DNA from: Azospirillum sp.
Lineage (GTDB): Bacteria; Pseudomonadota; Alphaproteobacteria; Azospirillales; Azospirillaceae
Assembly: GCA_027486405.1 (NCBI GenBank)
Contig: JAIXPD010000053.1
Location: 1-64,000 of the forward strand
Reading direction: 5' to 3'
Length of the DNA: 64,000 nucleotides
In this document: positions 1-64,000 of the stretch, in pieces
Numbering within the stretch: the stretch's first letter is position 1
Layout: every line of letters starts with the position of its first letter
Position numbers and translations under genes: made by a program
The notes under the pieces: generated by a model
The model's database searches: none
The model's input: only the letters and a program-made list of their open reading frames with translations
Told to the model about the DNA's origin: nothing

Positions 1-201
1 TCGCTTCACCGTCCGACGCTCCGTTCGGAGCGCGTCGGCGTCGTTCGCGTCGGGAGGCGCTTTGTAGGCCCCAACCCAATTTCACGCAACACCTTTTTTC
101 ACTAAAAACGCATTTTTTTCCAAACCACCCCATCCGGCCCCCTGTGCTCGCGCACGCGTGCTGTATGGTGGCCGCCCTTTTCGCCGTTCGAGTGCGCCGC
201 C
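1..201. other. Left edge, no gene recognised
   Basis: I see no supported coding sequence before sbcD. The first 35 bases hold an imperfect inverted repeat (GACGCTCCG with GGAGCGCGTC) that could be the end of a terminator from a gene outside the window, but no T-run follows it directly. Positions 90-122 are A/T-rich with short T and A tracts, and could carry the sbcD promoter. The long minus-strand open frame covering this stretch and sbcD is a GC-driven shadow. Confidence 0.4.
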
Positions 202-1470
202 ATGCCCCGCCCCTTGCGCCTTTTGCACACCGCCGATTGGCACCTCGGCCAAACGCTGCACGGCCTGACACGGGATTACGAGCATTCCCGCTTTCTGGAT
301 TGGCTGCTCGACCGGATTGGGGAGCATGCGGTGGACGCCCTCATCATCGCGGGCGATCTGTTTGATGGGCAAAACCCACCGATCCCATCCCTGATGCTGT
401 TCCACCGCTTTCTCGCCACCGCCAAGGCGCGTTTCCCCCGCCTGGATCTGGTGGTGCTGGCCGGAAACCACGACAGCGCCAGCCGACTGGACGCGTCCGC
501 CCCGCTGCTGGCGGCCTTGGGGGTGACGGTGATCGGCGCGCCACCGCTGCGGCCCGATGGCCGGTTCGACCCCGACGGGCTGCTGGTTCCGCTGCACGGC
601 CGCGACGGCACCGTCGCCGCCCGCTGCGTGGCGATGCCGCATCTGCGCCCGGCCGATCTGCCCGCGCTTCCCGTCGAGGACGGCGTCGAGGGTGGCGACC
701 CGTTGATCGAGGGGGTCCGCGCCCTTTACGACCAGGCGGTGTCGGCGGCGCGCGCGTCCCTCAACGCCGGGGAGGCGCTGGTCTTGACCGGCCATTGCTA
801 CATGCGCGGGGGCGCGCTGTCCGATCTGAGCGAGCGCAAGATCCTGGGCGGCAATCTGCACGCCCTGCCGGTGGACATCTTCCCGGCGGACGCCGCCTAT
901 GTCGCGCTCGGCCATCTGCACCGGGCGCAGGCGGTGGGCGGGTTGGAGCATGTGCGCTACAGCGGCTCCCCCCTGCCGCTGGCCTTGGACGAGGAGAGCT
1001 ACCCCCACCAGGTGATGCTGGTCGAGTTGGCCGAGGGCCGCATGGTTGGTCGGCAGGCCCTGCCGGTCCCGCGCGCCGTTCCCATTCACCGCGTCCCCGG
1101 CGGCGGTCGTTTCGCCGCGCCCGATGCGGCGTTGGACGCGCTGCGCACGCTGGAGTTGGACGCCAACGCCCCGCGTGAGCGTTGGCCCTTCGTCGAGGTG
1201 TCGGTGGCGTTGGCCGAACCACGCCCGGCCCTGCGCGAGGAGGTGGAAGCAGCCCTGACCGGACGGCCCGCTCGGCTGGTCAAGCTGGCGGTGCGGTTGA
1301 CCGGCGACGGGGCGGCCTTGGCCGATCACGCCCCGGCGGTGGAGCTGAGCGATCTGGAGCCGGAGGACGTGTTCCATCGCCTCTATCAGCGTCATCACCA
1401 GGGTGAACCGCCGCCGGATCTGATGGCGGCCTTCCAACAGGTGTTGATGTCGGTTCAGGAGGGCGTGTGA
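202..1470 (+). CDS. sbcD: Exonuclease SbcD (Mre11-type nuclease subunit)
   Basis: This is the metallophosphoesterase subunit of the SbcCD nuclease, which opens DNA hairpins and trims protein-blocked ends. Directly visible are the di-metal motifs in family order: TADWHLG near residue 10, GDLFDG near 50, AGNHDSASR near 87, GHCYMRGG near 198 and ALGHLHR near 235. The length of 422 residues is usual for the family. The start follows a purine-poor leader, but the N-terminal sequence RPLRLLHTADWHLG is typical. The stop overlaps the sbcC start (TGATG), so the two subunits are translationally coupled. Cruciforms formed by the long inverted repeats elsewhere in this replicon (for example near 11.8 kb) are the classic substrate of this enzyme; that link is only an inference. 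Confidence 0.95.
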   Translation: MPRPLRLLHTADWHLGQTLHGLTRDYEHSRFLDWLLDRIGEHAVDALIIAGDLFDGQNPPIPSLMLFHRFLATAKARFPRLDLVVLAGNHDSASRLDASAPLLAALGVTVIGAPPLRPDGRFDPDGLLVPLHGRDGTVAARCVAMPHLRPADLPALPVEDGVEGGDPLIEGVRALYDQAVSAARASLNAGEALVLTGHCYMRGGALSDLSERKILGGNLHALPVDIFPADAAYVALGHLHRAQAVGGLEHVRYSGSPLPLALDEESYPHQVMLVELAEGRMVGRQALPVPRAVPIHRVPGGGRFAAPDAALDALRTLELDANAPRERWPFVEVSVALAEPRPALREEVEAALTGRPARLVKLAVRLTGDGAALADHAPAVELSDLEPEDVFHRLYQRHHQGEPPPDLMAAFQQVLMSVQEGV

Positions 1471-4400
1471 TGCGGATTTTGGCGGTGCGCGGGCACAATC
1501 TGACCAGTTTGGCCGGGTCCTTCGCGGTCGATCTCAACGACGGGCCGTTGCGGCGGGCCGGGCTGTTCGCCATCACCGGCCCGACCGGGGCGGGGAAAAG
1601 CACCATCCTGGACGCCCTGTGTCTGGCCCTGTTCGACGCCATCCCCCGCCTGCCGACCGGGCGCGGCGAGCAATCGGCGGCGGAGCGCGATCCGAAAACG
1701 CTGGCGGCCAACGACGTGCGCGGCGTGCTGCGCCGGGGGGCCGCGTCGGGCTGGGCCGAGGTCGATTTCATCGGGGTGGACGGCCATGGCTACCGCGCGC
1801 GTTGGGAGGTGCGGCGGGCGCGGCTGAAGGCCGACGGCGCGGTGCAGGCGCAGACCATGAGCCTGTCCAGCCTGGAGGACGACCAGCGCATCGGCGACGG
1901 CAAGAAATCCGTGTTGGCGGAAATCGAGCGGCGCTTGGGCCTGAGCTTTGAGCAATTCCGCCGCGCGGTGCTGCTGGCCCAGGGCGATTTCGCCACCTTT
2001 CTCAAGGCCCCGGCGACCGAACGTTCGGCCCTGCTGGAGCTGCTGACCGGGACGGAGATCTATTCCGCCCTGTCGAAAGCCGCGCATGAGCGGGAGCGGC
2101 GGGAAAAGCAGGCGCTCGACGCGCTGGTCGCCCAAGGCGGCGGCATCGGCGTGCTGGCGGCCGAGACACGCGCCGAACTGGAAACGGAGTTGGAGCAAGC
2201 CGACGCGGCGGTCGCCGACGCCGACCGGTTGGTCGAAGCGGCGCGCGCGGCGCTGGATTGGTGGACGCAAGACCGCCGCTTGGCCGAGGCCGAACAGACC
2301 GCGCAAGACGCGGCGGCGCGCGCCGATGCGGCGTGGCACCAGGCCGAACCGCGCCGGATCGCGGCGGATCTGCGGCGGCGCGCCCAACCGTTGCGCCCCC
2401 TGATCGCCGACGCCGACCGCCTCGCCCAGGCGGTGGCGCAGGCCCAGCGGGCGGAAACGGACGCCGCCGCCGCGCGCGCCGCCGCCCAACAGGCGCTGGT
2501 TGCGGCCACCGACCGCCACACCATCGCCGCCGGTCAGGCGGAGGAGGCCAACGCCGCCCGGCTGCGGGCCGAACCGGCCTTGGCCCAGGCCGCCGAGCTG
2601 GATGGCCGCATCGCCGCGCTGGCCCGCGAGGAGGCAGAGGCCCAACGCCACGCGACCGACGCCGAGGCGCAGGCCCGCGCGGCGGCGGACACGCTCCGTC
2701 GGGCCGACGCCGCCCTGACCGCCGGGCGGGAACGGGTGAGGGCGTTGACCGCCGCGCTCGCCGCGCAGGAAACGCTCGCGCCGCTGGCCGGGCAATGGGC
2801 GCGCTGGGACGCCGCCTTGCTCCGGGTCGCCGACGCCGACGCGCGTCGACGCGCCGCCGAGGCCGACGCCCTCCGTCACGCCACCGCCCTGGCGGCGCTG
2901 GACAATCAGGCCGAAACCGCCCAAGCCGCCCTTACCGCCGCGCAGGCCGACCAGGATGACGCCGACCGCGCGCTCGCCAGGATCGAGGCGGAAGCCGCAC
3001 CGGCGCTGGACGCGGTGTTGAGCGAACGCCGGGAAACGCTCGACCGCCGTGACCGGCTGCGCGGTTTGGCCGCGTTGGCCGAACAGACCGCGCAGCGGCG
3101 GCAAGAGGCGGAGCGGTGGCGCACCGAACGCGCGGCGCGGCGGGAGGAGGAGGCCCGCGAAACGACCGCCGCCGCAAACTGCGCCGCCGAGGCCCGCGCC
3201 AAACAGGCCGCGCGCGACGAGGCGGAAGACACGCTGCGCCGCTTGCGGTTGATCCAGCGCGAGGATGTCGACAGCCTGCGCCGCCGTCTGGTTGCCGGGG
3301 AAGCCTGCCCGGTCTGCGGATCCGATCATCACCCCTGGGCGGGCGACAGCGCCCCCCTGGCCCAGCTTCGCGACCTCACCCACGATCAGGAGCAGCGGGT
3401 AGCCGTCCTGACCCGCGACACCACCGAGGCGCTCGCCCGCCAAGCCGGGCACGAGGCCACCGCGCGGGCGGCCCGCAGCGCCGCCGCCGGGCTGGACGGG
3501 CGGCTGGACGCCCTGGACCGCGCGCTGGACACCGACGGCGCGCGCTGGACCCGCGAGCGGGCGGCGCTGGTCGCCCTGCTGACCGGGCCGGAGGTCCCCA
3601 CGCCACCGCTCCCGATGCCTCTGGCCGCTGACGCGCTGCCCACCACCCCGGAGGCGGGAGCGCTGGCCGACTGGCTCGCTGATTTTGATACGCGGCTGGA
3701 GGTGTTGGCGGCGGCGGAGTCGCGGGCGCTCGACCACCGCAAGCGGCTCGACGCCGCACGGGCGGCCCAGGCCCAGGCGCGCGAGCGGTTGCGCCGTGCG
3801 GTGGAGGCCCAAAGCCGCATCGCGCGGGAGCGGGAGGCCACCGGCAACGCCCAGCGTCTGGCCGATGGCAACCGCGACCACGCCCGGCGCGACGGTGACG
3901 CCGCGCGGGCCGAACTGGCGGAACCGCTCGCCTTTCTGCCCGATTGGCGCGCGGCGCTGGACCGCGATCCCGCCGCCTTCCGGGCGGATTGGTCCGCTCG
4001 CGTCGCCGCGTATCAAAATCAGCGTGACGAGCGGGCCGATCAGGAGCGCGGCGTCGCGGACTCCGAACGGCGGGTCGAACGCGCCCAGGCCGATCACGGC
4101 GGCGCGGCGGCCCTGGCGGAGACCGCGCGGCAGCGGTGCCACGGCCTGACCGACCGGCTTGACGCCCTGCGAACCGAACGGACCGGATTGCTGGACGGCC
4201 AACCGGTGGCCGAGCACCGCGCCGCGCTCGACGCCCAACACGGGCAGGCCAGCACGGCCGCGCAACAGGCCGCCTTGGCCCGGCAGGACGCCGCCGCCCG
4301 TCTGACCGCCGCCGAGCACCTGGTGGAGCGCAGCCACGCCGACGCCAGCGCCGCCGGACGGGCGGTCGCCGAGGCGCGCGACCGCCTGAGCGCCGCGCTG

Positions 4401-5360
4401 ACCGCAAGTGGGCTGGCCGAAGCGGAGGCCCGCCGCGCCACCGCCCAGCCGGAGGCGGAGGGGCTGGCCGAAGACCACGCGCTCGCTGAACTTGAAACGG
4501 CGCGGCGCGACGCGGCGTTGGTGCTGGCCGAACGGCGGCGTCACCGCGCCGATCACCACGACCGTCAGCCCCCACACGCCGCGCGGACCATGGAGGACGA
4601 CGAGGGGGAGGACGACGAGGATGAGGACGGCGAGGATGAGGACGGCAGCAACGGCCTGACGCGGGCTGAAGCCGCCTTGGCCGACGCGACCAACCGGCAG
4701 GAGGTGGCGCGGCAACGGCAAGGGGCCGCGCGCGGACGCTTGACCGCCGACAACGAAAACCGGGCGCGGCTGGCCGATCTGACCATCGCCATCGACGCGC
4801 AGAAGTCGCAACACGCGCTGTGGGCCTCACTGTCCGGGCTGATCGGCTCGGCGGATGGGCAGAAGATGCGCAACTTCGCCCAAAGCCTCAGCCTGGATCG
4901 GCTGCTCGCCCACGCCAACCGGCATTTGGAGGAGTTGGCCCGCCGCTATCGGCTGGAACGGGTGCCGGGGGCCAACCTCGACATCCAGGTGATCGACCGC
5001 GAGATGGGCGACGAGCGGCGCGGCGTGCACAGCCTGTCGGGTGGCGAGCTGTTCCTGGTGTCGCTGGCCCTGGCGCTGGGCCTGTCGGCAATGGCCGCGG
5101 GAACCGCCGGCGGCATCGGCACGCTGTTCATCGACGAGGGATTCGGCACGCTGGATCCCGACAGCCTGGACGTGGCCCTGTCCTGCCTGGAAGCCTTGCA
5201 GGCCGGGGGCCGTCAGGTCGGCGTCATCAGCCATGTTCCGGCGATGGTCGAGCGGATCGGCGCGCAGGTGCGCGTCAGCCCGCTGGGCGGTGGCCGCAGC
5301 CGGGTGACGGTGCTGGCCGCCGGGTTGGCCGGGGCGGTCGAAACGGACGCCGACGCGTAA
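1470..5360 (+). CDS. sbcC: Exonuclease SbcC (Rad50-type SMC ATPase)
   Basis: ATPase and coiled-coil subunit of SbcCD. Visible in order: Walker A GPTGAGKST near residue 37, a first long Ala/Arg/Glu-rich coiled-coil arm, the zinc-hook CPVCG near 612, the returning coil, the ABC signature LSGGE near 1190 and Walker B TLFIDEGFGTLD near 1215. The 1296 residues are somewhat longer than the usual roughly 1050. Part of the excess is an acidic low-complexity insert (MEDDEGEDDEDEDGEDED) near residues 1041-1060. A GTG three bases upstream (1467) is an alternative start. The gene contains three 15-base motifs of the origin iteron family at 3678-3692, 4009-4023 (reverse) and 4485-4499, written with A/T-rich codons unusual for this gene. 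Confidence 0.95.
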   Translation: MRILAVRGHNLTSLAGSFAVDLNDGPLRRAGLFAITGPTGAGKSTILDALCLALFDAIPRLPTGRGEQSAAERDPKTLAANDVRGVLRRGAASGWAEVDFIGVDGHGYRARWEVRRARLKADGAVQAQTMSLSSLEDDQRIGDGKKSVLAEIERRLGLSFEQFRRAVLLAQGDFATFLKAPATERSALLELLTGTEIYSALSKAAHERERREKQALDALVAQGGGIGVLAAETRAELETELEQADAAVADADRLVEAARAALDWWTQDRRLAEAEQTAQDAAARADAAWHQAEPRRIAADLRRRAQPLRPLIADADRLAQAVAQAQRAETDAAAARAAAQQALVAATDRHTIAAGQAEEANAARLRAEPALAQAAELDGRIAALAREEAEAQRHATDAEAQARAAADTLRRADAALTAGRERVRALTAALAAQETLAPLAGQWARWDAALLRVADADARRRAAEADALRHATALAALDNQAETAQAALTAAQADQDDADRALARIEAEAAPALDAVLSERRETLDRRDRLRGLAALAEQTAQRRQEAERWRTERAARREEEARETTAAANCAAEARAKQAARDEAEDTLRRLRLIQREDVDSLRRRLVAGEACPVCGSDHHPWAGDSAPLAQLRDLTHDQEQRVAVLTRDTTEALARQAGHEATARAARSAAAGLDGRLDALDRALDTDGARWTRERAALVALLTGPEVPTPPLPMPLAADALPTTPEAGALADWLADFDTRLEVLAAAESRALDHRKRLDAARAAQAQARERLRRAVEAQSRIAREREATGNAQRLADGNRDHARRDGDAARAELAEPLAFLPDWRAALDRDPAAFRADWSARVAAYQNQRDERADQERGVADSERRVERAQADHGGAAALAETARQRCHGLTDRLDALRTERTGLLDGQPVAEHRAALDAQHGQASTAAQQAALARQDAAARLTAAEHLVERSHADASAAGRAVAEARDRLSAALTASGLAEAEARRATAQPEAEGLAEDHALAELETARRDAALVLAERRRHRADHHDRQPPHAARTMEDDEGEDDEDEDGEDEDGSNGLTRAEAALADATNRQEVARQRQGAARGRLTADNENRARLADLTIAIDAQKSQHALWASLSGLIGSADGQKMRNFAQSLSLDRLLAHANRHLEELARRYRLERVPGANLDIQVIDREMGDERRGVHSLSGGELFLVSLALALGLSAMAAGTAGGIGTLFIDEGFGTLDPDSLDVALSCLEALQAGGRQVGVISHVPAMVERIGAQVRVSPLGGGRSRVTVLAAGLAGAVETDADA
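3678..4499. repeat. Three intragenic iteron-like 15-mers in sbcC
   Basis: GCTGATTTTGATACG lies at 3678-3692. Its exact reverse complement lies at 4009-4023, and GCTGAACTTGAAACG at 4485-4499. They match the family GCTGAnTTTGnnACG seen about 14 times in the origin at 7.1-7.9 kb. The first reads ADFDT and the second YQNQR, so the shared property is the DNA string rather than a shared peptide. They sit 2.6-3.4 kb from the origin array. Confidence 0.7.
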
Positions 5361-5404
5361 CGGACGGCGGTGGCCCCACCGGGGGGATGCCAGCCGGTGG
5401 GCCT

Positions 5405-5575
5405 TCAGCCGGGGGATCGGGTCAGGATCGTCCGGCTGAAGGCCAGAAAATCATCCAGATGGCGTTCGATCACCGCGACGGTCACGGCCATGTTGAGGCT
5501 TTGATAATCGTGCACGGCGATGTTGCGGTAGCCAACCATCCGCTGCAACGCCGTGGCCAGCGCATCATCGCCCAT
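5405..5575 (-). pseudogene. hepT: HepT-like HEPN toxin, C-terminal half only
   Basis: The frame from the ATG at 5575 encodes 56 residues carrying the HEPN RNase signature RNIAVHDY (R-x4-H-x-Y) and the following helix VIERHLDDFLAFSR. HepT toxins are normally about 135-145 residues, with the catalytic motif near the last third. Here the N-terminal helices are absent and do not occur in the other frames or in the flanking gap. The ATG overlaps the end of the MNT gene, so translation is still coupled to its partner. The track's longer version (start 5635) gains only Arg-rich out-of-frame MNT sequence. I read it as a toxin amputated by an in-frame deletion, probably inactive because HEPN dimers need the lost helices. 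A functional minimal form cannot be excluded. Confidence 0.7.
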
Positions 5576-5969
5576 GAACGCGCCCTTCCCGCAGAATGTC
5601 CGCCAACAGCGGCGCGCGCGCCTCGTCCAGCGCAAGTTTGGCGTTGAGGATGTAGGCGTCGTAACGATCCGGCTCTGCCCCTTGGGCGAACAGGCGGCGT
5701 CCGGTGGTGATGATCTGGTGCTGCATCACCGTGCTGGCGCGGCGCAGATCCACCAGATCGACGTCCACATCCAGCCGCTTGGCGATCGCCTCGCCCGCCT
5801 CCCACAAGGCCACCGGATCGGCGGGTTCGGGCAAGAGTATCGCAAGGTCAAGATCGCTGTCGGCCCGGCCCGGCCCGTTGGCCCGGCTGCCGAACAGCGT
5901 CAAGGCGCACAGGGCCGGAAGCACCGACCGGACCGCGTCCAGAATCGCGTCATCCGACAAAAAAGCCAC
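5565..5969 (-). CDS. mntA: MntA-like minimal nucleotidyltransferase antitoxin
   Basis: The 134-residue protein has the minimal nucleotidyltransferase core: GSRANG near residue 28 and the metal-binding SDLDLAI near 38, with a third acidic stretch DVDLVDL near 70. In MNT/HEPN systems this protein neutralises the HEPN RNase HepT by adding AMP to a tyrosine beside its active site. The start is a GTG at 5969 preceded by GGGGGTG. An ATG two bases upstream is in another frame. Length and ends look complete, unlike its partner. The pair sits between sbcDC and the replication region, a usual place for a plasmid addiction module. Confidence 0.85.
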   Translation of the reverse strand: MAFLSDDAILDAVRSVLPALCALTLFGSRANGPGRADSDLDLAILLPEPADPVALWEAGEAIAKRLDVDVDLVDLRRASTVMQHQIITTGRRLFAQGAEPDRYDAYILNAKLALDEARAPLLADILREGRVHGR

Positions 5970-6020
5970 ATGTCACCCCCACACCGAACCAACCGGCCTT
6001 GAGAGTAGCGCGGCGGAGGA

Positions 6021-6995
6021 TCAACGCAACAGGGCCGGGCGCAGGATGGCGTGTTTGTTGGACGGAACCGCCGGGGCCGACGGCCGCAACAGCAACCCCT
6101 TGGAGGTCGGTTCGATGTTGGCGTCGGGGTAGACGGCCATGACGTCCTTCAAGGCTTCCTTCAGGCGGAAGGCGAGAACGCGGTGTTCGCTGACGGAGCC
6201 GAAATGCTGGGACAGCGCGTGCCAGGGAACCAGCGTCTGCTTGTCCAGCCGGTGCAGGCGGTGGACCAGCCAGACATAGGCGTCGAGCGCCAGGGCCGAA
6301 TTCTTCAGCTTGGCGATGGCGTGCTCGTCCAACGGAACCGCGTGTTCCATCAGATGATCGAAAAAGGAGGTGGTCAGGCGGACGAAGCGCACCCACTCGC
6401 CGCCGGTGCGGAACAGATCCGGGGTTTCCTCGTCGTCGCGCCACAGCTTGATGCCGTCGATCAGCCGCTGGTCGGAAATTTCGGCGCTGGAGTTGCCGGT
6501 GGTGGTGCGCAGGGTGAATTCGCAACGGGCGATGCGCAGCACCTGTTCGCGCACCGGCTTGTAATTGCCGCGCTCCCCGCCGGTCGGGGCCAGGCCGAGA
6601 CGGCGCAGCCACGCGCTCATGCTGGGGCCGAGATCGACGTGGGGGGTGCGGGTCTTGCGCGCCTCGGTCTGCAAATAGATCATGATCAGGCGCGCCTTGG
6701 CCCCATAGGGGACGCCGACGTCCAGCACGGTCCCGTCGCGCAGGGGCAGAATGCCGGGGCGAACGACGAGCTGGTAGCGACCGTTGTTGCGCACCCAGGG
6801 GGCGGTCTCGTCCTTGGGCTTGCGGTGGGGCAGCGAGGCTTGGCAGAATCCGGCGTGCAGATAGCCGATGGCGTCGATCTCGTTGGAAATCGCCTCATGG
6901 GCCATGATGACGCGGCGGCGCTCCTTCGGGTCCTCCGTCCGTGCCATGACCGCCTCGAACCCCTCCAGGGTCAATTGTTCGTGGATTTTGGCCAT
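6021..6995 (-). CDS. repA: Plasmid replication initiator RepA
   Basis: A 324-residue protein of the alphaproteobacterial plasmid RepA family. Recognisable segments are SLPHRKPKD near residue 52, the signature GVPYGAKARLIMIYLQTEA near 95-115, the LG-S--W---LG stretch that follows it, and the ReQ/R-rich segment typical of the family. Such proteins bind iterons to open the origin. The gene reads away from the iteron-bearing stretch that begins directly upstream, so its promoter lies within or beside its probable binding sites and autoregulation is likely. I chose the ATG at 6995 with GAGGG seven bases upstream; the GTG at 7001 is possible. It is convergent with nothing and is followed 51 bases later by mntA on the same strand. 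Confidence 0.85.
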   Translation of the reverse strand: MAKIHEQLTLEGFEAVMARTEDPKERRRVIMAHEAISNEIDAIGYLHAGFCQASLPHRKPKDETAPWVRNNGRYQLVVRPGILPLRDGTVLDVGVPYGAKARLIMIYLQTEARKTRTPHVDLGPSMSAWLRRLGLAPTGGERGNYKPVREQVLRIARCEFTLRTTTGNSSAEISDQRLIDGIKLWRDDEETPDLFRTGGEWVRFVRLTTSFFDHLMEHAVPLDEHAIAKLKNSALALDAYVWLVHRLHRLDKQTLVPWHALSQHFGSVSEHRVLAFRLKEALKDVMAVYPDANIEPTSKGLLLRPSAPAVPSNKHAILRPALLR

Positions 6996-7098
6996 GGACA
7001 CCCTCTTTTCCCTTCCTCAACACGACCGGCCGCCGGGACCAGTGGGTTTCAGAAAACACAAAATCCGGGGGCTGTGAAGCGGCGGCACACCAGGATTC

Positions 7099-7901
7099 GC
7101 TGAAGTTGCAACGCGACTTGCGGAATCCGTTGCAAGTTCAGCGAGGCTCCGGCGACGCCCGATCCGGCCGATGTTTCAACTTCAGCGCCCGCGATTGTGA
7201 CGAACCCGTTGCACCGCCACGCTTTCGCGCCGGCCGCCCCCGGCTTGTCCACGATTCTCCACGCTGACTCCGCAACGCGCGCTGGCTGTCCCCATCCATC
7301 CACGCTGACTCCGCAACGGCCCTGTCGCTGAAGTCGCAACGAGAGGTCCGGCGTTCACGCTGAAGTCGCAACGATTTCAATGGTTTTCCACGCTGAACTT
7401 GCAACCATGTCCTATATAAGACTCCCTATAAGAGATTCTCCGGTAGGAATCGGTCACGCGTTTGGCGTGCGCGACCACGCCTCTGCCCCCTTCCGCCGAC
7501 CCAGCACGCCGCGAATCCGGCCAATGCGCGGCCCTGGCGGCTGACTCACACCGTCCATTCGCTGAATTTGCAACGCACGCCAGCCGATTCGGTGCTTTCC
7601 ACCGCCCATCCACCGGCTTTGCGGGCTGTGCCAACGCTGATTTTGACACGAGGGATCCAATCCGCCGGGACTCGGGAATGGCCACACCAAGACCGCTGAA
7701 TTTGAAACAACCACCGGGCAAGCCCTTGCGGCTGTTGATCTTTCTTCCATTCAACGCGACTCGCGATTCGCCTCGCTGAGTTTGAATCGGCGGTCAGAGC
7801 GGGCAACCGGACCAGCAACGCTGAATCAGAAACGGTGACACCCATATGAATCAAGACACGACTCGCGACGCGTTCGCACCAACAACGCTGAATCGGTAAC
7901 G
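7099..7901 (+). repeat. Iteron array (about 14 copies, 15 bp)
   Basis: The invariant part is GCTGA at one end and usually ACG at the other. The middle falls into sub-types: AAGTCGCA (7327, 7359), CTCCGCA (7263, 7304), nTTTGnnA (7561-7789) and a divergent pair at 7820 and 7887. Two copies near the repA side (7128, 7172) are inverted. The copies drift progressively with distance from repA, as expected if the near copies bind the initiator most tightly. Confidence 0.8.
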
Positions 7902-7991
7902 CTGGCTCTGATCCGGCCACAGAGATAGTGTGAAGGGCCACACCACCCCCCGATCGGCGGCAAATGACGCGAGTCCGAACCCACGGCGATC

Positions 7992-8114
7992 ATAGGTTTT
8001 AATTCCTATACGACGTCGTATGAAGCGGTCAATCCGCCCGCATAGGCCGACCGTGTGACGCACATGTTGCGGTTCGGCTTGACCGCTTGCGTCACATCCG
8101 TAGAGTGGCGTCAC
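7992..8114. promoter_or_regulatory. Candidate parAB operator/centromere palindromes
   Basis: Between the iterons and parA lie ATAGG-N8-CCTAT (7992-8009), a perfect 14-base palindrome ATACGACGTCGTAT (8008-8021), and an inverted pair TGTGACGCA (8054-8062) / TGCGTCACA (8088-8096), with a further GCGTCAC at 8108. ParA here carries an N-terminal helix-turn-helix, and such proteins usually repress their own operon through sites at this position. Any of these could also be the ParB-binding site parS. Confidence 0.5.
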
Positions 8115-8191
8115 CCACGCACACGGCCACGCCCACAGGCGCGATGCCCCACCCCACCCCGCCCACCGGCGGGATTCGACACGGAGTGTCC

Positions 8192-9223
8192 ATGACCGGC
8201 GAAGAACTGCGCGCCCTGCGGGAACGGCGCGGCGAAGACCAGCTTGGTTTTGCCGGTTGGCTCAACGGCCATCTGAACCGCCGTTACGACCGCTCCCGCG
8301 TCAGTCGTTGGGAAAGCGGGGCGGAGCGCATCCCCCAGCAGGTGGAACAGTTCATCCGCAGCCAGGAAATTCCGGCGGGTGGCCCCACCCTGCCCGCCGA
8401 ATTGACGCCAGTGCGCCGCGCGGTCATCGCCGTGGCCAACCAAAAGGGCGGCGTCGGCAAGACGACAACGGCGGTCAACCTGTCCTACACGCTCGCCACC
8501 CTGGGGCTGACGGTGCTGTTGATCGACAGCGACCCGCAGGCGAACGCCACCGTCCATCTCGGCCTGGATCCGGGAGAGGTGGAAATGGTGCGCAAGGGCC
8601 TCTACAGCGTGTTGCGCGGCGGACTCAGCTTTGACGCCATCGCGCAGCCGGTCTGCAACGGCCTGTTCACGTTGGCCCCGTCCAGCATCGGGCTGGCGGC
8701 GGCGGAAACGGAGCTGGTGGCCGAACCCGACAATTCCCTGGTGCTGAAAGAGAAGCTGGCCGATGTGCGCGAGCGTTTCGACGTCATCATCATCGATTGC
8801 CCGCCCAATCTGGGTCTGTTGACCATCAACGCGCTCGCCGCATCCGATCTGGTGCTGATTCCGGTGCAGACGGAGGTGTTTGCGGGGTTGGGCGTGCCGT
8901 TGCTGATGGAGACCATCGCCAAGATCCGGCGGCGGTCCAACCCGTCGCTGAACATTTTCGGGATTCTGCCGACCATGTATTCGGCCCGCCTCACCCAGGA
9001 TCAGGCCAGCCTGAAGGAAATCCAGGCCCATTACGAAGGGCGCACGCGGGTGCTGCCGGTGGTTCCGCGCGCCACGCTCTACGCCCAGGCATCCGGGGCC
9101 GGGCGTCCGGCGGTGGAGGCCGACCCGAACTCCGCCAGCGTCCAGGCCTACACCGACCTCGCCCGCGAGGTCGCCGCCCACCTGATTGCCCGCCCGACGG
9201 AGGCCCGCCATGGCGTCGCGTAA
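8192..9223 (+). CDS. parA: ParA partition ATPase with N-terminal HTH
   Basis: Walker-type partition ATPase of 343 residues. Residues 1-60 look like an XRE-type DNA-binding domain (LRALRERRGEDQ, SRVSRWESG). This is followed by the deviant Walker A KGGVGKTTT near 90, DSDPQANAT near 118, and IIDCPPNLG near 198. I chose the ATG at 8192, with ACGGAGTG just upstream, rather than the TTG of the track at 8087, whose extra residues are Pro/Thr-rich filler. The fused HTH indicates a type Ia ParA acting as its own repressor and places the operator in the palindrome-rich leader. The stop overlaps parB by 14 bases. Confidence 0.92.
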   Translation: MTGEELRALRERRGEDQLGFAGWLNGHLNRRYDRSRVSRWESGAERIPQQVEQFIRSQEIPAGGPTLPAELTPVRRAVIAVANQKGGVGKTTTAVNLSYTLATLGLTVLLIDSDPQANATVHLGLDPGEVEMVRKGLYSVLRGGLSFDAIAQPVCNGLFTLAPSSIGLAAAETELVAEPDNSLVLKEKLADVRERFDVIIIDCPPNLGLLTINALAASDLVLIPVQTEVFAGLGVPLLMETIAKIRRRSNPSLNIFGILPTMYSARLTQDQASLKEIQAHYEGRTRVLPVVPRATLYAQASGAGRPAVEADPNSASVQAYTDLAREVAAHLIARPTEARHGVA

Positions 9224-10085
9224 ATTGGAACGCACCAGCAGCGTGATCCTGAACAAGGCGGCCCAGCGCGGCGGCGACGCCCTGTTCGGCCTGTCGGCGG
9301 ATTTCCCCCGCCTGATCGAAGTGGATCTGGAGCGCGTCCACCCCAACCCCGACCAGCCCCGCCGCCATTTCGATGAGGAGGCGTTGCGCGAGCTGGCGGC
9401 CTCGATCGAACGGCACGGGTTGAAGCAACCGATCCTGGTGCAGGAGATCGGCGACGGCGACTATCGCCTGATCGCCGGGGAACGGCGCTGGCGCGCCTGC
9501 GGCCTGATCGGGCGACGGACCATCTTCGCCATCGTCAGCGACGGCGATCCCGACGAGCTGGCCCTGATCGAGAACATCCAGCGGGTGGATCTCGACGCGC
9601 TGGAGATGGCCCGCGCCTTCGCCCGCCTGATCGAACGGCACGAGTACACGCACGAGGCGCTTGGCCACGTCATCGGTCGCAGCCAGGCGGAGGTCACGCG
9701 CACCCTGTCGCTGCTGCGCCTGCCCGCCGTGATCCTCGACGAATTTGAAACCCGTTACCGCTCCGTCCCCAAAAGCATCCTGACGGAGATCGCCGCCGTC
9801 GACGACGCCGACACCCAGCAACGGCTGTGGGACCTGATCAAGGAGGGCGGCACGGTGAAGGCCCTGCGCGAGGCCAAACGCGCCACCGCCCCGCGCGGCG
9901 ACCGCCCCGCCCCGGCTCCCCCGCCCCTGCCCGTCTTCCGCCTCGTCACCGCCGCCCAACGCATCGCCCGCGACTTCGCCCAAATCGACGTCCGCGACCT
10001 GCGCGACCACCGCAGCCGCCTGAGCGACGCCGAATGGACCGAACTGCGCCGCCTGCACCATCTGTTGGATCAGCTTTTGGCCTGA
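9210..10085 (+). CDS. parB: ParB partition protein / CTPase
   Basis: A 291-residue ParB. The N-terminal nuclease-fold (CTP-binding) domain shows VHPNPDQPRR near residue 45, RHGLKQPILVQ near 72 and GERRWRACG near 92. Then come ENIQRVDL near 125 and a central helix-turn-helix (SQAEVTRTLSLLRL). It binds parS and loads partition complexes with ParA. The ATG at 9210 gives the usual MASRKLERTS-type lysine-rich start and overlaps the end of parA. The upstream TTG of the track is unlikely. The C-terminal part is shorter and Pro/Arg-rich, and the dimerisation region is less conserved. Confidence 0.92.
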   Translation: MASRKLERTSSVILNKAAQRGGDALFGLSADFPRLIEVDLERVHPNPDQPRRHFDEEALRELAASIERHGLKQPILVQEIGDGDYRLIAGERRWRACGLIGRRTIFAIVSDGDPDELALIENIQRVDLDALEMARAFARLIERHEYTHEALGHVIGRSQAEVTRTLSLLRLPAVILDEFETRYRSVPKSILTEIAAVDDADTQQRLWDLIKEGGTVKALREAKRATAPRGDRPAPAPPPLPVFRLVTAAQRIARDFAQIDVRDLRDHRSRLSDAEWTELRRLHHLLDQLLA

Positions 10086-10100
10086 GGCGGACGGGAGACG

Positions 10101-10715
10101 TCAGACTCCCAACCGCTCCCGTTCCGCCGCCAGCGCGCGGAACCAGTGGAGTTTTTCGGCGTAGGGCAGGCGGGCGAGGCCGCTGGGCGACGGGAGGACG
10201 AGGTCGGTGATGCCGGGGAACAGGGAGGTGTCCTGCACGCCCCACGGCGCGTCGGGGCGGCCGCTGGCGGCGAGGTAGACGCCCTTGCCGGTGTGGGCGA
10301 GGATGGCGGGGCGCACCGCCGCGACGATGCGGGCCAGACGGGGCAGACCGGCGCGCAGCTCCGCCCGGCTCAGTTCGGCGGCCGACGCGGTGGCGCGGGC
10401 GACGAGGTTGGTGGAGCCAAGGCCGAAGCCGGGCAGCAAGCCATCCTCCTCACAGCGCAGCAGGCGCGGGGTCAGGCCGGACTCGGCCAGCAAGCGCCAG
10501 AACTGGTTTCCCCGCCCGGAATAATGATGCCCCAACGCGCCGGAGCGCAAACCGGGGTTGAAGCCGACGAACAGCACGGCCAGATCCGGCCCCAACACAT
10601 CGGGCAACGGACCATCTTGGAGGGGGCCATCTTCGGGGTGGCCATTTTGGGGCGGGCCATCCGGCGGCGGGACCCCAGCCAGGGCGCGGGTGTCTGCGGT
10701 GGGGCGGTCGGTCAT
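10101..10715 (-). CDS. mug: Mug-type G/U mismatch DNA glycosylase
   Basis: A 204-residue uracil-DNA glycosylase family 2 member that removes uracil or thymine opposite guanine. Visible: the active-site-type GFNPGLRSG near residue 50, HHYSGRGNQFW near 62 and the DNA-intercalating-loop region LPSPSGLARLPYAEK near 170. Residues 15-40 contain an odd Asp/Gly/Pro repeat (PPDGPPQNGHPEDGPLQDGPLPD) with no family counterpart. The ATG at 10715 overlaps the stop of the LysR gene upstream (ATGA), so the two are co-translated. It ends facing parB with 15 bases between. Confidence 0.82.
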   Translation of the reverse strand: MTDRPTADTRALAGVPPPDGPPQNGHPEDGPLQDGPLPDVLGPDLAVLFVGFNPGLRSGALGHHYSGRGNQFWRLLAESGLTPRLLRCEEDGLLPGFGLGSTNLVARATASAAELSRAELRAGLPRLARIVAAVRPAILAHTGKGVYLAASGRPDAPWGVQDTSLFPGITDLVLPSPSGLARLPYAEKLHWFRALAAERERLGV

Positions 10716-11674
10716 GGCGCGGCGTCCTCGGGGATGTCCAGCCCGCCCAGCGCGGCAGCGCAGGCGTCGCGGACCAGGGCGCGCAGCCAGCGGTGGGCCG
10801 GGTCGGCGTCCATGCGCGGGTGCCACAGCAGGGACACCGTGACCTCCGGCGCGGCGAAGGGCAGGGGCAGGGCGCGCAGGCCGTCGCGCAGCGCGGCGGT
10901 GTGGCGCAACGGCACGGTGGCGACCAGATCCGACCGGCGCGCCAGCGCCAGGGCGGCGGCGAACCCGCCGACGCTGGCGACGATGCGGCGCTCCACCCCC
11001 AGGGCGCGCAGGGCGCTGTCCACCGGCCCCTTGCCACCCCCGTCCTTGCCAATCCCACCGCCGACGCGGGACACGCAGACATGGGCGGCGGCGGCGTAGC
11101 CATCCAGGGTGAGCTGTTCATTGTCCATTCCGGCGGCCAGCGGGTGGCCGGGGCGGACGACGGCGACAAAGCGGTCGCGGAACAGGGCCTGGGCGCGCAG
11201 CTCCGGCCCCATCGCCGGGGTGACGACGCCGGTTTCCAGATCGACCGCGCCGTCGCGCAGGGGGGCGCTGTCCTTGTCGGGTTTGGGCAGGAAGACCAGC
11301 CGCACGCCGGGGGCCTGCGCCGTCACCGCCGCGATCAGCCCCGGCCCCACCGTTTCGACAAAGCCCTCGCTGCTGCGCAGGGTGAAGGTTCGGGCCAGAT
11401 GTTGCGGACTCAGCGTCTCCACCGGGCGCAGCACCGCCGCCCCCTCCTCCACCAAATGGTGAACGCGTCCGCGCAGCTCCAGCGCGCGCGGGGTGGGGAC
11501 CAGCTCGCGCCCGGCGCGGACCAGCAGGGGATCGCCCGTCACCTCCCGCAGGCGGGCGAGCGCGCGGCTCATCGCCGACGGGCTGAGGTTGAGCCGCCGC
11601 GCGGCGCGGGCCACGCTGCCCTCCGCCAGCAGAACATCCAACGTGACCAGCAGGTTCAGATCGGGAAGCGCCAT
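10712..11674 (-). CDS. LysR-family transcriptional regulator
   Basis: A 320-residue LysR regulator. The start at 11674 gives the canonical MALPDLNLLVTLDVLL opening and a winged HTH through residue 60 (GSVARAARRLNLSPSAMSRALARLR). The substrate-binding domain occupies the rest. The opening resembles the NodD/PcpR-like group, which begins with DLNLL. Its stop overlaps the start of mug, an unusual pairing of a regulator and a repair gene in one operon. The promoter must lie in the 11.7-11.8 kb gap beside the long inverted repeat. Target genes are unknown; the MFS exporter divergent from it is the natural candidate. Confidence 0.85.
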   Translation of the reverse strand: MALPDLNLLVTLDVLLAEGSVARAARRLNLSPSAMSRALARLREVTGDPLLVRAGRELVPTPRALELRGRVHHLVEEGAAVLRPVETLSPQHLARTFTLRSSEGFVETVGPGLIAAVTAQAPGVRLVFLPKPDKDSAPLRDGAVDLETGVVTPAMGPELRAQALFRDRFVAVVRPGHPLAAGMDNEQLTLDGYAAAAHVCVSRVGGGIGKDGGGKGPVDSALRALGVERRIVASVGGFAAALALARRSDLVATVPLRHTAALRDGLRALPLPFAAPEVTVSLLWHPRMDADPAHRWLRALVRDACAAALGGLDIPEDAAP

Positions 11675-12140
11675 GCCCCGACTGTAGCATGATCCGGCGC
11701 GCGCGCGGCAACGGGCGGGGTAACGGGGGGCGCCATCGTTTGACCGGGGGATCATCGCCACGCACACAAGATTGGACACGGATTTCACGGATTCTTCTCA
11801 CGGATTTCGCGGAACGCGTCTCAGAACGATCCTGTTTGCGATCTTGCGACACGCCTCATGGTGGGATGAGTGAGGCGTTTGGGGGCGAAAGTCCGTGAAA
11901 TCCCTCATTCTGTCCGTGAAATCCGTGTCTGTTCTTGCTTGCATGAGGATGATCGCTCGTTCAAGCGATTGCCCTGAAGCGACTGGGGGCAAACCGGGCC
12001 GGGCGCTGGCATGGCGTGCGCTGGCATGGCGTGGCGCGCAACAACTCCCTGCGTCCGGCGCGCGTTCCGCCGGTGGTAAGGGCGGGCATAGGCTGGGGCA
12101 ACCGCCGCGCTGCGGCCCTCTCACAACCGGATACCCGACC
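11675..12140. other. Intergenic region with nested inverted repeat
   Basis: The 466 bases between the divergent LysR and MFS genes contain the large dyad described separately at 11775-11929. They also hold a GC-rich stretch with the duplicated string GCGCTGGCATGGCGT near 12003-12035. The open frame starting at 11895 runs through this region into the MFS gene, but its residues have no protein character, so I treat the gap as non-coding. Confidence 0.6.
11775..11929. repeat. 155-bp nested inverted repeat (cruciform)
   Basis: GACACGGATTTCACGGA at 11775-11791 has its exact reverse complement at 11913-11929. Inside it, CACGGATTTCGC (11799-11810) pairs with GCGAAAGTCCGTG (11886-11898) with one bulge. 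At the centre, ACGCCTCA (11851-11858) pairs with TGAGGCGT (11871-11878). The arms also contain a direct repeat of the core CACGGATTTC. No T-run follows, so a simple terminator does not explain it. It could be a REP-like element, a protein-bound cruciform or a structured RNA. Confidence 0.75.
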
Positions 12141-13592
12141 ATGACCAACAGCCTGAACCCGCCCGTCCCGGAGGGCGCGGCGACCACGCAACACCCACCA
12201 ACGGAGACGACAGCGGCGGCCCAGGCGCTGGGGCGGGAGCGTCGCGCGCTGCTCAGCCTTTGCCTGTTGACCCTGCTGGCGGCGCTGGGGGCGAGCGGGG
12301 CGAACGTCGCCCTGCCGACGCTGGCGCGCGCGTTCGGCGCGTCCTTTCCCGATGTGCAATGGGTCGTGCTGGCCTATCTGCTGGCGATCACCGGGTTGAT
12401 CGTCGGGGCCGGACGGCTGGGCGACCGGATCGGGCGTCGCCGTCTGCTGCTGGGCGGGGTGGCGGTGTTCACGGTGGCGTCGGCGCTGTGCGGGCTGGCC
12501 CCCAGCCTGGGCGCGCTGATCGCCGCGCGGGCGGTGCAGGGGGCCGGGGCCGCTGTGATGATGGCGTTGACCATCGCCATGGTGGGCGACAGCGTGCCCA
12601 AGGCGCGAACCGGGCGGGCCATGGGGCTGCTGGGGACGATGTCGGCCATTGGCACGGCGCTGGGGCCGTCGGCGGGCGGCGGGCTGCTCGCCGTAGCGGG
12701 CTGGCCCGCGCTGTTCCTGGTCAACGCGCCGTTGGGGCTGCTGGCCTGGGTGTTGGCGCGCGGCAGCCTGCCCGCCGATCTGCCCCGCCCGGCGGGGCCG
12801 CGCCCGGCCTTCGACAGCGCCGGGACGCTGCTGCTGGCGTTGACGCTGGCGGCCTACGCCCTGGCGATGACGGTGGGGCGGGATCGCTTCATCCCGCTGG
12901 GGCTGGGCCTGTTGGGCGCGGCGGCGGTCGGGCTGGCGCTGTTCCTGTGGGTGGAGCGACGGGCGGCGGCCCCGCTGCTGCGGCTGTCGCTGTTCCGGGA
13001 CCGCGCCTTTCGCGCCAGCCTGGCCGCCAACGCGCTGGTGTCCACGGTGATGATGGCGACGCTGGTGGTCGGCCCCTTCTTCCTGTCGCGCGCGTTGGGA
13101 CTGACCGACGCGCTGGTCGGGCTGGTGCTGGCGAGCGGGCCGGTGGTGTCGGCCCTCAGCGGCGTGCCCGCCGGGCGGTTGGTGGACCGCTTCGGGGCCG
13201 CCCGCATGGTGTCGGCCGGGCTGGTGCTGGCGATGGTGGGGGCGGTGGCGCTGGCGCTGTTGCCAGGCTGGTTCGGCGTGGCGGGCTACATCGCCGCCAT
13301 CGCGCTGCTGACCCCCGGCTATCAACTGTTCCAGGCCGCCAACAACACCGCCGTGATGGCGGATGTCCCGGCGGACCGGCGCGGGGTGACGTCGGGCCTG
13401 CTGACCCTGTCGCGGAATCTCGGGCTGGTGTCGGGCGCGTCGGCGATGGGTGCGGTGTTCGCGGCGGTGGCCGGGGACGCGACCAGCGCCGGGGCGGTGG
13501 CCGATGGCATGCGGATCACCTTCCTGGTCGCCGCCGGGCTGGTGGCGGTGGCCTGGCTGTGGTTTTCTGCCAAGCCGCGCCGGGGGGCCTGA
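12141..13592 (+). CDS. MFS drug-type efflux transporter (DHA2)
   Basis: A 483-residue major facilitator, very hydrophobic, with MFS motif A (GRLGDRIGRRRLLLGG) between predicted membrane segments 2 and 3. An antiporter-like segment GPSAGGGLLAVAGWPALF follows near residue 178. The length and the opening segment ALGASGANVALPTLARAF suit the EmrB/QacA (DHA2, 14-segment) class of proton-driven drug exporters. The ATG at 12141 was chosen because upstream in-frame sequence has no protein character. It is followed 35 bases later by a LysR gene in the same direction, possibly its regulator. Substrate unknown. Confidence 0.85.
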   Translation: MTNSLNPPVPEGAATTQHPPTETTAAAQALGRERRALLSLCLLTLLAALGASGANVALPTLARAFGASFPDVQWVVLAYLLAITGLIVGAGRLGDRIGRRRLLLGGVAVFTVASALCGLAPSLGALIAARAVQGAGAAVMMALTIAMVGDSVPKARTGRAMGLLGTMSAIGTALGPSAGGGLLAVAGWPALFLVNAPLGLLAWVLARGSLPADLPRPAGPRPAFDSAGTLLLALTLAAYALAMTVGRDRFIPLGLGLLGAAAVGLALFLWVERRAAAPLLRLSLFRDRAFRASLAANALVSTVMMATLVVGPFFLSRALGLTDALVGLVLASGPVVSALSGVPAGRLVDRFGAARMVSAGLVLAMVGAVALALLPGWFGVAGYIAAIALLTPGYQLFQAANNTAVMADVPADRRGVTSGLLTLSRNLGLVSGASAMGAVFAAVAGDATSAGAVADGMRITFLVAAGLVAVAWLWFSAKPRRGA

Positions 13593-13627
13593 CCCGGCCC
13601 TTGCCATCGCGACCGGGTTTCGTCCCC

Positions 13628-14557
13628 ATGCAGCTTGACCGTTCCCGTTTGGCCGATCTCAGTGTCTTTGCCACCATCGTCCGGCGGCAGAGCATCAAGC
13701 AGGCCGCGCATGAGCTGGGCGTAACCAGTTCAGCGTTGAGCCACCGTTTGCGCAAGCTGGAAGCGGAGCTGGGGGTGCGGTTGGTCAACCGCACCAGCCG
13801 ATCCTTGACGCCGACGGAGGCCGGGGCCGCGCTGGCGGCGCAGATCGAGGCGGCGTTGCGGCTGATCGGCGACGCGCTGGCGACGCTGACCAGCCAGCAC
13901 GACGCCCCGTCCGGGCGGTTGCGGATCAACGCGCTGCGCGACGCGGCGCGGCATCTTCTGGCCCCGGCGCTGCCGCGCTACGCGGAGCTGTATCCGGGAA
14001 TGTCGCTCGACATCACCATCGACGACCATATGGTCGACATCGTCGCCGAAGGCTTCGACGCGGGCATCCGCTACGGCGACCGGGTGCCGCAGGACATGAT
14101 CGGCGTCGCCCTGTCAGGCCCGCAGCCCTGGGTCGTGGTGGGGGCACCGGCGCTGATCGCGCGGGTCGGCCGCCCCCAATCGCCCGACGATCTGTTGCAA
14201 CGGCCCTGCATCGAAATGCGGTTGGGCGACAACAGCCGTTACGCCTGGGAGCTGGGCAACGCGGAGGAGCTGTGCCGGGTCGATGTCCGGGGGCCGCTCT
14301 GCGCCAACGAAAGCCAACAGGCCATCGAAGCGGCGCTGGGCGGCGTCGGCTTTGCCTATTGCCTGGAGGCGCTGGTCGGCGATCATCTGGCCAACGGCCG
14401 GTTGGAGGTGGTGTTGCCCGATTGGCGGTCGGACGGCCCCCCCTTCATGATCTATTACCCCAGCCGCCGCCAGCTTCCGCCGGGGATGCGCCGGTTGATC
14501 GCGCTGATTCGGCAACAACAGGGCCTGCCCCCGTTGGCGATGGATGGTGGGGGCTGA
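13628..14557 (+). CDS. LysR-family transcriptional regulator
   Basis: A 309-residue LysR protein. The winged HTH is at residues 5-65 (LSVFATIVRRQSIKQAAHELGVTSSALSHRLRKLE). The effector domain contains the YAELYPGMSLDI and EGFDAGIRYGD motifs common to the group that regulates oxidoreductases and transporters. The start at 13628 gives MQLDRSRLADL. It lies between the MFS exporter and the aldo/keto reductase in the same direction, so either could be its target. Confidence 0.88.
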   Translation: MQLDRSRLADLSVFATIVRRQSIKQAAHELGVTSSALSHRLRKLEAELGVRLVNRTSRSLTPTEAGAALAAQIEAALRLIGDALATLTSQHDAPSGRLRINALRDAARHLLAPALPRYAELYPGMSLDITIDDHMVDIVAEGFDAGIRYGDRVPQDMIGVALSGPQPWVVVGAPALIARVGRPQSPDDLLQRPCIEMRLGDNSRYAWELGNAEELCRVDVRGPLCANESQQAIEAALGGVGFAYCLEALVGDHLANGRLEVVLPDWRSDGPPFMIYYPSRRQLPPGMRRLIALIRQQQGLPPLAMDGGG

Positions 14558-14669
14558 CCGCATCGTGGATCTGCGCTCAACCCATCATTGATCGTGGTTC
14601 AGGGTGCTGGCGTTGCGCGGGCGGCGGCCATGGTCCATCTCAGGGGTGTTGCCTTTCGGGAGAGTCATC

Positions 14670-15704
14670 ATGGACTACGCAGCCGCGCCAAACCGCTACG
14701 CCTCGGGCATGGTCTACCGCCGCACCGGTCGCAGCGGGATTGACCTGCCCGCGATTTCGCTGGGCCTCTGGCACAATTTCGGCGGTGCCGATGTCTTTGA
14801 AAACGGCCGCGCCATCGTCCGCCGCGCCTTCGATCTGGGCGTGACCCATTTCGATCTGGCGAACAATTACGGCCCGCCGCCCGGTTCGGCGGAGGAGAAT
14901 TTCGGTCGCATCCTCGCCAGCGATTTCCGCCCCTACCGCGACGAGATGATCATCTCCTCCAAGGCCGGTTGGGACATGTGGCCCGGCCCCTATGGCGGCA
15001 TCGGCGGCAGCCGCAAATATCTGATCGCCAGCCTTGACCAATCGCTGCGGCGGATGGGGCTGGATTACGTCGACATCTTCTATTCCCACCGCGTCGATCC
15101 CACCACACCGCTGGAGGAAACGATGGGGGCGCTGGCCCACCTGCACCGGCAGGGCAAGGCGCTGTACATTGGCATTTCCAGCTATTCGCCCGAACTGACG
15201 CGCAAGGCCGCCGCGATCCTGAAGGAGGAACGGGTCCCGCTGTTCATCCACCAGCCGAACTACAACATGTTCAACCGCTGGATCGAGCATGGCCTGTTGG
15301 ACACGTTGGAAGAGTTGGGGACCGGCTGCATCGCCTTTTCGCCCCTGTCGCAAGGGCTGCTGACGTCGCGCTATCTGAACGGTGTGCCGGACGACGCCCG
15401 CGCCAAGCGTCTGGGCGGGTCGTTGGGGGCCAGCGCGGTGAACGAGGCGCTGTTGAGCCGCATCCGCGCGCTGAACGCGATCGCGGAAGCCCGTGGCCAG
15501 ACGCTGGCGCAGATGGCCATCGCCTGGACGCTGCGCGACCCGCGCGTGACCTCCTCGCTGATTGGGGCCAGTTCGGTCCGGCAGTTGGAAAACTCGCTGG
15601 GTGCGCTGGACAATCTGGCCTTCAGCGCCGAAGAATTGGCCGCCATCGAACCGCACGCCCACGACGCCGGAATGGATTGGTGGAAGTCCTCCACCGAGCT
15701 GTGA
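14670..15704 (+). CDS. gpr: Aldo/keto reductase, YghZ/Gpr type
   Basis: A 344-residue NADPH-dependent aldo/keto reductase. Visible: LGLWHNFGG near residue 26, FDLANNYGPPPGSAEENFG near 65 (catalytic D and Y), SSKAGWDMWPGPYG near 100 (catalytic K), DYVDIFYSHR near 133, and the cofactor site SSLIGASSVRQLEN near 300. The opening and the GPYGGIGGSRKYL segment match the YghZ/GpR subgroup, whose members reduce L-glyceraldehyde 3-phosphate and methylglyoxal. The ATG at 14670 has CGGGAGAG upstream. Confidence 0.88.
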   Translation: MDYAAAPNRYASGMVYRRTGRSGIDLPAISLGLWHNFGGADVFENGRAIVRRAFDLGVTHFDLANNYGPPPGSAEENFGRILASDFRPYRDEMIISSKAGWDMWPGPYGGIGGSRKYLIASLDQSLRRMGLDYVDIFYSHRVDPTTPLEETMGALAHLHRQGKALYIGISSYSPELTRKAAAILKEERVPLFIHQPNYNMFNRWIEHGLLDTLEELGTGCIAFSPLSQGLLTSRYLNGVPDDARAKRLGGSLGASAVNEALLSRIRALNAIAEARGQTLAQMAIAWTLRDPRVTSSLIGASSVRQLENSLGALDNLAFSAEELAAIEPHAHDAGMDWWKSSTEL

Positions 15705-15963
15705 GCGGGCGAGCTGCGAGCGGGCGAGATGTGAGCTGGGATCACCGGCTGCGGGCCATCAAGCGGCTTGGCGCGCGGTGCGCAAGGGTGGTAAAATCGT
15801 GTGCGTCGGGCCGCTGAATTGGCAACAAAGCGCGAAAACAGGCTGTGTTTTCAACGCGCCGACGCCGCAATGATACACAAATCCTGTTTTGCTTCCGGGA
15901 CCCCGGGGCGGCGTTGAGCGCCCTCCCACCCGCCGCAGCGGGAGAGGGAGGGCGGGCGTCGCG
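15705..15963. other. Intergenic region, possible gene relic and hairpin
   Basis: It starts with short GAGCGGGCGAG-type repeats. A short in-frame string VRKGGKIVCVGPL at 15778-15816 resembles the cofactor segment of zinc alcohol dehydrogenases but is isolated, so at most a relic. GCTGAATTGGCAACA at 15813-15827 is a two-mismatch version of the origin iteron. CGCCCTCCC (15919-15927) pairs with GGGAGGGCG (15946-15954) and may terminate the nrt operon arriving from the right. Confidence 0.4.
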
Positions 15964-17643
15964 TCAGGCGGCTTTCTTGGGCGCGCCGTGGTGGCCGCCT
16001 TCCAGGAAATCGAGCAGTTCGGCGCGGTATTCGTAATAGCGCGGGTGCTCCAACAGCGATTGGCGGGTGCGCGGGCGGGGGATGTCCACCGTCAGCACAT
16101 GGCCGATGCGGGCGTTGGGGCCGTTGGTCATCATCACCACGCGGTCGGCCAGCAGCAGCGCCTCGTCCACATCGTGGGTGACGCAGACCGCCGTGACCTG
16201 GGTGCGCGCCCACACCTCCATCAGCACCTCTTGCAGCTCCCAGCGGGTCAGGCTGTCGAGCATGCCGAACGGCTCGTCGAGCAGCAACAGCTTGGGCGAC
16301 AGGGCGAAGGCGCGGGCGATGCCGACGCGCTGCTTCATGCCGTTGGACAGCTCCGCCGCCTTTTTGTCCATGCTGTCGCCCAAGCCCACGCGGGCGAGGT
16401 AATAGCGGACGATGTCGGCGCGCTCCGCCCGCTTGGCGTGGGGATAGACGCGATCCACCCCCAGCATGACGTTTTCATAGGCGGTCAGCCAGGGGAACAG
16501 GCTGGGGGCCTGGAAAACGACGGCGCGGTCGGGACCGGCGGTCGTCACCTCCTTGCCGTCCAGCACGATGCCGCCGCTGGTGACGTCGGCCAGACCGGCG
16601 ACCATCGACAGCACGGTGGATTTGCCGCAGCCGGAATGCCCGATCAGCGAGATGAACTCGCCCTTGCGCATCTTCAGGTCAAAGCCATCGACGATGGTCA
16701 GCGGCCCCTTGGGCGTGGCGAAAATCTTGGTCAGGCGGGTGAATTCCAGATAGCGGCCATCGCCTTTGATCGGATCGGCCACATGACTTGCCTGCGCGGC
16801 GCGGTAGGCCTTGGGCGGTTCGGACGCGGTGATCGGACGGATGTCGGGCAGGGGCAGATCCTCCCCCGTCGCGGCGGCGCGGGCGATCCCGGCGTTCATC
16901 AGATAGGCCGTGACCTCCGCCCGCAGCCGCTTGAAATCCGGGTCGTGGTTGACGGCGGTGCGGTCGCGCGGGCGGGGCAGATCGACGGTGAAGGCCGGAC
17001 CCAGCGTCGCCCCCGGCCCCGGCGTCAGAGGGATGATGCGGTCGGCCAGCAGGATGGCTTCATCGACGTCGTTGGTGATGAGGATGACGGTCTTGCGGTC
17101 CTTGCGCCAAATGGCTTCGATCTCGTCCTGCAATTTGGCGCGGGTCAGGGCGTCGAGCGCGGACAGCGGTTCGTCGAGCAGCAGCATGTCGGGCGACATC
17201 GCCAGCGCGCGGGCAAAGCCGACGCGCTGGCGCATCCCGCCCGACAGCTCGTTCGGGCGGCGGTCGGTGGCGTGGCCCAGCCCGACGGTTTCCACCGCGC
17301 GGCGGGTCAGCACGCCGCGTTCGCTCGCGGTCTTGCCGCTGTGGACGGCGTCCACCGCCAGCGCGACGTTTTCCTTCACGCTCAACCACGGCATCAGCGA
17401 ATAGCTTTGGAACACGACGCCGCGTTCCGGGCCGGGGCCGCGCACCGGCGCGCCGCGCATCAGCACCTCGCCGCTGTCGGGCATGGTCAGGCCGCCGATC
17501 AGGTTGACCAGCGTCGTCTTGCCCGAGCCGGAGAAGCCGACGATGGCGACGAACTCCCCCTCCGCGATGGTCAGGTCGATGCCGCGCAGGACGTTGGTCG
17601 CGCCGTAGGACTTGGAAACGCCCTTCAGTTCCAGGATCGCCAT
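15964..17643 (-). CDS. nrtC: Nitrate ABC transporter, fused double ATPase
   Basis: A single 559-residue protein with two complete ABC ATPase domains. Domain 1 (residues 1-265): Walker [10 protein letters not shown], signature [10 protein letters not shown], Walker B MLLLDEP. Domain 2 (residues 300-559): Walker [10 protein letters not shown], signature [10 protein letters not shown], Walker B LLLLDEP. Both resemble NrtC/NrtD/SsuB-type nitrate and taurine ATPases. In cyanobacterial systems these are two genes, with NrtC additionally fused to a binding domain. Here they are joined by a roughly 35-residue linker without any binding domain. It is the last gene of nrtA-nrtB-nrtC and starts 25 bases after the permease stop. 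Confidence 0.9.
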
Positions 17644-17668
17644 GGTCGTTGTCTCCGGGAGCGAGAGG

Positions 17669-18769
17669 TCAGCGGTTGCCGGTGTGGGTGACGGCGGCCT
17701 GGAAGGCCAGCATCACGCGGTCCAGCAGGAAGCCGATCAGGCCGATGGTGAAGACGGCCACCATGATCTTGGCCAAGGAGTTGGAGGAGCCGTTCTGGAA
17801 CTCGTCCCACACGAACTTTCCAAGGCCCGGATTCTGCGCCAGCATCTCCGCCGCGATCAGCACCATCCAGCCCACGCCCAGCGACAGGCGCAGCCCGGTG
17901 AAGATGAAGGGCAGGGCGGACGGCAGGACCAGACGGCGCACCATGGTCAGGCCCGACAGTTGCAGCACCTTGCCGACGTTCATCAGATCCTTGTCGATGG
18001 ACGACACGCCGACGGCGGTGTTGATCAGCGTCGGCCACAGCGAGCAGAGCGTGACCGTGATGGCGGAGGTGAGGAAGGATTTGTCAAAGGTCGGGTTGTC
18101 GCTCGACACCGTGGCCGACACCACCATCGTCACCAGCGGCAGCCACGCCAGCGGCGACACCGGCTTGAACAGTTGGATCAGCGGGTTCATGGCGGCGTTG
18201 ACCGTGCCGGACAGGCCGCAGGCCACCCCCAGCGGCACGGCGATCAGCGCGCCGATCAGGAAGCCGGTGAAGACCGTCTTCAGGCTGGTCAGAATCTGGT
18301 CAAGATAGGTCGGCTTCCCGGCGTAGGGGCGGGTTTTGACCGGGGCGTTGGGATCGGCGGCCAGCGCCTCGGCGTTGCGCTTGGCCTGGCGCTCGTAGAA
18401 GGCGGATTCCTTGGCGCGTTCGGCCTTGTGGTCGGCGTAGAGGCTGGTCGCCTGTTCCCACACCTGTGCGGGGCCGGGAACCGCGCCAAGGCTGGTGTGG
18501 ACCTGCGGGGCGGCCCAGCCCCAGGCGGCCAGGAACAGCAGGATCGCGGTCAGGGGAACGCCCATCTGCCGCCACAGCTCCACGGCCTGGACGCGCGGGT
18601 TTTCGCCCGCCGCCAAGCGCAGCAGCGGGGCCAGCCAGCCCAGCCCGACGGTGGTCAGGGCGCTGGCGATGCGGTTGAGCGCGTGGGCGCGCCGGGCCTT
18701 GCGCTGGGCGCTGGCGAGGTCGGAGGGGGCGGCGTCGGTCAGACTGGTCATGGTGGTTGGTTCCTTCAT
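17669..18769 (-). CDS. nrtB: Nitrate ABC transporter permease
   Basis: A 366-residue inner-membrane permease of the NrtB/TauC family. A first membrane segment lies near residue 65 ([14 protein letters not shown]), then a long polar stretch, then the five-segment core with the ATPase-contact loop around [15 protein letters not shown] near 220. The ATG at 18769 has GGGGGAG eight bases upstream; a second ATG at 18751 with AAGGA is possible. A 150-base gap with two stable hairpins separates it from nrtA. Confidence 0.88.
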
Positions 18770-18773
18770 GATC

Positions 18774-18881
18774 CCTTCTCCCCCCTGGGGAGAAGGTTCG
18801 GATGAGGGGGGGGCGGCGGAGCCGAAAACGTCCGGCTGGCGCGTCCCCCTCACCCTGACCCTCTCCCCGGGGGGGAGAGGG
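18774..18881. repeat. Two stable hairpins between nrtA and nrtB
   Basis: CCTTCTCCCC-CCT-GGGGAGAAGG is at 18774-18796 and CCCTCTCCCC-GGG-GGGGAGAGGG at 18859-18881. The first overlaps the nrtB ribosome-binding site on the minus strand. Such elements are common in GC-rich intergenic DNA. In a binding-protein/permease operon they usually protect the upstream message and lower downstream translation. Confidence 0.6.
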
Positions 18882-18922
18882 GATGGACAGTGGTGGAGGG
18901 ACGTGTGGGGAACGGGGGCCGT

Positions 18923-20326
18923 TCACCCCCCCACCAACTGCCCGCCCTCGACCTTCTGGTTGCCCTTCAGGCCGATCGGTTGCTTGTTCAGGTAGTCGTT
19001 GGGCTTGCGGCCATCGAAGGGGATGCCGTCGATGAAGCCCGCATCGACCGGCTTGTAGCCGTCGCTGGTCCAGGGGAAATCGGCCTCCTTGGCCTTGCCC
19101 TCGTCGACCAGCAGCTTGGCGGCCTTCAGGTAGGTCTCGGGCTTGTAGACCTTGCGGGCCGTGTCCTCGTACCAGGAATCCGGCTTGGCTTCGGCGATCT
19201 GGCCCCAGCGGCGCATCTGGCTGAGGTACCAGACGGCGTCCGAATAGAAGGGGTAGGTGGCGTTGTAGCGGAAGAAGACGTTGAAATCGGGCACGTCGCG
19301 CTTGTCGCCCTTCTCATACTCGAAGGTCCCGGTCATCGAATTGGCGATCACCTTGGCGTCGGCCCCGACATACTCGGATTTGGCCAGGATCTTCACCGCT
19401 TCGGCCCGGTTGGCGTTGTTGTTCTCGTCCAGCCATTGGGCCGCACGGATCAGCGCCTTGACGACGGCCAGATGGGTGTTCGGGTTCTTCGTCGCCCAGG
19501 CGTCGGTCACGCCGAAGACCTTTTCCGGGTTGTTCTTCCAAATCTCGGTGTCGGTGATGACCGGGACGCCGATGCCCTTGACGACGGCCTGCTGGTTCCA
19601 GGGTTCCCCGACGGCGTAGCCGAAGATGGTCCCGGCCTCCAGCGTCGCCGGCATCTGCGGCGGCGGGGTGACGGAGAGCAGGGCGTCGGCCTGGATCTGG
19701 CCCGACACGTCGCTGGGGGCGTAATAGCCGGGGTTGATGCCGCCCGCCGCCAGCCAATAGCGCAGCTCGTAATTGTGGGTGGACACCGGGAAGACCATGC
19801 CCATGGTGAAGGGCTTGCCCGCCGCGCGGTAGTCGGCGATCACCGGCTTCAGCGCGTCGGCCTTGATCGGGTGGACCGGCTTGCCGTCGGCCCCCTTGGG
19901 CACGTTGGGCTTCATCTTCTGCCAGACGTCGTTCGACACGGTGATGCCGTTGCCGTTCAGGTCCATGGAAAAGGCGGTGACGATGTGGGCCTGGGTGCCA
20001 AAGCCGATGGTCGCCCCCAGCGGCTGCCCGGCCAGCATGTGCGCGCCGTCCAACTCGCCGGAGATGACGCGGTCGAGCAGCACCTTCCAGTTGGCTTGCG
20101 GTTCCAGCGTCACCGACAGCCCTTCATCCTCGAAGAAGCCCTTTTCGACGGCGATGGCGAGCGGGGCCATGTCGGTCAGCTTGATGAAGCCGAGCTTCAG
20201 TTGCTCCTTTTCCACCGTCAGCGGGGCGGCGAAGGTCGGAACGGCCAGCGTCAGGGCGATGGCGGCGGCGGCGGACGCCAGCAGGGGGCGGAAGGCCAGT
20301 CGGGTGCGGAAGGAACGGGCGGTCAT
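18923..20326 (-). CDS. nrtA: Nitrate-binding protein NrtA/NasF-like
   Basis: A 467-residue periplasmic binding protein. The signal peptide (residues 1-34) has RTRLAFRP followed by a hydrophobic Ala-rich core and AFA-type cleavage. The mature protein shows [34 protein letters not shown] and [16 protein letters not shown], typical of the NrtA/CmpA nitrate-bicarbonate family. I chose the ATG at 20326 over the adjacent GTG. First gene of the nrt operon, divergent from nirB across an 841-bp regulatory region with its own sigma-54-like promoter. The nitrate sensor NasS is related, but the signal peptide and neighbours indicate a transport component. Confidence 0.9.
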
Positions 20327-20603
20327 CACGTCGGTTGCTCCATCTCAGAAAGCCGGACCATCGGGCGGCGGCGGCGACACCGGCGGGTGCCAATCCGAAA
20401 GGGCTGTTTTTTGGGCAGCGGCGCGGCGGCCGGGGTTCCCAAGAACGCGTCCCGTTGGATCGGCTCCCGAACACCCGGCAAGCGGCGGCAAGGCTGCTTG
20501 TGCGGTGCGGGAAACCGGGGTCGGCAACACTGCCGGGGGATGGCCCAACGTTGGACGCTGTGGGATGCGCACCGTCGTTGGCGCGTCTCTCGCCCCGATC
20601 TTT

Positions 20604-20620
20604 CGCAAGGCTCATGCCAA
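20604..20620 (-). promoter_or_regulatory. Sigma-54 promoter candidate for nrtABC
   Basis: Read on the minus strand, TTGGCATGAGCCTTGCG has GG and GC separated by ten bases, as in the -24/-12 consensus TTGGCACG-N4-TTGCW. The start site would be near 20593, giving a leader of about 265 bases before nrtA. Nitrogen-controlled sigma-54 transcription is expected for nitrate uptake. Confidence 0.65.
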
Positions 20621-20893
20621 AGGATGGGATTTTCAGGCCGACGCGACGGAACCGGCGGGATGGCTTGGGTTTTGGCGCGGAGATCAGCCGAAAGGTATGA
20701 GCCTTCCCGGCGGATCGCCATACCAAGTGATGAATTTTGCAGCGCACAAACGCCCGCGTGGCTGTTTTCTGACCAAGACCTAAGCATGGTTACAAAACAG
20801 GCACCTAAGCATCACCCCTGCGCGGGGCGACAACATGGCGGAAACGCTGGCGTTGCCGCCGGTTGACCGTCTGCGGTTGGGCCGGAAACGGGC

Positions 20894-20910
20894 TTGGCAC
20901 GCGCCTTGCG
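20894..20910 (+). promoter_or_regulatory. Sigma-54 promoter for nirB-nirD-nasA-cobA
   Basis: TTGGCACGCGCCTTGCG fits the -24/-12 consensus TTGGCACG-N4-TTGCW at all positions but the last. The start would be near 20921, which places the first leader hairpin about 27 bases into the transcript. Confidence 0.78.
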
Positions 20911-20947
20911 AAGAGAGCGGCGAGACAAAGAGAGCGGCGAGACAAAA

Positions 20948-21115
20948 GGCGGAGGTCGGCAACGTCGCCGACCACCGCCGCAGGGCCGGATCCGGGCGAC
21001 GCGGCGCGGATATCGGCCATGGTTCGACGACGAACCGCCCGGACAACGGCGTCCGATCCGGCAGGCCCCCATTCCACGGGATGGGCACGCCCGCCGGTTC
21101 GGACGCCTTTTTTTT
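20948..21115 (+). ncRNA. ANTAR-type (NasT) antitermination leader
   Basis: Three elements are visible. Hairpin P1 (20948-20979): GGTCGGC/GCCGACC extended by GGCGG/CCGCC, hexaloop AACGTC. Hairpin P2 (21040-21055): CGGAC/GTCCG, hexaloop AACGGC. Terminator: GGCGTCCGATCCGGC (21048-21062) pairs with GCCGGTTCGGACGCC (21093-21107) with one mismatch, followed by T8 (21108-21115). Both hexaloops have A at position 1 and G at position 4, the ANTAR-domain recognition rule. The whole 3' arm of P2 lies in the terminator's 5' arm, so the two are mutually exclusive. The P1-P2 spacing of 60 bases is longer than usual and holds another hairpin, GGTTCG-ACGA-CGAACC. No nasT or nasS gene lies in the window. Confidence 0.8.
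21093..21115 (+). terminator. Leader terminator 53 bases before nirB
   Basis: The 3' arm GCCGGTTCGGACGCC and T8 run of the intrinsic terminator inside the nirB leader. The 30-base loop has its own small hairpin (CCCATTC-CACG-GGATGGG). Because it lies before the first gene, it only makes sense as a conditional attenuator. Confidence 0.8.
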
Positions 21116-21167
21116 GGCCCCGCGCCCCGCCGACACGGCCGGGCGGACACGAGACGAGGCAGACGCC

Positions 21168-23696
21168 ATGGACATGCACCACCCGATCTCATCGCCCGAC
21201 GGGCAAAACGTCGCGCAGGACACCCCGCGCAAGGAACGCCTGGTCGTTGTCGGCAACGGCATGGCCGGGATGCGCACGGTGGAGGAGCTGTTGGCCAAGG
21301 CCCCCGGCCGTTACGACATCACCGTGTTCGGCGCGGAACCGCTGCCCAACTACAACCGCATCATGCTGTCGCCGGTGCTGGCGGGCGAAAAGACCTTTGA
21401 CCAGATCGTGCTGAACAGCCGCGCCTGGTACGAGGAGAACGCCATCACCCTGTTGACCGGGGAGCCGGTGGAGCGCATCGACCGTGCCGCGAAAACGGTC
21501 ACGTCGGTGGGCGGGCGGGTGGTGGCCTATGACCGGCTGCTGCTGGCGACCGGGTCTATGCCCTTCATCATCCCGGTGCCGGGATCGACCCTGCCGGGGG
21601 TGATCGGCTTCCGCGATCTGGCCGATGTGGACGCGATGCTGGCCGCCGCCGCCAATGGCGGGCGCGCCGTCGTCATCGGTGGCGGCCTGCTGGGGCTGGA
21701 GGCCGCCAACGGCCTGCGGGTGAAGGGGATGGACGTCACCGTCGTCCACCTGATGCCGACGCTGATGGAACGCCAGCTCGACCCGGCGGCGGGCCAATTG
21801 CTGCAACAGGAGCTGGAACGGCGCGGCATCGCCGTGCTGACCGGGGCCGACACCGCTGAAATTGTGGGCAGCGATGTTTCGGGCGGCTTGCGGGCCGAGG
21901 CGGTCCGTCTGAAGGATGGCCGGGTGCTGCCCGCCGACCTTGTGGTGATGGCGGTCGGCATCCGCCCCAACATGGCCTTGGGCAAGGCGGCGGGGCTGGA
22001 GTGCGGGCGCGGCGTCAAGGTGGACGACGCGATGCGCACCAGCGACCCGGTGATCTTCGCGGTGGGCGAATGCGTCGAGCATCGCGGCCTGACCTATGGC
22101 CTTGTCGCCCCGCTGTTCGAAATGGCGAAGGTGCTGGCCGACGCGCTGGCGGGCGGGCAGGGCGGTGCCTACACCGGCTCCGTCACCTCCACCAAGCTGA
22201 AGGTCACGGGCGTGGACGTGTTTTCCGCCGGGGATTTCTCCGGTGGCGCGGGCACGGAGGAGATCGTGTTCCGCGACCCGGCGCGCGGCGTTTACAAGCG
22301 TCTGGTCCTGAAGGACAACCGGCTGTTGGGCGCGGTGCTGTACGGCGACACCAAGGACGGCGGTTGGTATTTTTCCCTGCTGAAGGATGGGGCCGACGTC
22401 AGCGCCGAGCGCGACACGATGATTTTCGGCCCGAATTTCAGCGCTGGGGGCTTCGGGGGGGCCGACGCCGGAAACCCTAAGGCCGCCGTTGCCGCCCTTC
22501 CCGACAGCGCGGAAATTTGCGGCTGCAACGGCGTGCGCAAGGGGACCATCGTCAAGGCCATCACCGACAAGGGCCTGACCAGCCTGGACGAGGTGCGCGC
22601 CCACACCAAGGCGTCGGCCTCCTGCGGAAGTTGCACCGGCACGGTGGAAGCGCTGCTGGCGGTGACGGCGGGCGATGCCTTCACGGCGGCCCCGGCGGTC
22701 AAGCCGATGTGCACATGCACCCATCACAGCCACGACGCGGTGCGCGCCGCCATCGTCGCCCAAAATCTGCGCACGATGCGCGACGTCTTCACCGCGCTGG
22801 ACTGGACGACGGCGGACGGTTGCGCCTCCTGCCGTCCGGCGCTGAACTATTACCTGCTGTGCGCCTGGCCGGGCGAATACGCCGACGATTACCAGTCGCG
22901 CTTCATCAACGAACGCGCCCACGCCAACATCCAAAAGGACGGGACCTATTCGGTGGTTCCGCGCATGTGGGGCGGGCTGACCAGCGCGTCCGAATTGCGG
23001 GCCATCGCCGATGTGGTGGACAAATTCGCCATCCCCACGGTGAAGGTCACGGGCGGCCAGCGCATCGACCTGTTCGGCGTGAAGAAAGAGGATCTGCCCG
23101 CCGTGTGGGCGGATCTGAACGCGGCGGGCATGGTGTCCGGCCACGCCTACGCCAAGGGCCTGCGCACGGTGAAGACCTGCGTCGGGTCGGAATGGTGCCG
23201 CTTCGGCACGCAGGATTCCACCGGGCTGGGGGTGAAGCTGGAGCGCATGACCTGGGGGACCTGGACCCCGCACAAGGTCAAGCTGGCGGTGTCCGGCTGC
23301 CCGCGCAACTGCGCGGAGGCGACCATCAAGGATCTGGGCGTGGTCTGCGTGGACAGCGGCTATGAACTGCACGTTGGCGGCAACGGCGGCCTGCACGTCC
23401 GCGCCTGCGACCTGCTGGTGAAGGTGGCGACGGAGGAGGAGGTGTTGGAATACACCGGGGCCTTCATGCAGCTCTACCGCGAAGAGGCCCGCTATCTGGA
23501 GCGCACCGCCCCATGGGTGGAGCGGGTCGGGCTGGACCACATCACGCGCGCGCTGGTCGATGACGCCGAAGGGCGCAAGGCGCTGCACGCCCGTTTCCTG
23601 TTCTCGCAACGCTTCTCGCAAGACGATCCGTGGGCCGAACGCGCCGCCAAGGGCGTGGACCGTCACGAATTCTCGCTGCTCGCCAAGGTGGGGTAA
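21168..23696 (+). CDS. nirB: Assimilatory nitrite reductase large subunit
   Basis: An 842-residue NAD(P)H-nitrite reductase, reducing nitrite to ammonium in the cytoplasm. Visible in order: an FAD/NAD(P)H oxidoreductase module (VVGNGMAGMRTVEEL near residue 27; AVVIGGGLLGLEAANGL near 166), BFD-type [2Fe-2S] cysteines (ICGCNGVRKG and ASCGSCTG near 450-490), a second CTC/CASC pair near 517-550, and the siroheme/[4Fe-4S] ligands CVGSEWCRFG and SGCPRNCAEA near 672-720. The ATG at 21168 is followed by another at 21174. First gene of the operon; nirD starts six bases after its stop. Confidence 0.96.
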   Translation: MDMHHPISSPDGQNVAQDTPRKERLVVVGNGMAGMRTVEELLAKAPGRYDITVFGAEPLPNYNRIMLSPVLAGEKTFDQIVLNSRAWYEENAITLLTGEPVERIDRAAKTVTSVGGRVVAYDRLLLATGSMPFIIPVPGSTLPGVIGFRDLADVDAMLAAAANGGRAVVIGGGLLGLEAANGLRVKGMDVTVVHLMPTLMERQLDPAAGQLLQQELERRGIAVLTGADTAEIVGSDVSGGLRAEAVRLKDGRVLPADLVVMAVGIRPNMALGKAAGLECGRGVKVDDAMRTSDPVIFAVGECVEHRGLTYGLVAPLFEMAKVLADALAGGQGGAYTGSVTSTKLKVTGVDVFSAGDFSGGAGTEEIVFRDPARGVYKRLVLKDNRLLGAVLYGDTKDGGWYFSLLKDGADVSAERDTMIFGPNFSAGGFGGADAGNPKAAVAALPDSAEICGCNGVRKGTIVKAITDKGLTSLDEVRAHTKASASCGSCTGTVEALLAVTAGDAFTAAPAVKPMCTCTHHSHDAVRAAIVAQNLRTMRDVFTALDWTTADGCASCRPALNYYLLCAWPGEYADDYQSRFINERAHANIQKDGTYSVVPRMWGGLTSASELRAIADVVDKFAIPTVKVTGGQRIDLFGVKKEDLPAVWADLNAAGMVSGHAYAKGLRTVKTCVGSEWCRFGTQDSTGLGVKLERMTWGTWTPHKVKLAVSGCPRNCAEATIKDLGVVCVDSGYELHVGGNGGLHVRACDLLVKVATEEEVLEYTGAFMQLYREEARYLERTAPWVERVGLDHITRALVDDAEGRKALHARFLFSQRFSQDDPWAERAAKGVDRHEFSLLAKVG

Positions 23697-23701
23697 GACA
23701 C

Positions 23702-24118
23702 ATGGACCAGATCCTTTCCGCTCTCCCCCAACACACCACGACCGCAACAGCCCTGCCTGATGACACCGTATGGACGCCGGTCGGTCGGGTTGCCGACATC
23801 CCGGTGCTGGGGTCGCGCGTGATCCGCACGCCCGACGGCGACGTCGCCCTGTTCCGCACCGCCGACGACGCCGTGTTCGCCCTGCGCGACCGTTGCCCGC
23901 ACAAGAACGGGCCGCTGTCCCAGGGCATTGTCCATGGCCGCCGCGTCACCTGCCCGCTGCACAATTGGGTGATTGAGCTGACCACCGGCGAGGCGGTCGC
24001 CCCCGACGTCGGCAACGCCGGACACATCCCGGTGCGGGTGGAGGACGGCGCGGTGTCGGTGGCGTTGGGTCTGGCGACGGCGGGGCGGGGCGGCTGCAAA
24101 GGGGCGTGCCATGTTTGA
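23702..24118 (+). CDS. nirD: Nitrite reductase small subunit (Rieske type)
   Basis: A 138-residue partner of NirB. It contains CPH near residue 65 and CPLHNW near 84, a complete Rieske [2Fe-2S] ligand set. NirD of enteric bacteria lacks these ligands, so this version should bind a cluster. The start at 23702 leaves six bases after nirB, and the stop overlaps the nasA start by eight bases. Confidence 0.93.
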   Translation: MDQILSALPQHTTTATALPDDTVWTPVGRVADIPVLGSRVIRTPDGDVALFRTADDAVFALRDRCPHKNGPLSQGIVHGRRVTCPLHNWVIELTTGEAVAPDVGNAGHIPVRVEDGAVSVALGLATAGRGGCKGACHV

Positions 24119-26840
24119 CGGGCCAGAGGTTGATCGGGCGGGCGGGAATGGGCCAGCCCCCGGCGCGTCGCGGGACACCCGCACCACCTGCCCCTATTGC
24201 GGGGTTGGTTGCGGCGTCGTCGCCACGGTGACGGTGGATCCGGCGACGGGGCAGGACCGGGTGAGCGTGCGCGGCGACGCCGACCACCCGGCCAACCGGG
24301 GGCGGCTCTGCTCCAAAGGCTCCGCGCTGGCCGACACGCTGGTGCGCGACGTGGACGGCGGCGGGCGGTTGCTGCACCCGGAAATCGACGGGCGGCGGGT
24401 GACGTGGGAGCGCGCCCTCGCTGAAGTCGCAACGCGCTTCGCCGACACCATCGCCCAGCACGGGCCGGATTCGGTGGCCTTCTACGTCTCCGGTCAGTTG
24501 CTGACGGAGGATTATTACGTCGCCAACAAGCTGATGAAGGGCTTCATCGGCGCGTCGAACATCGACACCAATTCGCGCCTGTGCATGGCGTCGTCCGTCG
24601 TCGGCCACAAGCGCGGGCTGGGGGCGGACGCGGTTCCGGGAAGCTACGCTGATTTTGAAACGGCCGATCTGGTGGTGCTGGTCGGCTCCAACCTCGCCTG
24701 GTGCCATCCGGTGCTGAATCAGCGTTTGCGGGCGGCGAAGGCGGCGCGCGGGACCCGGATCATCGTTGTCGATCCCCGCCGCACCGATTCCGTCGATGGG
24801 GCCGATGCCCATCTGGCGCTGGCGGCGGGCACCGATTCCGCGCTGTTCAACGGCCTGTTGGTCCATTTGCACGCGCGCGGGGCCACCGACGCCGCCTTCG
24901 TCGGCCGTCACACCGATGGGGAGGAGGAGGCGCTCGCCGCCGCCCGCGCCGACGCGCCGGATGTGGCCAGCGTCGCCCGGCGTTGCAAACTCAGCGAAGC
25001 GGAGGTCGCCGCCTTCTACGCTGAATTTGAAACGACGGAGAAGGTCGTCACCGTCTATTCCCAGGGTGTGAACCAGTCGAGCCAGGGGACCGACACCGTC
25101 AACAGCATCCTGAACGTCCATTTCCTCACCGGGCGGATCGGGCGGCCCGGCATGGGTCCCTTCTCCGTCACCGGCCAGCCCAACGCCATGGGCGGGCGCG
25201 AGGTTGGCGGGCTGGCGAACCAGTTGGCCGCCCATATGGGCTTTTCCGCCGAGGACACCAACCGGCTCGCCCGCTTCTGGAACGCGCCGCGCGTCGCCGC
25301 CCAACCGGGGCTGAAGGCGGTCGATCTGTTCCGCGCCATCGAACGCGGGCGGGTCAAGGCGGTGTGGATCATGGCGACCAACCCGGCGGTCAGCATGCCC
25401 GACGCCGGGCGGGTCCGCCGCGCGCTGGCGCTCTGCCCCACCGTGGTGGTGTCCGACTGCATCCGCGACACCGACACCGGGCGGTTCGCCCACATCCGCC
25501 TGCCCGCCGCCGGGTGGAGCGAGAAGGACGGGACCGTCACCAACTCCGACCGCACCATCTCGCGCCAGCGCGCCTTCCGCGCGCCGGAGGGGGAGGCGCG
25601 GCCCGATTGGTGGATCGTCACCCAGGTGGCCCGGCGCATGGGCTTCGCCGACGCCTTCGGCTTCGACAGCCCGGCCGATGTGTTCCGCGAACACGCCGCC
25701 CTGTCGGCCTTTGAGAATGACGGGCGGCGGGCGTTCGACATCGGCGCGCTGGCGGCGGTGAGCGACGCTGATTTTGATACGCTGGTCCCGTTTCCCTGGC
25801 CGTGGCGGGCGGGCGGGCAACCGCAGGAGCGGCTGTTCACCGACCACCGCTTTTTCCACGAGGACCGGCGGGCGCGCTTCATCCCGGTGACGACGCGGCC
25901 CCTGCCGCGCAGCCTGCCCGACGGCGCGCTGCTGCTGAACACCGGGCGGTTGCGCGACCAGTGGCACACGATGACCCGCACCGGCCTGTCGGCCCGGCTG
26001 TCGGCCCACGCGCCCGAACCCTGTCTGGATCTGCACCCGATGGACGCGGCGGCGCGCGGCGTGACCGATGGCGGGCTGGCCCGCATCGTCACGACGGCGG
26101 GGGAGGCGCTGGCCCGCGTCCGCGTCACCGACGCGCAGACGCCGGGCACCGCCTTTCTGCCGATGCATTGGACCGACGCCTTCACCGGATCCTGCGTGAT
26201 CGGCCGCCTGATCGACGACGACGCGGTCGATGCGCTGTCGGGCCAACCCGATCTGAAGCGGATGCCCGCCACCGTCCTGCCCTATGAACCGGATTGGACC
26301 GCCTTTCTGCTGTCGCGCCAGCCGGTGACGCCGACGCACGACGGTTATTGGGCGCGCCGCGCGGTTCCGGGCGGGCATTTGATCGAGCTGGCCGGGCGCG
26401 GGCCGGTCCCGGATCTGGCCCCCGCCGGGTGGGACGCCGCGAGCGGCACGGCGATCAACTTCAGCGACGCCGCGCGCGGCAACCGGCGCACCGCGTGGCT
26501 GCGCGGCGACCGGCTGGACGCCTGCCTGTTCGTGGCCGCCGATGGGCGGTTGCCGGGGCGGACGTGGCTGGTCGGGCTGCTGGAGGGCGACGGGCTGGCC
26601 GACGCCGACCGCGCCGCCCTGCTGGCGGGCCGTGCCCCCGGCGCGCGGGCGGACGAGGGGCGGATCGTGTGTTCCTGTTTCAGCGTGGGCATCAACCGCC
26701 TGATCGCCGCGATCCGCGACCAGTCCCTGACCAGCGCCGAGGCGGTCGGCGCGGCGTTGAAGGCGGGGACCAATTGCGGCTCCTGCGTTCCCGAAATCAA
26801 GGAGGTGCTTCGTCATGCGGTTCAGCGCGAAATGGCGTGA
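24111..26840 (+). CDS. nasA: Assimilatory nitrate reductase catalytic subunit
   Basis: A 909-residue molybdopterin (bis-MGD) enzyme reducing nitrate to nitrite. The N-terminal [4Fe-4S] motif is CPYCGVGCGVV near residue 26, with GRLCSKG completing the ligands near 66. The family signatures SRLCMASSVVGHKRG and GVNQSSQGTD follow. The last 60 residues carry a BFD-type [2Fe-2S] motif (CSCFSVGIN and NCGSCVPEIK), as in NasA of Klebsiella, so electrons probably enter through this C-terminal cluster. Five iteron-like 15-mers lie inside the gene (24420, 24648, 24981 reverse, 25020, 25767). It overlaps both neighbours in the nir-nas operon. Confidence 0.95.
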   Translation: MFDGPEVDRAGGNGPAPGASRDTRTTCPYCGVGCGVVATVTVDPATGQDRVSVRGDADHPANRGRLCSKGSALADTLVRDVDGGGRLLHPEIDGRRVTWERALAEVATRFADTIAQHGPDSVAFYVSGQLLTEDYYVANKLMKGFIGASNIDTNSRLCMASSVVGHKRGLGADAVPGSYADFETADLVVLVGSNLAWCHPVLNQRLRAAKAARGTRIIVVDPRRTDSVDGADAHLALAAGTDSALFNGLLVHLHARGATDAAFVGRHTDGEEEALAAARADAPDVASVARRCKLSEAEVAAFYAEFETTEKVVTVYSQGVNQSSQGTDTVNSILNVHFLTGRIGRPGMGPFSVTGQPNAMGGREVGGLANQLAAHMGFSAEDTNRLARFWNAPRVAAQPGLKAVDLFRAIERGRVKAVWIMATNPAVSMPDAGRVRRALALCPTVVVSDCIRDTDTGRFAHIRLPAAGWSEKDGTVTNSDRTISRQRAFRAPEGEARPDWWIVTQVARRMGFADAFGFDSPADVFREHAALSAFENDGRRAFDIGALAAVSDADFDTLVPFPWPWRAGGQPQERLFTDHRFFHEDRRARFIPVTTRPLPRSLPDGALLLNTGRLRDQWHTMTRTGLSARLSAHAPEPCLDLHPMDAAARGVTDGGLARIVTTAGEALARVRVTDAQTPGTAFLPMHWTDAFTGSCVIGRLIDDDAVDALSGQPDLKRMPATVLPYEPDWTAFLLSRQPVTPTHDGYWARRAVPGGHLIELAGRGPVPDLAPAGWDAASGTAINFSDAARGNRRTAWLRGDRLDACLFVAADGRLPGRTWLVGLLEGDGLADADRAALLAGRAPGARADEGRIVCSCFSVGINRLIAAIRDQSLTSAEAVGAALKAGTNCGSCVPEIKEVLRHAVQREMA
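24420..25781. repeat. Five intragenic iteron-like 15-mers in nasA
   Basis: GCTGAAGTCGCAACG (24420-24434) is identical to the origin copies at 7327 and 7359. GCTGATTTTGAAACG is at 24648-24662, and the reverse complement of GCTGAGTTTGCAACG at 24981-24995. GCTGAATTTGAAACG is at 25020-25034, and GCTGATTTTGATACG at 25767-25781 is identical to the sbcC copies. The forward copies read AEVAT, ADFET, AEFET and ADFDT. The reverse copy reads RCKLSE, so peptide conservation does not explain it. Confidence 0.7.
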
Positions 26841-27720
26841 TGGCCTGATCCTGTTCGGTTTCCACCTGCTGTCCCCGGTTCTGCCCATCGCCGCGCGCGT
26901 CGGTGTCGGTGTCGGTGTCGGGGGCGGTGCGGGAGGCGGGGCGGATCGGCCCGGCGTTGGCAGCGTCACCCTGGTCGGGGCCGGGCCGGGCGATCCCGAT
27001 CTGTTGACGGTGGCGGCGGTCAAGGCGCTGGCGGCGGCGGACGTCGTGCTGTTCGACCATCTGGTCGGCGACGGCATCCTCGACCTTGCCCCGCCCGGTG
27101 CCGAGCGGATTTGCGTGGGCAAGCGGTCGGGCCGTCATTCCCTGCCGCAGGAGGAGATCAACGCGCGGATCGCGCAACAGGCGCTGTTGGGGCGGCGGGT
27201 GGTGCGGCTGAAGGGCGGCGACCCGATGATCTTCGGGCGCGCGGGCGAGGAGATCGATCATCTCGACGCGTTGGGCATCCCCGTGCGCGTCATCCCCGGC
27301 ATCACCGCCGCGCTGGGCTGTGCCGCCTCCGCCGGTCTGTCGCTGACCAAGCGCGGCGTGGCCCGCGCCGTCACCTTCGTCACCGCCCATGGCCGCGACG
27401 GCGAACGCTTCGAACCCGATTGGGCGCGGCTGGCCAGCCCGGACACGACGTTGGCGATCTATATGGGCCGCGAACAGGCGCGCGCCGCCGGGGCGGGCCT
27501 GCGCGCCGCCGGTCTGCCCGGCGACACCCCGGTGCTGGCGGTGGAAAACGGCTGCCGCCCCGACGAACGCCGCGTCCACACCACGTTGGGCGCGATGGCG
27601 GTGGATGGCGTCGCGGCGGGCAAAGGCCCGACGCTGCTGCTGATCGGCGCGGCGCTGGCCGCGCGCGGCACGGGCGAACCGACGGAGGTCTGCGGCGCGG
27701 TGGCCGTCGAGGTCCGCTGA
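26815..27720 (+). CDS. cobA: Uroporphyrinogen-III C-methyltransferase
   Basis: A 301-residue SAM-dependent methyltransferase making precorrin-2 for the siroheme of NirB. Visible: VTLVGAGPGDPDLLT near residue 51, VRLKGGDPMIFGR near 138, VIPGITAALG near 160, and the methyltransferase segment LAIYMGREQA near 213. It lacks the CysG N-terminal dehydrogenase/ferrochelatase half. It overlaps nasA by 26 bases. The first 48 residues are atypical: a hydrophobic stretch (LILFGFHLLSPVLPIAA) and a VGVGVGVGGGAGGGA linker coded by a GTCGGT hexanucleotide repeat. No better in-frame start is available. Confidence 0.92.
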   Translation: MRFSAKWRDGLILFGFHLLSPVLPIAARVGVGVGVGGGAGGGADRPGVGSVTLVGAGPGDPDLLTVAAVKALAAADVVLFDHLVGDGILDLAPPGAERICVGKRSGRHSLPQEEINARIAQQALLGRRVVRLKGGDPMIFGRAGEEIDHLDALGIPVRVIPGITAALGCAASAGLSLTKRGVARAVTFVTAHGRDGERFEPDWARLASPDTTLAIYMGREQARAAGAGLRAAGLPGDTPVLAVENGCRPDERRVHTTLGAMAVDGVAAGKGPTLLLIGAALAARGTGEPTEVCGAVAVEVR

Positions 27721-27744
27721 CGCCCACTCACCATCGCCGGTCCC

Positions 27745-28257
27745 TCAACGTCGGTTCACGTCGCACAGGGCGGGCAGCAGGATGGCCGGGGTGACGCTGG
27801 CCCCGACCAGCGCGCCGTAGAGCGCCTTTCCCGCCAGCACGACGGTGAACGGGACCGCCGTCCAGCCGCTGCCCCACAGCAGGGCGGTGGCCGTCGGCGC
27901 GAACAGGATGAACCAGACAAGGGCCAGGGCAACCGCGCGCCCGACCACCCCGCGCGGGACAAACCGGCTCCACCCCGCCAGATCGCTCCAATCGCAATCG
28001 GGCAGCCCGCCACCGGCCCGCCGTTTGCGCAGGACAACGGGCAGAAGCAGGCCCATGGCCAGCACCGGCAGAACCGTGCTGGGCAGCAGATCGACGGCCA
28101 GCCCGCCCAGCCCCCAGACCGGAACCGGGTCAAGGCCGGAGAACACCAGCCCGGCGATTCCCGCCGTGATCGCGCCGTTGACCGCCGCGCCGACGGCCAT
28201 TTCCACGCGCAGGAAGCCGCGCAGGTCGGCGCGCCGCGCCGCCAGAGAGGTGAGCAT
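27745..28257 (-). CDS. Unknown small inner-membrane protein
   Basis: A 170-residue hydrophobic protein I do not recognise. About four membrane segments are visible: near residues 22-42 (AVGAAVNGAITAGIAGLVF), 55-75 (LLPSTVLPVLAMGLLLPVV), 108-128 (VALALVWFILFAPTATALL) and 138-160. The start at 28257 is supported by AAGGA in the leader. It ends 24 bases from the cobA stop, tail to tail, and stands between the nitrate and catabolic regions without a clear partner. Confidence 0.65.
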   Translation of the reverse strand: MLTSLAARRADLRGFLRVEMAVGAAVNGAITAGIAGLVFSGLDPVPVWGLGGLAVDLLPSTVLPVLAMGLLLPVVLRKRRAGGGLPDCDWSDLAGWSRFVPRGVVGRAVALALVWFILFAPTATALLWGSGWTAVPFTVVLAGKALYGALVGASVTPAILLPALCDVNRR

Positions 28258-28314
28258 TCCACAATCCTTTCGGTTCAAAACATGATGTGACGGGGCGCGC
28301 TCAATTGAGGCACC

Positions 28315-29247
28315 TCAAGGGGCGGAGCGGACCTTGACGACGAAGGAGTCGACCGCGACACCCAGCCGGGCCGATTCCCCGACCAGCCCGTCCGCCGCCG
28401 CCAGCACGCGGTCGGCGATGGTCCCGGTGTCGCTGGCCCCCTGCATCACCTCGTCGATGATGACGCGGACGTCGTCGGCACCGCTGGCCGCCCGGCTGGC
28501 GCTTTGGGCGATGTCCTGAGTGGCCTGGCTTTGCTCCGTCACCGCCGTGCTGATCGCGCCGGAGATTTCCGACATGCGGGTGATGACGCCGCCGATGCCG
28601 TGGATGGCGTCGGTGGCCTTCGCGGCGGCGCGGATGCCGTCGATCTGCCGCTCCACCCCCAGGATCGCGTCGGAGGTCTGGCGCGCCAGCGCCTTCACCT
28701 CCTGCGCGACGATGGCGAAACCGCGCCCGGCGTCGCCCGCGCGGGCGGCCTCGATGGTGGTGTTCAGCGCCAGCAGGTTGGTGCGTCCGGCGATGGCGTC
28801 GATCAGGCGGACCACCTCGCCAACCCGTTCCGCCGCCGTCAACAGCTCGTCCATCGCCGCTTCGCAGCGGCGCGCCCCGGCCACGGCGTGTTCGGTGACG
28901 GTCGCCTTCAGCGCGTCCAGATCGCGTTTGAGGAAGGCGAGATTCTCGGGATCCTCCTCGGCGACCATTTCGCGCACCAGCCCGCTGATCGACCGCACGG
29001 CCCCAGAGGCGACATACGCCGCCTTGCCGCGTTCCGACAGATCGACCACCCGCTGGTAATCGTCCTTGATGAGGCCGCTTTGCGCGATGCCGTACCACGA
29101 CATCGCCAGCGACACCCCCATCATCACCACCAGCGGAACCACGATCTTCACCACGATCGGCAGATGGTTCCATGGCGCGGCCAGACGGCGGGCGACCACC
29201 GCCGCCGCACCGGCCAACCGCCGACCACCGGAGAGCAGAGCGCGCAT
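28315..29247 (-). CDS. Shortened methyl-accepting chemotaxis protein
   Basis: A 310-residue chemoreceptor with one N-terminal membrane segment ([21 protein letters not shown], residues 33-53) and the first part of a four-helix-bundle-like sensor. The conserved signalling tip ([25 protein letters not shown]) and the returning helix follow. A second membrane segment, a HAMP domain and most of the descending signalling helix are absent: only about 27 residues separate the sensor from the tip, where more than 150 are usual. With one membrane segment, the tip would face the same side as the sensor. I infer an in-frame internal deletion and doubt that it signals normally. Confidence 0.75.
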
Positions 29248-29265
29248 GCTGCGGTCCTCCCTGTT

Positions 29266-29418
29266 TCAAGCCTGCGCCGTCATGCGGCCAGGGCGCGGCG
29301 GATCGTCCAGCGTCAGATCCACCAGGGTCAGGCGTTCGCACGCGTCCTCGGCCAGCAGCCGACGGGTCAGCGCTTGGCCGACGAAGCCGTTCGCGCCGGT
29401 GACAAGGATGTGTTTCAT
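29266..29418 (-). pseudogene. NAD-dependent epimerase fragment (N-terminus)
   Basis: Fifty residues starting MKHILVTGANGFVGQALTRRLL, the classic Rossmann opening of extended short-chain dehydrogenases/epimerases (TGxxGFVG), and then a stop after about 50 residues. The family normally runs to about 300. The ATG overlaps the stop of the upstream chimera (ATGA), so the operon junction is intact and the loss is at the 3' side. The rest of the gene does not appear in any frame before the chemoreceptor, so this is a remnant. Confidence 0.75.
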
Positions 29419-30227
29419 GCCGTCCACCCGCTGGCCAAGCTGTTGCCTGTGGCGTCTTTGTCGGTCGTGTTTTTGCCGGTGGCGGCTGGCGTCTCGGTCA
29501 CTGGGGACGCGCCGCCGGGCAGCAGCAGATAGGCCAGGGCGGGCAGCAGGACGAGCGCGCCGACCATGTTCCACAGGAACATGAAGGCCAGCAGGATCCC
29601 CATGTCAGCCTGGAATTTGATGTCGGAAAAGGCCCAGGTGGCGACGGCGGCGGCCAGGGTGACGCCGGTCAGGATCACCACCTTGCCGGTGAAGATCAGC
29701 GCCCGGTAATAGGCTTCGGACAGCCCCATCCCGGCCCGCATCATCGCCAGCGTCACCGACAGGATGTACAGCGCGTAATCGACGCCGATGCCCACGCCCA
29801 GCGCGTTGACCGGCCGTTGCGCCGACACGCCCGGCGCGTTGGCGGCCTCCGCCGCGAAGGACAGCGGGCGGGACGTGGTGACACGGAACCCCAGCGCGAA
29901 GCCCAGATCGTCCACCGTCTCCAGCGACCCGTCGGCCAGCCAGCGCACCGCGCGGTCGCGGCCCAGTTCCGCCGCGATGGCGTCCAGCGTGGCGGCGTCG
30001 GCGACGCCATAGATGGTTTTGCGCAGGGTGCTGGCGGTCGGCAGCGGCGGCGGCAGGGACGGATCGTCCCGGCGGGCCAGCAGGATGGCGGTTCCGTCCA
30101 ATCCCTCGAACCGCCCGCCATCCGGGCCGGCGTCGACCGGCGTCAGGCCGTAATCAATCAGGTAGCGCGCGCAATCGGCCACGTCGTCAACGCCGAAGAC
30201 CAGCGCGTCAAGTCCCACAATGTTCAT
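29415..30227 (-). CDS. VOC-domain / RND-exporter chimera
   Basis: One 270-residue frame made of two unrelated parts. Residues 1-140 look like a glyoxalase/bleomycin-resistance (VOC) domain of the two-module type (MNIVGLDALVFGVDDVADCARYL; DDLGFALGFRVTTSRP); the residue usually His in GLDHLVFG is Ala. From about residue 141, the sequence NALGVGIGVDYALYILSV, the following segments and GILLAFMFLWNMVGALVLLP are the last membrane segments of an MMPL/RND-type exporter. The junction is near base 29800. Both parent proteins should be far longer (about 300 and 800-1000 residues). An in-frame deletion joining two neighbouring genes is the simplest explanation. Confidence 0.72.
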   Translation of the reverse strand: MNIVGLDALVFGVDDVADCARYLIDYGLTPVDAGPDGGRFEGLDGTAILLARRDDPSLPPPLPTASTLRKTIYGVADAATLDAIAAELGRDRAVRWLADGSLETVDDLGFALGFRVTTSRPLSFAAEAANAPGVSAQRPVNALGVGIGVDYALYILSVTLAMMRAGMGLSEAYYRALIFTGKVVILTGVTLAAAVATWAFSDIKFQADMGILLAFMFLWNMVGALVLLPALAYLLLPGGASPVTETPAATGKNTTDKDATGNSLASGWTA

Positions 30228-30243
30228 CGGGTGTCCCCTGCCG

Positions 30244-31404
30244 TCAAAGTGCCGTGCGACCGCCGAGCGTTTCGGCAACCCAATCGGCGATGAAATGGCC
30301 AGCGTTGATGCTGTTGTCGAAGCTGGAATGCTGAACGCCGCCTTCGCGGTCGGTGAAGATCTTCAGCGCGCGCTTGGGGCTGTTGACCAACTGTTCGTAG
30401 GTGCGGTGCGCCCATTTCAGCGGGATTTGCGAATCCTTTTCGCCGTGCGTCACCAGGAACGGAACCGTGATCCGGTCCAGCACGCCGTCGAGATGGACGT
30501 TTTCGGCGATGCGCATGAAATCGTCGAGGTCCGTCGCCCCCCACACCCATTGGACATGCGCCCAATAATGGGGAACCGGGAAATTGCCCTCGCGCTCCAG
30601 ACGGCGCTTTTGCACGTCGCGCCAGTCATGGTTGGCCCCCCACACCACGCCGCAAGCAAAGCGCGGCTCGAAGGCGACGGCGCGCGGGCAGTAGTAGCCG
30701 CCCAGCGACACCCCTTCCAAACCGATGCGGGTGGGATCGACCTCGGGCCGGGTTTCCAGCCAATCGACGACGCGGCTGGCCCAATGCTCGCTGTCGTACC
30801 GCGCGGTCAACCCCTGAAGGCGCAGCGCCTCGCCCGTGCCCGGCTGGTCGACGATGAGGGAGGAGACGCCGCGCTTGGCCAGCCAGGCGGGCAGCCCGAC
30901 CCGGTGTTTCATCTCCTTGGTCGAATCCAGCCCGTTCACCTGGACCAGCAGCGGGGCCGGGCCGGCAACGCCCGGTGCGCGCACATACAGGGCCGACAGA
31001 TGGGTGTCGCCATAGGGGATCTCGACGCGCTCGCAGGTTTCACCCGACAGCGCCACCCCCTTCTGGAACAGCTCCAGGTGACGGCGGTACAGCGCCACCC
31101 GCCCCGGCGTGCCGTGGGCCTGCAACCGTTCGCAGGTGATGAGGTAGGTGGCCGCGCGGCTGTATTTCTCGCCCGCCGACAGCAAGCGGCCCTGCTGCTC
31201 GTCCTCCTCCGCCAACCCGCAGAGCGTGTTGGCCATGGCTTCCCAGACATCGCGGAACGCCTGGGTTCCGGTGGCGTCGGGCTGCTTGGCGGCCTCCTGC
31301 AACGGTTCGCACATCGCCGCGATCTCGCCGATGCGCGCGCCCATTTCCAAGGCGAGGTTGATGGACAGGTCCCAGCCGTAGTTGGTGGGGAAGTATCGAA
31401 ACAT
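30244..31404 (-). CDS. Alpha/beta hydrolase, FrsA/DHPON-hydrolase-like
   Basis: A 386-residue hydrolase with a helical N-terminal cap and an alpha/beta fold. Visible: VQVNGLDSTKEM near residue 160 (oxyanion region), SSLIVDQPGTGEALR near 190, the nucleophile elbow GVSLGGYY near 238, the acid region LVTHGEKDSQIP near 318 and the His in SINAGHFIADW near 370. The layout resembles C-C bond or ester hydrolases such as 2,6-dihydropseudooxynicotine hydrolase. The start at 31404 gives MFRYFPTNYGW. Gene order DUF1302-DUF1329-hydrolase-VOC suggests a role in degrading a hydrophobic compound. Confidence 0.8.
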   Translation of the reverse strand: MFRYFPTNYGWDLSINLALEMGARIGEIAAMCEPLQEAAKQPDATGTQAFRDVWEAMANTLCGLAEEDEQQGRLLSAGEKYSRAATYLITCERLQAHGTPGRVALYRRHLELFQKGVALSGETCERVEIPYGDTHLSALYVRAPGVAGPAPLLVQVNGLDSTKEMKHRVGLPAWLAKRGVSSLIVDQPGTGEALRLQGLTARYDSEHWASRVVDWLETRPEVDPTRIGLEGVSLGGYYCPRAVAFEPRFACGVVWGANHDWRDVQKRRLEREGNFPVPHYWAHVQWVWGATDLDDFMRIAENVHLDGVLDRITVPFLVTHGEKDSQIPLKWAHRTYEQLVNSPKRALKIFTDREGGVQHSSFDNSINAGHFIADWVAETLGGRTAL

Positions 31405-31474
31405 GGGATCCTCGGGACAGGTCATTTTGGTGGACGCGGCCGGGGGCTGGACGCCGCCCGGCCGCTGGACCGGG

Positions 31475-32833
31475 TCAGCGCACGCCTTCGCCCGCCATGG
31501 CGTCCGGCGTGAACACCCGATCCGGGAAGGGCGGCTTCACCGCGTAATGGACCGGCTGGGCGTTGTAGAGGTTGGCGACATAGGCCGACCCGCCCAGCAG
31601 ATCGTTCATCCCGAACGCGCCGGTGACGGTCCCCGGCAGATCGGGGGCGACGAAGGTTTGCGTCCACAAGGTGCGCCACAACTGGCCGTTCGCGTCCCAG
31701 CGGTCGGCCAGCACGCAGGCCCAGGTGTCCTCGTCGCAATAGTAGCGGCTGCGCGTCGTCTGGTGACGGGCACCGGCCCGCAACGTCGCCTCCACCACCC
31801 ACACCCGGTGCAGTTCCCACCGCACATGGTCGGGATTGAGATGGTGCGCGCTCAGCACCGCTTCGTCCTTTTGCGGCTGAAGCAGGCGGTTGCCGTTGTA
31901 GGGGATGTACATCTCCTGCTTGCCCAACAGCTTCCAATCGAAGCGGTCGAGACGCCCGGTGAAGCTTTCGATCTCGTCGAAGGTCATCACCCCCGCCGTC
32001 GCCGGGGTCGGGGTGTCGCAGCACGGGTTGGGCAGCTTGCGCACGCGGCGCTGGCCGGTCAGATAGACCCAGCTTTGCGATTTGGAGCCGTCGATCTGCT
32101 CGCGCCCGACGATGGCCTCGCCCGCGCGGATCGGCGGGCCGTTGTTGACCAGCCGGACCATCCAATATTCGCCGCGCTTGGCGAACTCCTCCGGCGAACC
32201 GTCGGGCAGGTAATAGGGCATCTGCTGGTCGGCGGCCCCGACCGTGGTCAGCACGGCGTTGCCGGCGCTGGTCAACTGGTATTGCGTGACCTGCCACTGG
32301 GCGGCGGTCCCGCGCCAGCGCAGGATGTGGTTCCACATCACCTCCGCGCCCGAGGACGGGATGGGGAAGGGCACGCCGCCATAGGCCCCTTCGACCAGAT
32401 CGCCGTTCAGGCGGGCGCGGGTGGCGTTCTTGGCGGTGTTGTCATACACCCATTGCGGTGCGGCGGCGGTGCGGTGGGTCTTGTAGACGTCGATCCGAAA
32501 GCTGTCGGGGTATTTGGCCAGCATGGCCTTGGCCCCGTCGGTCAGCTTGTCGGCGTGTTGGCCGACGGTCTTCTGGCTGATCGAGAACAGCGGCTTTTCG
32601 TCCTTGAACGGATCGCCGCGCCGTCCGCCGGGAACATCGCCCGCGATCGGGGTGGTGTGGCCGCCGGTCCAGGCGGGGATGGTCCCGTCCTTGTTGCCCG
32701 CCTTTTCCGCGCCGAACGGGGTCAGGCTGGTTTTCAGCTTGGCCACCGGATCGGCCGACACCTGCGCGACGGCCGGACCAGCCAGGCAGAGCGCCGCGAC
32801 CATGGCGGCGCACAGGGGATAACGCGTCTGCAT
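31475..32833 (-). CDS. DUF1329 family outer-membrane-associated protein
   Basis: A 452-residue protein with a clear signal peptide (residues 1-23, ending GPAVAQV), then the DUF1329 pattern: FGAEKAGNKDGTIPAWTGG near residue 40 and ARLNGDLVEGAYGGVPFPIP near 145. DUF1329 proteins have a LolA/LolB-like fold, accompany DUF1302 proteins and RND exporters, and are implicated in uptake or handling of lipids, steroids and other hydrophobic substrates. Twelve bases separate it from the DUF1302 gene upstream, so both are in one operon. The usual RND partner survives only as a fragment (29415-29800). Confidence 0.9.
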   Translation of the reverse strand: MQTRYPLCAAMVAALCLAGPAVAQVSADPVAKLKTSLTPFGAEKAGNKDGTIPAWTGGHTTPIAGDVPGGRRGDPFKDEKPLFSISQKTVGQHADKLTDGAKAMLAKYPDSFRIDVYKTHRTAAAPQWVYDNTAKNATRARLNGDLVEGAYGGVPFPIPSSGAEVMWNHILRWRGTAAQWQVTQYQLTSAGNAVLTTVGAADQQMPYYLPDGSPEEFAKRGEYWMVRLVNNGPPIRAGEAIVGREQIDGSKSQSWVYLTGQRRVRKLPNPCCDTPTPATAGVMTFDEIESFTGRLDRFDWKLLGKQEMYIPYNGNRLLQPQKDEAVLSAHHLNPDHVRWELHRVWVVEATLRAGARHQTTRSRYYCDEDTWACVLADRWDANGQLWRTLWTQTFVAPDLPGTVTGAFGMNDLLGGSAYVANLYNAQPVHYAVKPPFPDRVFTPDAMAGEGVR

Positions 32834-32845
32834 TCTGGGGGTTCC

Positions 32846-34519
32846 TTAAAAAGTCCGGCTGACCGTCAGGGCGACGAAATCGCGGTCCTTCAGCGATTGC
32901 TTGAAGGAGACGTGGTTTTGCGAGTCGACGAAGGTGCCTTCCGGGCCGAAATAGTGGGTGTAGCTGAGGCCCATCTGCCAGGTGTTCTCATAGACACCCT
33001 TCAGGCCGATGCTGAGATCGCCGACGCGGTTGCCGTTGACCGCCGTGCCCAGGGCTGCGGAATTGCCCATGCCAAAGCCGAAGCCGACCGGCACCGACAG
33101 ATCCAAACCGGGCAGCGCCTGGCGGTAGGACGGTTCGTAGACCATGCGCAGGTTGCAGGCGTCGCGGTTGGCGTTGGGGTTCAGCGCGGCGGCGTTCTTC
33201 GTCACCTTCAGCACGCGGTTGCAGGCGAATTCCCCCAGGAACGAGGCCTCCTCCGCGACAAAGCTCGGCGGCAGGCTGGCCAGCCACGACACTTGCGCGT
33301 GGGCGGTGCGACCGACGGCGTAGAGCGGGTTCGCGTCGTTGTCGCCCGCCGCCGTCGGCCCGCCGAACCGGCTGGGCACGATGCCGAACAGATCAAGTTG
33401 CGCGTTGCTGGCCAACGGCATGTTGGTCCGCATCGAGGCTTCGCCCGCGATGTTGAACATGCCGATGGTGTGGCTGAAGCTGGCCCCGACCGTGCGGATG
33501 TTTTCGGGATAGACCCACAGGAATTGGCTGGGCACGCTGGTCCCGGTCATCAAGCCGCGCAGGTAGGGCTGCGGCGACTTGTCGTGATACTGCATGGCGT
33601 ACAGACCGACATCGGTCTCGCCGATCTGGAAACGCGCCTGGACGCCGCCCTGGCCGGAGTTCTTGGCGCGGATGTCGGCGGCGCGGCTGGCCCAGAAGGG
33701 GCCGACATTCATCCGTTCCGCGCCCGACCCGAAATTGTCCGACGCGGAAAAATAGCTGCCGGACCCGGCAAAGCGGTTTTCCTCCCACCGGAACTGATAA
33801 TAGACCCCGATCGACAGATCCGGTGAGATCTGCCATTGGCCGGACATCTGTTCGACCGGACGGACCAGCTCCTTGAACTGGGTGTTCGGCACCGACTGGC
33901 CCTTGACGATGTCGATGGGGGCCATGGCGGCGGCCACGCCGTTCGCGCCAAAGAACAGGCTTTCACCCCATTGCAGGGCGTAGCGCCCGACGCGGAAGGA
34001 GGCGGTCGTGTCCTCGATGTTGACCTTGCCGAAGGCGAAGGCGTCCAGCAGTTCGGCGTTGCGGCCGTGCAGGCGCTGCGTGTCCTTGGTGAAACTGGTG
34101 GAGGACACCGACCGCTGGTTCGCGGTCCGGGGGGAATCGTTGTCGTTGGAGCGGTTGTAAACGGTGTCGTACCAGCCAGCCCCGCTGACGCGCACGCCGA
34201 AGCCGCGATACACCACGTCCAGTTCCGACAGCAGATCGACGCGGTTGGAAATCAACCCGCGATCGAAGTTGCGGTCGCCGTCGTCGAAGTTCGCCGATCC
34301 CTTCAGCGTGGACGACGCGTCCTTGACGCGGGCGGCGGCGCTGTATTTGGCCGTCGTGTCCCAACGGATTTTGACCTCGGGGTTGCCGCTGTCGATTTCA
34401 AAAGCCTGTGCGGCCGGCAGGGCCAGAACGCTCCCCGCGCACAAGGCCAGGGCGCAGGCGATGGACCGGCGCGCCCGTCGCGCGCGCCGCTGTGCAACAG
34501 TCTTCACGAGACCCCCCAT
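32846..34519 (-). CDS. DUF1302 family outer-membrane protein
   Basis: A 557-residue protein with an Arg-rich N-terminus and signal peptide to about residue 40 (LCAGSVLALPAAQAF), then the DUF1302 opening of an amphipathic beta-strand protein (VKIRWDTTAKYSAAARVK; LISNRVDLLSELDVVY). It ends in the Phe-terminated strand VALTVSRTF typical of outer-membrane barrels. The start at 34519 was chosen because upstream residues are not signal-like. First gene of the operon. An inverted repeat CAATCAC-N6-GTGATTG at 34559-34578 lies just before it. Confidence 0.9.
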   Translation of the reverse strand: MGGLVKTVAQRRARRARRSIACALALCAGSVLALPAAQAFEIDSGNPEVKIRWDTTAKYSAAARVKDASSTLKGSANFDDGDRNFDRGLISNRVDLLSELDVVYRGFGVRVSGAGWYDTVYNRSNDNDSPRTANQRSVSSTSFTKDTQRLHGRNAELLDAFAFGKVNIEDTTASFRVGRYALQWGESLFFGANGVAAAMAPIDIVKGQSVPNTQFKELVRPVEQMSGQWQISPDLSIGVYYQFRWEENRFAGSGSYFSASDNFGSGAERMNVGPFWASRAADIRAKNSGQGGVQARFQIGETDVGLYAMQYHDKSPQPYLRGLMTGTSVPSQFLWVYPENIRTVGASFSHTIGMFNIAGEASMRTNMPLASNAQLDLFGIVPSRFGGPTAAGDNDANPLYAVGRTAHAQVSWLASLPPSFVAEEASFLGEFACNRVLKVTKNAAALNPNANRDACNLRMVYEPSYRQALPGLDLSVPVGFGFGMGNSAALGTAVNGNRVGDLSIGLKGVYENTWQMGLSYTHYFGPEGTFVDSQNHVSFKQSLKDRDFVALTVSRTF

Positions 34520-34961
34520 TGAATGATTGCGTTCCGGCAGCGGTCGCGCGCCATCGATCAATCACCACCCTGTGATTGGAACGACTGTGTGATTGGCGGC
34601 GCTGCGCTTCTGGAACCATCAGCCCCCCAGACTCTCGCAGGAAAACCGCAAGGATGATCTGGGAATGTCCGGTTTCTCTAGAGTGTCTGGCGTGACGATC
34701 TTTGATGGATTGTCATGGTTTGTCTCTTCCCTATGGGTTTTGATTGCGACACCGCTGCCTTGTCCGCATGGAAGGCCGGGAGCAACTTGCGGGTTCGATT
34801 GTTGTTTCAAAAACCATAGGGGCAAAAAATTGCTTAGACGAATGATTATTTTCCATTTGACATATTGATACGGTGAATACCTCATGGGGGACCCATCTCA
34901 AACGAGGATGGACAACCCCAGCAATCCGTGACACCCAGCGGTTTCGCGGTTCAGGAACGCC
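34520..34961. promoter_or_regulatory. Divergent promoter region, DUF1302 / LysR
   Basis: A 442-base gap, A/T-rich from 34640 to 34880. CAATCAC-CACCCT-GTGATTG (34559-34578) is a dyad, and its right half GTGATTGG recurs 17 bases further at 34589-34596. This is the sort of array a LysR protein binds beside its target promoter. TTGACA at 34856-34861 could be a -35 element for the LysR gene, but I see no matching -10. Confidence 0.5.
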
Positions 34962-35873
34962 ATGCGGTTCAAACGTCTGGATTTGAATCTTCTCGTCGCG
35001 CTCGACGCCCTGCTGCGGGAGCGGAACGTCAGCCGGGCCGCCGACGGTCTGAACCTGTCGCAATCGGCGATGAGCAACGCCCTGGCCCGCCTGCGGGATT
35101 ACTTCAACGACGATCTGTTGGTGCAGGTCGGGCGCAAGATGGAATTGACGCCGCAGGCCGAAAGCCTGGCGGAATCCGTGCGCGACATCCTGTTGCGGAT
35201 CGACACCGCCATCGCCGTGCAGCCGGATTTCGTCCCGGCGGAGTCCAAACGAACCTTCACGCTGCTGGTGTCGGAATACACCACGACGGTGCTGATTCCC
35301 GCCCTGCTGTCGCTGGTGCACCGGGAGGCCGAACACATCGCTTTCCGCTTCCTGCCCCAGACCGGCTCGCCCGAAGCGATGCTGACCAGCGGCGACGCCG
35401 ATCTGCTCATCATGCCGGAGGCGTTCATCCCGCCCGGCCATCCGTCCGAACCGCTGTACGAGGATGATTTCTCCTGCGTGGTCTGGCGCGACAGCGCGGC
35501 GTTCGGCGAGACGCTGAGCGTTGACCAGTATCTGGCGGCCCCGCACATCATCACCGAATTCACCACGGCCCGTGTGTCCTACGAAGGCTGGTTCATCAAG
35601 CGTCATGGGGTGGAGCGGCGGATCGCGGCGATCACCCCCAGCTTTCTCACCCTGTGCCCGCTGGTGGTCGGGACCGATTGCGTCGCGACGGTGCATTCGC
35701 GCATCGCCCGTCAGGCCGCGCGCGCCCTGCCGATCCGTCTGCTTCCCACGCCGATGGAGATTCCCACGCTGGTGCAGACGGTGCAGTGGCACAAATACCG
35801 CTCGCAGGATCCCGGCCTGAGATGGTTGCGCCACCGCTTGCAGGAGGCCGCGCGCCTGATCCAAACCCAGTGA
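34962..35873 (+). CDS. LysR-family regulator, NodD/PcpR-like
   Basis: A 303-residue LysR protein starting MRFKRLDLNLLVALDALL, with HTH ERNVSRAADGLNLSQSAMSNALARLR and the LTPQAESLAESVRDIL linker seen in NodD/PcpR-type regulators of aromatic or flavonoid-responsive genes. It is divergent from the DUF1302-DUF1329-hydrolase operon, so it is probably its activator. It ends 28 bases from the stop of the convergent monooxygenase gene. Confidence 0.88.
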   Translation: MRFKRLDLNLLVALDALLRERNVSRAADGLNLSQSAMSNALARLRDYFNDDLLVQVGRKMELTPQAESLAESVRDILLRIDTAIAVQPDFVPAESKRTFTLLVSEYTTTVLIPALLSLVHREAEHIAFRFLPQTGSPEAMLTSGDADLLIMPEAFIPPGHPSEPLYEDDFSCVVWRDSAAFGETLSVDQYLAAPHIITEFTTARVSYEGWFIKRHGVERRIAAITPSFLTLCPLVVGTDCVATVHSRIARQAARALPIRLLPTPMEIPTLVQTVQWHKYRSQDPGLRWLRHRLQEAARLIQTQ

Positions 35874-35901
35874 TCCGGGCCGTCGTTCCGCCGCCGCCGG
35901 G

Positions 35902-37083
35902 TCAGGAGTAGAAGCCCGGCTCCGGCAACGCCCCGGCCAGCGCCCAGACGCCCAACTCCTTCAGCTTGTAATCAAGTGGGTCGTGCAGGGAGTGGGTGCG
36001 GATGTTGCGCCAGAAGCGGTCGAAGCCGTGGCGGGCGGCGGCTCCGCGCGCCCCGGTGATGTCGAACAGGCGGCTGGCGGTGTCCAACCCGGCGCGGGCG
36101 GCGGCGAGCTTGAAGGTGGCGATGACCAGCGCGGCTTCCCCCCGCTCCGCCGCCTCCAGGCCCCGGCCCCGGTTCCAGGCGGTTTGCAACCGGTCCAGCG
36201 CGACACCGCCCAGCGCGTCGGCGGACGCGATGGCGAGCTGCGCCTCCCCGATGTGGTGGAGCAGATAGGGATCCTCGGCGGCGGTGGCCACGCCCGACGC
36301 GCGCCAGGGCCGCCCATCGGTCAGGGTGAAGTCGCGCGCCGCCGCCAGCGCCCCTTCGGCGATGCCCAGATACAGGCTGGCCAGAATGGCTTGGGCGATG
36401 CAAGGGCGCAGGCTGCTGGCGACGTCGCCGAACGGTCCCGGCGGCCCCAGCAGGTCGGACGCCGACACCGCCACCTCGGTGAAGCTGACGGTTCCGCTGT
36501 CGGTCTGGCGCTGGCCGATGGCGTCCCAATCGTTGTGAACGGTGATGCCCGGCCGGTCGGTGGGCAGCGCCAGCACCCGCAACACGCCGTCCGGCCCGTC
36601 CGCCGACACCAGAAGCCGGTCGGAATCGGTGGCTCCGGAGCAGAAGCTCTTGATGCCGGACAACACCCACCGATCCTCGCCGGATGGGGTCAGGGCGGTG
36701 CGCCGGTCCAGCGGATTCAGCGCGTTGCCCCAGAACAGGTTGCGCCGCGCGGTGGCGGTCAGCAGCCCGGCCCGTTGGGTCGGGTTGGCGTAGAGCAGGA
36801 CCGAGGCGATCATCAGATGCTGAAAGGCGAACAGATGCGCCAGGGAGGAATCCACCCGCGCCAGCGTCCGCACCGCGCCCAGAATGGCGGGCCAGTCCTC
36901 GCCCGCACCGCCATACGCCTCCGGGATCGCCAGCGACAGCAGGCCGGAGCGGCGGATCGCGTCGCGTTCCGCCTTGGCCGTGCCGCCCGCCCGGTCGCGG
37001 GCGATGGCGGTTTCGGCCAGATGATGGCACAGGGCGTCCAGCGCCGCGCGACGCTCCGGGGTGGACAGGGGAGCCGGACTCAC
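35902..37083 (-). CDS. SfnB/DszC-like flavin monooxygenase
   Basis: A 393-residue protein of the acyl-CoA-dehydrogenase fold. Visible: RSGLLSLAIPEAYGGAGEDW near residue 52, FSGIKSFCSGATDSD-type FMN region near 145 (ALTPSGEDRWVLSGIKSFCSGA), and the C-terminal NIRTHSLHDPLDYKLKELG, the hallmark of the SfnB/DszC flavin-dependent monooxygenase group rather than dehydrogenases. These use reduced FMN on organosulfur compounds. The GTG start (37083) overlaps the ssuD stop (GTGA). Third gene of the operon amidohydrolase-ssuD-this. Confidence 0.85.
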   Translation of the reverse strand: MSPAPLSTPERRAALDALCHHLAETAIARDRAGGTAKAERDAIRRSGLLSLAIPEAYGGAGEDWPAILGAVRTLARVDSSLAHLFAFQHLMIASVLLYANPTQRAGLLTATARRNLFWGNALNPLDRRTALTPSGEDRWVLSGIKSFCSGATDSDRLLVSADGPDGVLRVLALPTDRPGITVHNDWDAIGQRQTDSGTVSFTEVAVSASDLLGPPGPFGDVASSLRPCIAQAILASLYLGIAEGALAAARDFTLTDGRPWRASGVATAAEDPYLLHHIGEAQLAIASADALGGVALDRLQTAWNRGRGLEAAERGEAALVIATFKLAAARAGLDTASRLFDITGARGAAARHGFDRFWRNIRTHSLHDPLDYKLKELGVWALAGALPEPGFYS

Positions 37084-38210
37084 GATGCGCTCCGCGCCGG
37101 TTGCAGAGAGCCGAAGGGGCTGACGAAGGACACATCCGGGGCTGGTTGGGCGGTGGGCGGCGGGGCCGCCACCGGCAGCAGCGGGAACAGCAGATCGGCA
37201 ACCCGGTGCGCCTCCTCCAAGTGTGGGTAGCCGGACAGAATGAAGGAGTCGATGCCGAGATCCCGGTATTCCAGCAACCGGTCAGCCACCTGCCGGGGAT
37301 TGCCGACCAGCGCGGTCCCCGCCCCGCCGCGCACCAGCCCGACCCCGGCCCACAGGTTGGGCGACACCACCAGATCGCGGCGCGACGCCAGTTCGGTCAT
37401 GCGGCGCTGGCCTTCGGATTCGAATTGGCGGAAGGCGCTGTGCGCCGCCTCCACCGCCGAACGGTCGATCTTGCTGATGAGCCGGTCGGCGGCGGCCCAG
37501 GCATCGGCCTCCGTCTCGCGCACGATGACGTTGACGCGCAGGCCATAGGTCAGGCGGCGGCCATGGGCAGCGGCGCGCGCCCGCACGTCGGCGATCTTGG
37601 CGGCCACGGCTTCCGGCGGTTCGGCCCAGGTCAGATAGGTGTCGAAATGGGCGGCGACCGCCGCATGCCCGGCGGGGGAGGAGCCGCCGAAGAACAGCGG
37701 CGGGTGGGGGCGCTGCACCGGCGGCAGGGGAACCGTCGCCCCCGTCACCGTCACATGATCGCCGGTGAAATCCACCGTTTCGCCGGACAACACCCGCTTC
37801 CACACGGTGAAGAACTCCACCGCCTGGGCGTAACGCGCGTCATGGTCCAGGAACACGCCGTCCCCGGCCAGCTCCGCCGCGTCGCCCCCGGCGACGACGT
37901 TCAGATAGAAGCGCCCGCCCGACAGCCGGTCCAGCCCGGCGGCCAGACGCGCGGCGAAGGTCGGCGTCATCGAGGATGGCCGGGTGGCGACCAGGAAGCG
38001 CAGGCGCTCCGTGGCCTCGATCAAGGCCGCCGAGACGATGTAGGGTTCCTCGCAAGCCTTGCCGCAGGGAACGAGAACACCGTGATAGCCCCGCCGGTCG
38101 GCGGCCTGCGCGATCTCCTTCAAATAAGCCAATGTGGCCGGGCGGCTGTCGATCTGGCTGCCCAGATAGGGGCCGTCGCCATAGACCGGCAGGAACCAGA
38201 AGATGTCCAT
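37080..38210 (-). CDS. ssuD: FMNH2-dependent alkanesulfonate monooxygenase
   Basis: A 376-residue luciferase-like monooxygenase (TIM barrel). It opens MDIFWFLPVYGDGPYLG, followed by GYHGVLVPCGKACEEPYIV near residue 40 and FLVATRPSSMTPTFAARLAAGLDRLSGGR near 78, all SsuD/MsuD hallmarks. PPLFFGGSSPAG is near 190. It uses FMNH2 from a separate reductase to release sulfite from alkanesulfonates. The track frame starts upstream of the true ATG at 38210. The reductase for this operon may be the one at 41724. Confidence 0.92.
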   Translation of the reverse strand: MDIFWFLPVYGDGPYLGSQIDSRPATLAYLKEIAQAADRRGYHGVLVPCGKACEEPYIVSAALIEATERLRFLVATRPSSMTPTFAARLAAGLDRLSGGRFYLNVVAGGDAAELAGDGVFLDHDARYAQAVEFFTVWKRVLSGETVDFTGDHVTVTGATVPLPPVQRPHPPLFFGGSSPAGHAAVAAHFDTYLTWAEPPEAVAAKIADVRARAAAHGRRLTYGLRVNVIVRETEADAWAAADRLISKIDRSAVEAAHSAFRQFESEGQRRMTELASRRDLVVSPNLWAGVGLVRGGAGTALVGNPRQVADRLLEYRDLGIDSFILSGYPHLEEAHRVADLLFPLLPVAAPPPTAQPAPDVSFVSPFGSLQPARSAS

Positions 38211-38230
38211 GTCCGTATCCCCCGCGTCGT

Positions 38231-39088
38231 TCACAGATCCAGCGCCAGCAGGCGGCGGGCGTTGTCGTGCAGCAGCCCGTCCAGCACCGCGCCGTCGAAG
38301 CCGAGTTTCAGGAAATCCTCGACCGTCTGTTTCATCGGGCGGAAGGGGAAGGAACTGCCGAACAGAAGCTGGTCGCGCAGGAAGCCGTTGGCGGCCTCGA
38401 CATACAGGTGGCTGCCGGGCAAAAAGATGTACATGTCCGGCACGATGTGGACGTTGGGATAGCGGAAGGCGATGCCGATGATCTCGGCCACGCGCGGCCA
38501 GAAACCGTGATGAATCACGATGTTCAGGTTGGGGAAGTTGCGGGCGATCCGGGCCACCGGCGTTGGATCGTTGAAGCGCGGATCCGGGGTGGTCGGGCCG
38601 GTCATCAGGAACACCGGCGTTTTCAACTGGTCGCAGGCGTCGTAGACCGGCAGCAGAGACGGATCGTCGAACGGCAGCGCCGGGTCGAGGAAACCGGGTT
38701 CCAGATTGATGCCCTTCAGCCCCAGCGTGCGCACGGCCCGTTCGGCCTCCGCCACCGCCGCCGCGACGCCCTGGCGCTGCGGATCGACCGACCCGACGCC
38801 GATCAGTTCGGGCCGGCCCGTGACCAGCTCGTGCACCCGGTCGTTGGAGGTGCTGACGCCGGGCGTGTCCCGGCCGATGATCGCGGCGGCGGTGATCCCG
38901 GCGTCGCGCACCTCGGCCAGAAAGCCGTCCAGGGTGTGGGCGCGGGTGAAGTGGCGGTCGTCGCCACGGGCACCGACCCGCCGATTCAGCCAACGCGCGG
39001 TGTCAAAGGCGGGGGTCCCGGGGGTGGCCCCATAGAAATCATGCAGGAAGGACGGGCGGCTGCGCAGGTCGATGATTTTGCGGGACAC
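38231..39088 (-). CDS. Amidohydrolase-2 family metal hydrolase
   Basis: A 285-residue TIM-barrel protein of the amidohydrolase 2 family. Recognisable: KIIDLRSRPSFLHDF at the start (the usual DxHxH is replaced by DLRSR), LGLKGINLEPGF near 125, VFLMTGP near 158, NIVIHHGFWPRV near 184, and FGSSFPFRP near 246, the usual GSDFP position. Without the first HxH pair, metal binding would be altered. It starts with GTG, 28 bases after a predicted sigma-54 start site, and leads the ssuD operon. Its role in sulfonate use is unknown; hydrolysis of a side product or of an amide/ester sulfonate is possible. Confidence 0.78.
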   Translation of the reverse strand: MSRKIIDLRSRPSFLHDFYGATPGTPAFDTARWLNRRVGARGDDRHFTRAHTLDGFLAEVRDAGITAAAIIGRDTPGVSTSNDRVHELVTGRPELIGVGSVDPQRQGVAAAVAEAERAVRTLGLKGINLEPGFLDPALPFDDPSLLPVYDACDQLKTPVFLMTGPTTPDPRFNDPTPVARIARNFPNLNIVIHHGFWPRVAEIIGIAFRYPNVHIVPDMYIFLPGSHLYVEAANGFLRDQLLFGSSFPFRPMKQTVEDFLKLGFDGAVLDGLLHDNARRLLALDL

Positions 39089-39126
39089 GGTCGCGGTCTC
39101 CGGTTGTGCGGTCTCCCGGTCTGTTC

Positions 39127-39143
39127 GGCAACAAGGGTGCCAT
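39127..39143 (-). promoter_or_regulatory. Sigma-54 promoter of amidohydrolase-ssuD operon
   Basis: On the minus strand ATGGCACCCTTGTTGCC has GG and GC ten bases apart. The start would be near 39116, 28 bases before the amidohydrolase GTG. Two dyads lie upstream, centred about -88 and -119. Confidence 0.72.
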
Positions 39144-39195
39144 GTTGATGATTGTTGTTTTTCAAATGTTTAGCGAAGAGATGCGGCGGAGGCTG

Positions 39196-39242
39196 CGTTG
39201 CCAAGGCAACATCCGGATCCGGATCCTGCTGCCTTGGCAACG
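39196..39242. promoter_or_regulatory. Paired enhancer dyads for ssuD operon
   Basis: CGTTGC-CAAG-GCAACA (39196-39211) and TGCTGC-CTTG-GCAACG (39227-39242) have centres 31 bases apart. Together they also make a 14-base perfect inverted repeat (GCGTTGCCAAGGCA / TGCCTTGGCAACGC) around the palindrome ATCCGGATCCGGAT, so a terminator hairpin for the upstream activator gene is an alternative reading. The same dyad pair with nearly the same spacing occurs before the sfn operon. Confidence 0.7.
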
Positions 39243-39276
39243 CTGTGGAACCGCAGGGTGAATCGGCGGTGCGGGG

Positions 39277-41406
39277 TCAGGCCCCCGCCCACACCGCGTC
39301 CCGCACCGACACGCTGGCGGCGAGCAGGCCGGAGGCCAGGAAGCTGTCGGCGACCGCCTGTTGCCGCCGCACCGCGCGGTCATCCAACGGGTGGGCACCG
39401 TAGGTCAGACGGCTGAAGGCCAACTCCAACGCCGGGGCGGCGATGCCGAAATCTCCGGTCATGGCGCGCGCCGCTTCCGCCGCGTGGTGGGCGGCGTATT
39501 CGCCCGCCTTGCCCATTTCATCCAGCAGGATGGCGAGGATCTGCGGGTGGCGGGAGGCAAAGCGTGGGTTGGTCAAATAGAACTGGTGGTTGGGAACCAG
39601 CCCGTTGCCGTCGGTCAGCACCCGCGTGTCGTCGCGGATCTGGGCGGAGGACAGCAGCGGATCCCAGATCGCCCAGGCGTCCACCAGCTCGTCCAGCAGT
39701 GCGTCCAGCGCGGCGGCGGGCTGCATGTGGACGATCCGCACGTCGTTCAGGGTCAGGCCATGGGCCTGCAAGGCGCGCAGCAGGAAATAATGGACGTTCG
39801 ATCCGGTGTGCAGCGCCACCGTGCGCCCACGCAGATCGGCGGTGGTGCGCAGCGGGCTGTCCTTGCGGACCAGAAGGGCTTCGGCGCTGGGGGCGGGCGG
39901 GTCGTACCCGGCATAGACCAGCGGCACACCGGCGGCCTGGGCGAAGACCGGCGGGGCCTCCCCGGTTGCCACGAACTCCACCTCGCCCCGGCCCAGGGCC
40001 TCCATCATCTGCGGGCCGGAGACGAACTCCCGCCAGCGCACACGGTGGCCGTGCTCGGCCAGGCGACGTTCCAGCGCGCCGCGCGTCTTGACGATGCGCG
40101 AGGTGCCGAAGCTCTGATGGCCGATGACCAGATCGACCAACGGCGGCGAACGGGTCGCGGCGGCGGGCAGCGATGGCGACGGCGAACGGGGGGAAGCGGC
40201 GGGCGCGCGGCGGCGCGGCGCGATGGCCCCCAGATGCGCCAGTTGGGTGCGAAAGGCGTTGCGCGTCATGCCCAGGCTGTCGGCCGCCCGCATTTGGTTG
40301 CCGTGGGCCAGATCGTAGGCGCTGCGCGCCAGGGTGCGGACGATCCGTTCGTGCAGGTCCGGTTCGCCATTGGCGATGGCGCGGGCGACCAGCGCCTGCA
40401 CCTGGGTTTCCAGATCCTGCAGCTCGTCGTCCGGCACCGGTCGCCGCAGGGTGTCGTCGGGCAGGCGCACATCCGCCGGGCCGATCACCGGGCCGGGGGT
40501 CAGCAGCACCGCGTTGTGCAGCACATTTTCCAACTGCCGGATGTTGCCCGGCCAAGCGCACCGCTCCAACCGGTGCAGCGCGTCGGCCCCCAGCGACAGA
40601 TCCGGGCGACCCAGCCGCGCCTTGTGCAGGGTCAGGAAATGATCGGCCAGCAACGGGATGTCGCCGGGGCGGTCGCGCAGCGGATCCAGCCGCACCGACG
40701 CCACGTTCAGGCGGAAATACAGATCCTCGCGGAAGCGCTTGGCCGCCACCGCCGCCTCCAGATCCACGTTGGTGGCGGCGATGACCCGGACATCGACCGG
40801 GATCGGCGTGCGGGAGCCAACGCGGACCACCTCGCGCTCCTGAAGCACGCGCAGCAGCTTCACCTGAAGGGCGGGGGGCAGGTCGCCGATTTCGTCCAGC
40901 AGCAGCGTGCCGCCGTTCGCGGCTTCGAACCAACCCGCCTGTGTGCGCAGCGCACCGGTGAAGGCCCCCTTTTCAAAGCCGAACAGCTCGGCTTCGGCCA
41001 GGCTGTCGGTGAAGGCCCCGCAATTGACGGCGACGAAGGGGCCGCCGGTCCGGCGGCTCTGGCTGTGGATGTAGCGGGAGACCAGCTCCTTGCCGGTGCC
41101 GGTTTCCCCGATGATGAGCACGGTCGCGTCGCTGGGGGCCAAACGGTCGAGATCGGCCTGAAGCCGCTGGGAACGCGGATCGGCAAAGACCATCGCGGTG
41201 GCGCGGATCGTCGGTTTCCGGTTGCGGCTGATCGGGTCAAAGGCGAGAACACGATTCTGCGCGTACCCGGCGGTGTCCAACCCCGGTCCGCAGGCCCGAA
41301 CCGGGCCGACCGCCATCGTTGGCACGCTGTCCGCGTCGAACCCCGCCAGCGTGGGGGCGAGCGGGGCGGCAGAGGGGCGGCGGTCGCGTTGCGGGGGCTT
41401 GGTCAT
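39277..41406 (-). CDS. Sigma-54 activator fused to SsuA-like sensor
   Basis: A 709-residue enhancer-binding protein. Residues 1-70 match no domain I know. The AAA+ domain (about 72-320) has Walker A GETGTGKE, the sigma-54 contact loop GAFTGA and Walker B GTLLLDEIGDLP. A Fis-type HTH follows (MRAADSLGMTRNAFRTQLAHLG, about 375-400). Residues 425-709 are a cytoplasmic SsuA/NMT1-like substrate-binding domain (VDLVIGHQSFG; GEVEFVATGEAPPVFAQAAG; VALHTGSNVHYFLLRAL) without signal peptide. Most activators sense through the N-terminus; here the only sensor is C-terminal. Lying between two sulfur operons with sigma-54 promoters, it is functionally SfnR-like. The ATG at 41406 has GGAAAGG upstream. Confidence 0.9.
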   Translation of the reverse strand: MTKPPQRDRRPSAAPLAPTLAGFDADSVPTMAVGPVRACGPGLDTAGYAQNRVLAFDPISRNRKPTIRATAMVFADPRSQRLQADLDRLAPSDATVLIIGETGTGKELVSRYIHSQSRRTGGPFVAVNCGAFTDSLAEAELFGFEKGAFTGALRTQAGWFEAANGGTLLLDEIGDLPPALQVKLLRVLQEREVVRVGSRTPIPVDVRVIAATNVDLEAAVAAKRFREDLYFRLNVASVRLDPLRDRPGDIPLLADHFLTLHKARLGRPDLSLGADALHRLERCAWPGNIRQLENVLHNAVLLTPGPVIGPADVRLPDDTLRRPVPDDELQDLETQVQALVARAIANGEPDLHERIVRTLARSAYDLAHGNQMRAADSLGMTRNAFRTQLAHLGAIAPRRRAPAASPRSPSPSLPAAATRSPPLVDLVIGHQSFGTSRIVKTRGALERRLAEHGHRVRWREFVSGPQMMEALGRGEVEFVATGEAPPVFAQAAGVPLVYAGYDPPAPSAEALLVRKDSPLRTTADLRGRTVALHTGSNVHYFLLRALQAHGLTLNDVRIVHMQPAAALDALLDELVDAWAIWDPLLSSAQIRDDTRVLTDGNGLVPNHQFYLTNPRFASRHPQILAILLDEMGKAGEYAAHHAAEAARAMTGDFGIAAPALELAFSRLTYGAHPLDDRAVRRQQAVADSFLASGLLAASVSVRDAVWAGA

Positions 41407-41563
41407 GTCGGCGCCTTTCCAAGTCCTGAATGGCCTGTCCTGCCCCCACCCATCCAAGACGGTTTGGGAACGGGCTGGGGCACAAAATCCACTTTAGCAG
41501 TATGAAAAAACCATAAATACAACAAAACTAAATTGCTAATTAACGGATTAATCACAAATATTT

Positions 41564-41611
41564 TGCTGCCAGCGCAGCAGGCCCCTTGTGAATTCTGCTG
41601 CCAACGCAACA
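41564..41611. promoter_or_regulatory. Paired enhancer dyads for sfn operon
   Basis: TGCTGC-CAGC-GCAGCA (41564-41579) and TGCTGC-CAAC-GCAACA (41596-41611) have centres 32 bases apart, at about -121 and -89 from the predicted start at 41692. They share the form TGYTGC-N4-GCARCR with the dyads at 39196-39242, and sit at nearly identical distances from the respective promoters. Confidence 0.78.
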
Positions 41612-41664
41612 CCGCGCGGAAACACCTCGGCATCAAATCCAAGGGATTTCAATTGGTTGATTGT

Positions 41665-41681
41665 TTGGCACAGCGATTGCT
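41665..41681 (+). promoter_or_regulatory. Sigma-54 promoter of sfn operon
   Basis: TTGGCACAGCGATTGCT differs from TTGGCACG-N4-TTGCW at one position only. The predicted start near 41692 is 32 bases before the FMN reductase ATG. Confidence 0.82.
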
Positions 41682-41723
41682 GTGTTGAGGCTCCGAACCA
41701 TTGAGAACAGGAGCGAACGCGAC

Positions 41724-42299
41724 ATGGGCACGATCAAGCTGGTCACGCTGTCTGGAAATCTCGGCGCACGGTCGCGGACCCGCGCCCTGATCGACGCCGT
41801 GGCGGACGGGGTCGGGACGCACAGCGCCCTTCAGCGGACCGACATCGTGATCGGCGATCTCGCGCCGGAATTGGGGGCCTTGACCGATCCCGCCGCGCTG
41901 CCGCCGCGCGTGGCCGCCGCGATCCAGGCCATCACCTCGGCGGATCTGCTGGTGGTCGGCACGCCGGTCTACAAGGGATCCTACACCGGCCTGTTCAAGC
42001 ATCTGATCGATTTCATCGACCCCAACGCGCTGGTCGGCGTGCCGGTGGTGCTGACGGCGACCGGCGGCAGCCCGCGCCACGCGCTGGTGATCGAGCACCA
42101 GTTGCGTCCGCTGTTCGGTTTCTTCCAGGCCCACACCGTCCCGACCGGGGTGTTCGCCCAGGACAGTGATTTCACCGATTACCGTCTGACCAATCCGGCC
42201 ATCGCCGCCCGTGTCGCCCAGGCCGCCGCCGAGGCGGCGCTCGTCACCGCGCTGGGGCGTGCCACCAAGGCGCGCACCGCCGCTGCGGTCGCCGCCTGA
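41724..42299 (+). CDS. msuE: NAD(P)H-dependent FMN reductase (SsuE/MsuE type)
   Basis: A 191-residue flavodoxin-fold reductase: VTLSGNLGARSRTRALID at the start, LLVVGTPVYKGSYTGLFKHLIDF near residue 79 and VVLTATGGSPRHALVIEHQLRPLFGFF near 108, as in SsuE/MsuE. It supplies FMNH2 to SfnG, SsuD and the SfnB-like enzymes. The start at 41724 (GACATGGGC) follows GAGCGAACGCG, with AGGAG further upstream. First gene of the sfn operon; sfnG follows after 54 bases. Confidence 0.88.
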   Translation: MGTIKLVTLSGNLGARSRTRALIDAVADGVGTHSALQRTDIVIGDLAPELGALTDPAALPPRVAAAIQAITSADLLVVGTPVYKGSYTGLFKHLIDFIDPNALVGVPVVLTATGGSPRHALVIEHQLRPLFGFFQAHTVPTGVFAQDSDFTDYRLTNPAIAARVAQAAAEAALVTALGRATKARTAAAVAA

Positions 42300-42353
42300 C
42301 GTCCCCGTTGCCATCGCCCGCTTTCCAACGCGCCCATTTCGGAGATCACCGCC

Positions 42354-43463
42354 ATGACCATCCCCGTTACCGATGACACCACCCCCGTCAAGTTCGCCTA
42401 TTGGGTTCCGAACGTGTCGGGCGGGTTGGTCATCAGCAAGATCGAACAGCGCACGAGCTGGGACATCGATTACAACCGCAGGCTCGCCCAGATCGCCGAA
42501 CAGGCCGGATTCGAGTATGCCCTGAGCCAAATCCGCTTCACCGCCGGGTACGGGGCCGACAATCAGCATGAATCGGTGTCCTTCACCCACGCCCTGCTCG
42601 CCGCCACGGAAAAGCTGAACGTCATCGCCGCCGTCCTGCCCGGCCCCTGGCACCCGGCCTTGCTGGCCAAGCAGGTGGCGACCATCAGCCATCTGACCAA
42701 GGGCCGCATCGCCGTCAACATCGTCAGCGGCTGGTTCCGGGGCGAGTTCCAGGCGATCGGCGAGCCGTGGCTGGATCATGACGAGCGTTACCGGCGGTCG
42801 GAGGAGTTCATCCGCGTCATCCGGGGCGTCTGGTCGCAGGACAATTTCTCCTTCAACGGAGCCTATTACCGCTTCGAGAACTACACGCTGAAGCCCAAGC
42901 CTCTGGCCCCGTTGCCGGAGGTGTTCCAGGGTGGCAGCTCCCGCGCGGCGCGCGACATGGCCGCCCGGGTGTCGGATTGGTATTTCACCAACGGCAACAC
43001 CCCCGACGGCATCAAGGCCCAGATCGACGACATCCGCGCGAAGGAGGCCGGGACCGGCCACCGCGCCAAAATCGGCGTCAACGCCTTCGCCATCGTGCGC
43101 GAAACCGAGGAGGAGGCCCGCGCCGTTCTGAGCGAGATTCTGGAAAAGGCCGATCCCGACGCGGTGAAGGGCTTCCACCACGAGGTCCAGAACGCCGGCA
43201 ACGCCTCGCCCGAGCGCGAAGGCAATTGGGCGAAATCGACCTTCGAGGATCTGGTCCAGTACAACGACGGCTTCAAAACCAACCTGATCGGCACCCCGCG
43301 CCAAGTGGCCGAGCGCATCGTGGCGTTGAAGGCGTTGGGCGTCGATCTGGTCCTGCTCGGCTTCCTGCATTTCCAGGAGGAGGTCGAGTATTTCGGCAAG
43401 CACGTCATCCCGCTGGTGCGGGAGTTGGAGGAGGCCAAGGCCCGCGAGGCGGTTCCGGCCTGA
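42354..43463 (+). CDS. sfnG: Dimethylsulfone monooxygenase SfnG
   Basis: A 369-residue two-component flavin monooxygenase converting dimethylsulfone to methanesulfinate. The sequence is close to characterised SfnG as I remember it: FAYWVPNVSGGLVISKIEQR near residue 13, NRRLAQIAEQAGFEYALSQIRF near 40, HESVSFTHALLAATEKLNVIA near 68 and NIVSGWFRGEF near 122. This is the strongest evidence that the locus assimilates sulfur from dimethylsulfone. A 14-base tandem repeat follows its stop. Confidence 0.94.
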   Translation: MTIPVTDDTTPVKFAYWVPNVSGGLVISKIEQRTSWDIDYNRRLAQIAEQAGFEYALSQIRFTAGYGADNQHESVSFTHALLAATEKLNVIAAVLPGPWHPALLAKQVATISHLTKGRIAVNIVSGWFRGEFQAIGEPWLDHDERYRRSEEFIRVIRGVWSQDNFSFNGAYYRFENYTLKPKPLAPLPEVFQGGSSRAARDMAARVSDWYFTNGNTPDGIKAQIDDIRAKEAGTGHRAKIGVNAFAIVRETEEEARAVLSEILEKADPDAVKGFHHEVQNAGNASPEREGNWAKSTFEDLVQYNDGFKTNLIGTPRQVAERIVALKALGVDLVLLGFLHFQEEVEYFGKHVIPLVRELEEAKAREAVPA

Positions 43464-43468
43464 GCGCC

Positions 43469-43503
43469 CTGGCCTGAACATTCTGGCCTGAACATTCTGG
43501 CCT
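43469..43503 (+). repeat. 14-bp tandem repeat after sfnG
   Basis: CTGGCCTGAACATT occurs twice in tandem plus a partial third copy. It lies in the 109-base gap between sfnG and the transporter genes. It is too short to be a gene and no palindrome is obvious. Slipped-strand variation of the spacer is possible. Confidence 0.7.
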
Positions 43504-43572
43504 TGACCAAGGGGCAGGGCGGGGCTGGTCCCCGCCCCCCGATCCCCGGTTCCCGTCAATGGAGCGTTGTCC

Positions 43573-44424
43573 ATGACCGCCACCCCCTCCGAAGCCGTTC
43601 GCATCGAACCCAGGTCCACCCAGCCGCAAGCCGCCCCGGCGGCCCTGGCGGTGGACGGGCTGTCGCTGTCCTTCGGTGGCGTCACCGCGTTGAACGGGGT
43701 GTCCTTCACCGTGGCGGCGGGGGAAATCCGCGCCGTCATCGGCCCGAACGGGGCGGGAAAAAGCTCGCTGCTGAACGCGGTCAGCGGGCTGTACCGCCCG
43801 GATTCCGGCCGGGTCTGGTTGGGCGGTCACAGCTTTGCCGCCGTGCCCACCGACCGGCTGGCGGCGCTGGGCGTGTCCCGGACCTTCCAGAATCTGGCGC
43901 TGTTCAAGGGGTTGTCGGTGCTGGACAATGTCGCCGCCGGGCTGACCCACCGCCTGCGCGCCGGGGTGTTGGCCCAGGTGATCGGTCTGCCGACGGCGCG
44001 GCGGGAGCGGGCGGACGCTTATGACCGGGCCGAGGCGCTGCTCGCCTTCCTGCATCTGGAGGACGCGCGCGACCGGCCCGTCGGCACCTTGCCCTATGGC
44101 GTGCAGAAGCGGGTGGAGTTGGCGCGCGCCCTGGTGGCCCGGCCCCGGCTGCTGCTGCTGGACGAGCCGATGGCGGGCATGACCCTGACCGAAAAACAGG
44201 AACTGACCGGCTGCATCCGGGCGGCCCGCGACGATCTGGGGGCCACCGTCGTCCTGATCGAACACGACATCGGCGTGGTGATGGGCCTGTCCGACCGCAT
44301 CGCGGTCCTGGATTACGGTCGTCTGATCGGCGACGGCACGCCCGAGGCGATCCGCAACAACCAGGCGGTGATCGATGCCTATCTCGGTGTCGCCCACGAT
44401 CTGGAGGCCGGAGAGGGAATCTGA
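43573..44424 (+). CDS. Liv-type ABC transporter ATPase (LivG-like)
   Basis: A 283-residue ATPase. LSFGGVTALNGVSFTV near residue 30, Walker A GPNGAGKSS near 60, then the LivG-specific insertion region (TFQNLALFKGLSVLDNVAAG), a degenerate signature (LPYGVQKRVELARAL) and Walker B LLLLDEPMAGM. The ATG at 43573 was preferred to the TTG at 43567. First of five genes for a branched-chain-type importer inside the sfn operon. The substrate is unlikely to be leucine; by context a sulfone or sulfonate. Confidence 0.88.
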   Translation: MTATPSEAVRIEPRSTQPQAAPAALAVDGLSLSFGGVTALNGVSFTVAAGEIRAVIGPNGAGKSSLLNAVSGLYRPDSGRVWLGGHSFAAVPTDRLAALGVSRTFQNLALFKGLSVLDNVAAGLTHRLRAGVLAQVIGLPTARRERADAYDRAEALLAFLHLEDARDRPVGTLPYGVQKRVELARALVARPRLLLLDEPMAGMTLTEKQELTGCIRAARDDLGATVVLIEHDIGVVMGLSDRIAVLDYGRLIGDGTPEAIRNNQAVIDAYLGVAHDLEAGEGI

Positions 44425-44427
44425 ACG

Positions 44428-45315
44428 ATGGATTGGTCCTTTTTCACCGAGGTGCTGGTCGGCGGCCTGCTGTCGGGGGTGATGTACTCCCTGGTCGCCA
44501 TCGGCTTTGTCCTCATCTACAAAACCTCCGGCGTGCTGAATTTCGCGCAGGGTGCGCTGTTGCTGTTCGCCGCCCTCACCTTTGTCAGCCTGACCGAACG
44601 CGGCTTGCCCTTTTGGGCCGGGATTGCGCTGACGCTGGCAGCGATGACCGCCATCGGCGCGTTGATCGAACGCACCGTGTTGCGCCCGCTGGTCAACCAG
44701 CCGCCGATCACCCTGTTCATGGCGACGTTGGGCGTGTCCTACGTCATCGAAGGGGCTGCGCAACTGCTGTGGGGCACGCAGGTCCACGGGCTGGATCTGG
44801 GGATCGACGATTTGCCGCTGGAGATCGGCGGGGTTCTGATCAGCACCTTCGATCTGTTCGCGGCGGCGGTGGCCGGGGCGATGGTGGCCGGGCTGACCCT
44901 GTTCTTCCGCTACACCCGCATCGGTCTGGGCTTTCGCGCCGTCGCCGACGACCCGCTGGCCGCGCTGGCGGTGGGGTTGAGCCTGGATCGCATCTGGACG
45001 GCGGTGTGGACGGCCTCCGGTGTGGTGGCGCTGGTCGCCGGGCTGCTGTGGGGCGCGCGGCTGGGCGTGCAGTTCTCCCTGTCGCTGGTGGTGCTGAAGG
45101 CGTTGCCGGTGCTGGTGCTGGGCGGCTTCGATTCCATCGCCGGGGCCATCGTCGGCGGCCTGATCGTCGGCGCGGTGGAAAAGCTGGCGGAGGTCTATGC
45201 CGGGCCGCTGGTCGGCGGCGGGATCGAAGGGTGGATCGCTTATGTCGCCGCGCTGGGCTTCCTGTTGATCCGGCCCGCCGGCCTGTTCGGTGCCAAGCCG
45301 GTGGAAAGGGTGTGA
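44428..45315 (+). CDS. Liv-type ABC permease (LivH-like)
   Basis: A 295-residue permease with about eight membrane segments. It has the LivH hallmarks: GVMYSLVAIGFVLIYKTSGVLNFAQGA near residue 18, RPLVNQPPITLFMATLGVSYVIEGAAQLLWG near 88, and LVLGGFDSIAGAIVGGLIVG near 228. It starts three bases after the ATPase gene and ends four bases before the LivM-like gene. Confidence 0.9.
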   Translation: MDWSFFTEVLVGGLLSGVMYSLVAIGFVLIYKTSGVLNFAQGALLLFAALTFVSLTERGLPFWAGIALTLAAMTAIGALIERTVLRPLVNQPPITLFMATLGVSYVIEGAAQLLWGTQVHGLDLGIDDLPLEIGGVLISTFDLFAAAVAGAMVAGLTLFFRYTRIGLGFRAVADDPLAALAVGLSLDRIWTAVWTASGVVALVAGLLWGARLGVQFSLSLVVLKALPVLVLGGFDSIAGAIVGGLIVGAVEKLAEVYAGPLVGGGIEGWIAYVAALGFLLIRPAGLFGAKPVERV

Positions 45316-45319
45316 AGCC

Positions 45320-46456
45320 ATGACCGATCTCGCGCTCGACAAACCCGTTCCGCCCAACGCGGCGGAACCGAACCGGACCGCTCCGGCGGCGCGCCGGGGA
45401 ACGGTTCGGCCATCCCCCACCGCGCTTGGCGTCGGTCTGCTGCTGGCGGTGGCCTTCGGGCTGCTGCCGCTGGTGGGCAGCGAATATCTGTTCGACGCCA
45501 TCCTCACCCCGTTTCTGGCCCTGGCGCTGGCCGGTCTGGGGCTGAACATCCTGACCGGCTACGCCGGGCAGGTGTCGCTTGGATCCGCCGCCTTCATGGC
45601 GGTGGGGGCCTACGCCGCCTTCAACCTGTCCCTGCGGCTGCCGGGGCTTCCCTTTGTCGTGGACATCCTGCTGGCCGGGCTGGTGGCGGCGGCGGTGGGG
45701 CTGGTGTTCGGACTGCCCAGCCTGCGCCTGCGGGGCTTCTACCTCGCCGTGTCCACCCTGGCCGCGCAATTCTTCGTGCAGTGGGTGTTCAACAAGGTGG
45801 GGTGGTTTTCCAACAACAGCCCGTCGGGCATCGTCACTGTGCCGCCGCTGTCGGTGGCCGGGCTGGCGCTTGACGGATCGGTTGGCCGCTACCTCTTCGC
45901 CCTCAGCGTGGTCAGCGTGGTGACGCTGGTGGTGTGGCGTCTGGTGGACAGCCCGACCGGCCGCGCCCTGGCCGCCCTGCGCGACCATGAAACCGCCGCG
46001 CGGGTCATCGGCCTTCCGGTGTTGCGCCTGAAGCTGCTGGCCTTTGCCGTGTCCTCCTTCATCATCGGGGTGGCCGGGGTGCTGTGGGCCTTCGCCTATC
46101 TGCGCACGGTGGAACCGGCGGGTTTCAACCTCGACCGCTCCTTTCAAATCCTCTTCATCGTCATCATCGGCGGGCTGGCGTCGCTGCGCGGGGCCTTTCT
46201 GGGGGCGGCGCTGATCGTCGTCTTTCCGCTGGCGCTGGCCCGTCTGGGCGAAACCCTGCTCGGCGGCCTGTTCGACAGCGGCGTGCTGGAAATGAGCCAG
46301 CGCATCGTTCTGGGTCTGCTGATCATCGCCTTTCTGATCGCTGAACCGGCGGGCCTGTCGGCCCTTCTGGATCGGCTGTGGCGCCGGGTTGCCGGTCGCC
46401 TGGCCGCTCTCTGTTCCGCCCTCTGTTCCCGCTTCGCCTCCAACCGGTCGGCCTAG
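45320..46456 (+). CDS. Liv-type ABC permease (LivM-like)
   Basis: A 378-residue permease. A non-homologous roughly 35-residue Pro/Ala-rich N-terminus precedes the membrane core, with LNILTGYAGQVSLGSAAFMAVGAYAAF near residue 75 and VSSFIIGVAGVLWAF near 245, both typical of LivM. The true ATG is 45320, five bases after the LivH stop; the track's earlier start lies inside that gene. Confidence 0.9.
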   Translation: MTDLALDKPVPPNAAEPNRTAPAARRGTVRPSPTALGVGLLLAVAFGLLPLVGSEYLFDAILTPFLALALAGLGLNILTGYAGQVSLGSAAFMAVGAYAAFNLSLRLPGLPFVVDILLAGLVAAAVGLVFGLPSLRLRGFYLAVSTLAAQFFVQWVFNKVGWFSNNSPSGIVTVPPLSVAGLALDGSVGRYLFALSVVSVVTLVVWRLVDSPTGRALAALRDHETAARVIGLPVLRLKLLAFAVSSFIIGVAGVLWAFAYLRTVEPAGFNLDRSFQILFIVIIGGLASLRGAFLGAALIVVFPLALARLGETLLGGLFDSGVLEMSQRIVLGLLIIAFLIAEPAGLSALLDRLWRRVAGRLAALCSALCSRFASNRSA

Positions 46457-46520
46457 AGTCCGCCCGCACCCATCCCAACGCCTCCAATTCCTCACCCTGA
46501 CACCCAACGGAGACATCCGA

Positions 46521-47867
46521 ATGTCGCGTCCGCTCACCCTCGCCTTGTCCGCAAAAGCCGCCCTTGTCGGCGCGCTGCTGGCCGGTGCGTCGTTCCTGCC
46601 CACCGCTGCCCACGCGGATGAGCAGTATTTCCCGCTGCAAAGCTACCGCGTCGGCCCCTACGCCGCCGGTGGAACCGGCTTTTTCGGCGGCTTCATCGAC
46701 TATCTCAACCTCATCAACACCCGCGACGGCGGGGTGAACGGCGTCAAGCTGACCTGGGACGAGTGCGAAACCCAGTATGAGGTCGAACGCGGCGTCGAAT
46801 GCTACAAGCGGCAGAAGAGCAAGACCGGCGTGGCGGCCTGGAACCCGCTGTCGGTCGGCATCGCCTACGCCATGATCGATGACATCGCGCGCGACAAGGT
46901 CCCGCTGATCACCGTCAACCATGGTCGCACCGACAGCACCGACGGCCGGGTGTTCAAGCATGTCTTCCCGCTGCTGCTGAATCCGTACAGCGAAAGCTCG
47001 GGCATCGTGAATTACATCGCCGCGCGCGAAGGCGGGCTGGACAAGCTGAAGGGCAAGAAAATCGCCGTGCTCTATCACGGCTCGCCCTATGGCAAGGAAA
47101 CCATCCCGATCTACCAGTTGCTGGCCGAGAAATACGGTTTCACCGCCGAACAGATCGAGGTTCCGCATCCGGGCAACGAGCAGCAATCGCAATGGCTGTC
47201 GATTCGCCGCAGCAAGCCCGATTACGTCGTGCTGCGCGGCTGGGGCGTGATGAACCCGGTGGCGTTGAAGACGGCGCAGAAGGTCGGATTCCCCGCCGAC
47301 CGCATCATCGGCAACGTCTGGTCCAACTCCGAAGAGGATGTGATCCCGGCGGGCGACGCGGCCAAGGGCTACACCGCCATCACCACCCAGGCGTCGGGGG
47401 CCGATTACCCGGTGCTTCAGGAGATCGTCAAGACGGTCTATGGCGCGGGCAAGGGCAATCTGGACGACAAGAAGCGAGTCGGCAGCGTCTATCACAACCT
47501 TGGCATCGTGAACGGGATCCTGAACGTGGAGGCGGTGCGCATCGCCCAGGAGAAGTTCGGCAAGCGCACCCTGACCGGCGACGAGGTGCGGTGGGGCTTC
47601 GAGCATCTGCGGCTGGATCCCAAGCGGGTGGAGGCGTTGGGGGCCAAGGGCCTGTTCCATTCCATCAACGTCACCGTCGCCAACCACGAGGGCGAAGGGC
47701 GCGTGACCTTCCAGCAATGGGATGGCGCCAAGTGGAAGGTGGTGTCGGATTGGATCGCCCCGGATTGGGCGCTGCTGCGCCCGATCATTGAAAAATCCTC
47801 GCTGGCCTACGCCGCCCAACACGGCATCACGGTGCGCGATTCCGCCGCCGAAGACGCCACCAACTGA
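46521..47867 (+). CDS. Liv-type periplasmic substrate-binding protein
   Basis: A 448-residue binding protein with a signal peptide ending near residue 33 (LPTAAHADEQ). The mature part has LQSYRVGPYAAGGTGFFGGFIDYLNLIN, VKLTWDECETQYEVERGVECYKR and IAVLYHGSPYGKETIPIYQLL, a peripheral subgroup of the LivK/UrtA class I family. The start at 46521 has GGAGACATCCGA upstream. Its place between livM-like and livF-like genes inside the sfn cluster suggests an organosulfur ligand. Confidence 0.88.
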   Translation: MSRPLTLALSAKAALVGALLAGASFLPTAAHADEQYFPLQSYRVGPYAAGGTGFFGGFIDYLNLINTRDGGVNGVKLTWDECETQYEVERGVECYKRQKSKTGVAAWNPLSVGIAYAMIDDIARDKVPLITVNHGRTDSTDGRVFKHVFPLLLNPYSESSGIVNYIAAREGGLDKLKGKKIAVLYHGSPYGKETIPIYQLLAEKYGFTAEQIEVPHPGNEQQSQWLSIRRSKPDYVVLRGWGVMNPVALKTAQKVGFPADRIIGNVWSNSEEDVIPAGDAAKGYTAITTQASGADYPVLQEIVKTVYGAGKGNLDDKKRVGSVYHNLGIVNGILNVEAVRIAQEKFGKRTLTGDEVRWGFEHLRLDPKRVEALGAKGLFHSINVTVANHEGEGRVTFQQWDGAKWKVVSDWIAPDWALLRPIIEKSSLAYAAQHGITVRDSAAEDATN

Positions 47868-47899
47868 CCGACGCCGACGCGAAAGGGAGCGCCACGATC

Positions 47900-48664
47900 A
47901 TGACGATCCGCGAGGTTCTGTTGTCGGTGGATGGGGTCGAAGCGACCTACAACCACGCCATCCGGGCGCTGTCGGGGGTGAACCTGACGGTGCGGACCGG
48001 GGAGATCGTGGCGCTTCTGGGCGCGAACGGGGCGGGCAAGACCACGGCGCTGAAGGCGCTGTGCGGTTTGCTCGCCGCCGAACGCGGCCAGATCACCGCC
48101 GGGCGCATCCGCTACGACGGCGAGGACATCGCCCAGCGCAGCCCGGCGGAACTGGTGCGCGCCGGGCTGGTCCAGGTGCTGGAGGGGCGGCACTGCTTCC
48201 GCTCCCTCAGCGTCGAAGACAATCTGATCGTCGGCGGGCAGGCGCGCGGCTGGAGCCGGGCGGCGCTGCGGCGCGAGCTGGAGCGCGTCTACACCCTTTT
48301 TCCCCGTTTGCGCGACCGGCGTGGCAGCCTGGCCGGTCTGACCTCCGGCGGGGAACAGCAGATGACCGCCATCGGGCGGGCGCTGATGGCGCGGCCCCGC
48401 CTGCTGGTGCTCGACGAACCGTCGATGGGCCTCGCCCCGCTGGTGGTTGAGAGCATCTTTGCCGCCCTGACCGCGCTGAACCGCGACGAGGGGCTGACCC
48501 TGCTGGTGGCCGAACAGAACTCCACCGTTGCGCTGCGCCACGCCCACCGCGCCGCCGTTCTGGAGAACGGCCGCACGGTGCTGGACGGCGCGGCGGACGC
48601 CCTGCGCGACCGTGACGACATCAAGGCGTTTTACCTCGGCGTCGGTCTTGGTGCCGCCGCCTGA
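47900..48664 (+). CDS. Liv-type ABC transporter ATPase (LivF-like)
   Basis: A 254-residue ATPase: VEATYNHAIRALSGVNLTV near residue 12, Walker A GANGAGKTT near 39, LVQVLEGRHCFRSLSVEDNLIVGG near 90, signature LTSGGEQQMTAIGRAL near 150 and Walker B LLVLDEPSMGLAPL. The EGRHCF/DEPSMGLAP strings are LivF traits. It completes the five-component importer and is followed by sfnB after 36 bases. Confidence 0.9.
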   Translation: MTIREVLLSVDGVEATYNHAIRALSGVNLTVRTGEIVALLGANGAGKTTALKALCGLLAAERGQITAGRIRYDGEDIAQRSPAELVRAGLVQVLEGRHCFRSLSVEDNLIVGGQARGWSRAALRRELERVYTLFPRLRDRRGSLAGLTSGGEQQMTAIGRALMARPRLLVLDEPSMGLAPLVVESIFAALTALNRDEGLTLLVAEQNSTVALRHAHRAAVLENGRTVLDGAADALRDRDDIKAFYLGVGLGAAA

Positions 48665-48700
48665 CCGCCTCCCACACCTCAACGACAAGGAACCACCACC

Positions 48701-49960
48701 ATGAGCGTTGCCGTCCTCGACACAGCCGCCGCTCAGGCCGCCACCCCGCCGGGGGTGCCCGGCCTGCCGCGCCCGACCACCCCCGCCCACATCATCCGGG
48801 ACGACGCCGAAGCCATTGCGGTGGCCCAGGCGCTGGCCCGCGACGTCATCGCCGGAGCGGCCAAGCGCGACCGCGACCGCATCCTGCCGGTGGCGGAACT
48901 GGATGCCTTTTCGCAGAGCGGTCTGTGGTCGATCAACGTGCCCAAGGCCTTTGGCGGGCCGGAGGTGTCCTACGCCACCCTGTCCAAGGTGGTGCAGATC
49001 GTGGCGGCGGCGGATCCGTCGCTGTCGCAGATCTCGCAAAATCATCTCGGCGTGGTCGCCGCCATCCGCACCGTGTCGGACCCGGCGCAGCAAAGCCTGC
49101 TGTTCGGCGAGGTGCTGAAGGGCGTGCGCTTCGGCAACGCCTTTTCCGAGTTCGGGACCAAGCGCGCGGTCGATTTCGCCACCCGCTTCACCGACGCGGG
49201 CGATCATGTGATCGTCACCGGGCGGAAATTCTACTCCACCGGGGCGCTGCTGGCCCATCTCGTCCCCATCGTCGCGGTGGATGACGAGGGGCGGGCCTGG
49301 TACGCCATCGCCGACCGCAACGCCCCCGGCCTGACGGTGATCGACGATTGGTCCGGCTTCGGTCAGCGCACCACCGCCAGCGGCACGGTGATCCTGGATC
49401 GGGTCAAGGTGCCGAAAACCCATCTGGTTCCCGGTTACAAGGGCTATGAAACGCCGACCGCCGACGGCGCGATCTTCCAGATCATCCAGGTGGCGGTGGA
49501 CAACGGCATCGCCGAGGCGGCGATCCGCGACGCCATCGAGTTTGTGCGCACCCGCAGCCGTCCGTGGGTGGACAGCGGGCAGGACCGGGCGTCGGACGAT
49601 CCCTACACCATCCAGGCGGTGGGCCGCCTGACGCTCCGTCTGCACGCGGCGGAGGCGTTGCAGGACAAGGCCGGGCGCGCGGTGGACGTCGCCGTGGCCA
49701 ACCCCAACGCCGACACGGTCGCCGCCGCGCAGTTGGCGGTGGCCGAGGCCAAGATCCTCAGCACCGAAATCGCGCTGGAGGCCAGCAGCACCCTGTTCGA
49801 ACTGGCAGGCACCCGCTCCACCCTGGCCGATCACAATCTGGATCGCCATTGGCGCAACGCCCGCACCCACACCCTGCACGATCCGGTGCGCTGGAAATAC
49901 GCCATCCTCGGCAACCACGCGCTGAACGGTGTCAACCCGCCGCTGCACGCCTGGAGCTGA
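48701..49960 (+). CDS. sfnB: SfnB family sulfur acquisition oxidoreductase
   Basis: A 419-residue acyl-CoA-dehydrogenase-fold flavoprotein of the SfnB family: SGLWSINVPKAFGGPEVSYATLSKVVQIVAAADPSLSQISQNH near residues 67-110, RFGNAFSEFG near 144, and the C-terminal RNARTHTLHDPVRWKYAILGNHALNG. SfnB accompanies sfnG in dimethylsulfone regulons, and its exact reaction is not established. Last gene of the operon. A GC hairpin at 49991-50012 lies just downstream. Confidence 0.92.
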   Translation: MSVAVLDTAAAQAATPPGVPGLPRPTTPAHIIRDDAEAIAVAQALARDVIAGAAKRDRDRILPVAELDAFSQSGLWSINVPKAFGGPEVSYATLSKVVQIVAAADPSLSQISQNHLGVVAAIRTVSDPAQQSLLFGEVLKGVRFGNAFSEFGTKRAVDFATRFTDAGDHVIVTGRKFYSTGALLAHLVPIVAVDDEGRAWYAIADRNAPGLTVIDDWSGFGQRTTASGTVILDRVKVPKTHLVPGYKGYETPTADGAIFQIIQVAVDNGIAEAAIRDAIEFVRTRSRPWVDSGQDRASDDPYTIQAVGRLTLRLHAAEALQDKAGRAVDVAVANPNADTVAAAQLAVAEAKILSTEIALEASSTLFELAGTRSTLADHNLDRHWRNARTHTLHDPVRWKYAILGNHALNGVNPPLHAWS

Positions 49961-49990
49961 TTCCGCTTGGCGCAGGCCGACGCGGCCCTT

Positions 49991-50012
49991 GGCCCGTGTT
50001 CACCCACGGGCC
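49991..50012. terminator. Bidirectional hairpin between sfnB and msrQ
   Basis: GGCCCGTG-TTCACC-CACGGGCC is a perfect eight-base stem between two convergent genes. No T-run follows on either side, so it may need Rho or serve as a 3' stabiliser. Confidence 0.55.
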
Positions 50013-50027
50013 GGGGACCGCGCGGCG

Positions 50028-50651
50028 TCACGCCCTGGCGGCGCGGCTGTTGGGCAACCGCACCGGCCAGCGGCGGAAGGCCAGCAGGCCGATGCACAGC
50101 GCGCCATAGACCAGCGGCGCGCTCTGCCAGCCCTTCACCAGCATCAGGAAATGCAGGCACCCGGCCAGCCCGGCGAGGAACACGCCCCGGTGCAGCGCGC
50201 GCCAACGCTTGCCGCCCAACCGCTTGACCATGCCATCGGTGGAGGTGGCGGCCAGCGCGGTCAGGATGACGAAGGCCCCCATGCCGATGGTGATGTAGGG
50301 GCGCTTCAGGATCTCCTTGCCGATGGCGGGCCAGTCGAAAAACTGGTCCAGCCCGACATAGGTCAGCAGATGGACGCTGGCGTAGAAAAAGGCGAACAGC
50401 CCCAGCATCCGGCGGAAGCGGGCCAGCGCCGCGACCCCGGTGAACAGCCGCAGCGGCGTCAGCGCCAGCGCGATCAGCAGAAAGCGCAAGGCCCACAGGC
50501 CGCTTTGCTTGACGCTTTCCAGGATCGGTTCGGCCCCCAGTTCGCCGGTCCAGGCCAGCCACACGGTCCAGACCAGCGGAACCAGCGCCAGGGCGAAGAC
50601 CACGGGTTTGGCCCAGCGGGACAGCAGCAGGGTGTTCAGCGTCGCGCGCAT
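50028..50651 (-). CDS. msrQ: MsrQ heme membrane subunit
   Basis: A 207-residue membrane protein with about six segments, in the ferric-reductase-like YedZ/MsrQ family. It has GLWALRFLLIALALTPLR near residue 50, RRMLGLFAFFYASVHLLTYVGLDQ near 80 (heme His), and KRWRALHRGVFLAGLAGCLHFLMLVK near 145. It passes electrons from the respiratory chain to MsrP for repair of oxidised methionines in periplasmic proteins. It starts two bases after the msrP stop. Confidence 0.93.
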   Translation of the reverse strand: MRATLNTLLLSRWAKPVVFALALVPLVWTVWLAWTGELGAEPILESVKQSGLWALRFLLIALALTPLRLFTGVAALARFRRMLGLFAFFYASVHLLTYVGLDQFFDWPAIGKEILKRPYITIGMGAFVILTALAATSTDGMVKRLGGKRWRALHRGVFLAGLAGCLHFLMLVKGWQSAPLVYGALCIGLLAFRRWPVRLPNSRAARA

Positions 50652-50653
50652 GG

Positions 50654-51598
50654 TCAGTAATTCGCCCGCAGATCCATGCCGCTGTAAAGGGACGCCACCT
50701 CGTCGCCATAGCCGTTGAAGGGCAGCGTCTTGCGGCGGGAGAAATCGCCGACGCGGCGTTCGGTCGCCTGACTCCAGCGCGGGTGATCGACCTCCGGGTT
50801 GACGTTGGAGTAGAAGCCATACTCGCGCGGCTGGGAGCGGTTCCAGGCGGTCGGCGGCTGGGTCTTCGTCAGGGTGATCTTGACCACCGATTTGATGGAT
50901 TTGAAGCCGTACTTCCACGGAACCACCAGCCGGATCGGCGCGCCGTTTTGGTTGGGCAGGATTTCGCCATACATGCCGACCGCCATCAGGGCCAGCGGGT
51001 GCATCGCCTCGTCCAGCCGCAGCCCTTCGGTGTAGGGCCATTCCAGCACCCAGGATTTTTGCCCGTACATGCGTTCGGGATCCATCAGGGTCTGGAAGGC
51101 GACGAATTTGGCGTTGCCGGTCGGCTCCACCCGCTTCAGCAGTTCGGCCAGCGGGAAGCCGATCCAGGGGATCACCATCGACCAGCCTTCCACGCAGCGC
51201 AGGCGGTAGATGCGCTCCTCCAGCGAAAATTTCAGCAGATCGTCGATGCCGATGGTCAGCGGTTTGGCGACCTCGCCGTCGATGGTGATGGTCCATGGCC
51301 GGGTGCGCAGCGCCTTGGCCCCGTCGGCGGGGTCGGCCTTGCCGGTGCCGAATTCGTAGAAGTTGTTGTAGGTCGTCGCCGACTTGATCGGCGTCACCGC
51401 GTCCAGCGCGGCGTCGGCGGGTTGGCGGGTGGTGGGAACCTGGAAGGTGGCGGCGCGCGCGGCCTGCGGGAAGGCGGTTCCGCCCAGGGCCAGCGCCGCC
51501 GCCCCGCCGCCGATCAACGCACGGCGGGAGAGATACAGCCCGTGCGGCGTGACCTCGTCCTCGCGGGCTTGCGACGCGGTGGGGAATTTGAACAGCAT
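50654..51598 (-). CDS. msrP: MsrP periplasmic methionine sulfoxide reductase
   Basis: A 314-residue molybdopterin enzyme. The twin-arginine signal [17 protein letters not shown] lies near residues 24-40. The molybdenum-ligating Cys is in [14 protein letters not shown] near 150, and [21 protein letters not shown] and [17 protein letters not shown] are YedY/MsrP hallmarks. The ATG at 51598 follows GGGAGATCAAGCC. Operon with msrQ. In a region rich in sulfur oxidation chemistry a role under oxidant stress is plausible, but the genes have their own promoter. Confidence 0.95.
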
Positions 51599-52081
51599 TG
51601 GCTTGATCTCCCAAGGACGAACGGTCGGGGTCGAACGGTAGCGGCCAACCGGTCGGGACCGGACGGCGCGTTGTTTTTCACCCCATAACCATAGGGCGGG
51701 GCGTGTGCGGCGGCAAATCACAGCCGGACACATTTGCGTGAAGGCGGATGCGTGACGCGCGGCGGGAAAAAGGATGTGGAACGAAAAATCCGCTTTACGA
51801 GCAAATTCGGAATCCATATTCTAAATCCACCCGCTGCCTGGACGGATTGAGCCTGTCCAGACCGGCGTTCGCCACGGGAGTTCCACCCCGTCGCGCCGAC
51901 CCTGACGCGTCCGCCGGTCCGTTGCGACCGGGATTGGGCGTGTCCGTCGCACCGGGTTTGCCAACGATCACACGGGCCGCCGTCGCGGCGGAGGATACGG
52001 GAGCGGTCCAACCGCACCGCGTCCGGTGTTGCCCGATGGCCGTGGCCGATCCGCCGCTGTTCTTGCCATTTGGGGGAAACC
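51599..52081. other. Intergenic region, msrP / porin
   Basis: 483 bases between divergent genes. The part near 51770-51835 is A/T-rich (GAAAAATCCGC, CGAGCAAATTCGGAATCC) and may hold promoters. I found no sigma-54 site, terminator or credible small gene. The open frames here have no protein character. Confidence 0.5.
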
Positions 52082-53296
52082 ATGATTCCGGCCAACCGCC
52101 GCACCCTTGCGGCTGTCCTGACCGTCCCGCCGCTTGCCTTGCTCATGGGCAGCGCCGCGCACGCCGCCGAACCGTTCAAGCTGGTCATTGGCGGCGACGC
52201 TTACTTTGAAGCGGGCTTTGTCGGGCAGGACCGCGACAACGGCCTGCGCTCCAGCGAGTTCCGCAACCGCATGCGGGTGGTGTTCACGCCGTCGGCCAAG
52301 GCCGACAACGGGCTGGAATACGGCGCTCGTCTGCGCATCCGCGCCAGTTCCGGCACCGGGACGACCGACGCCGACCGGTCCTTCATCTTCGTCAACGGCT
52401 CGTTCGGTTCGGTTCGCCTGGGCATGGTGAACTCGTACAACGATGACATCTGGGTGGCGCGGCCCATTGATTACCTGCCGCTCGCCAGCTCCGACGGGGT
52501 GGCGGCCTGGTTGCCGGGTGCCAGCGCCCAGACTCTGATCAACGGGCGTTACGCGGGCACGGATCTGCCGGTGGCGCCGGGGGCCGGATCGGCCTTGCAG
52601 CATTCGATCACGGTGCAGGGCACGGCGACCAAGGTTGTCTATTACTCCCCGCGCTTTGCCGGTCTGCAAGCCGGTCTGTCCTACACCCCGCGCACTGACA
52701 GCACGGCGACCGACGTCAACCGGGTGAAGGCGGTCAGCAGCAGCGGGGCCGGGGCCACCACCAATTTCCAGGACATCGTCGAACTGGGGCTGCATTACAA
52801 GAACAGCTTCGACGGCGTCGATGTGGCGGCCAGCGCCGCCTACAATCTGGGCAAGGCGTCGTCCAGCGCGTCGGCGGCGGACCGGTATCAGGATCTGCGT
52901 GCCTTCCAGATCGGCGCGCGGGTTGGGTACGCCGGGTTCAGCCTGGGTGCCGGTTATGTCGATTACGGCAAGAGCGGGCAGAACAAAAATTCCAGCGTCG
53001 CCCCCTTCCGCGACAGCGCGCGCGGCTGGAACGTCGGCGTGCAGTACGTCACCGGCCCGTGGACGCTGGGCGGCGGCTATGTCTATGGCCAGGACGCCGG
53101 ATCCTACAGCCTGCGCGGCGCGCGCAAGCTGGACGTGATCGAGCTGGGTGTCGGCTATCAGGTCGCCCCCGGCCTGCAAATCCAGGCGCAGTATGACCAC
53201 TTCCGCGCCCGCAGCGACAAGGCCGCCACCACCGCCACCGGCAGCCCGGACGACAACGGCAACGTCGCCCTGCTGCGCAGCGTCCTGACCTTCTGA
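52082..53296 (+). CDS. Gram-negative general porin
   Basis: A 404-residue outer-membrane porin. The signal peptide (residues 1-25) ends SAAHAAEP. The mature chain starts with FKLVIGGDAYFEAGFVGQD and alternates hydrophobic residues as in a 16-strand barrel. The PEFRNRMRV-type strand, the constriction-loop region NSYNDDIWVARPIDYLP near 120, and the last strand ending VLTF (terminal Phe) are visible. The ATG at 52082 has TTGGGGGAAACC upstream. A strong terminator follows 50 bases after the stop. Confidence 0.9.
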   Translation: MIPANRRTLAAVLTVPPLALLMGSAAHAAEPFKLVIGGDAYFEAGFVGQDRDNGLRSSEFRNRMRVVFTPSAKADNGLEYGARLRIRASSGTGTTDADRSFIFVNGSFGSVRLGMVNSYNDDIWVARPIDYLPLASSDGVAAWLPGASAQTLINGRYAGTDLPVAPGAGSALQHSITVQGTATKVVYYSPRFAGLQAGLSYTPRTDSTATDVNRVKAVSSSGAGATTNFQDIVELGLHYKNSFDGVDVAASAAYNLGKASSSASAADRYQDLRAFQIGARVGYAGFSLGAGYVDYGKSGQNKNSSVAPFRDSARGWNVGVQYVTGPWTLGGGYVYGQDAGSYSLRGARKLDVIELGVGYQVAPGLQIQAQYDHFRARSDKAATTATGSPDDNGNVALLRSVLTF

Positions 53297-53346
53297 CGCG
53301 TTTTCCTGGTTTCGCAAGGTCTCTGGTTTTGCTGGCTCCATCCGCC

Positions 53347-53383
53347 TGCCCCCTTCCGCACCGCGCGGGAGGGGGCATTTTTT
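53347..53383 (+). terminator. Intrinsic terminator of porin gene
   Basis: TGCCCCCTTCC pairs with GGGAGGGGGCA (one G-T wobble) around a nine-base loop, followed by T6. Confidence 0.85.
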
Positions 53384-53409
53384 GGTGTTTCTGGTGCGAG
53401 GGGGGAGGG

Positions 53410-54402
53410 TCAGCAGGCGGTGCGGCGGATCACCAGTTCGGGGACCACCAGATCGACGGTGCGGCGCGGCGGCGCGCCGTCGCACACCTCGGCGATCATC
53501 GCCATCAGCCGGGCGATCTGGGCGTCGAGGTTGGGCCGCAGGGTGCTGAGGGAAAAGGCCGACCAGGACGCCATCGGGATGTCGTCAAAGCCCAGGATCG
53601 CCACATCCTCGGGGACGCGCAGGCGGAAGGCGCTGGCGGCCTGGAGCGCGCCCAGCGCGAACATGTCGTTGAAGCAGAACAGCGCGTCGGGCCGTTCCAA
53701 CTGGGCGAACAGGCGGGTTGCGGCGTTGTAGCCTCCTTCGAAGCTGTTGTCCTCGGACCGTTCCTCCAACAGGGGCAACCCGGCCGCCTCCAGCGCGGCG
53801 GCCAGCCCGGCGCGCCGCCGCAGGTTGGAATCGGTGCGCGACTCCTTGGACACATAGGCGATGCGCGTGCGCCCGCTGCGGATCAGGAATTGCCCGCCCA
53901 TCAGCCCGCCGAGATGGCTGTCGCAGGCCACCCCGCCCAGCCCGTCCAGTTGACGACCGAACTGGAACACGGGGGTGTCGAGCGCGCGCAACTGGCCGAC
54001 CACCCGGTCGGACACCGTGCCGCCGACCACCACGATGGCGTCCACCTGGTAATCCAGCGCGTGCATGGTGGATTCGGTGACGTCCTGGCGCGGGGTTTCC
54101 GGGATGACCAGGGCGCGCTTGTCGGCCTCCGCGATCGCCAGCAGCAGCTTTTTCAACACGATGTCGACGTGCGGGTTGTCCATTTCGGCGACCAGCAGGG
54201 CCACCAACCCGGTGCTGCGCCCGGTCAGCGAGCGGGCGATGGCGTTGGGGCGATAGCCCAACTCCTCCGCCGCCGCCTCGATCCGTTTGCGGGTGTCGTC
54301 GGACACCTGCCCGTCGCCAAAGCAACGCGACACCGCCGAACGCGACACCCCGGCCCGGTCGGCCACATGCTGGGCGGTCACACGCGATTTCACCGATTCC
54401 AC
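53410..54402 (-). CDS. LacI-family transcriptional regulator
   Basis: A 330-residue LacI regulator: HTH TAQHVADRAGVSRSAVSRCFGDG and hinge helix GYRPNAIARSL near residue 55, followed by the two-lobe sugar-binding-like domain (GLVALLVAEMDNPHVD; LGFDDIPMASWSAFSLSTLRPN). No in-frame ATG is well placed. I chose the GTG at 54402 (VESVKSRVTAQ), with GTG at 54393 the alternative. It is divergent from the phosphate-ester uptake operon, with LacI-type palindromes between. Confidence 0.85.
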   Translation of the reverse strand: MESVKSRVTAQHVADRAGVSRSAVSRCFGDGQVSDDTRKRIEAAAEELGYRPNAIARSLTGRSTGLVALLVAEMDNPHVDIVLKKLLLAIAEADKRALVIPETPRQDVTESTMHALDYQVDAIVVVGGTVSDRVVGQLRALDTPVFQFGRQLDGLGGVACDSHLGGLMGGQFLIRSGRTRIAYVSKESRTDSNLRRRAGLAAALEAAGLPLLEERSEDNSFEGGYNAATRLFAQLERPDALFCFNDMFALGALQAASAFRLRVPEDVAILGFDDIPMASWSAFSLSTLRPNLDAQIARLMAMIAEVCDGAPPRRTVDLVVPELVIRRTAC

Positions 54403-54511
54403 CGTTCTGGTTGAAACGCGCCGTGCCGACGCGGTCGTCCCGCGACTCTGACCCGGAATCGCGCGGCTCCGCAAGCCCGCTGTTGCCGGAACCGCGACCG
54501 GACGCGTGTTT

Positions 54512-54531
54512 TTATGCACGCGCGTGCATAA
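54512..54531. promoter_or_regulatory. LacI-type operator palindrome
   Basis: TTATGCACGCGCGTGCATAA is a perfect 20-base palindrome with the central CG of LacI/GalR operators, about 110 bases upstream of the regulator start. Confidence 0.78.
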
Positions 54532-54710
54532 CTCAAACGTTCCAACTCGTCCCAGTTTTGGTGTGCGGCGCGGTGGAAATGGGGGGAATAAGGGCAGGGG
54601 TTCTGCTCTAAAATGGCCGATTTCCAAGCGATTCCAGCGATGGAATGATTTTTCCATTTGACGCGCGCTGGGGATTGACTCTGATTGGTCCGTCGAATAG
54701 CTTGTGTATC

Positions 54711-54730
54711 GAATGAACGCGCGTGCAGCG
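54711..54730. promoter_or_regulatory. Second, degenerate LacI-type operator
   Basis: GAATGAACGCGCGTGCAGCG matches the palindrome at 54512 at 14 of 20 positions, sharing the core ACGCGCGTGCA. The two centres are 199 bases apart, a distance compatible with looping between divergent promoters. Confidence 0.55.
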
Positions 54731-54988
54731 CTGTTTTCCAACCCCAACCCACCGGACGCGCGATCCGGTTGCGGCGTGGGCGGGGCCGCTCTCCCCCGCT
54801 CCATTCGACGGCGCCGCAGCGTCGTCCGCGTCCGGCTCAATCGGACGCGGACGATGGCGCGGAGGACCGTCGGCCGCCAGAGCCGGGAGCGCGGGCGGGG
54901 CGTCCAACCGCCCATCCAAACACACGCCTGTCCCAGCGCACGCCTGCCTGAAAATCATTCGGCCTAAAAATCATTCGGGAGGACCACC

Positions 54989-56077
54989 ATGCACTGCAAC
55001 ACCCGCCGCGCCGCTGACCAGCCGTCCCGCAAAGCCGTGTCGCGTTTGACCCTGTTGGCGTCGAGCGCGCTGGCCGCCGTGGCCGCCGCCGTCGGCCTGG
55101 CCCCGGCCCCCGCGTCCGCCGCGTCCGAAGTGGTGATCTATTGCTCGGTCAACGAGGATTGGTGCCGCGAGGCCGTGACCAGCTTTGAACGCCAGACCGG
55201 CATCAAAACGCTGATGACCCGGAAAAGCTCCGGCGAGGTGTACGCTCAACTCCGCGCGGAAAAGAGCAATCCGAAGGCCGACGTCTGGTTCGGCGGGTCG
55301 GGCGATCCGCATTTGCAGGCCGCCGAGGAAGGGCTGACCGAGGTCTACAAGTCCAACAAGCTGGAGGAGCTGTATGGCTGGGCGGTGAAGCAGGCCGAGG
55401 TGGCGCAGTACCGCACGGTCGGCGTCTACATGGGTGCCCTGGGCTTCGGCTACAACAAGGATTTGCTGGCCAAGCGCAAGCTGACCCCGCCCGCCTGCTG
55501 GTCCGACCTGCTGGCCCCCGGCTTCCGCGACGAGGTGCAGGTCGCCGATCCCAACTCCTCAGGGACCTCCTACACCATGCTGGCGACGATGGTGCAGTTG
55601 ATGGGCGAGGATGCGGCGTTCGATTACATGAAAAAGCTGCACAAGAACGTTAACCAATACACCAAATCCGGGGCCGCCCCGGCCAAATCGGTGGCGCAGG
55701 GCGAAACCATGCTCGGCATCACCTTCCAGCACGATCTGTTGACCGAGGTCATCGCCGGTGCCCCGGTGTCCATCGTCGCCCCGTGCGAGGGGACCGGTTA
55801 CGAAATCGGGTCGATGAGCATCATCAAGGGCGCGCGCAACATGGAAACGGCCAAGGCCTTCTATGAATGGGCGCTGACGCCGGAGGCCCAGGCGTTGGGG
55901 GCCAAGGTGAAGAATTATCAAATCCCCAGCAACGCCGGTGCGCAGATCCCGGCCGAAGCGCCGCGCATCGACAAGATGAAGCTGATTTCCTACGACTTTG
56001 CGCGCTACGGCTCCACCGCCGAACGCACCCGCCTGCTCGGCAAGTGGGACCGCGAGGTCAAGGCCCTGGCGAAATAG
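54989..56077 (+). CDS. Fbp/AfuA-type periplasmic binding protein
   Basis: A 362-residue class II binding protein with a signal peptide ending near residue 45 (APASAASE). The mature part begins VVIYCSVNEDWCREAVTSFERQTGIK and has SGEVYAQLRAEKSNPKADVWFGGSGD, a pattern shared by the Fe3+, AfuA (sugar-phosphate) and PhnS-like (aminoethylphosphonate) binding proteins. The iron-binding Tyr pair of FbpA is not evident. The downstream phosphoesterase and phosphatase genes point to a phosphorylated substrate rather than iron. Confidence 0.85.
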   Translation: MHCNTRRAADQPSRKAVSRLTLLASSALAAVAAAVGLAPAPASAASEVVIYCSVNEDWCREAVTSFERQTGIKTLMTRKSSGEVYAQLRAEKSNPKADVWFGGSGDPHLQAAEEGLTEVYKSNKLEELYGWAVKQAEVAQYRTVGVYMGALGFGYNKDLLAKRKLTPPACWSDLLAPGFRDEVQVADPNSSGTSYTMLATMVQLMGEDAAFDYMKKLHKNVNQYTKSGAAPAKSVAQGETMLGITFQHDLLTEVIAGAPVSIVAPCEGTGYEIGSMSIIKGARNMETAKAFYEWALTPEAQALGAKVKNYQIPSNAGAQIPAEAPRIDKMKLISYDFARYGSTAERTRLLGKWDREVKALAK

Positions 56078-56089
56078 GCGGGTCGGATC

Positions 56090-58228
56090 ATGCAACGACG
56101 TCTGGGTTTCTGGGTGGCGATGGGGTGGGCGGCGCTGCTGTTGCTGCCCTGGCATTTCGCCACCCGTTCCATTGTGAACGATGCGGCGCTGGTGCAGGGC
56201 GTGACGGGCGGGGCGGCGTGGCTGCTGCCGCTGGTCCTGCCGCTGCTGGCCGCCCTGGCCGCCACCCTGTCCCCCGATCGGCAAGGCCGCCCGCGCGCGG
56301 GTTGGCTGATCGCGGCGGGGGCGGGCGGGTTGGGCTGGCTCATCCTGCAAAGCCTGCTGTTCGCCCAGCCGGGCTTGGGGCTGGGGGCCGCACTCTACGC
56401 CGTCACCGCGCTGGTGCTGTGCGCCCATGGGCTGGCCCTGCGCGGCTGGTGCAAGGGCGATGTCTTCATCGTGTCGGCCATCGGGCTGGTGCTGGGGTCG
56501 ATCCTGGTCTTCGTCGGCTATCCGGTGATCCGCATCCTGTTGTCGGCGGTGCAGGACAACAACGGCAACCTGATGGTCGCCGGGCTGTTCGGCAAGCTGA
56601 CCGATACCAGCGTCTGGGGGCTGGGGTGCGTCACCGGGTCGGGCAGCGTCTGCGGCGTGGCCTGGAACACGCTGGCGCTGGCGACCGTGGTCGGGCTGCT
56701 GACCACCGCGACCGGGTTGGCCTTTGCGCTGATCGCCGTGCGCACCGGCTTCCGCTTCAAAACGGCGCTGCGGCTGGTGTCGATCCTGCCGGTCATCACC
56801 CCGCCGTTCGTCATCGGTCTGGCCATCATCCTGCTGTTCGGCCGGGCGGGGGTCGTCACCGACCTGATGTCCACCCTGTTCGACATTCCCCGGTCGCGCT
56901 GGATTTACGGGATGCCGGGCGTGGCGCTGGCGCAGGTGCTGGCCTTCACCCCCATCGCCTTCCTGGTGCTGGTCGGCGTGCTGCAAGGCGTCAGCCCGAC
57001 GTTGGAGGAGGCCAGCCAGACCCTGCGCGCCACCCCGTGGGTGACGTTCCGCACGGTGACGCTGCCGCTGATCCGTCCCGGTCTGGCCAACGCCTTCCTG
57101 ATTTCCTTCATCGAAAGCCTGGCCGATTTCGGCAACCCGCTGGTGCTGGGCGGCAATTTCGATGTGCTCTCCACCAAGATATTCTTCGCCGTGGTCGGGG
57201 CGGCGCAGGATCAGGGCCGGGCGGCGGTGCTGGCGATCATCCTGTTGAGCTTCACCCTGTCGGCCTTTCTGGCGCAACGGCTGTGGCTGGGCCGCCGGTC
57301 CTACACCACCGTGTCGGGCAAGGGCGACGCCGGTCTGGCCAGCCCGCTGCCGTCGGGCGTGCGCTGGGTGGCGACCGCCGTGGCGGCGCTGTGGACCGTT
57401 GTGACGGTGCTGGTCTATGGGACCATCCTGGTCGGCGGTTTCGTGAAAAGCCTGGGGCGCGACAACACGCCGACGCTGATCCATTACCAGACCGCCTTCG
57501 GGGTGGAGCATGGGGCGAACGGCTGGTGGTTCAGCGGTTCGGCCTGGGATTCGCTGTTCACCACGCTGGGCGTCTCGCTGGTCGCCATGCCGTTGACCGC
57601 CGCGCTGGGGCTGCTGACCGCCTATCTGCTGGTGCGCCAGAATTTTATCGGGCGCGGCGCGTTCGAGTTCATCACGATGCTGAGCTTTGCCATTCCCGGC
57701 ACGGTGATCGGCGTCAGCTACATCCTCGCCTTCAACACGCCGCCGATCGAACTGACCGGGACCGGCCTGATCCTGATCATCGCCTTTGTCTTCCGCAACA
57801 TGCCGGTCGGCATCCGGGCGGGCATCGCCACCCTGAGCCAGATCGACAAGAGCCTGGACGAAGCGTCGCTGACGCTGGGGGCGCGGTCCTTCACCACGCT
57901 GCGCCGGGTGATCCTGCCGCTGCTGCGCCCGGCCATCGTCACCGCCATGGTCTACGCCTTCGTCCGCGCCATCACCAGCGTCAGCGCCGTCATCTTCCTG
58001 GTCACGGCGAAATACAACCTCGCCACCGCCTACATCGTCGGGCGGGCGGAGGTCGGCGAATACGGGCTGGCCATCGCCTATTCCTCGGTCCTGATCGCCA
58101 TCATGGTGCTGGCGCTGCTGACGATCCAACTGCTGGTCGGGGAACGCCGCCTGGGCCGTCGCGCCGCCGCGCCGTCCGCCGATTCCTCCGTCTCGCCCGA
58201 CTCTCCTGCTTCCAAGGTCAACGCATGA
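56090..58228 (+). CDS. Fbp/Afu-type ABC permease (fused double)
   Basis: A 712-residue permease with two transport modules in one chain and about twelve membrane segments. The first EAA loop is EEASQTLRATPWVTFRTVTLPLIRPG near residue 305; the second is DEASLTLGARSFTTLRRVILPLLRPA near 590. It starts twelve bases after the binding-protein stop and its stop overlaps the ATPase start (ATGA). Double-module permeases are the rule in the FbpB/AfuB family. Confidence 0.9.
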   Translation: MQRRLGFWVAMGWAALLLLPWHFATRSIVNDAALVQGVTGGAAWLLPLVLPLLAALAATLSPDRQGRPRAGWLIAAGAGGLGWLILQSLLFAQPGLGLGAALYAVTALVLCAHGLALRGWCKGDVFIVSAIGLVLGSILVFVGYPVIRILLSAVQDNNGNLMVAGLFGKLTDTSVWGLGCVTGSGSVCGVAWNTLALATVVGLLTTATGLAFALIAVRTGFRFKTALRLVSILPVITPPFVIGLAIILLFGRAGVVTDLMSTLFDIPRSRWIYGMPGVALAQVLAFTPIAFLVLVGVLQGVSPTLEEASQTLRATPWVTFRTVTLPLIRPGLANAFLISFIESLADFGNPLVLGGNFDVLSTKIFFAVVGAAQDQGRAAVLAIILLSFTLSAFLAQRLWLGRRSYTTVSGKGDAGLASPLPSGVRWVATAVAALWTVVTVLVYGTILVGGFVKSLGRDNTPTLIHYQTAFGVEHGANGWWFSGSAWDSLFTTLGVSLVAMPLTAALGLLTAYLLVRQNFIGRGAFEFITMLSFAIPGTVIGVSYILAFNTPPIELTGTGLILIIAFVFRNMPVGIRAGIATLSQIDKSLDEASLTLGARSFTTLRRVILPLLRPAIVTAMVYAFVRAITSVSAVIFLVTAKYNLATAYIVGRAEVGEYGLAIAYSSVLIAIMVLALLTIQLLVGERRLGRRAAAPSADSSVSPDSPASKVNA

Positions 58229-59346
58229 CCCACCATCCGACCGCCGTTCCGTCGGGAACGCCCGCACCCGCCTCCGCCATCCGCCGCCCGGCGGTGGAGT
58301 TCCGCGCCGTCACCAAGCGCTATGGCTCCTTCACCGCCGTCACCGATGTCAGCTTCGCCATCGAAACCGGCACGTTGGTGACGCTGCTCGGCCCGTCGGG
58401 CTGCGGCAAAACCACCACCCTGCGCATGATCGCCGGGCTGGAGCAGACCTCCACCGGCCAGATCCTGATCGGGGGGGAGGATGTCACCACCCGATCCGCC
58501 GCCGAACGCGACGTCAGCATGGTGTTCCAGAGCTACGCCCTGTTCCCGCACATGTCGATCCTCGACAACGTTGCCTACGGGCTGGTGGTCGGCGGCATGG
58601 CGAAGCGACCGGCCGAGGAGGCCGCGCGCGCCAAGCTGGAGTTGGTCGGGCTGGCCGGGCTGGAAAAACGGCTGCCCAGCGAATTGTCGGGCGGCCAGCA
58701 GCAGCGCGTGGCCGTGGCCCGCGCCATCGTGCTGGAACCGCGCGTGCTGCTGTTCGACGAGCCGCTGTCGAACCTGGACGCCAAGATGCGCCGCCGGGTG
58801 CGCGAGGACATCCGCCAGCTTCAGCAAAGCCTGAAACTGACCGTGGTCTACGTCACCCACGACCAGGAAGAGGCGCTGGCCGTGTCCGACCGCATCATCG
58901 TCATGGCGGGCGGCACAATCGCCCAGGATGGCGCGCCGCGCGATCTGTACGAACGCCCGGCCAGCCGCTTCATCGCCGATTTCATCGGCGACGCCAACAT
59001 CGTGCCCGCCGCGCTGGCCGGGCGGGACGGGGCGCTGGGGCGGATCGCCGTCGGGGCGGCGTCGCTGGCGCTGCCGCATCGCGGCGTGGCCGATGGGCCG
59101 GTGGAACTGGCGGTGCGCCCGCACGCCATCCGGCTGGCCGAACCGGACGAACCGGGCGGGGTGCCGGGGCGCATCCTCTACGCCGCCTATCTGGGCGACC
59201 ACATGGAGTATGAGGTGGGGGTGTCGCTGGCGGGCCGGGACATCACCCTGTTCGCCCGCTCCGCCGACGTGGACAGCCCGCGCGCGATTGGCGACGCCGT
59301 GTCGGTCGGCTTTGCCCCGCAGGGCGTCACCGTCATTCCCGGCTGA
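58225..59346 (+). CDS. Fbp/Afu/Pot-type ABC ATPase
   Basis: A 373-residue ATPase: VTKRYGSFTAVTDVSF near residue 28, Walker A GPSGCGKTT near 58, SMVFQSYALFPHMSILDNVAYGL near 95, signature LSGGQQQRVAVARAI near 150, Walker B VLLFDEPLSNLDA, and a C-terminal TOBE regulatory domain (VELAVRPHAIRL). The true start is 58225. It completes the importer with the two preceding genes. Confidence 0.92.
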   Translation: MTHHPTAVPSGTPAPASAIRRPAVEFRAVTKRYGSFTAVTDVSFAIETGTLVTLLGPSGCGKTTTLRMIAGLEQTSTGQILIGGEDVTTRSAAERDVSMVFQSYALFPHMSILDNVAYGLVVGGMAKRPAEEAARAKLELVGLAGLEKRLPSELSGGQQQRVAVARAIVLEPRVLLFDEPLSNLDAKMRRRVREDIRQLQQSLKLTVVYVTHDQEEALAVSDRIIVMAGGTIAQDGAPRDLYERPASRFIADFIGDANIVPAALAGRDGALGRIAVGAASLALPHRGVADGPVELAVRPHAIRLAEPDEPGGVPGRILYAAYLGDHMEYEVGVSLAGRDITLFARSADVDSPRAIGDAVSVGFAPQGVTVIPG

Positions 59347-59404
59347 TCCGTTGCCGGTTTCCGTCCTTCAAACCCACCGTCCATCAACAAGGAGTCCCGC
59401 CGTG

Positions 59405-60787
59405 ATGGGTGCGAGACATCTGCTGACCGCCGCCGCGCTGGCGGCGGGCCTGACCCTGGCTGTCGCCGCGCCGCTGGCGCGGGCGCACGCCGCCGAGGCC
59501 GATCCCACGCTGTCGGTGATCGACACCATCGTCGTCATCTATCTGGAAAACCGCAGCTTCGACACGCTCTATGGCCTGTTCCCGGGGGCGGAGGGGCTGG
59601 AGGCGGCGCAGACGGCGCAGGCCGGGACGGTTCAGGTGGACCGCGACGGCAAACCCTTTGCCACCCTGCCGCCGACGCTGGACGGCAAGAAGAAGCCGGA
59701 CGCCCGCTTGGCCCATGTCACCGCCAACGGGCCGTTCCGCTTGGACCCGGCGGTGGGGCTGAACGACCGGGTGGCCAGCCCGATCCACGCCTTTTTCACC
59801 CACCAGCGCCAGATCAACGGCGGGCGCAACGACCGTTTCGTCAGCGAAGGGACCACCGGCGGCCTGCCGATGGGCTATTTCGACGGGTCGCAGATGGCGA
59901 TGTGGGAGGTGGCCAAGCGCTACACCCTGGCCGATCATTTTTTCCAGTCGGCCTTTGGCGGTTCCTTCCTCAATCACATGTGGTTGGTGTGCGCCTGCAC
60001 CCCGCCGTTCCCCAACGCGCCGGAGGCTCTGCGCGAGGTGGCGGGAACCGGTAAGGACGCCAAGGGCGGCGAGCCGACCGTCACCGCCGACGGTTACGCC
60101 GTCAACACCATCCAGGGCGCGTGGCTGCACGACACCAGCCTGGAACAAACCTTGCTGCCGGTGCAGACGCTGCCGACCATCGGCGACCGGCTGACCGACA
60201 AGGGCGTGAACTGGGTCTATTACGCCGGGGATTTCGACAAGGCGGTCGCCGGGATGGCGACGAAGCAAAGCCCGGACGGCTTTTCCTATCACCATCACCC
60301 CTTCACCTATTTCAAACGCTTTGTGGACAGCGCCGACGAGCGGGCGCGCCACCTGAAAGACCTCGCTGATTTTGAAACGGCGATCCTCGACGGTGCCCTG
60401 CCGCCGGTGTCCTTCTACAAGCCGACCGGAAAATACAACCAGCACCCCGGCAAGGCGTCGGTGGCCGACGGCGACCGTCATGTCGCCGACCTGATCGCCA
60501 TGCTGGAAAAAAGCCCGCAGTGGAAAAACATGGTGGTGATCGTCACCTCCGACGAAAACGGCGGCTTCTGGGACCATGTGCCGCCGCCCAAGGGCGACCG
60601 CTGGGGGCCGGGGTCGCGGATTCCCGCCCTGATCGTCTCGCCCTTCGCCCGCAAGGGGCATGTCGATCACACCCCCTACGAAACCGTGTCGATCCTGCGC
60701 CTGATCGAACAGCGCCACGGCCTGGATCCGCTGGGCAGCCGCGACGCCACCGCCACCAGCCTGGCCAACGCGCTGGCCTTGCCCTAA
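59405..60787 (+). CDS. Phospholipase C-like phosphoesterase (exported)
   Basis: A 460-residue phosphoesterase of the PF04185 type. The signal peptide (residues 1-31) ends ARAHAAEAD. The opening has IDTIVVIYLENRSFDTLYG (catalytic ENRSFD), then HFFQSAFGGSFLNHMWLVCA, YHHHPFTYFKRF near 300 and VIVTSDENGGFWDHVPPP near 385, the conserved metal/catalytic residues. It would release phosphorylated head groups or phosphate in the periplasm for the importer encoded upstream. The start at 59405 has AAGGAG ten bases upstream; GTG at 59402 is possible. One iteron-like 15-mer (60365-60379) lies inside. Confidence 0.88.
   Translation: MGARHLLTAAALAAGLTLAVAAPLARAHAAEADPTLSVIDTIVVIYLENRSFDTLYGLFPGAEGLEAAQTAQAGTVQVDRDGKPFATLPPTLDGKKKPDARLAHVTANGPFRLDPAVGLNDRVASPIHAFFTHQRQINGGRNDRFVSEGTTGGLPMGYFDGSQMAMWEVAKRYTLADHFFQSAFGGSFLNHMWLVCACTPPFPNAPEALREVAGTGKDAKGGEPTVTADGYAVNTIQGAWLHDTSLEQTLLPVQTLPTIGDRLTDKGVNWVYYAGDFDKAVAGMATKQSPDGFSYHHHPFTYFKRFVDSADERARHLKDLADFETAILDGALPPVSFYKPTGKYNQHPGKASVADGDRHVADLIAMLEKSPQWKNMVVIVTSDENGGFWDHVPPPKGDRWGPGSRIPALIVSPFARKGHVDHTPYETVSILRLIEQRHGLDPLGSRDATATSLANALALP
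60365..60379 (+). repeat. Iteron-like 15-mer in phosphoesterase gene
   Basis: GCTGATTTTGAAACG, identical to the copy in nasA at 24648, reading LADFETA. About 52 kb from the origin array. Confidence 0.65.
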
Positions 60788-60851
60788 CCCCATTTTTGAC
60801 CACCGGGCCGCCGTCCTCCGTGACCGCGCGGCCCGCCGGAGCCTGCACGCC

Positions 60852-61691
60852 ATGACCGTTGACTTGAACAGCATTGATTTTGCCAGCGCTGATTTTGCCA
60901 GGGCCGATTTTGCCAGCGCCGATTTTGATGGTCGCCGCCGCCTTGCCATTGATCTGGCCGTGGAGGCGGGCCGCCTTGCCCGCAACATGCGCCAGGGGTT
61001 GGGGGCGATTGAAAGCAAGAGCAGCATCGATTTTTGCACCGCCGCCGATCTGGCCGTGGAACATCTGGTGCGCCAGCGCATCGCCGACGCCTTCGGCGAC
61101 CCGGTGATCGGGGAGGAGGCCGGGGGCGATCCCGCCGATCTGGTGTGGGTGGTCGATCCCATCGACGGAACCACCAACTACATCCACGGAACCACCAATT
61201 GGTGCGTGTCGCTGGCGCTGGTCCACCGTGGGGTGATCGAACTGGGCGTGATCTACGCCCCCGACCTCGACCAGCTTTTCGTCGCCCGCCGGGGGGAAGG
61301 GGCGACGATGAACGGGCGGCCCCTGCGCACCAGCGGCCTGCGCCATGGCGGTGGGGCCGTGGTGGAGATGGGCTGGTCGGCCCGCCGCCCGCTGGCGCTC
61401 AGCCTCGACCTCATCAGCGCGATGATCGCCAACAACATTGAATTCCGCCGCTGCGGGTCGGGCGCGATGGGGCTGGCGAACGTCGCGCTGGGCATCAGCG
61501 ACGGCTACATCGAACTTCACATCAACGCCTGGGACGCGCTGGCCGGGCTGCTGCTGGTGCGCGAGGCGGGCGGCTGGACGAATGATTTTCTGGCGAACGA
61601 CGGCCTGCGCCAAGGCAACGCCGTGGTCGCCTGCACCGCCGAACTGACCGACCGCCTGCTGGCGCTGGAGGCGCTGCGCGCCGTCCGCTGA
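60852..61691 (+). CDS. Inositol-monophosphatase family phosphatase
   Basis: A 279-residue Mg-dependent phosphatase. IMPase motifs: GEEAGG near residue 90, DPIDGTTNYIHG near 103, and WDALAGLLLVREAGGW near 225. The first 30 residues hold tandem repeats of (S/R)ADFA coded by a 15-base unit, absent from the family. It could act on inositol phosphate, histidinol phosphate or another sugar phosphate released from the imported compound. Last gene of the operon, followed by a strong terminator. Confidence 0.88.
   Translation: MTVDLNSIDFASADFARADFASADFDGRRRLAIDLAVEAGRLARNMRQGLGAIESKSSIDFCTAADLAVEHLVRQRIADAFGDPVIGEEAGGDPADLVWVVDPIDGTTNYIHGTTNWCVSLALVHRGVIELGVIYAPDLDQLFVARRGEGATMNGRPLRTSGLRHGGGAVVEMGWSARRPLALSLDLISAMIANNIEFRRCGSGAMGLANVALGISDGYIELHINAWDALAGLLLVREAGGWTNDFLANDGLRQGNAVVACTAELTDRLLALEALRAVR
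60871..60928 (+). repeat. 15-bp tandem repeat at phosphatase 5' end
   Basis: Four units containing GATTTTGCCAG or GATTTTGATGG with a 15-base period, coding IDFAS-ADFAR-ADFAS-ADFDG. The second unit, GCTGATTTTGCCAGG at 60888-60902, is a two-mismatch relative of the origin iteron. Confidence 0.7.
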
Positions 61692-61773
61692 CGGCACTTG
61701 GTCGTCGTCGGCCTGGTTTGTCGGGTTCCTCTTCCGGATCCTCCAGCGTGCGCGATGGGCACCTGGTCCTTGT

Positions 61774-61819
61774 CCCCCCGTTGCCGGTTCCGCGTGACCC
61801 GGCGGCGGGGGGCTTTTTT
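61774..61819 (+). terminator. Intrinsic terminator after phosphatase gene
   Basis: CCCCCCGTTGCCGG pairs with CCGGCGGCGGGGGG (two G-T wobbles) over 14 bases around an 11-base loop, followed by C and T6. It closes the importer-phosphoesterase operon. Confidence 0.88.
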
Positions 61820-61860
61820 GGTGTGTGTCAGTCCTGTGATTTCCCGATTGACCGGCCAAT

Positions 61861-61873
61861 TATGTACATACAT
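61861..61873. promoter_or_regulatory. GntR/HutC-type operator before regulator gene
   Basis: TATGTACATA is a ten-base palindrome, and the overlapping TGTACATACA (61863-61872) matches TGTAAACACA found before the next gene at 8 of 10 positions. It is 37 bases upstream of the regulator start, consistent with autorepression. Confidence 0.55.
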
Positions 61874-61909
61874 TATCGTCGCCATCGCTGAACAATCAGG
61901 CGGAGGGCG

Positions 61910-62725
61910 GTGGTGCAAGGCGCGGCGCGGCAAAGCCTGAACGGTGGTGCGGAACGCGGTGCTGCCGGTGTCTCCGCCAACGTGGACGGCTCCACCCTGG
62001 ATGGCAAGGGGCCGCTGTTCGGCCAGATCAAACGGGCGGTCGCCGGGCAAATCCTGCGCGGGCGCTGGCAGGCCGGGGAACGGCTGCCGAACGAGGAACA
62101 GCTCTCCTCCCTCTATGGTGTGTCGCGGCAGACCGTGCACAAGGCCATCGCGCTGTTGGCGCGGGAAGGCTTTCTGGTGCGCCGTCGCCGGGCCGGGACC
62201 TTTGTCGCCAGCGTGCGGCACGACCGCTTTGCTCTGCCCATCGAGGACATCGGCGACGTCATCACCCGCAACGGCGGGGTCTATGAGTTTCGCATTCTCG
62301 ACCGCAAAACCCTGCGCAACGGCGAGGGGCTGCGCTGGCCCGACGTGCCGGACGGCACGCCGCTCCTGTCGCTGGACTGCCTGCATCTGGGCGATGGCGC
62401 GCCGATCCAGTACGAACGCCGACTGGTCAATCTCGACGCCGTGCCGGAGGTGGCGGACGAGCCATTCGACAGCGTCGCCCCCAGCCGCTGGCTGGTCGAT
62501 CAGGTCCCGTGGTCGTCGGCTGAACACACGGTCAAGGCGGTCAACGCCACCGCCGATCTCGCCGCGCTGCTGGGGGTGGAGCCGGGAACGGCCTGCCTGT
62601 CGATCCGCCGCCAGACCGTGCATCTGAACCGCAGCATCACGCTGGTGCATTTCCTATCCGTCGGCGACCGTTTCAGCCTCAGCGGGTCGTCGATCACCGA
62701 CAGCGCGACGGAGCTTAATTTGTAA
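61910..62725 (+). CDS. hutC: HutC-type GntR/UTRA regulator
   Basis: A 271-residue regulator: GntR winged HTH near residues 36-102 (PLFGQIKRAVAGQILRGRWQAGERLPNEEQLSSLYGVSRQTVHKAIALLAREGFLVRRRRAGTF), then a UTRA effector domain with the HutC-like PWSSAEHTVKAVNATADLAALLGVEPGTACLSIRRQTV. HutC represses histidine utilisation in response to urocanate. Here the next genes encode a polar amino-acid importer, so histidine or a relative is a reasonable ligand. The GTG start at 61910 has GGAGGG upstream. The UTRA name is more certain than the ligand. Confidence 0.82.
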   Translation: MVQGAARQSLNGGAERGAAGVSANVDGSTLDGKGPLFGQIKRAVAGQILRGRWQAGERLPNEEQLSSLYGVSRQTVHKAIALLAREGFLVRRRRAGTFVASVRHDRFALPIEDIGDVITRNGGVYEFRILDRKTLRNGEGLRWPDVPDGTPLLSLDCLHLGDGAPIQYERRLVNLDAVPEVADEPFDSVAPSRWLVDQVPWSSAEHTVKAVNATADLAALLGVEPGTACLSIRRQTVHLNRSITLVHFLSVGDRFSLSGSSITDSATELNL

Positions 62726-62732
62726 ACACAAA
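62719..62732. promoter_or_regulatory. GntR/HutC-type operator before SBP gene
   Basis: TTTGTAAACACAAA, an inverted repeat TTTGT-N4-ACAAA, overlaps the stop codon of the regulator and lies 55 bases before the binding-protein start. Confidence 0.55.
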
Positions 62733-62786
62733 AGACCGGCGAACCGTCGCTCATCGCCGGTCCATCACACAGGGGGTTCAACGATT

Positions 62787-63656
62787 ATGGAGTCTGTTGC
62801 GATGCGTGTCACGACGAAGACCACCGGCCGTTTCGGCCATACCCTGCGCGCCGCCCTGCTGGGCGCGGCGGTGCTGGCGCTGGGCGGTGTTGCCACCGCC
62901 CAGGCCGACACCCTGGCCGACATCAAGAAGGCGGGCGTCATCAACGTCGCCACCGAAATGCAGTTCCCGCCCTTCGATTTCCTGGAAAACAACGAATACA
63001 AGGGCGTTGACCGCGACCTGATCGACGAGGTGGCGAAGGAGCTGGGCGTCAAGCCGAAATACATCGATCTGCCCTGGACCAGCGTCCTGCCCGGCCTGGA
63101 AGCCAAGAAGTTCGATCTGGTCATCGCGCCTGTGACCATCACGAAGGAGCGGATGAAGCGCTATTCCTTCACCGTGCCGATTTCCGAAGCGACGGCGGCG
63201 ATGATGAAGCGCACCGGCGACAACTCCATCAACAAGCCGGAAGACATCGCGGGCAAGAACGTCGGCGGCGGCAAGGGCACCTCGCAGTTGGCCCAGGTCA
63301 AGGAGTTCGGCCAGACCCTGACCCCGCCCCCGAACGTGAAGGAGTATGTGGACAGCAACCAGTCCTACGCCGATCTCGCCGCCGGTCGCGTCGATGTGTC
63401 GGTCAACTCGCTGCCCAACCTCGCCTTTGCCGCCGCCCAGCGCAAGGAGACCTTCACCGTCGTTCTGCCGCCGTTCGGCAAGCCCTCCTTCTTCTCGTGG
63501 GTCGGCCGTCCGGGCGAGGATGACAAGAGCCTGGTGGAGGCGGTGAACGCCGCCCTGGTCAAGATCCAGAAGGATGGCCGCATGGCCAGCATCCAGAAGA
63601 AGTGGTTTGGCGTCTCCGCCGAACTGCCGACCGTGGTTCCCGAACCCCTGTTCTGA
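62787..63656 (+). CDS. Polar amino-acid ABC binding protein
   Basis: A 289-residue PF00497-type periplasmic binding protein. The signal peptide runs to about residue 40 (VATAQADTLAD), then VINVATEMQFPPFDFLENNEYKGVDRDLIDEVAKELG and KFDLVIAPVTITKERMKRYSFTVPI, the classic GlnH/HisJ family layout. ATG 62787 or 62802 are both possible. It follows the HutC-type gene and is followed by a permease gene cut by the window end. Confidence 0.92.
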   Translation: MESVAMRVTTKTTGRFGHTLRAALLGAAVLALGGVATAQADTLADIKKAGVINVATEMQFPPFDFLENNEYKGVDRDLIDEVAKELGVKPKYIDLPWTSVLPGLEAKKFDLVIAPVTITKERMKRYSFTVPISEATAAMMKRTGDNSINKPEDIAGKNVGGGKGTSQLAQVKEFGQTLTPPPNVKEYVDSNQSYADLAAGRVDVSVNSLPNLAFAAAQRKETFTVVLPPFGKPSFFSWVGRPGEDDKSLVEAVNAALVKIQKDGRMASIQKKWFGVSAELPTVVPEPLF

Positions 63657-63789
63657 TCGGGGCCGGTCCTTTTCTGACCCATGGGGCGCGTCCCCGGTCC
63701 CTGGTGGGGCCGGGGCGCGGTCCGGTCGAGACACACGGTGGGATGCGCCGTGATCTGATCGTGCCCCCTGATTTGCCGTGGATGTGCCG

Positions 63790-64000
63790 ATGAAGTTCAG
63801 CGTCATCGTCGATGCGCTTCCCCATCTGTTGGGGGCGGCCGTGACGACCATTTGGATCTCGCTGCTCGGCGTCATGCTGGGGCAGGTGATCGGCGTGCTC
63901 GTTTGTGTGGCGCGCCAATCCGGCCGCCGGTCCCTGGATGTGGCGGGCGGGGTGTATGTCAGCTTCTTTCGCGGCGTGCCGCTGCTGATCCAGCTTTTGT
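63790..64000 (+). CDS. Polar amino-acid ABC permease, partial
   Basis: Seventy residues before the window ends, starting MKFSVIVDALPHLLGAAVTTIWISLLGVMLG and reaching YVSFFRGVPLLIQLL, the HisM/GlnP-family motif around the first conserved loop. It belongs with the binding protein 133 bases upstream. The rest lies outside the window. Confidence 0.9.
   Translation, partial: MKFSVIVDALPHLLGAAVTTIWISLLGVMLGQVIGVLVCVARQSGRRSLDVAGGVYVSFFRGVPLLIQLL

Follow-up and report, generated by a model that had tools for sequence, protein, structure and literature searches.

Results

The window analysed here comprises 64,000 nucleotides of contig JAIXPD010000053.1 from the Azospirillum sp. assembly GCA_027486405.1. 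On its minus strand lies an open reading frame (ORF) of 270 amino acids (29415..30227), in which the head of a VOC protein is joined to the tail of an RND/MMPL exporter. The ORF starts with an ATG at 30227..30225, ends with a stop codon at 29417..29415 and retains a ribosome-binding-site-like GGCAGGGGACACCCGATG ahead of its own start. Sixteen bp upstream, on the same strand, an intact gene for an alpha/beta hydrolase (prolyl oligopeptidase / FrsA-like; 30244..31425) is located, and beyond it follow intact minus-strand genes for a DUF1329 protein (AmeB-type; 31475..32833) and a DUF1302 protein (AmeA-type; 32846..34561).

Both parents of the ORF are truncated. The VOC part consists of the N-terminal ~141 codons (29805..30227) and the RND part of the C-terminal ~130 codons (29415..29800), which cover only the last hydrophobic segments, while the intact partners in A. 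griseum measure 315 and 827 amino acids, respectively. In alignments with A. griseum and A. cavernae, residues 1-146 are 95-97% identical to the VOC N-terminus and residues ~136-270 are 92-95% identical to the RND C-terminus. The in-frame fusion described in the first-pass annotation is thus confirmed in its coordinates and residue split, and the join indeed falls inside a string that both proteins share in similar form, RPVNALGV in VOC and LPVIALGV in RND. Pfam detected only MMPL in the ORF, where residues 141-235 correspond to model positions 208-302 of 333. This is part of one lobe of a full-length, two-lobed MMPL protein; the intact RND homologue comprises two MMPL stretches. No VOC family was found by Pfam in the ORF, because the Glyoxalase domain, which occupies residues 156-268 of the intact VOC protein, has been removed. 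As this recognisable domain is wholly gone, the ORF does not qualify as a VOC protein.

In A. cavernae, A. griseum and Azospirillum sp. B510 both genes are whole and lie on the same strand, 8.2-8.3 kb apart, within one operon. In the direction of transcription the intact order is DUF1302, DUF1329, alpha/beta hydrolase, VOC, Rieske, FAD-dependent oxidoreductase, SMP-30, cyclase, FAH, YCF48-like, RND, epimerase and methyl-accepting chemotaxis protein (MCP); in B510 this locus resides on plasmid pAB510c (AZL_RS26450 to AZL_RS26520). The order DUF1302-DUF1329-RND-VOC, which had been assumed for intact loci, has to be corrected: the hydrolase precedes VOC, and the genes from Rieske through FAD, SMP30, cyclase and FAH to YCF48 separate VOC from RND. 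B510 carries two extra genes between RND and epimerase, encoding a ring-hydroxylating dioxygenase alpha subunit and a PDR/VanB-family reductase. By DNA similarity the pair is kept in A. cavernae as well, and its absence from A. griseum and from the window (29429-29511) probably reflects an older loss common to these two.

Comparison with the intact loci of the three relatives located the deletion ends where they had been predicted, at ~29800. This junction A coincides with a 24-bp imperfect direct repeat (29791..29814): similarity to the RND side reaches up to ~29814 and similarity to the VOC side sets in at ~29789, and each flank runs on unbroken with its intact homologue, the two homologues lying apart in the relatives. 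The deletion amounts to 8,285 bp if compared to A. griseum and to 8,236 bp if compared to A. cavernae, which bears out the earlier proposal that several kilobases, including most of the exporter gene, were lost, with the ends in a short repeat common to both genes. The window lacks ~84% of the RND gene, the 3' half of the VOC gene and, between them, the genes for Rieske, FAD oxidoreductase, SMP-30, cyclase, FAH and YCF48. The two repeat copies are identical at 21/24 positions in A. cavernae and at 20/24 in A. griseum. Such agreement was not attained by any of ~9,500 random position pairs in the locus, and 21/24 is reached by just 7 of 62.6 million pairs there; the repeat is therefore far above chance. 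Exact identity between the ends extends over 9 bp at most within either relative, and in the ancestor the exact overlap may have been up to about 15.

Within 0.9 kb of junction A, two more private deletions have gutted the epimerase and the chemotaxis receptor genes. At junction C (29295..29304), 812-824 bp were lost from inside the NAD-dependent epimerase gene, leaving a truncated minus-strand remnant of 50 amino acids (29266..29418; intact homologue about 320). At junction B (28894..28898), an in-frame deletion of 816 bp removed the HAMP domain and adjacent parts from the MCP gene on the minus strand (28315..29247), which now encodes 310 amino acids, while the intact homologue comprises 599 including HAMP. 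The ends of both junctions have 5-6 bp in common exactly, as much as 3-11% of random pairs in the locus reach; measured against such pairs, neither junction shows significant microhomology or, in contrast to junction A, a direct repeat beyond chance. The MCP remnant has lost one codon and bears, in its hairpin motif, a private change from Ala to Thr at a position occupied by Ala in 24/24 other MCP motifs read. Private residue changes in the fusion number one in the VOC head and none in the RND tail.

The same fusion was found neither in 81 other genomes of the order nor in 60 other class-wide relatives; among the 82 genomes of the order and the 61 relatives, the own genome included in each, only the own genome matched residues 1-270 in one stretch. 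It was absent from 78 public loci as well, where the VOC match was full length wherever a VOC gene was present. Conservation in several genera, which the first-pass annotation had named as the mark of a functional gene, was thus looked for and not encountered. A Ramlibacter locus (L038) that matched residues 1-249 was rejected as a second fusion, since RND and VOC are separate neighbouring genes there. The deleted 8.3 kb are absent from the rest of the 5.49-Mb assembly, in which long matches were limited to paralogues at ~72% or less, and no separate contig was found to hold the missing DNA. Among plasmid records none covered 80% of the region, the best match being the intact pAB510c.

In its intact form the locus has the four components of AmeABCD of Castellaniella defragrans, an HAE3-type RND monoterpene exporter cassette composed of DUF1302 (AmeA), DUF1329 (AmeB), a photosystem-II-assembly-like protein (AmeC) and RND (AmeD) (PMC6394551). 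With YCF48 lost and RND truncated, the window locus no longer holds the four genes of such a cassette. Another contig of the same genome (C31) carries an intact paralogous DUF1302-DUF1329-YCF48-RND cassette, which is of the AmeABCD type by its gene families.

Several other features of the contig and the assembly were observed. A MITE-like repeat family of ~247 bp, with terminal inverted repeats of ~63 bp (CAGGGCAATCGCTTGA...) and apparent target duplications of ~9-13 bp, has copies in the window (11732-11976) and at L131:13010-13270, L132:8086-8332, L133:7666-7913, L134:17604-17853, L141:1689-1936, L142:7639-7888, L147:1571-1819 and L151:1-211. Its insertion sites differ between the own genome and A. 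griseum, and copies lie at or close to the contig ends of C2, C24 and C26. Another short element, ~200 bp in size and largely palindromic (TACGGCATTCACACATC...), is present in several copies (L136:4010-4210, L132:10266-10467, L137:14187-14387). At window ~35863-35906 the match switches from A. cavernae contig C1 to C3, pointing to an inter-replicon rearrangement or a chimeric join, and a second synteny break was seen at ~49960-50040, where adjoining stretches have their counterparts on opposite strands of A. cavernae C3, ~75 kb from each other. At ~10090-10110, 2.5 kb of A. griseum are absent, with no obvious direct repeat at the join.

Discussion

The ORF at 29415..30227 is very likely a recent deletion scar, a broken remnant of a catabolic operon that has been lost. 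The ancestor would have possessed the row DUF1302-DUF1329-hydrolase-VOC-Rieske-FAD oxidoreductase-SMP30-cyclase-FAH-YCF48-RND-epimerase, followed by the MCP gene, and this row would have encoded an apparent ring-cleavage-type catabolic pathway together with an AmeABCD-type exporter. Slippage or recombination between the two ~24-bp imperfect repeat copies in VOC and RND would have removed ~8.3 kb, while the reading frame across junction A was presumably kept by chance. Two further deletions, possibly later ones, disrupted the genes for the epimerase and the MCP. Tolerance of the loss may be explained by a dispensable pathway and by the second AmeABCD-type cassette present in the genome. One mechanism does not cover all three junctions, as B and C lack significant microhomology: with only 5-6 bp exact at their ends, recombination between short repeats accounts for junction A and is not shown for B and C. 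The two additional private deletions beside junction A strengthen the reading as a deletion. The earlier observation and its interpretation are correct and are slightly extended here.

It is rather unlikely, yet deserves to be weighed, that an assembly or amplification artefact produced the fusion, with the intact operon still in the cell and 8.3 kb plus two ~0.8-kb stretches left out of the assembly. The assembly is 93.7% complete, compared to 99-100% in most congeners, three deletions inside 0.9 kb are unusual, the fusion parts show no decay, and at ~35866 the contig continues with sequence found in A. cavernae on a different contig. However, k-mer assemblers need overlaps longer than the exact matches found at such junctions, which within either relative span at most 9 bp at A and 5-6 bp at the other two. 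Nor does any leftover contig hold the deleted DNA. When about 150 kb from two other contigs were aligned to A. griseum, each side had gained and lost sequence, in several cases mobile elements, but no comparable cluster of clean gene deletions emerged, and the idea of an assembly flaw riddling the whole genome with such deletions was consequently rejected. The private changes in the MCP remnant, one of them at a conserved site, likewise speak against an artefact and suggest relaxed selection on a real remnant. For the fusion itself the data do not show relaxed selection: one plus zero private changes indicate that the event was either recent or an artefact, and the near absence of decay would fit both.

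Few changes, together with an open frame behind three intact genes that has its start and ribosome-binding site intact, might instead be taken as signs of a new protein under selection, formed by a one-step in-frame deletion that tethered the VOC N-terminal domain to the membrane by the RND tail. We regard this as highly improbable. A recent event predicts few changes as well, the fusion occurs in one genome only, it has lost the recognisable Glyoxalase domain as well as most of RND, and two other gutted genes adjoin. An ancestral joined gene, from which the separate genes of the relatives would be derived, can practically be dismissed: nothing was found in its favor, while VOC and RND are separate at the same locus in three congeners and separate and full-length in the other loci read from Alpha-, Beta- and Gammaproteobacteria. 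The ORF very likely represents ordinary genome decay and not a new functional protein.

Two-domain type I extradiol dioxygenases hold their metal ligands in the second domain. In the ORF no VOC domain can be recognised any more, and of RND it keeps only the last membrane segments, without periplasmic loops; we infer that it confers neither VOC catalysis nor transport activity and is very probably a non-functional relic. As the VOC start and ribosome-binding site are kept, it may nevertheless be transcribed and translated from that start, so that a fusion protein may be made. The locus shows clearly how an operon can decay through several deletions, of which one joined short repeats of two unrelated genes. 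It is a warning as well that an intact-looking ORF may be a scar, for which annotation as a fusion enzyme is unwarranted. The strain is predicted to be unable to use the operon's substrate.

Deletions between short direct repeats can arise by replication slippage. Junction A likewise ends in a short imperfect direct repeat, while the neighbouring junctions B and C differ from such deletions in lacking these repeats. Compared to the intact loci on pAB510c of B510 and in A. griseum and A. cavernae, the window retains the gene order, with a DNA identity of ~82-98% flanking the deletions; however, the VOC, Rieske, FAD, SMP30, cyclase, FAH, YCF48, RND, epimerase and MCP genes, all whole in these relatives, are lost or truncated in the window. 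AmeABCD of Castellaniella defragrans resembles, by its component list, an intact form of the window locus with all four components, whereas the window has lost the AmeC-type gene and has the AmeD-type gene reduced to its tail. The complete cassette on contig C31 may have made the loss of the window operon tolerable.
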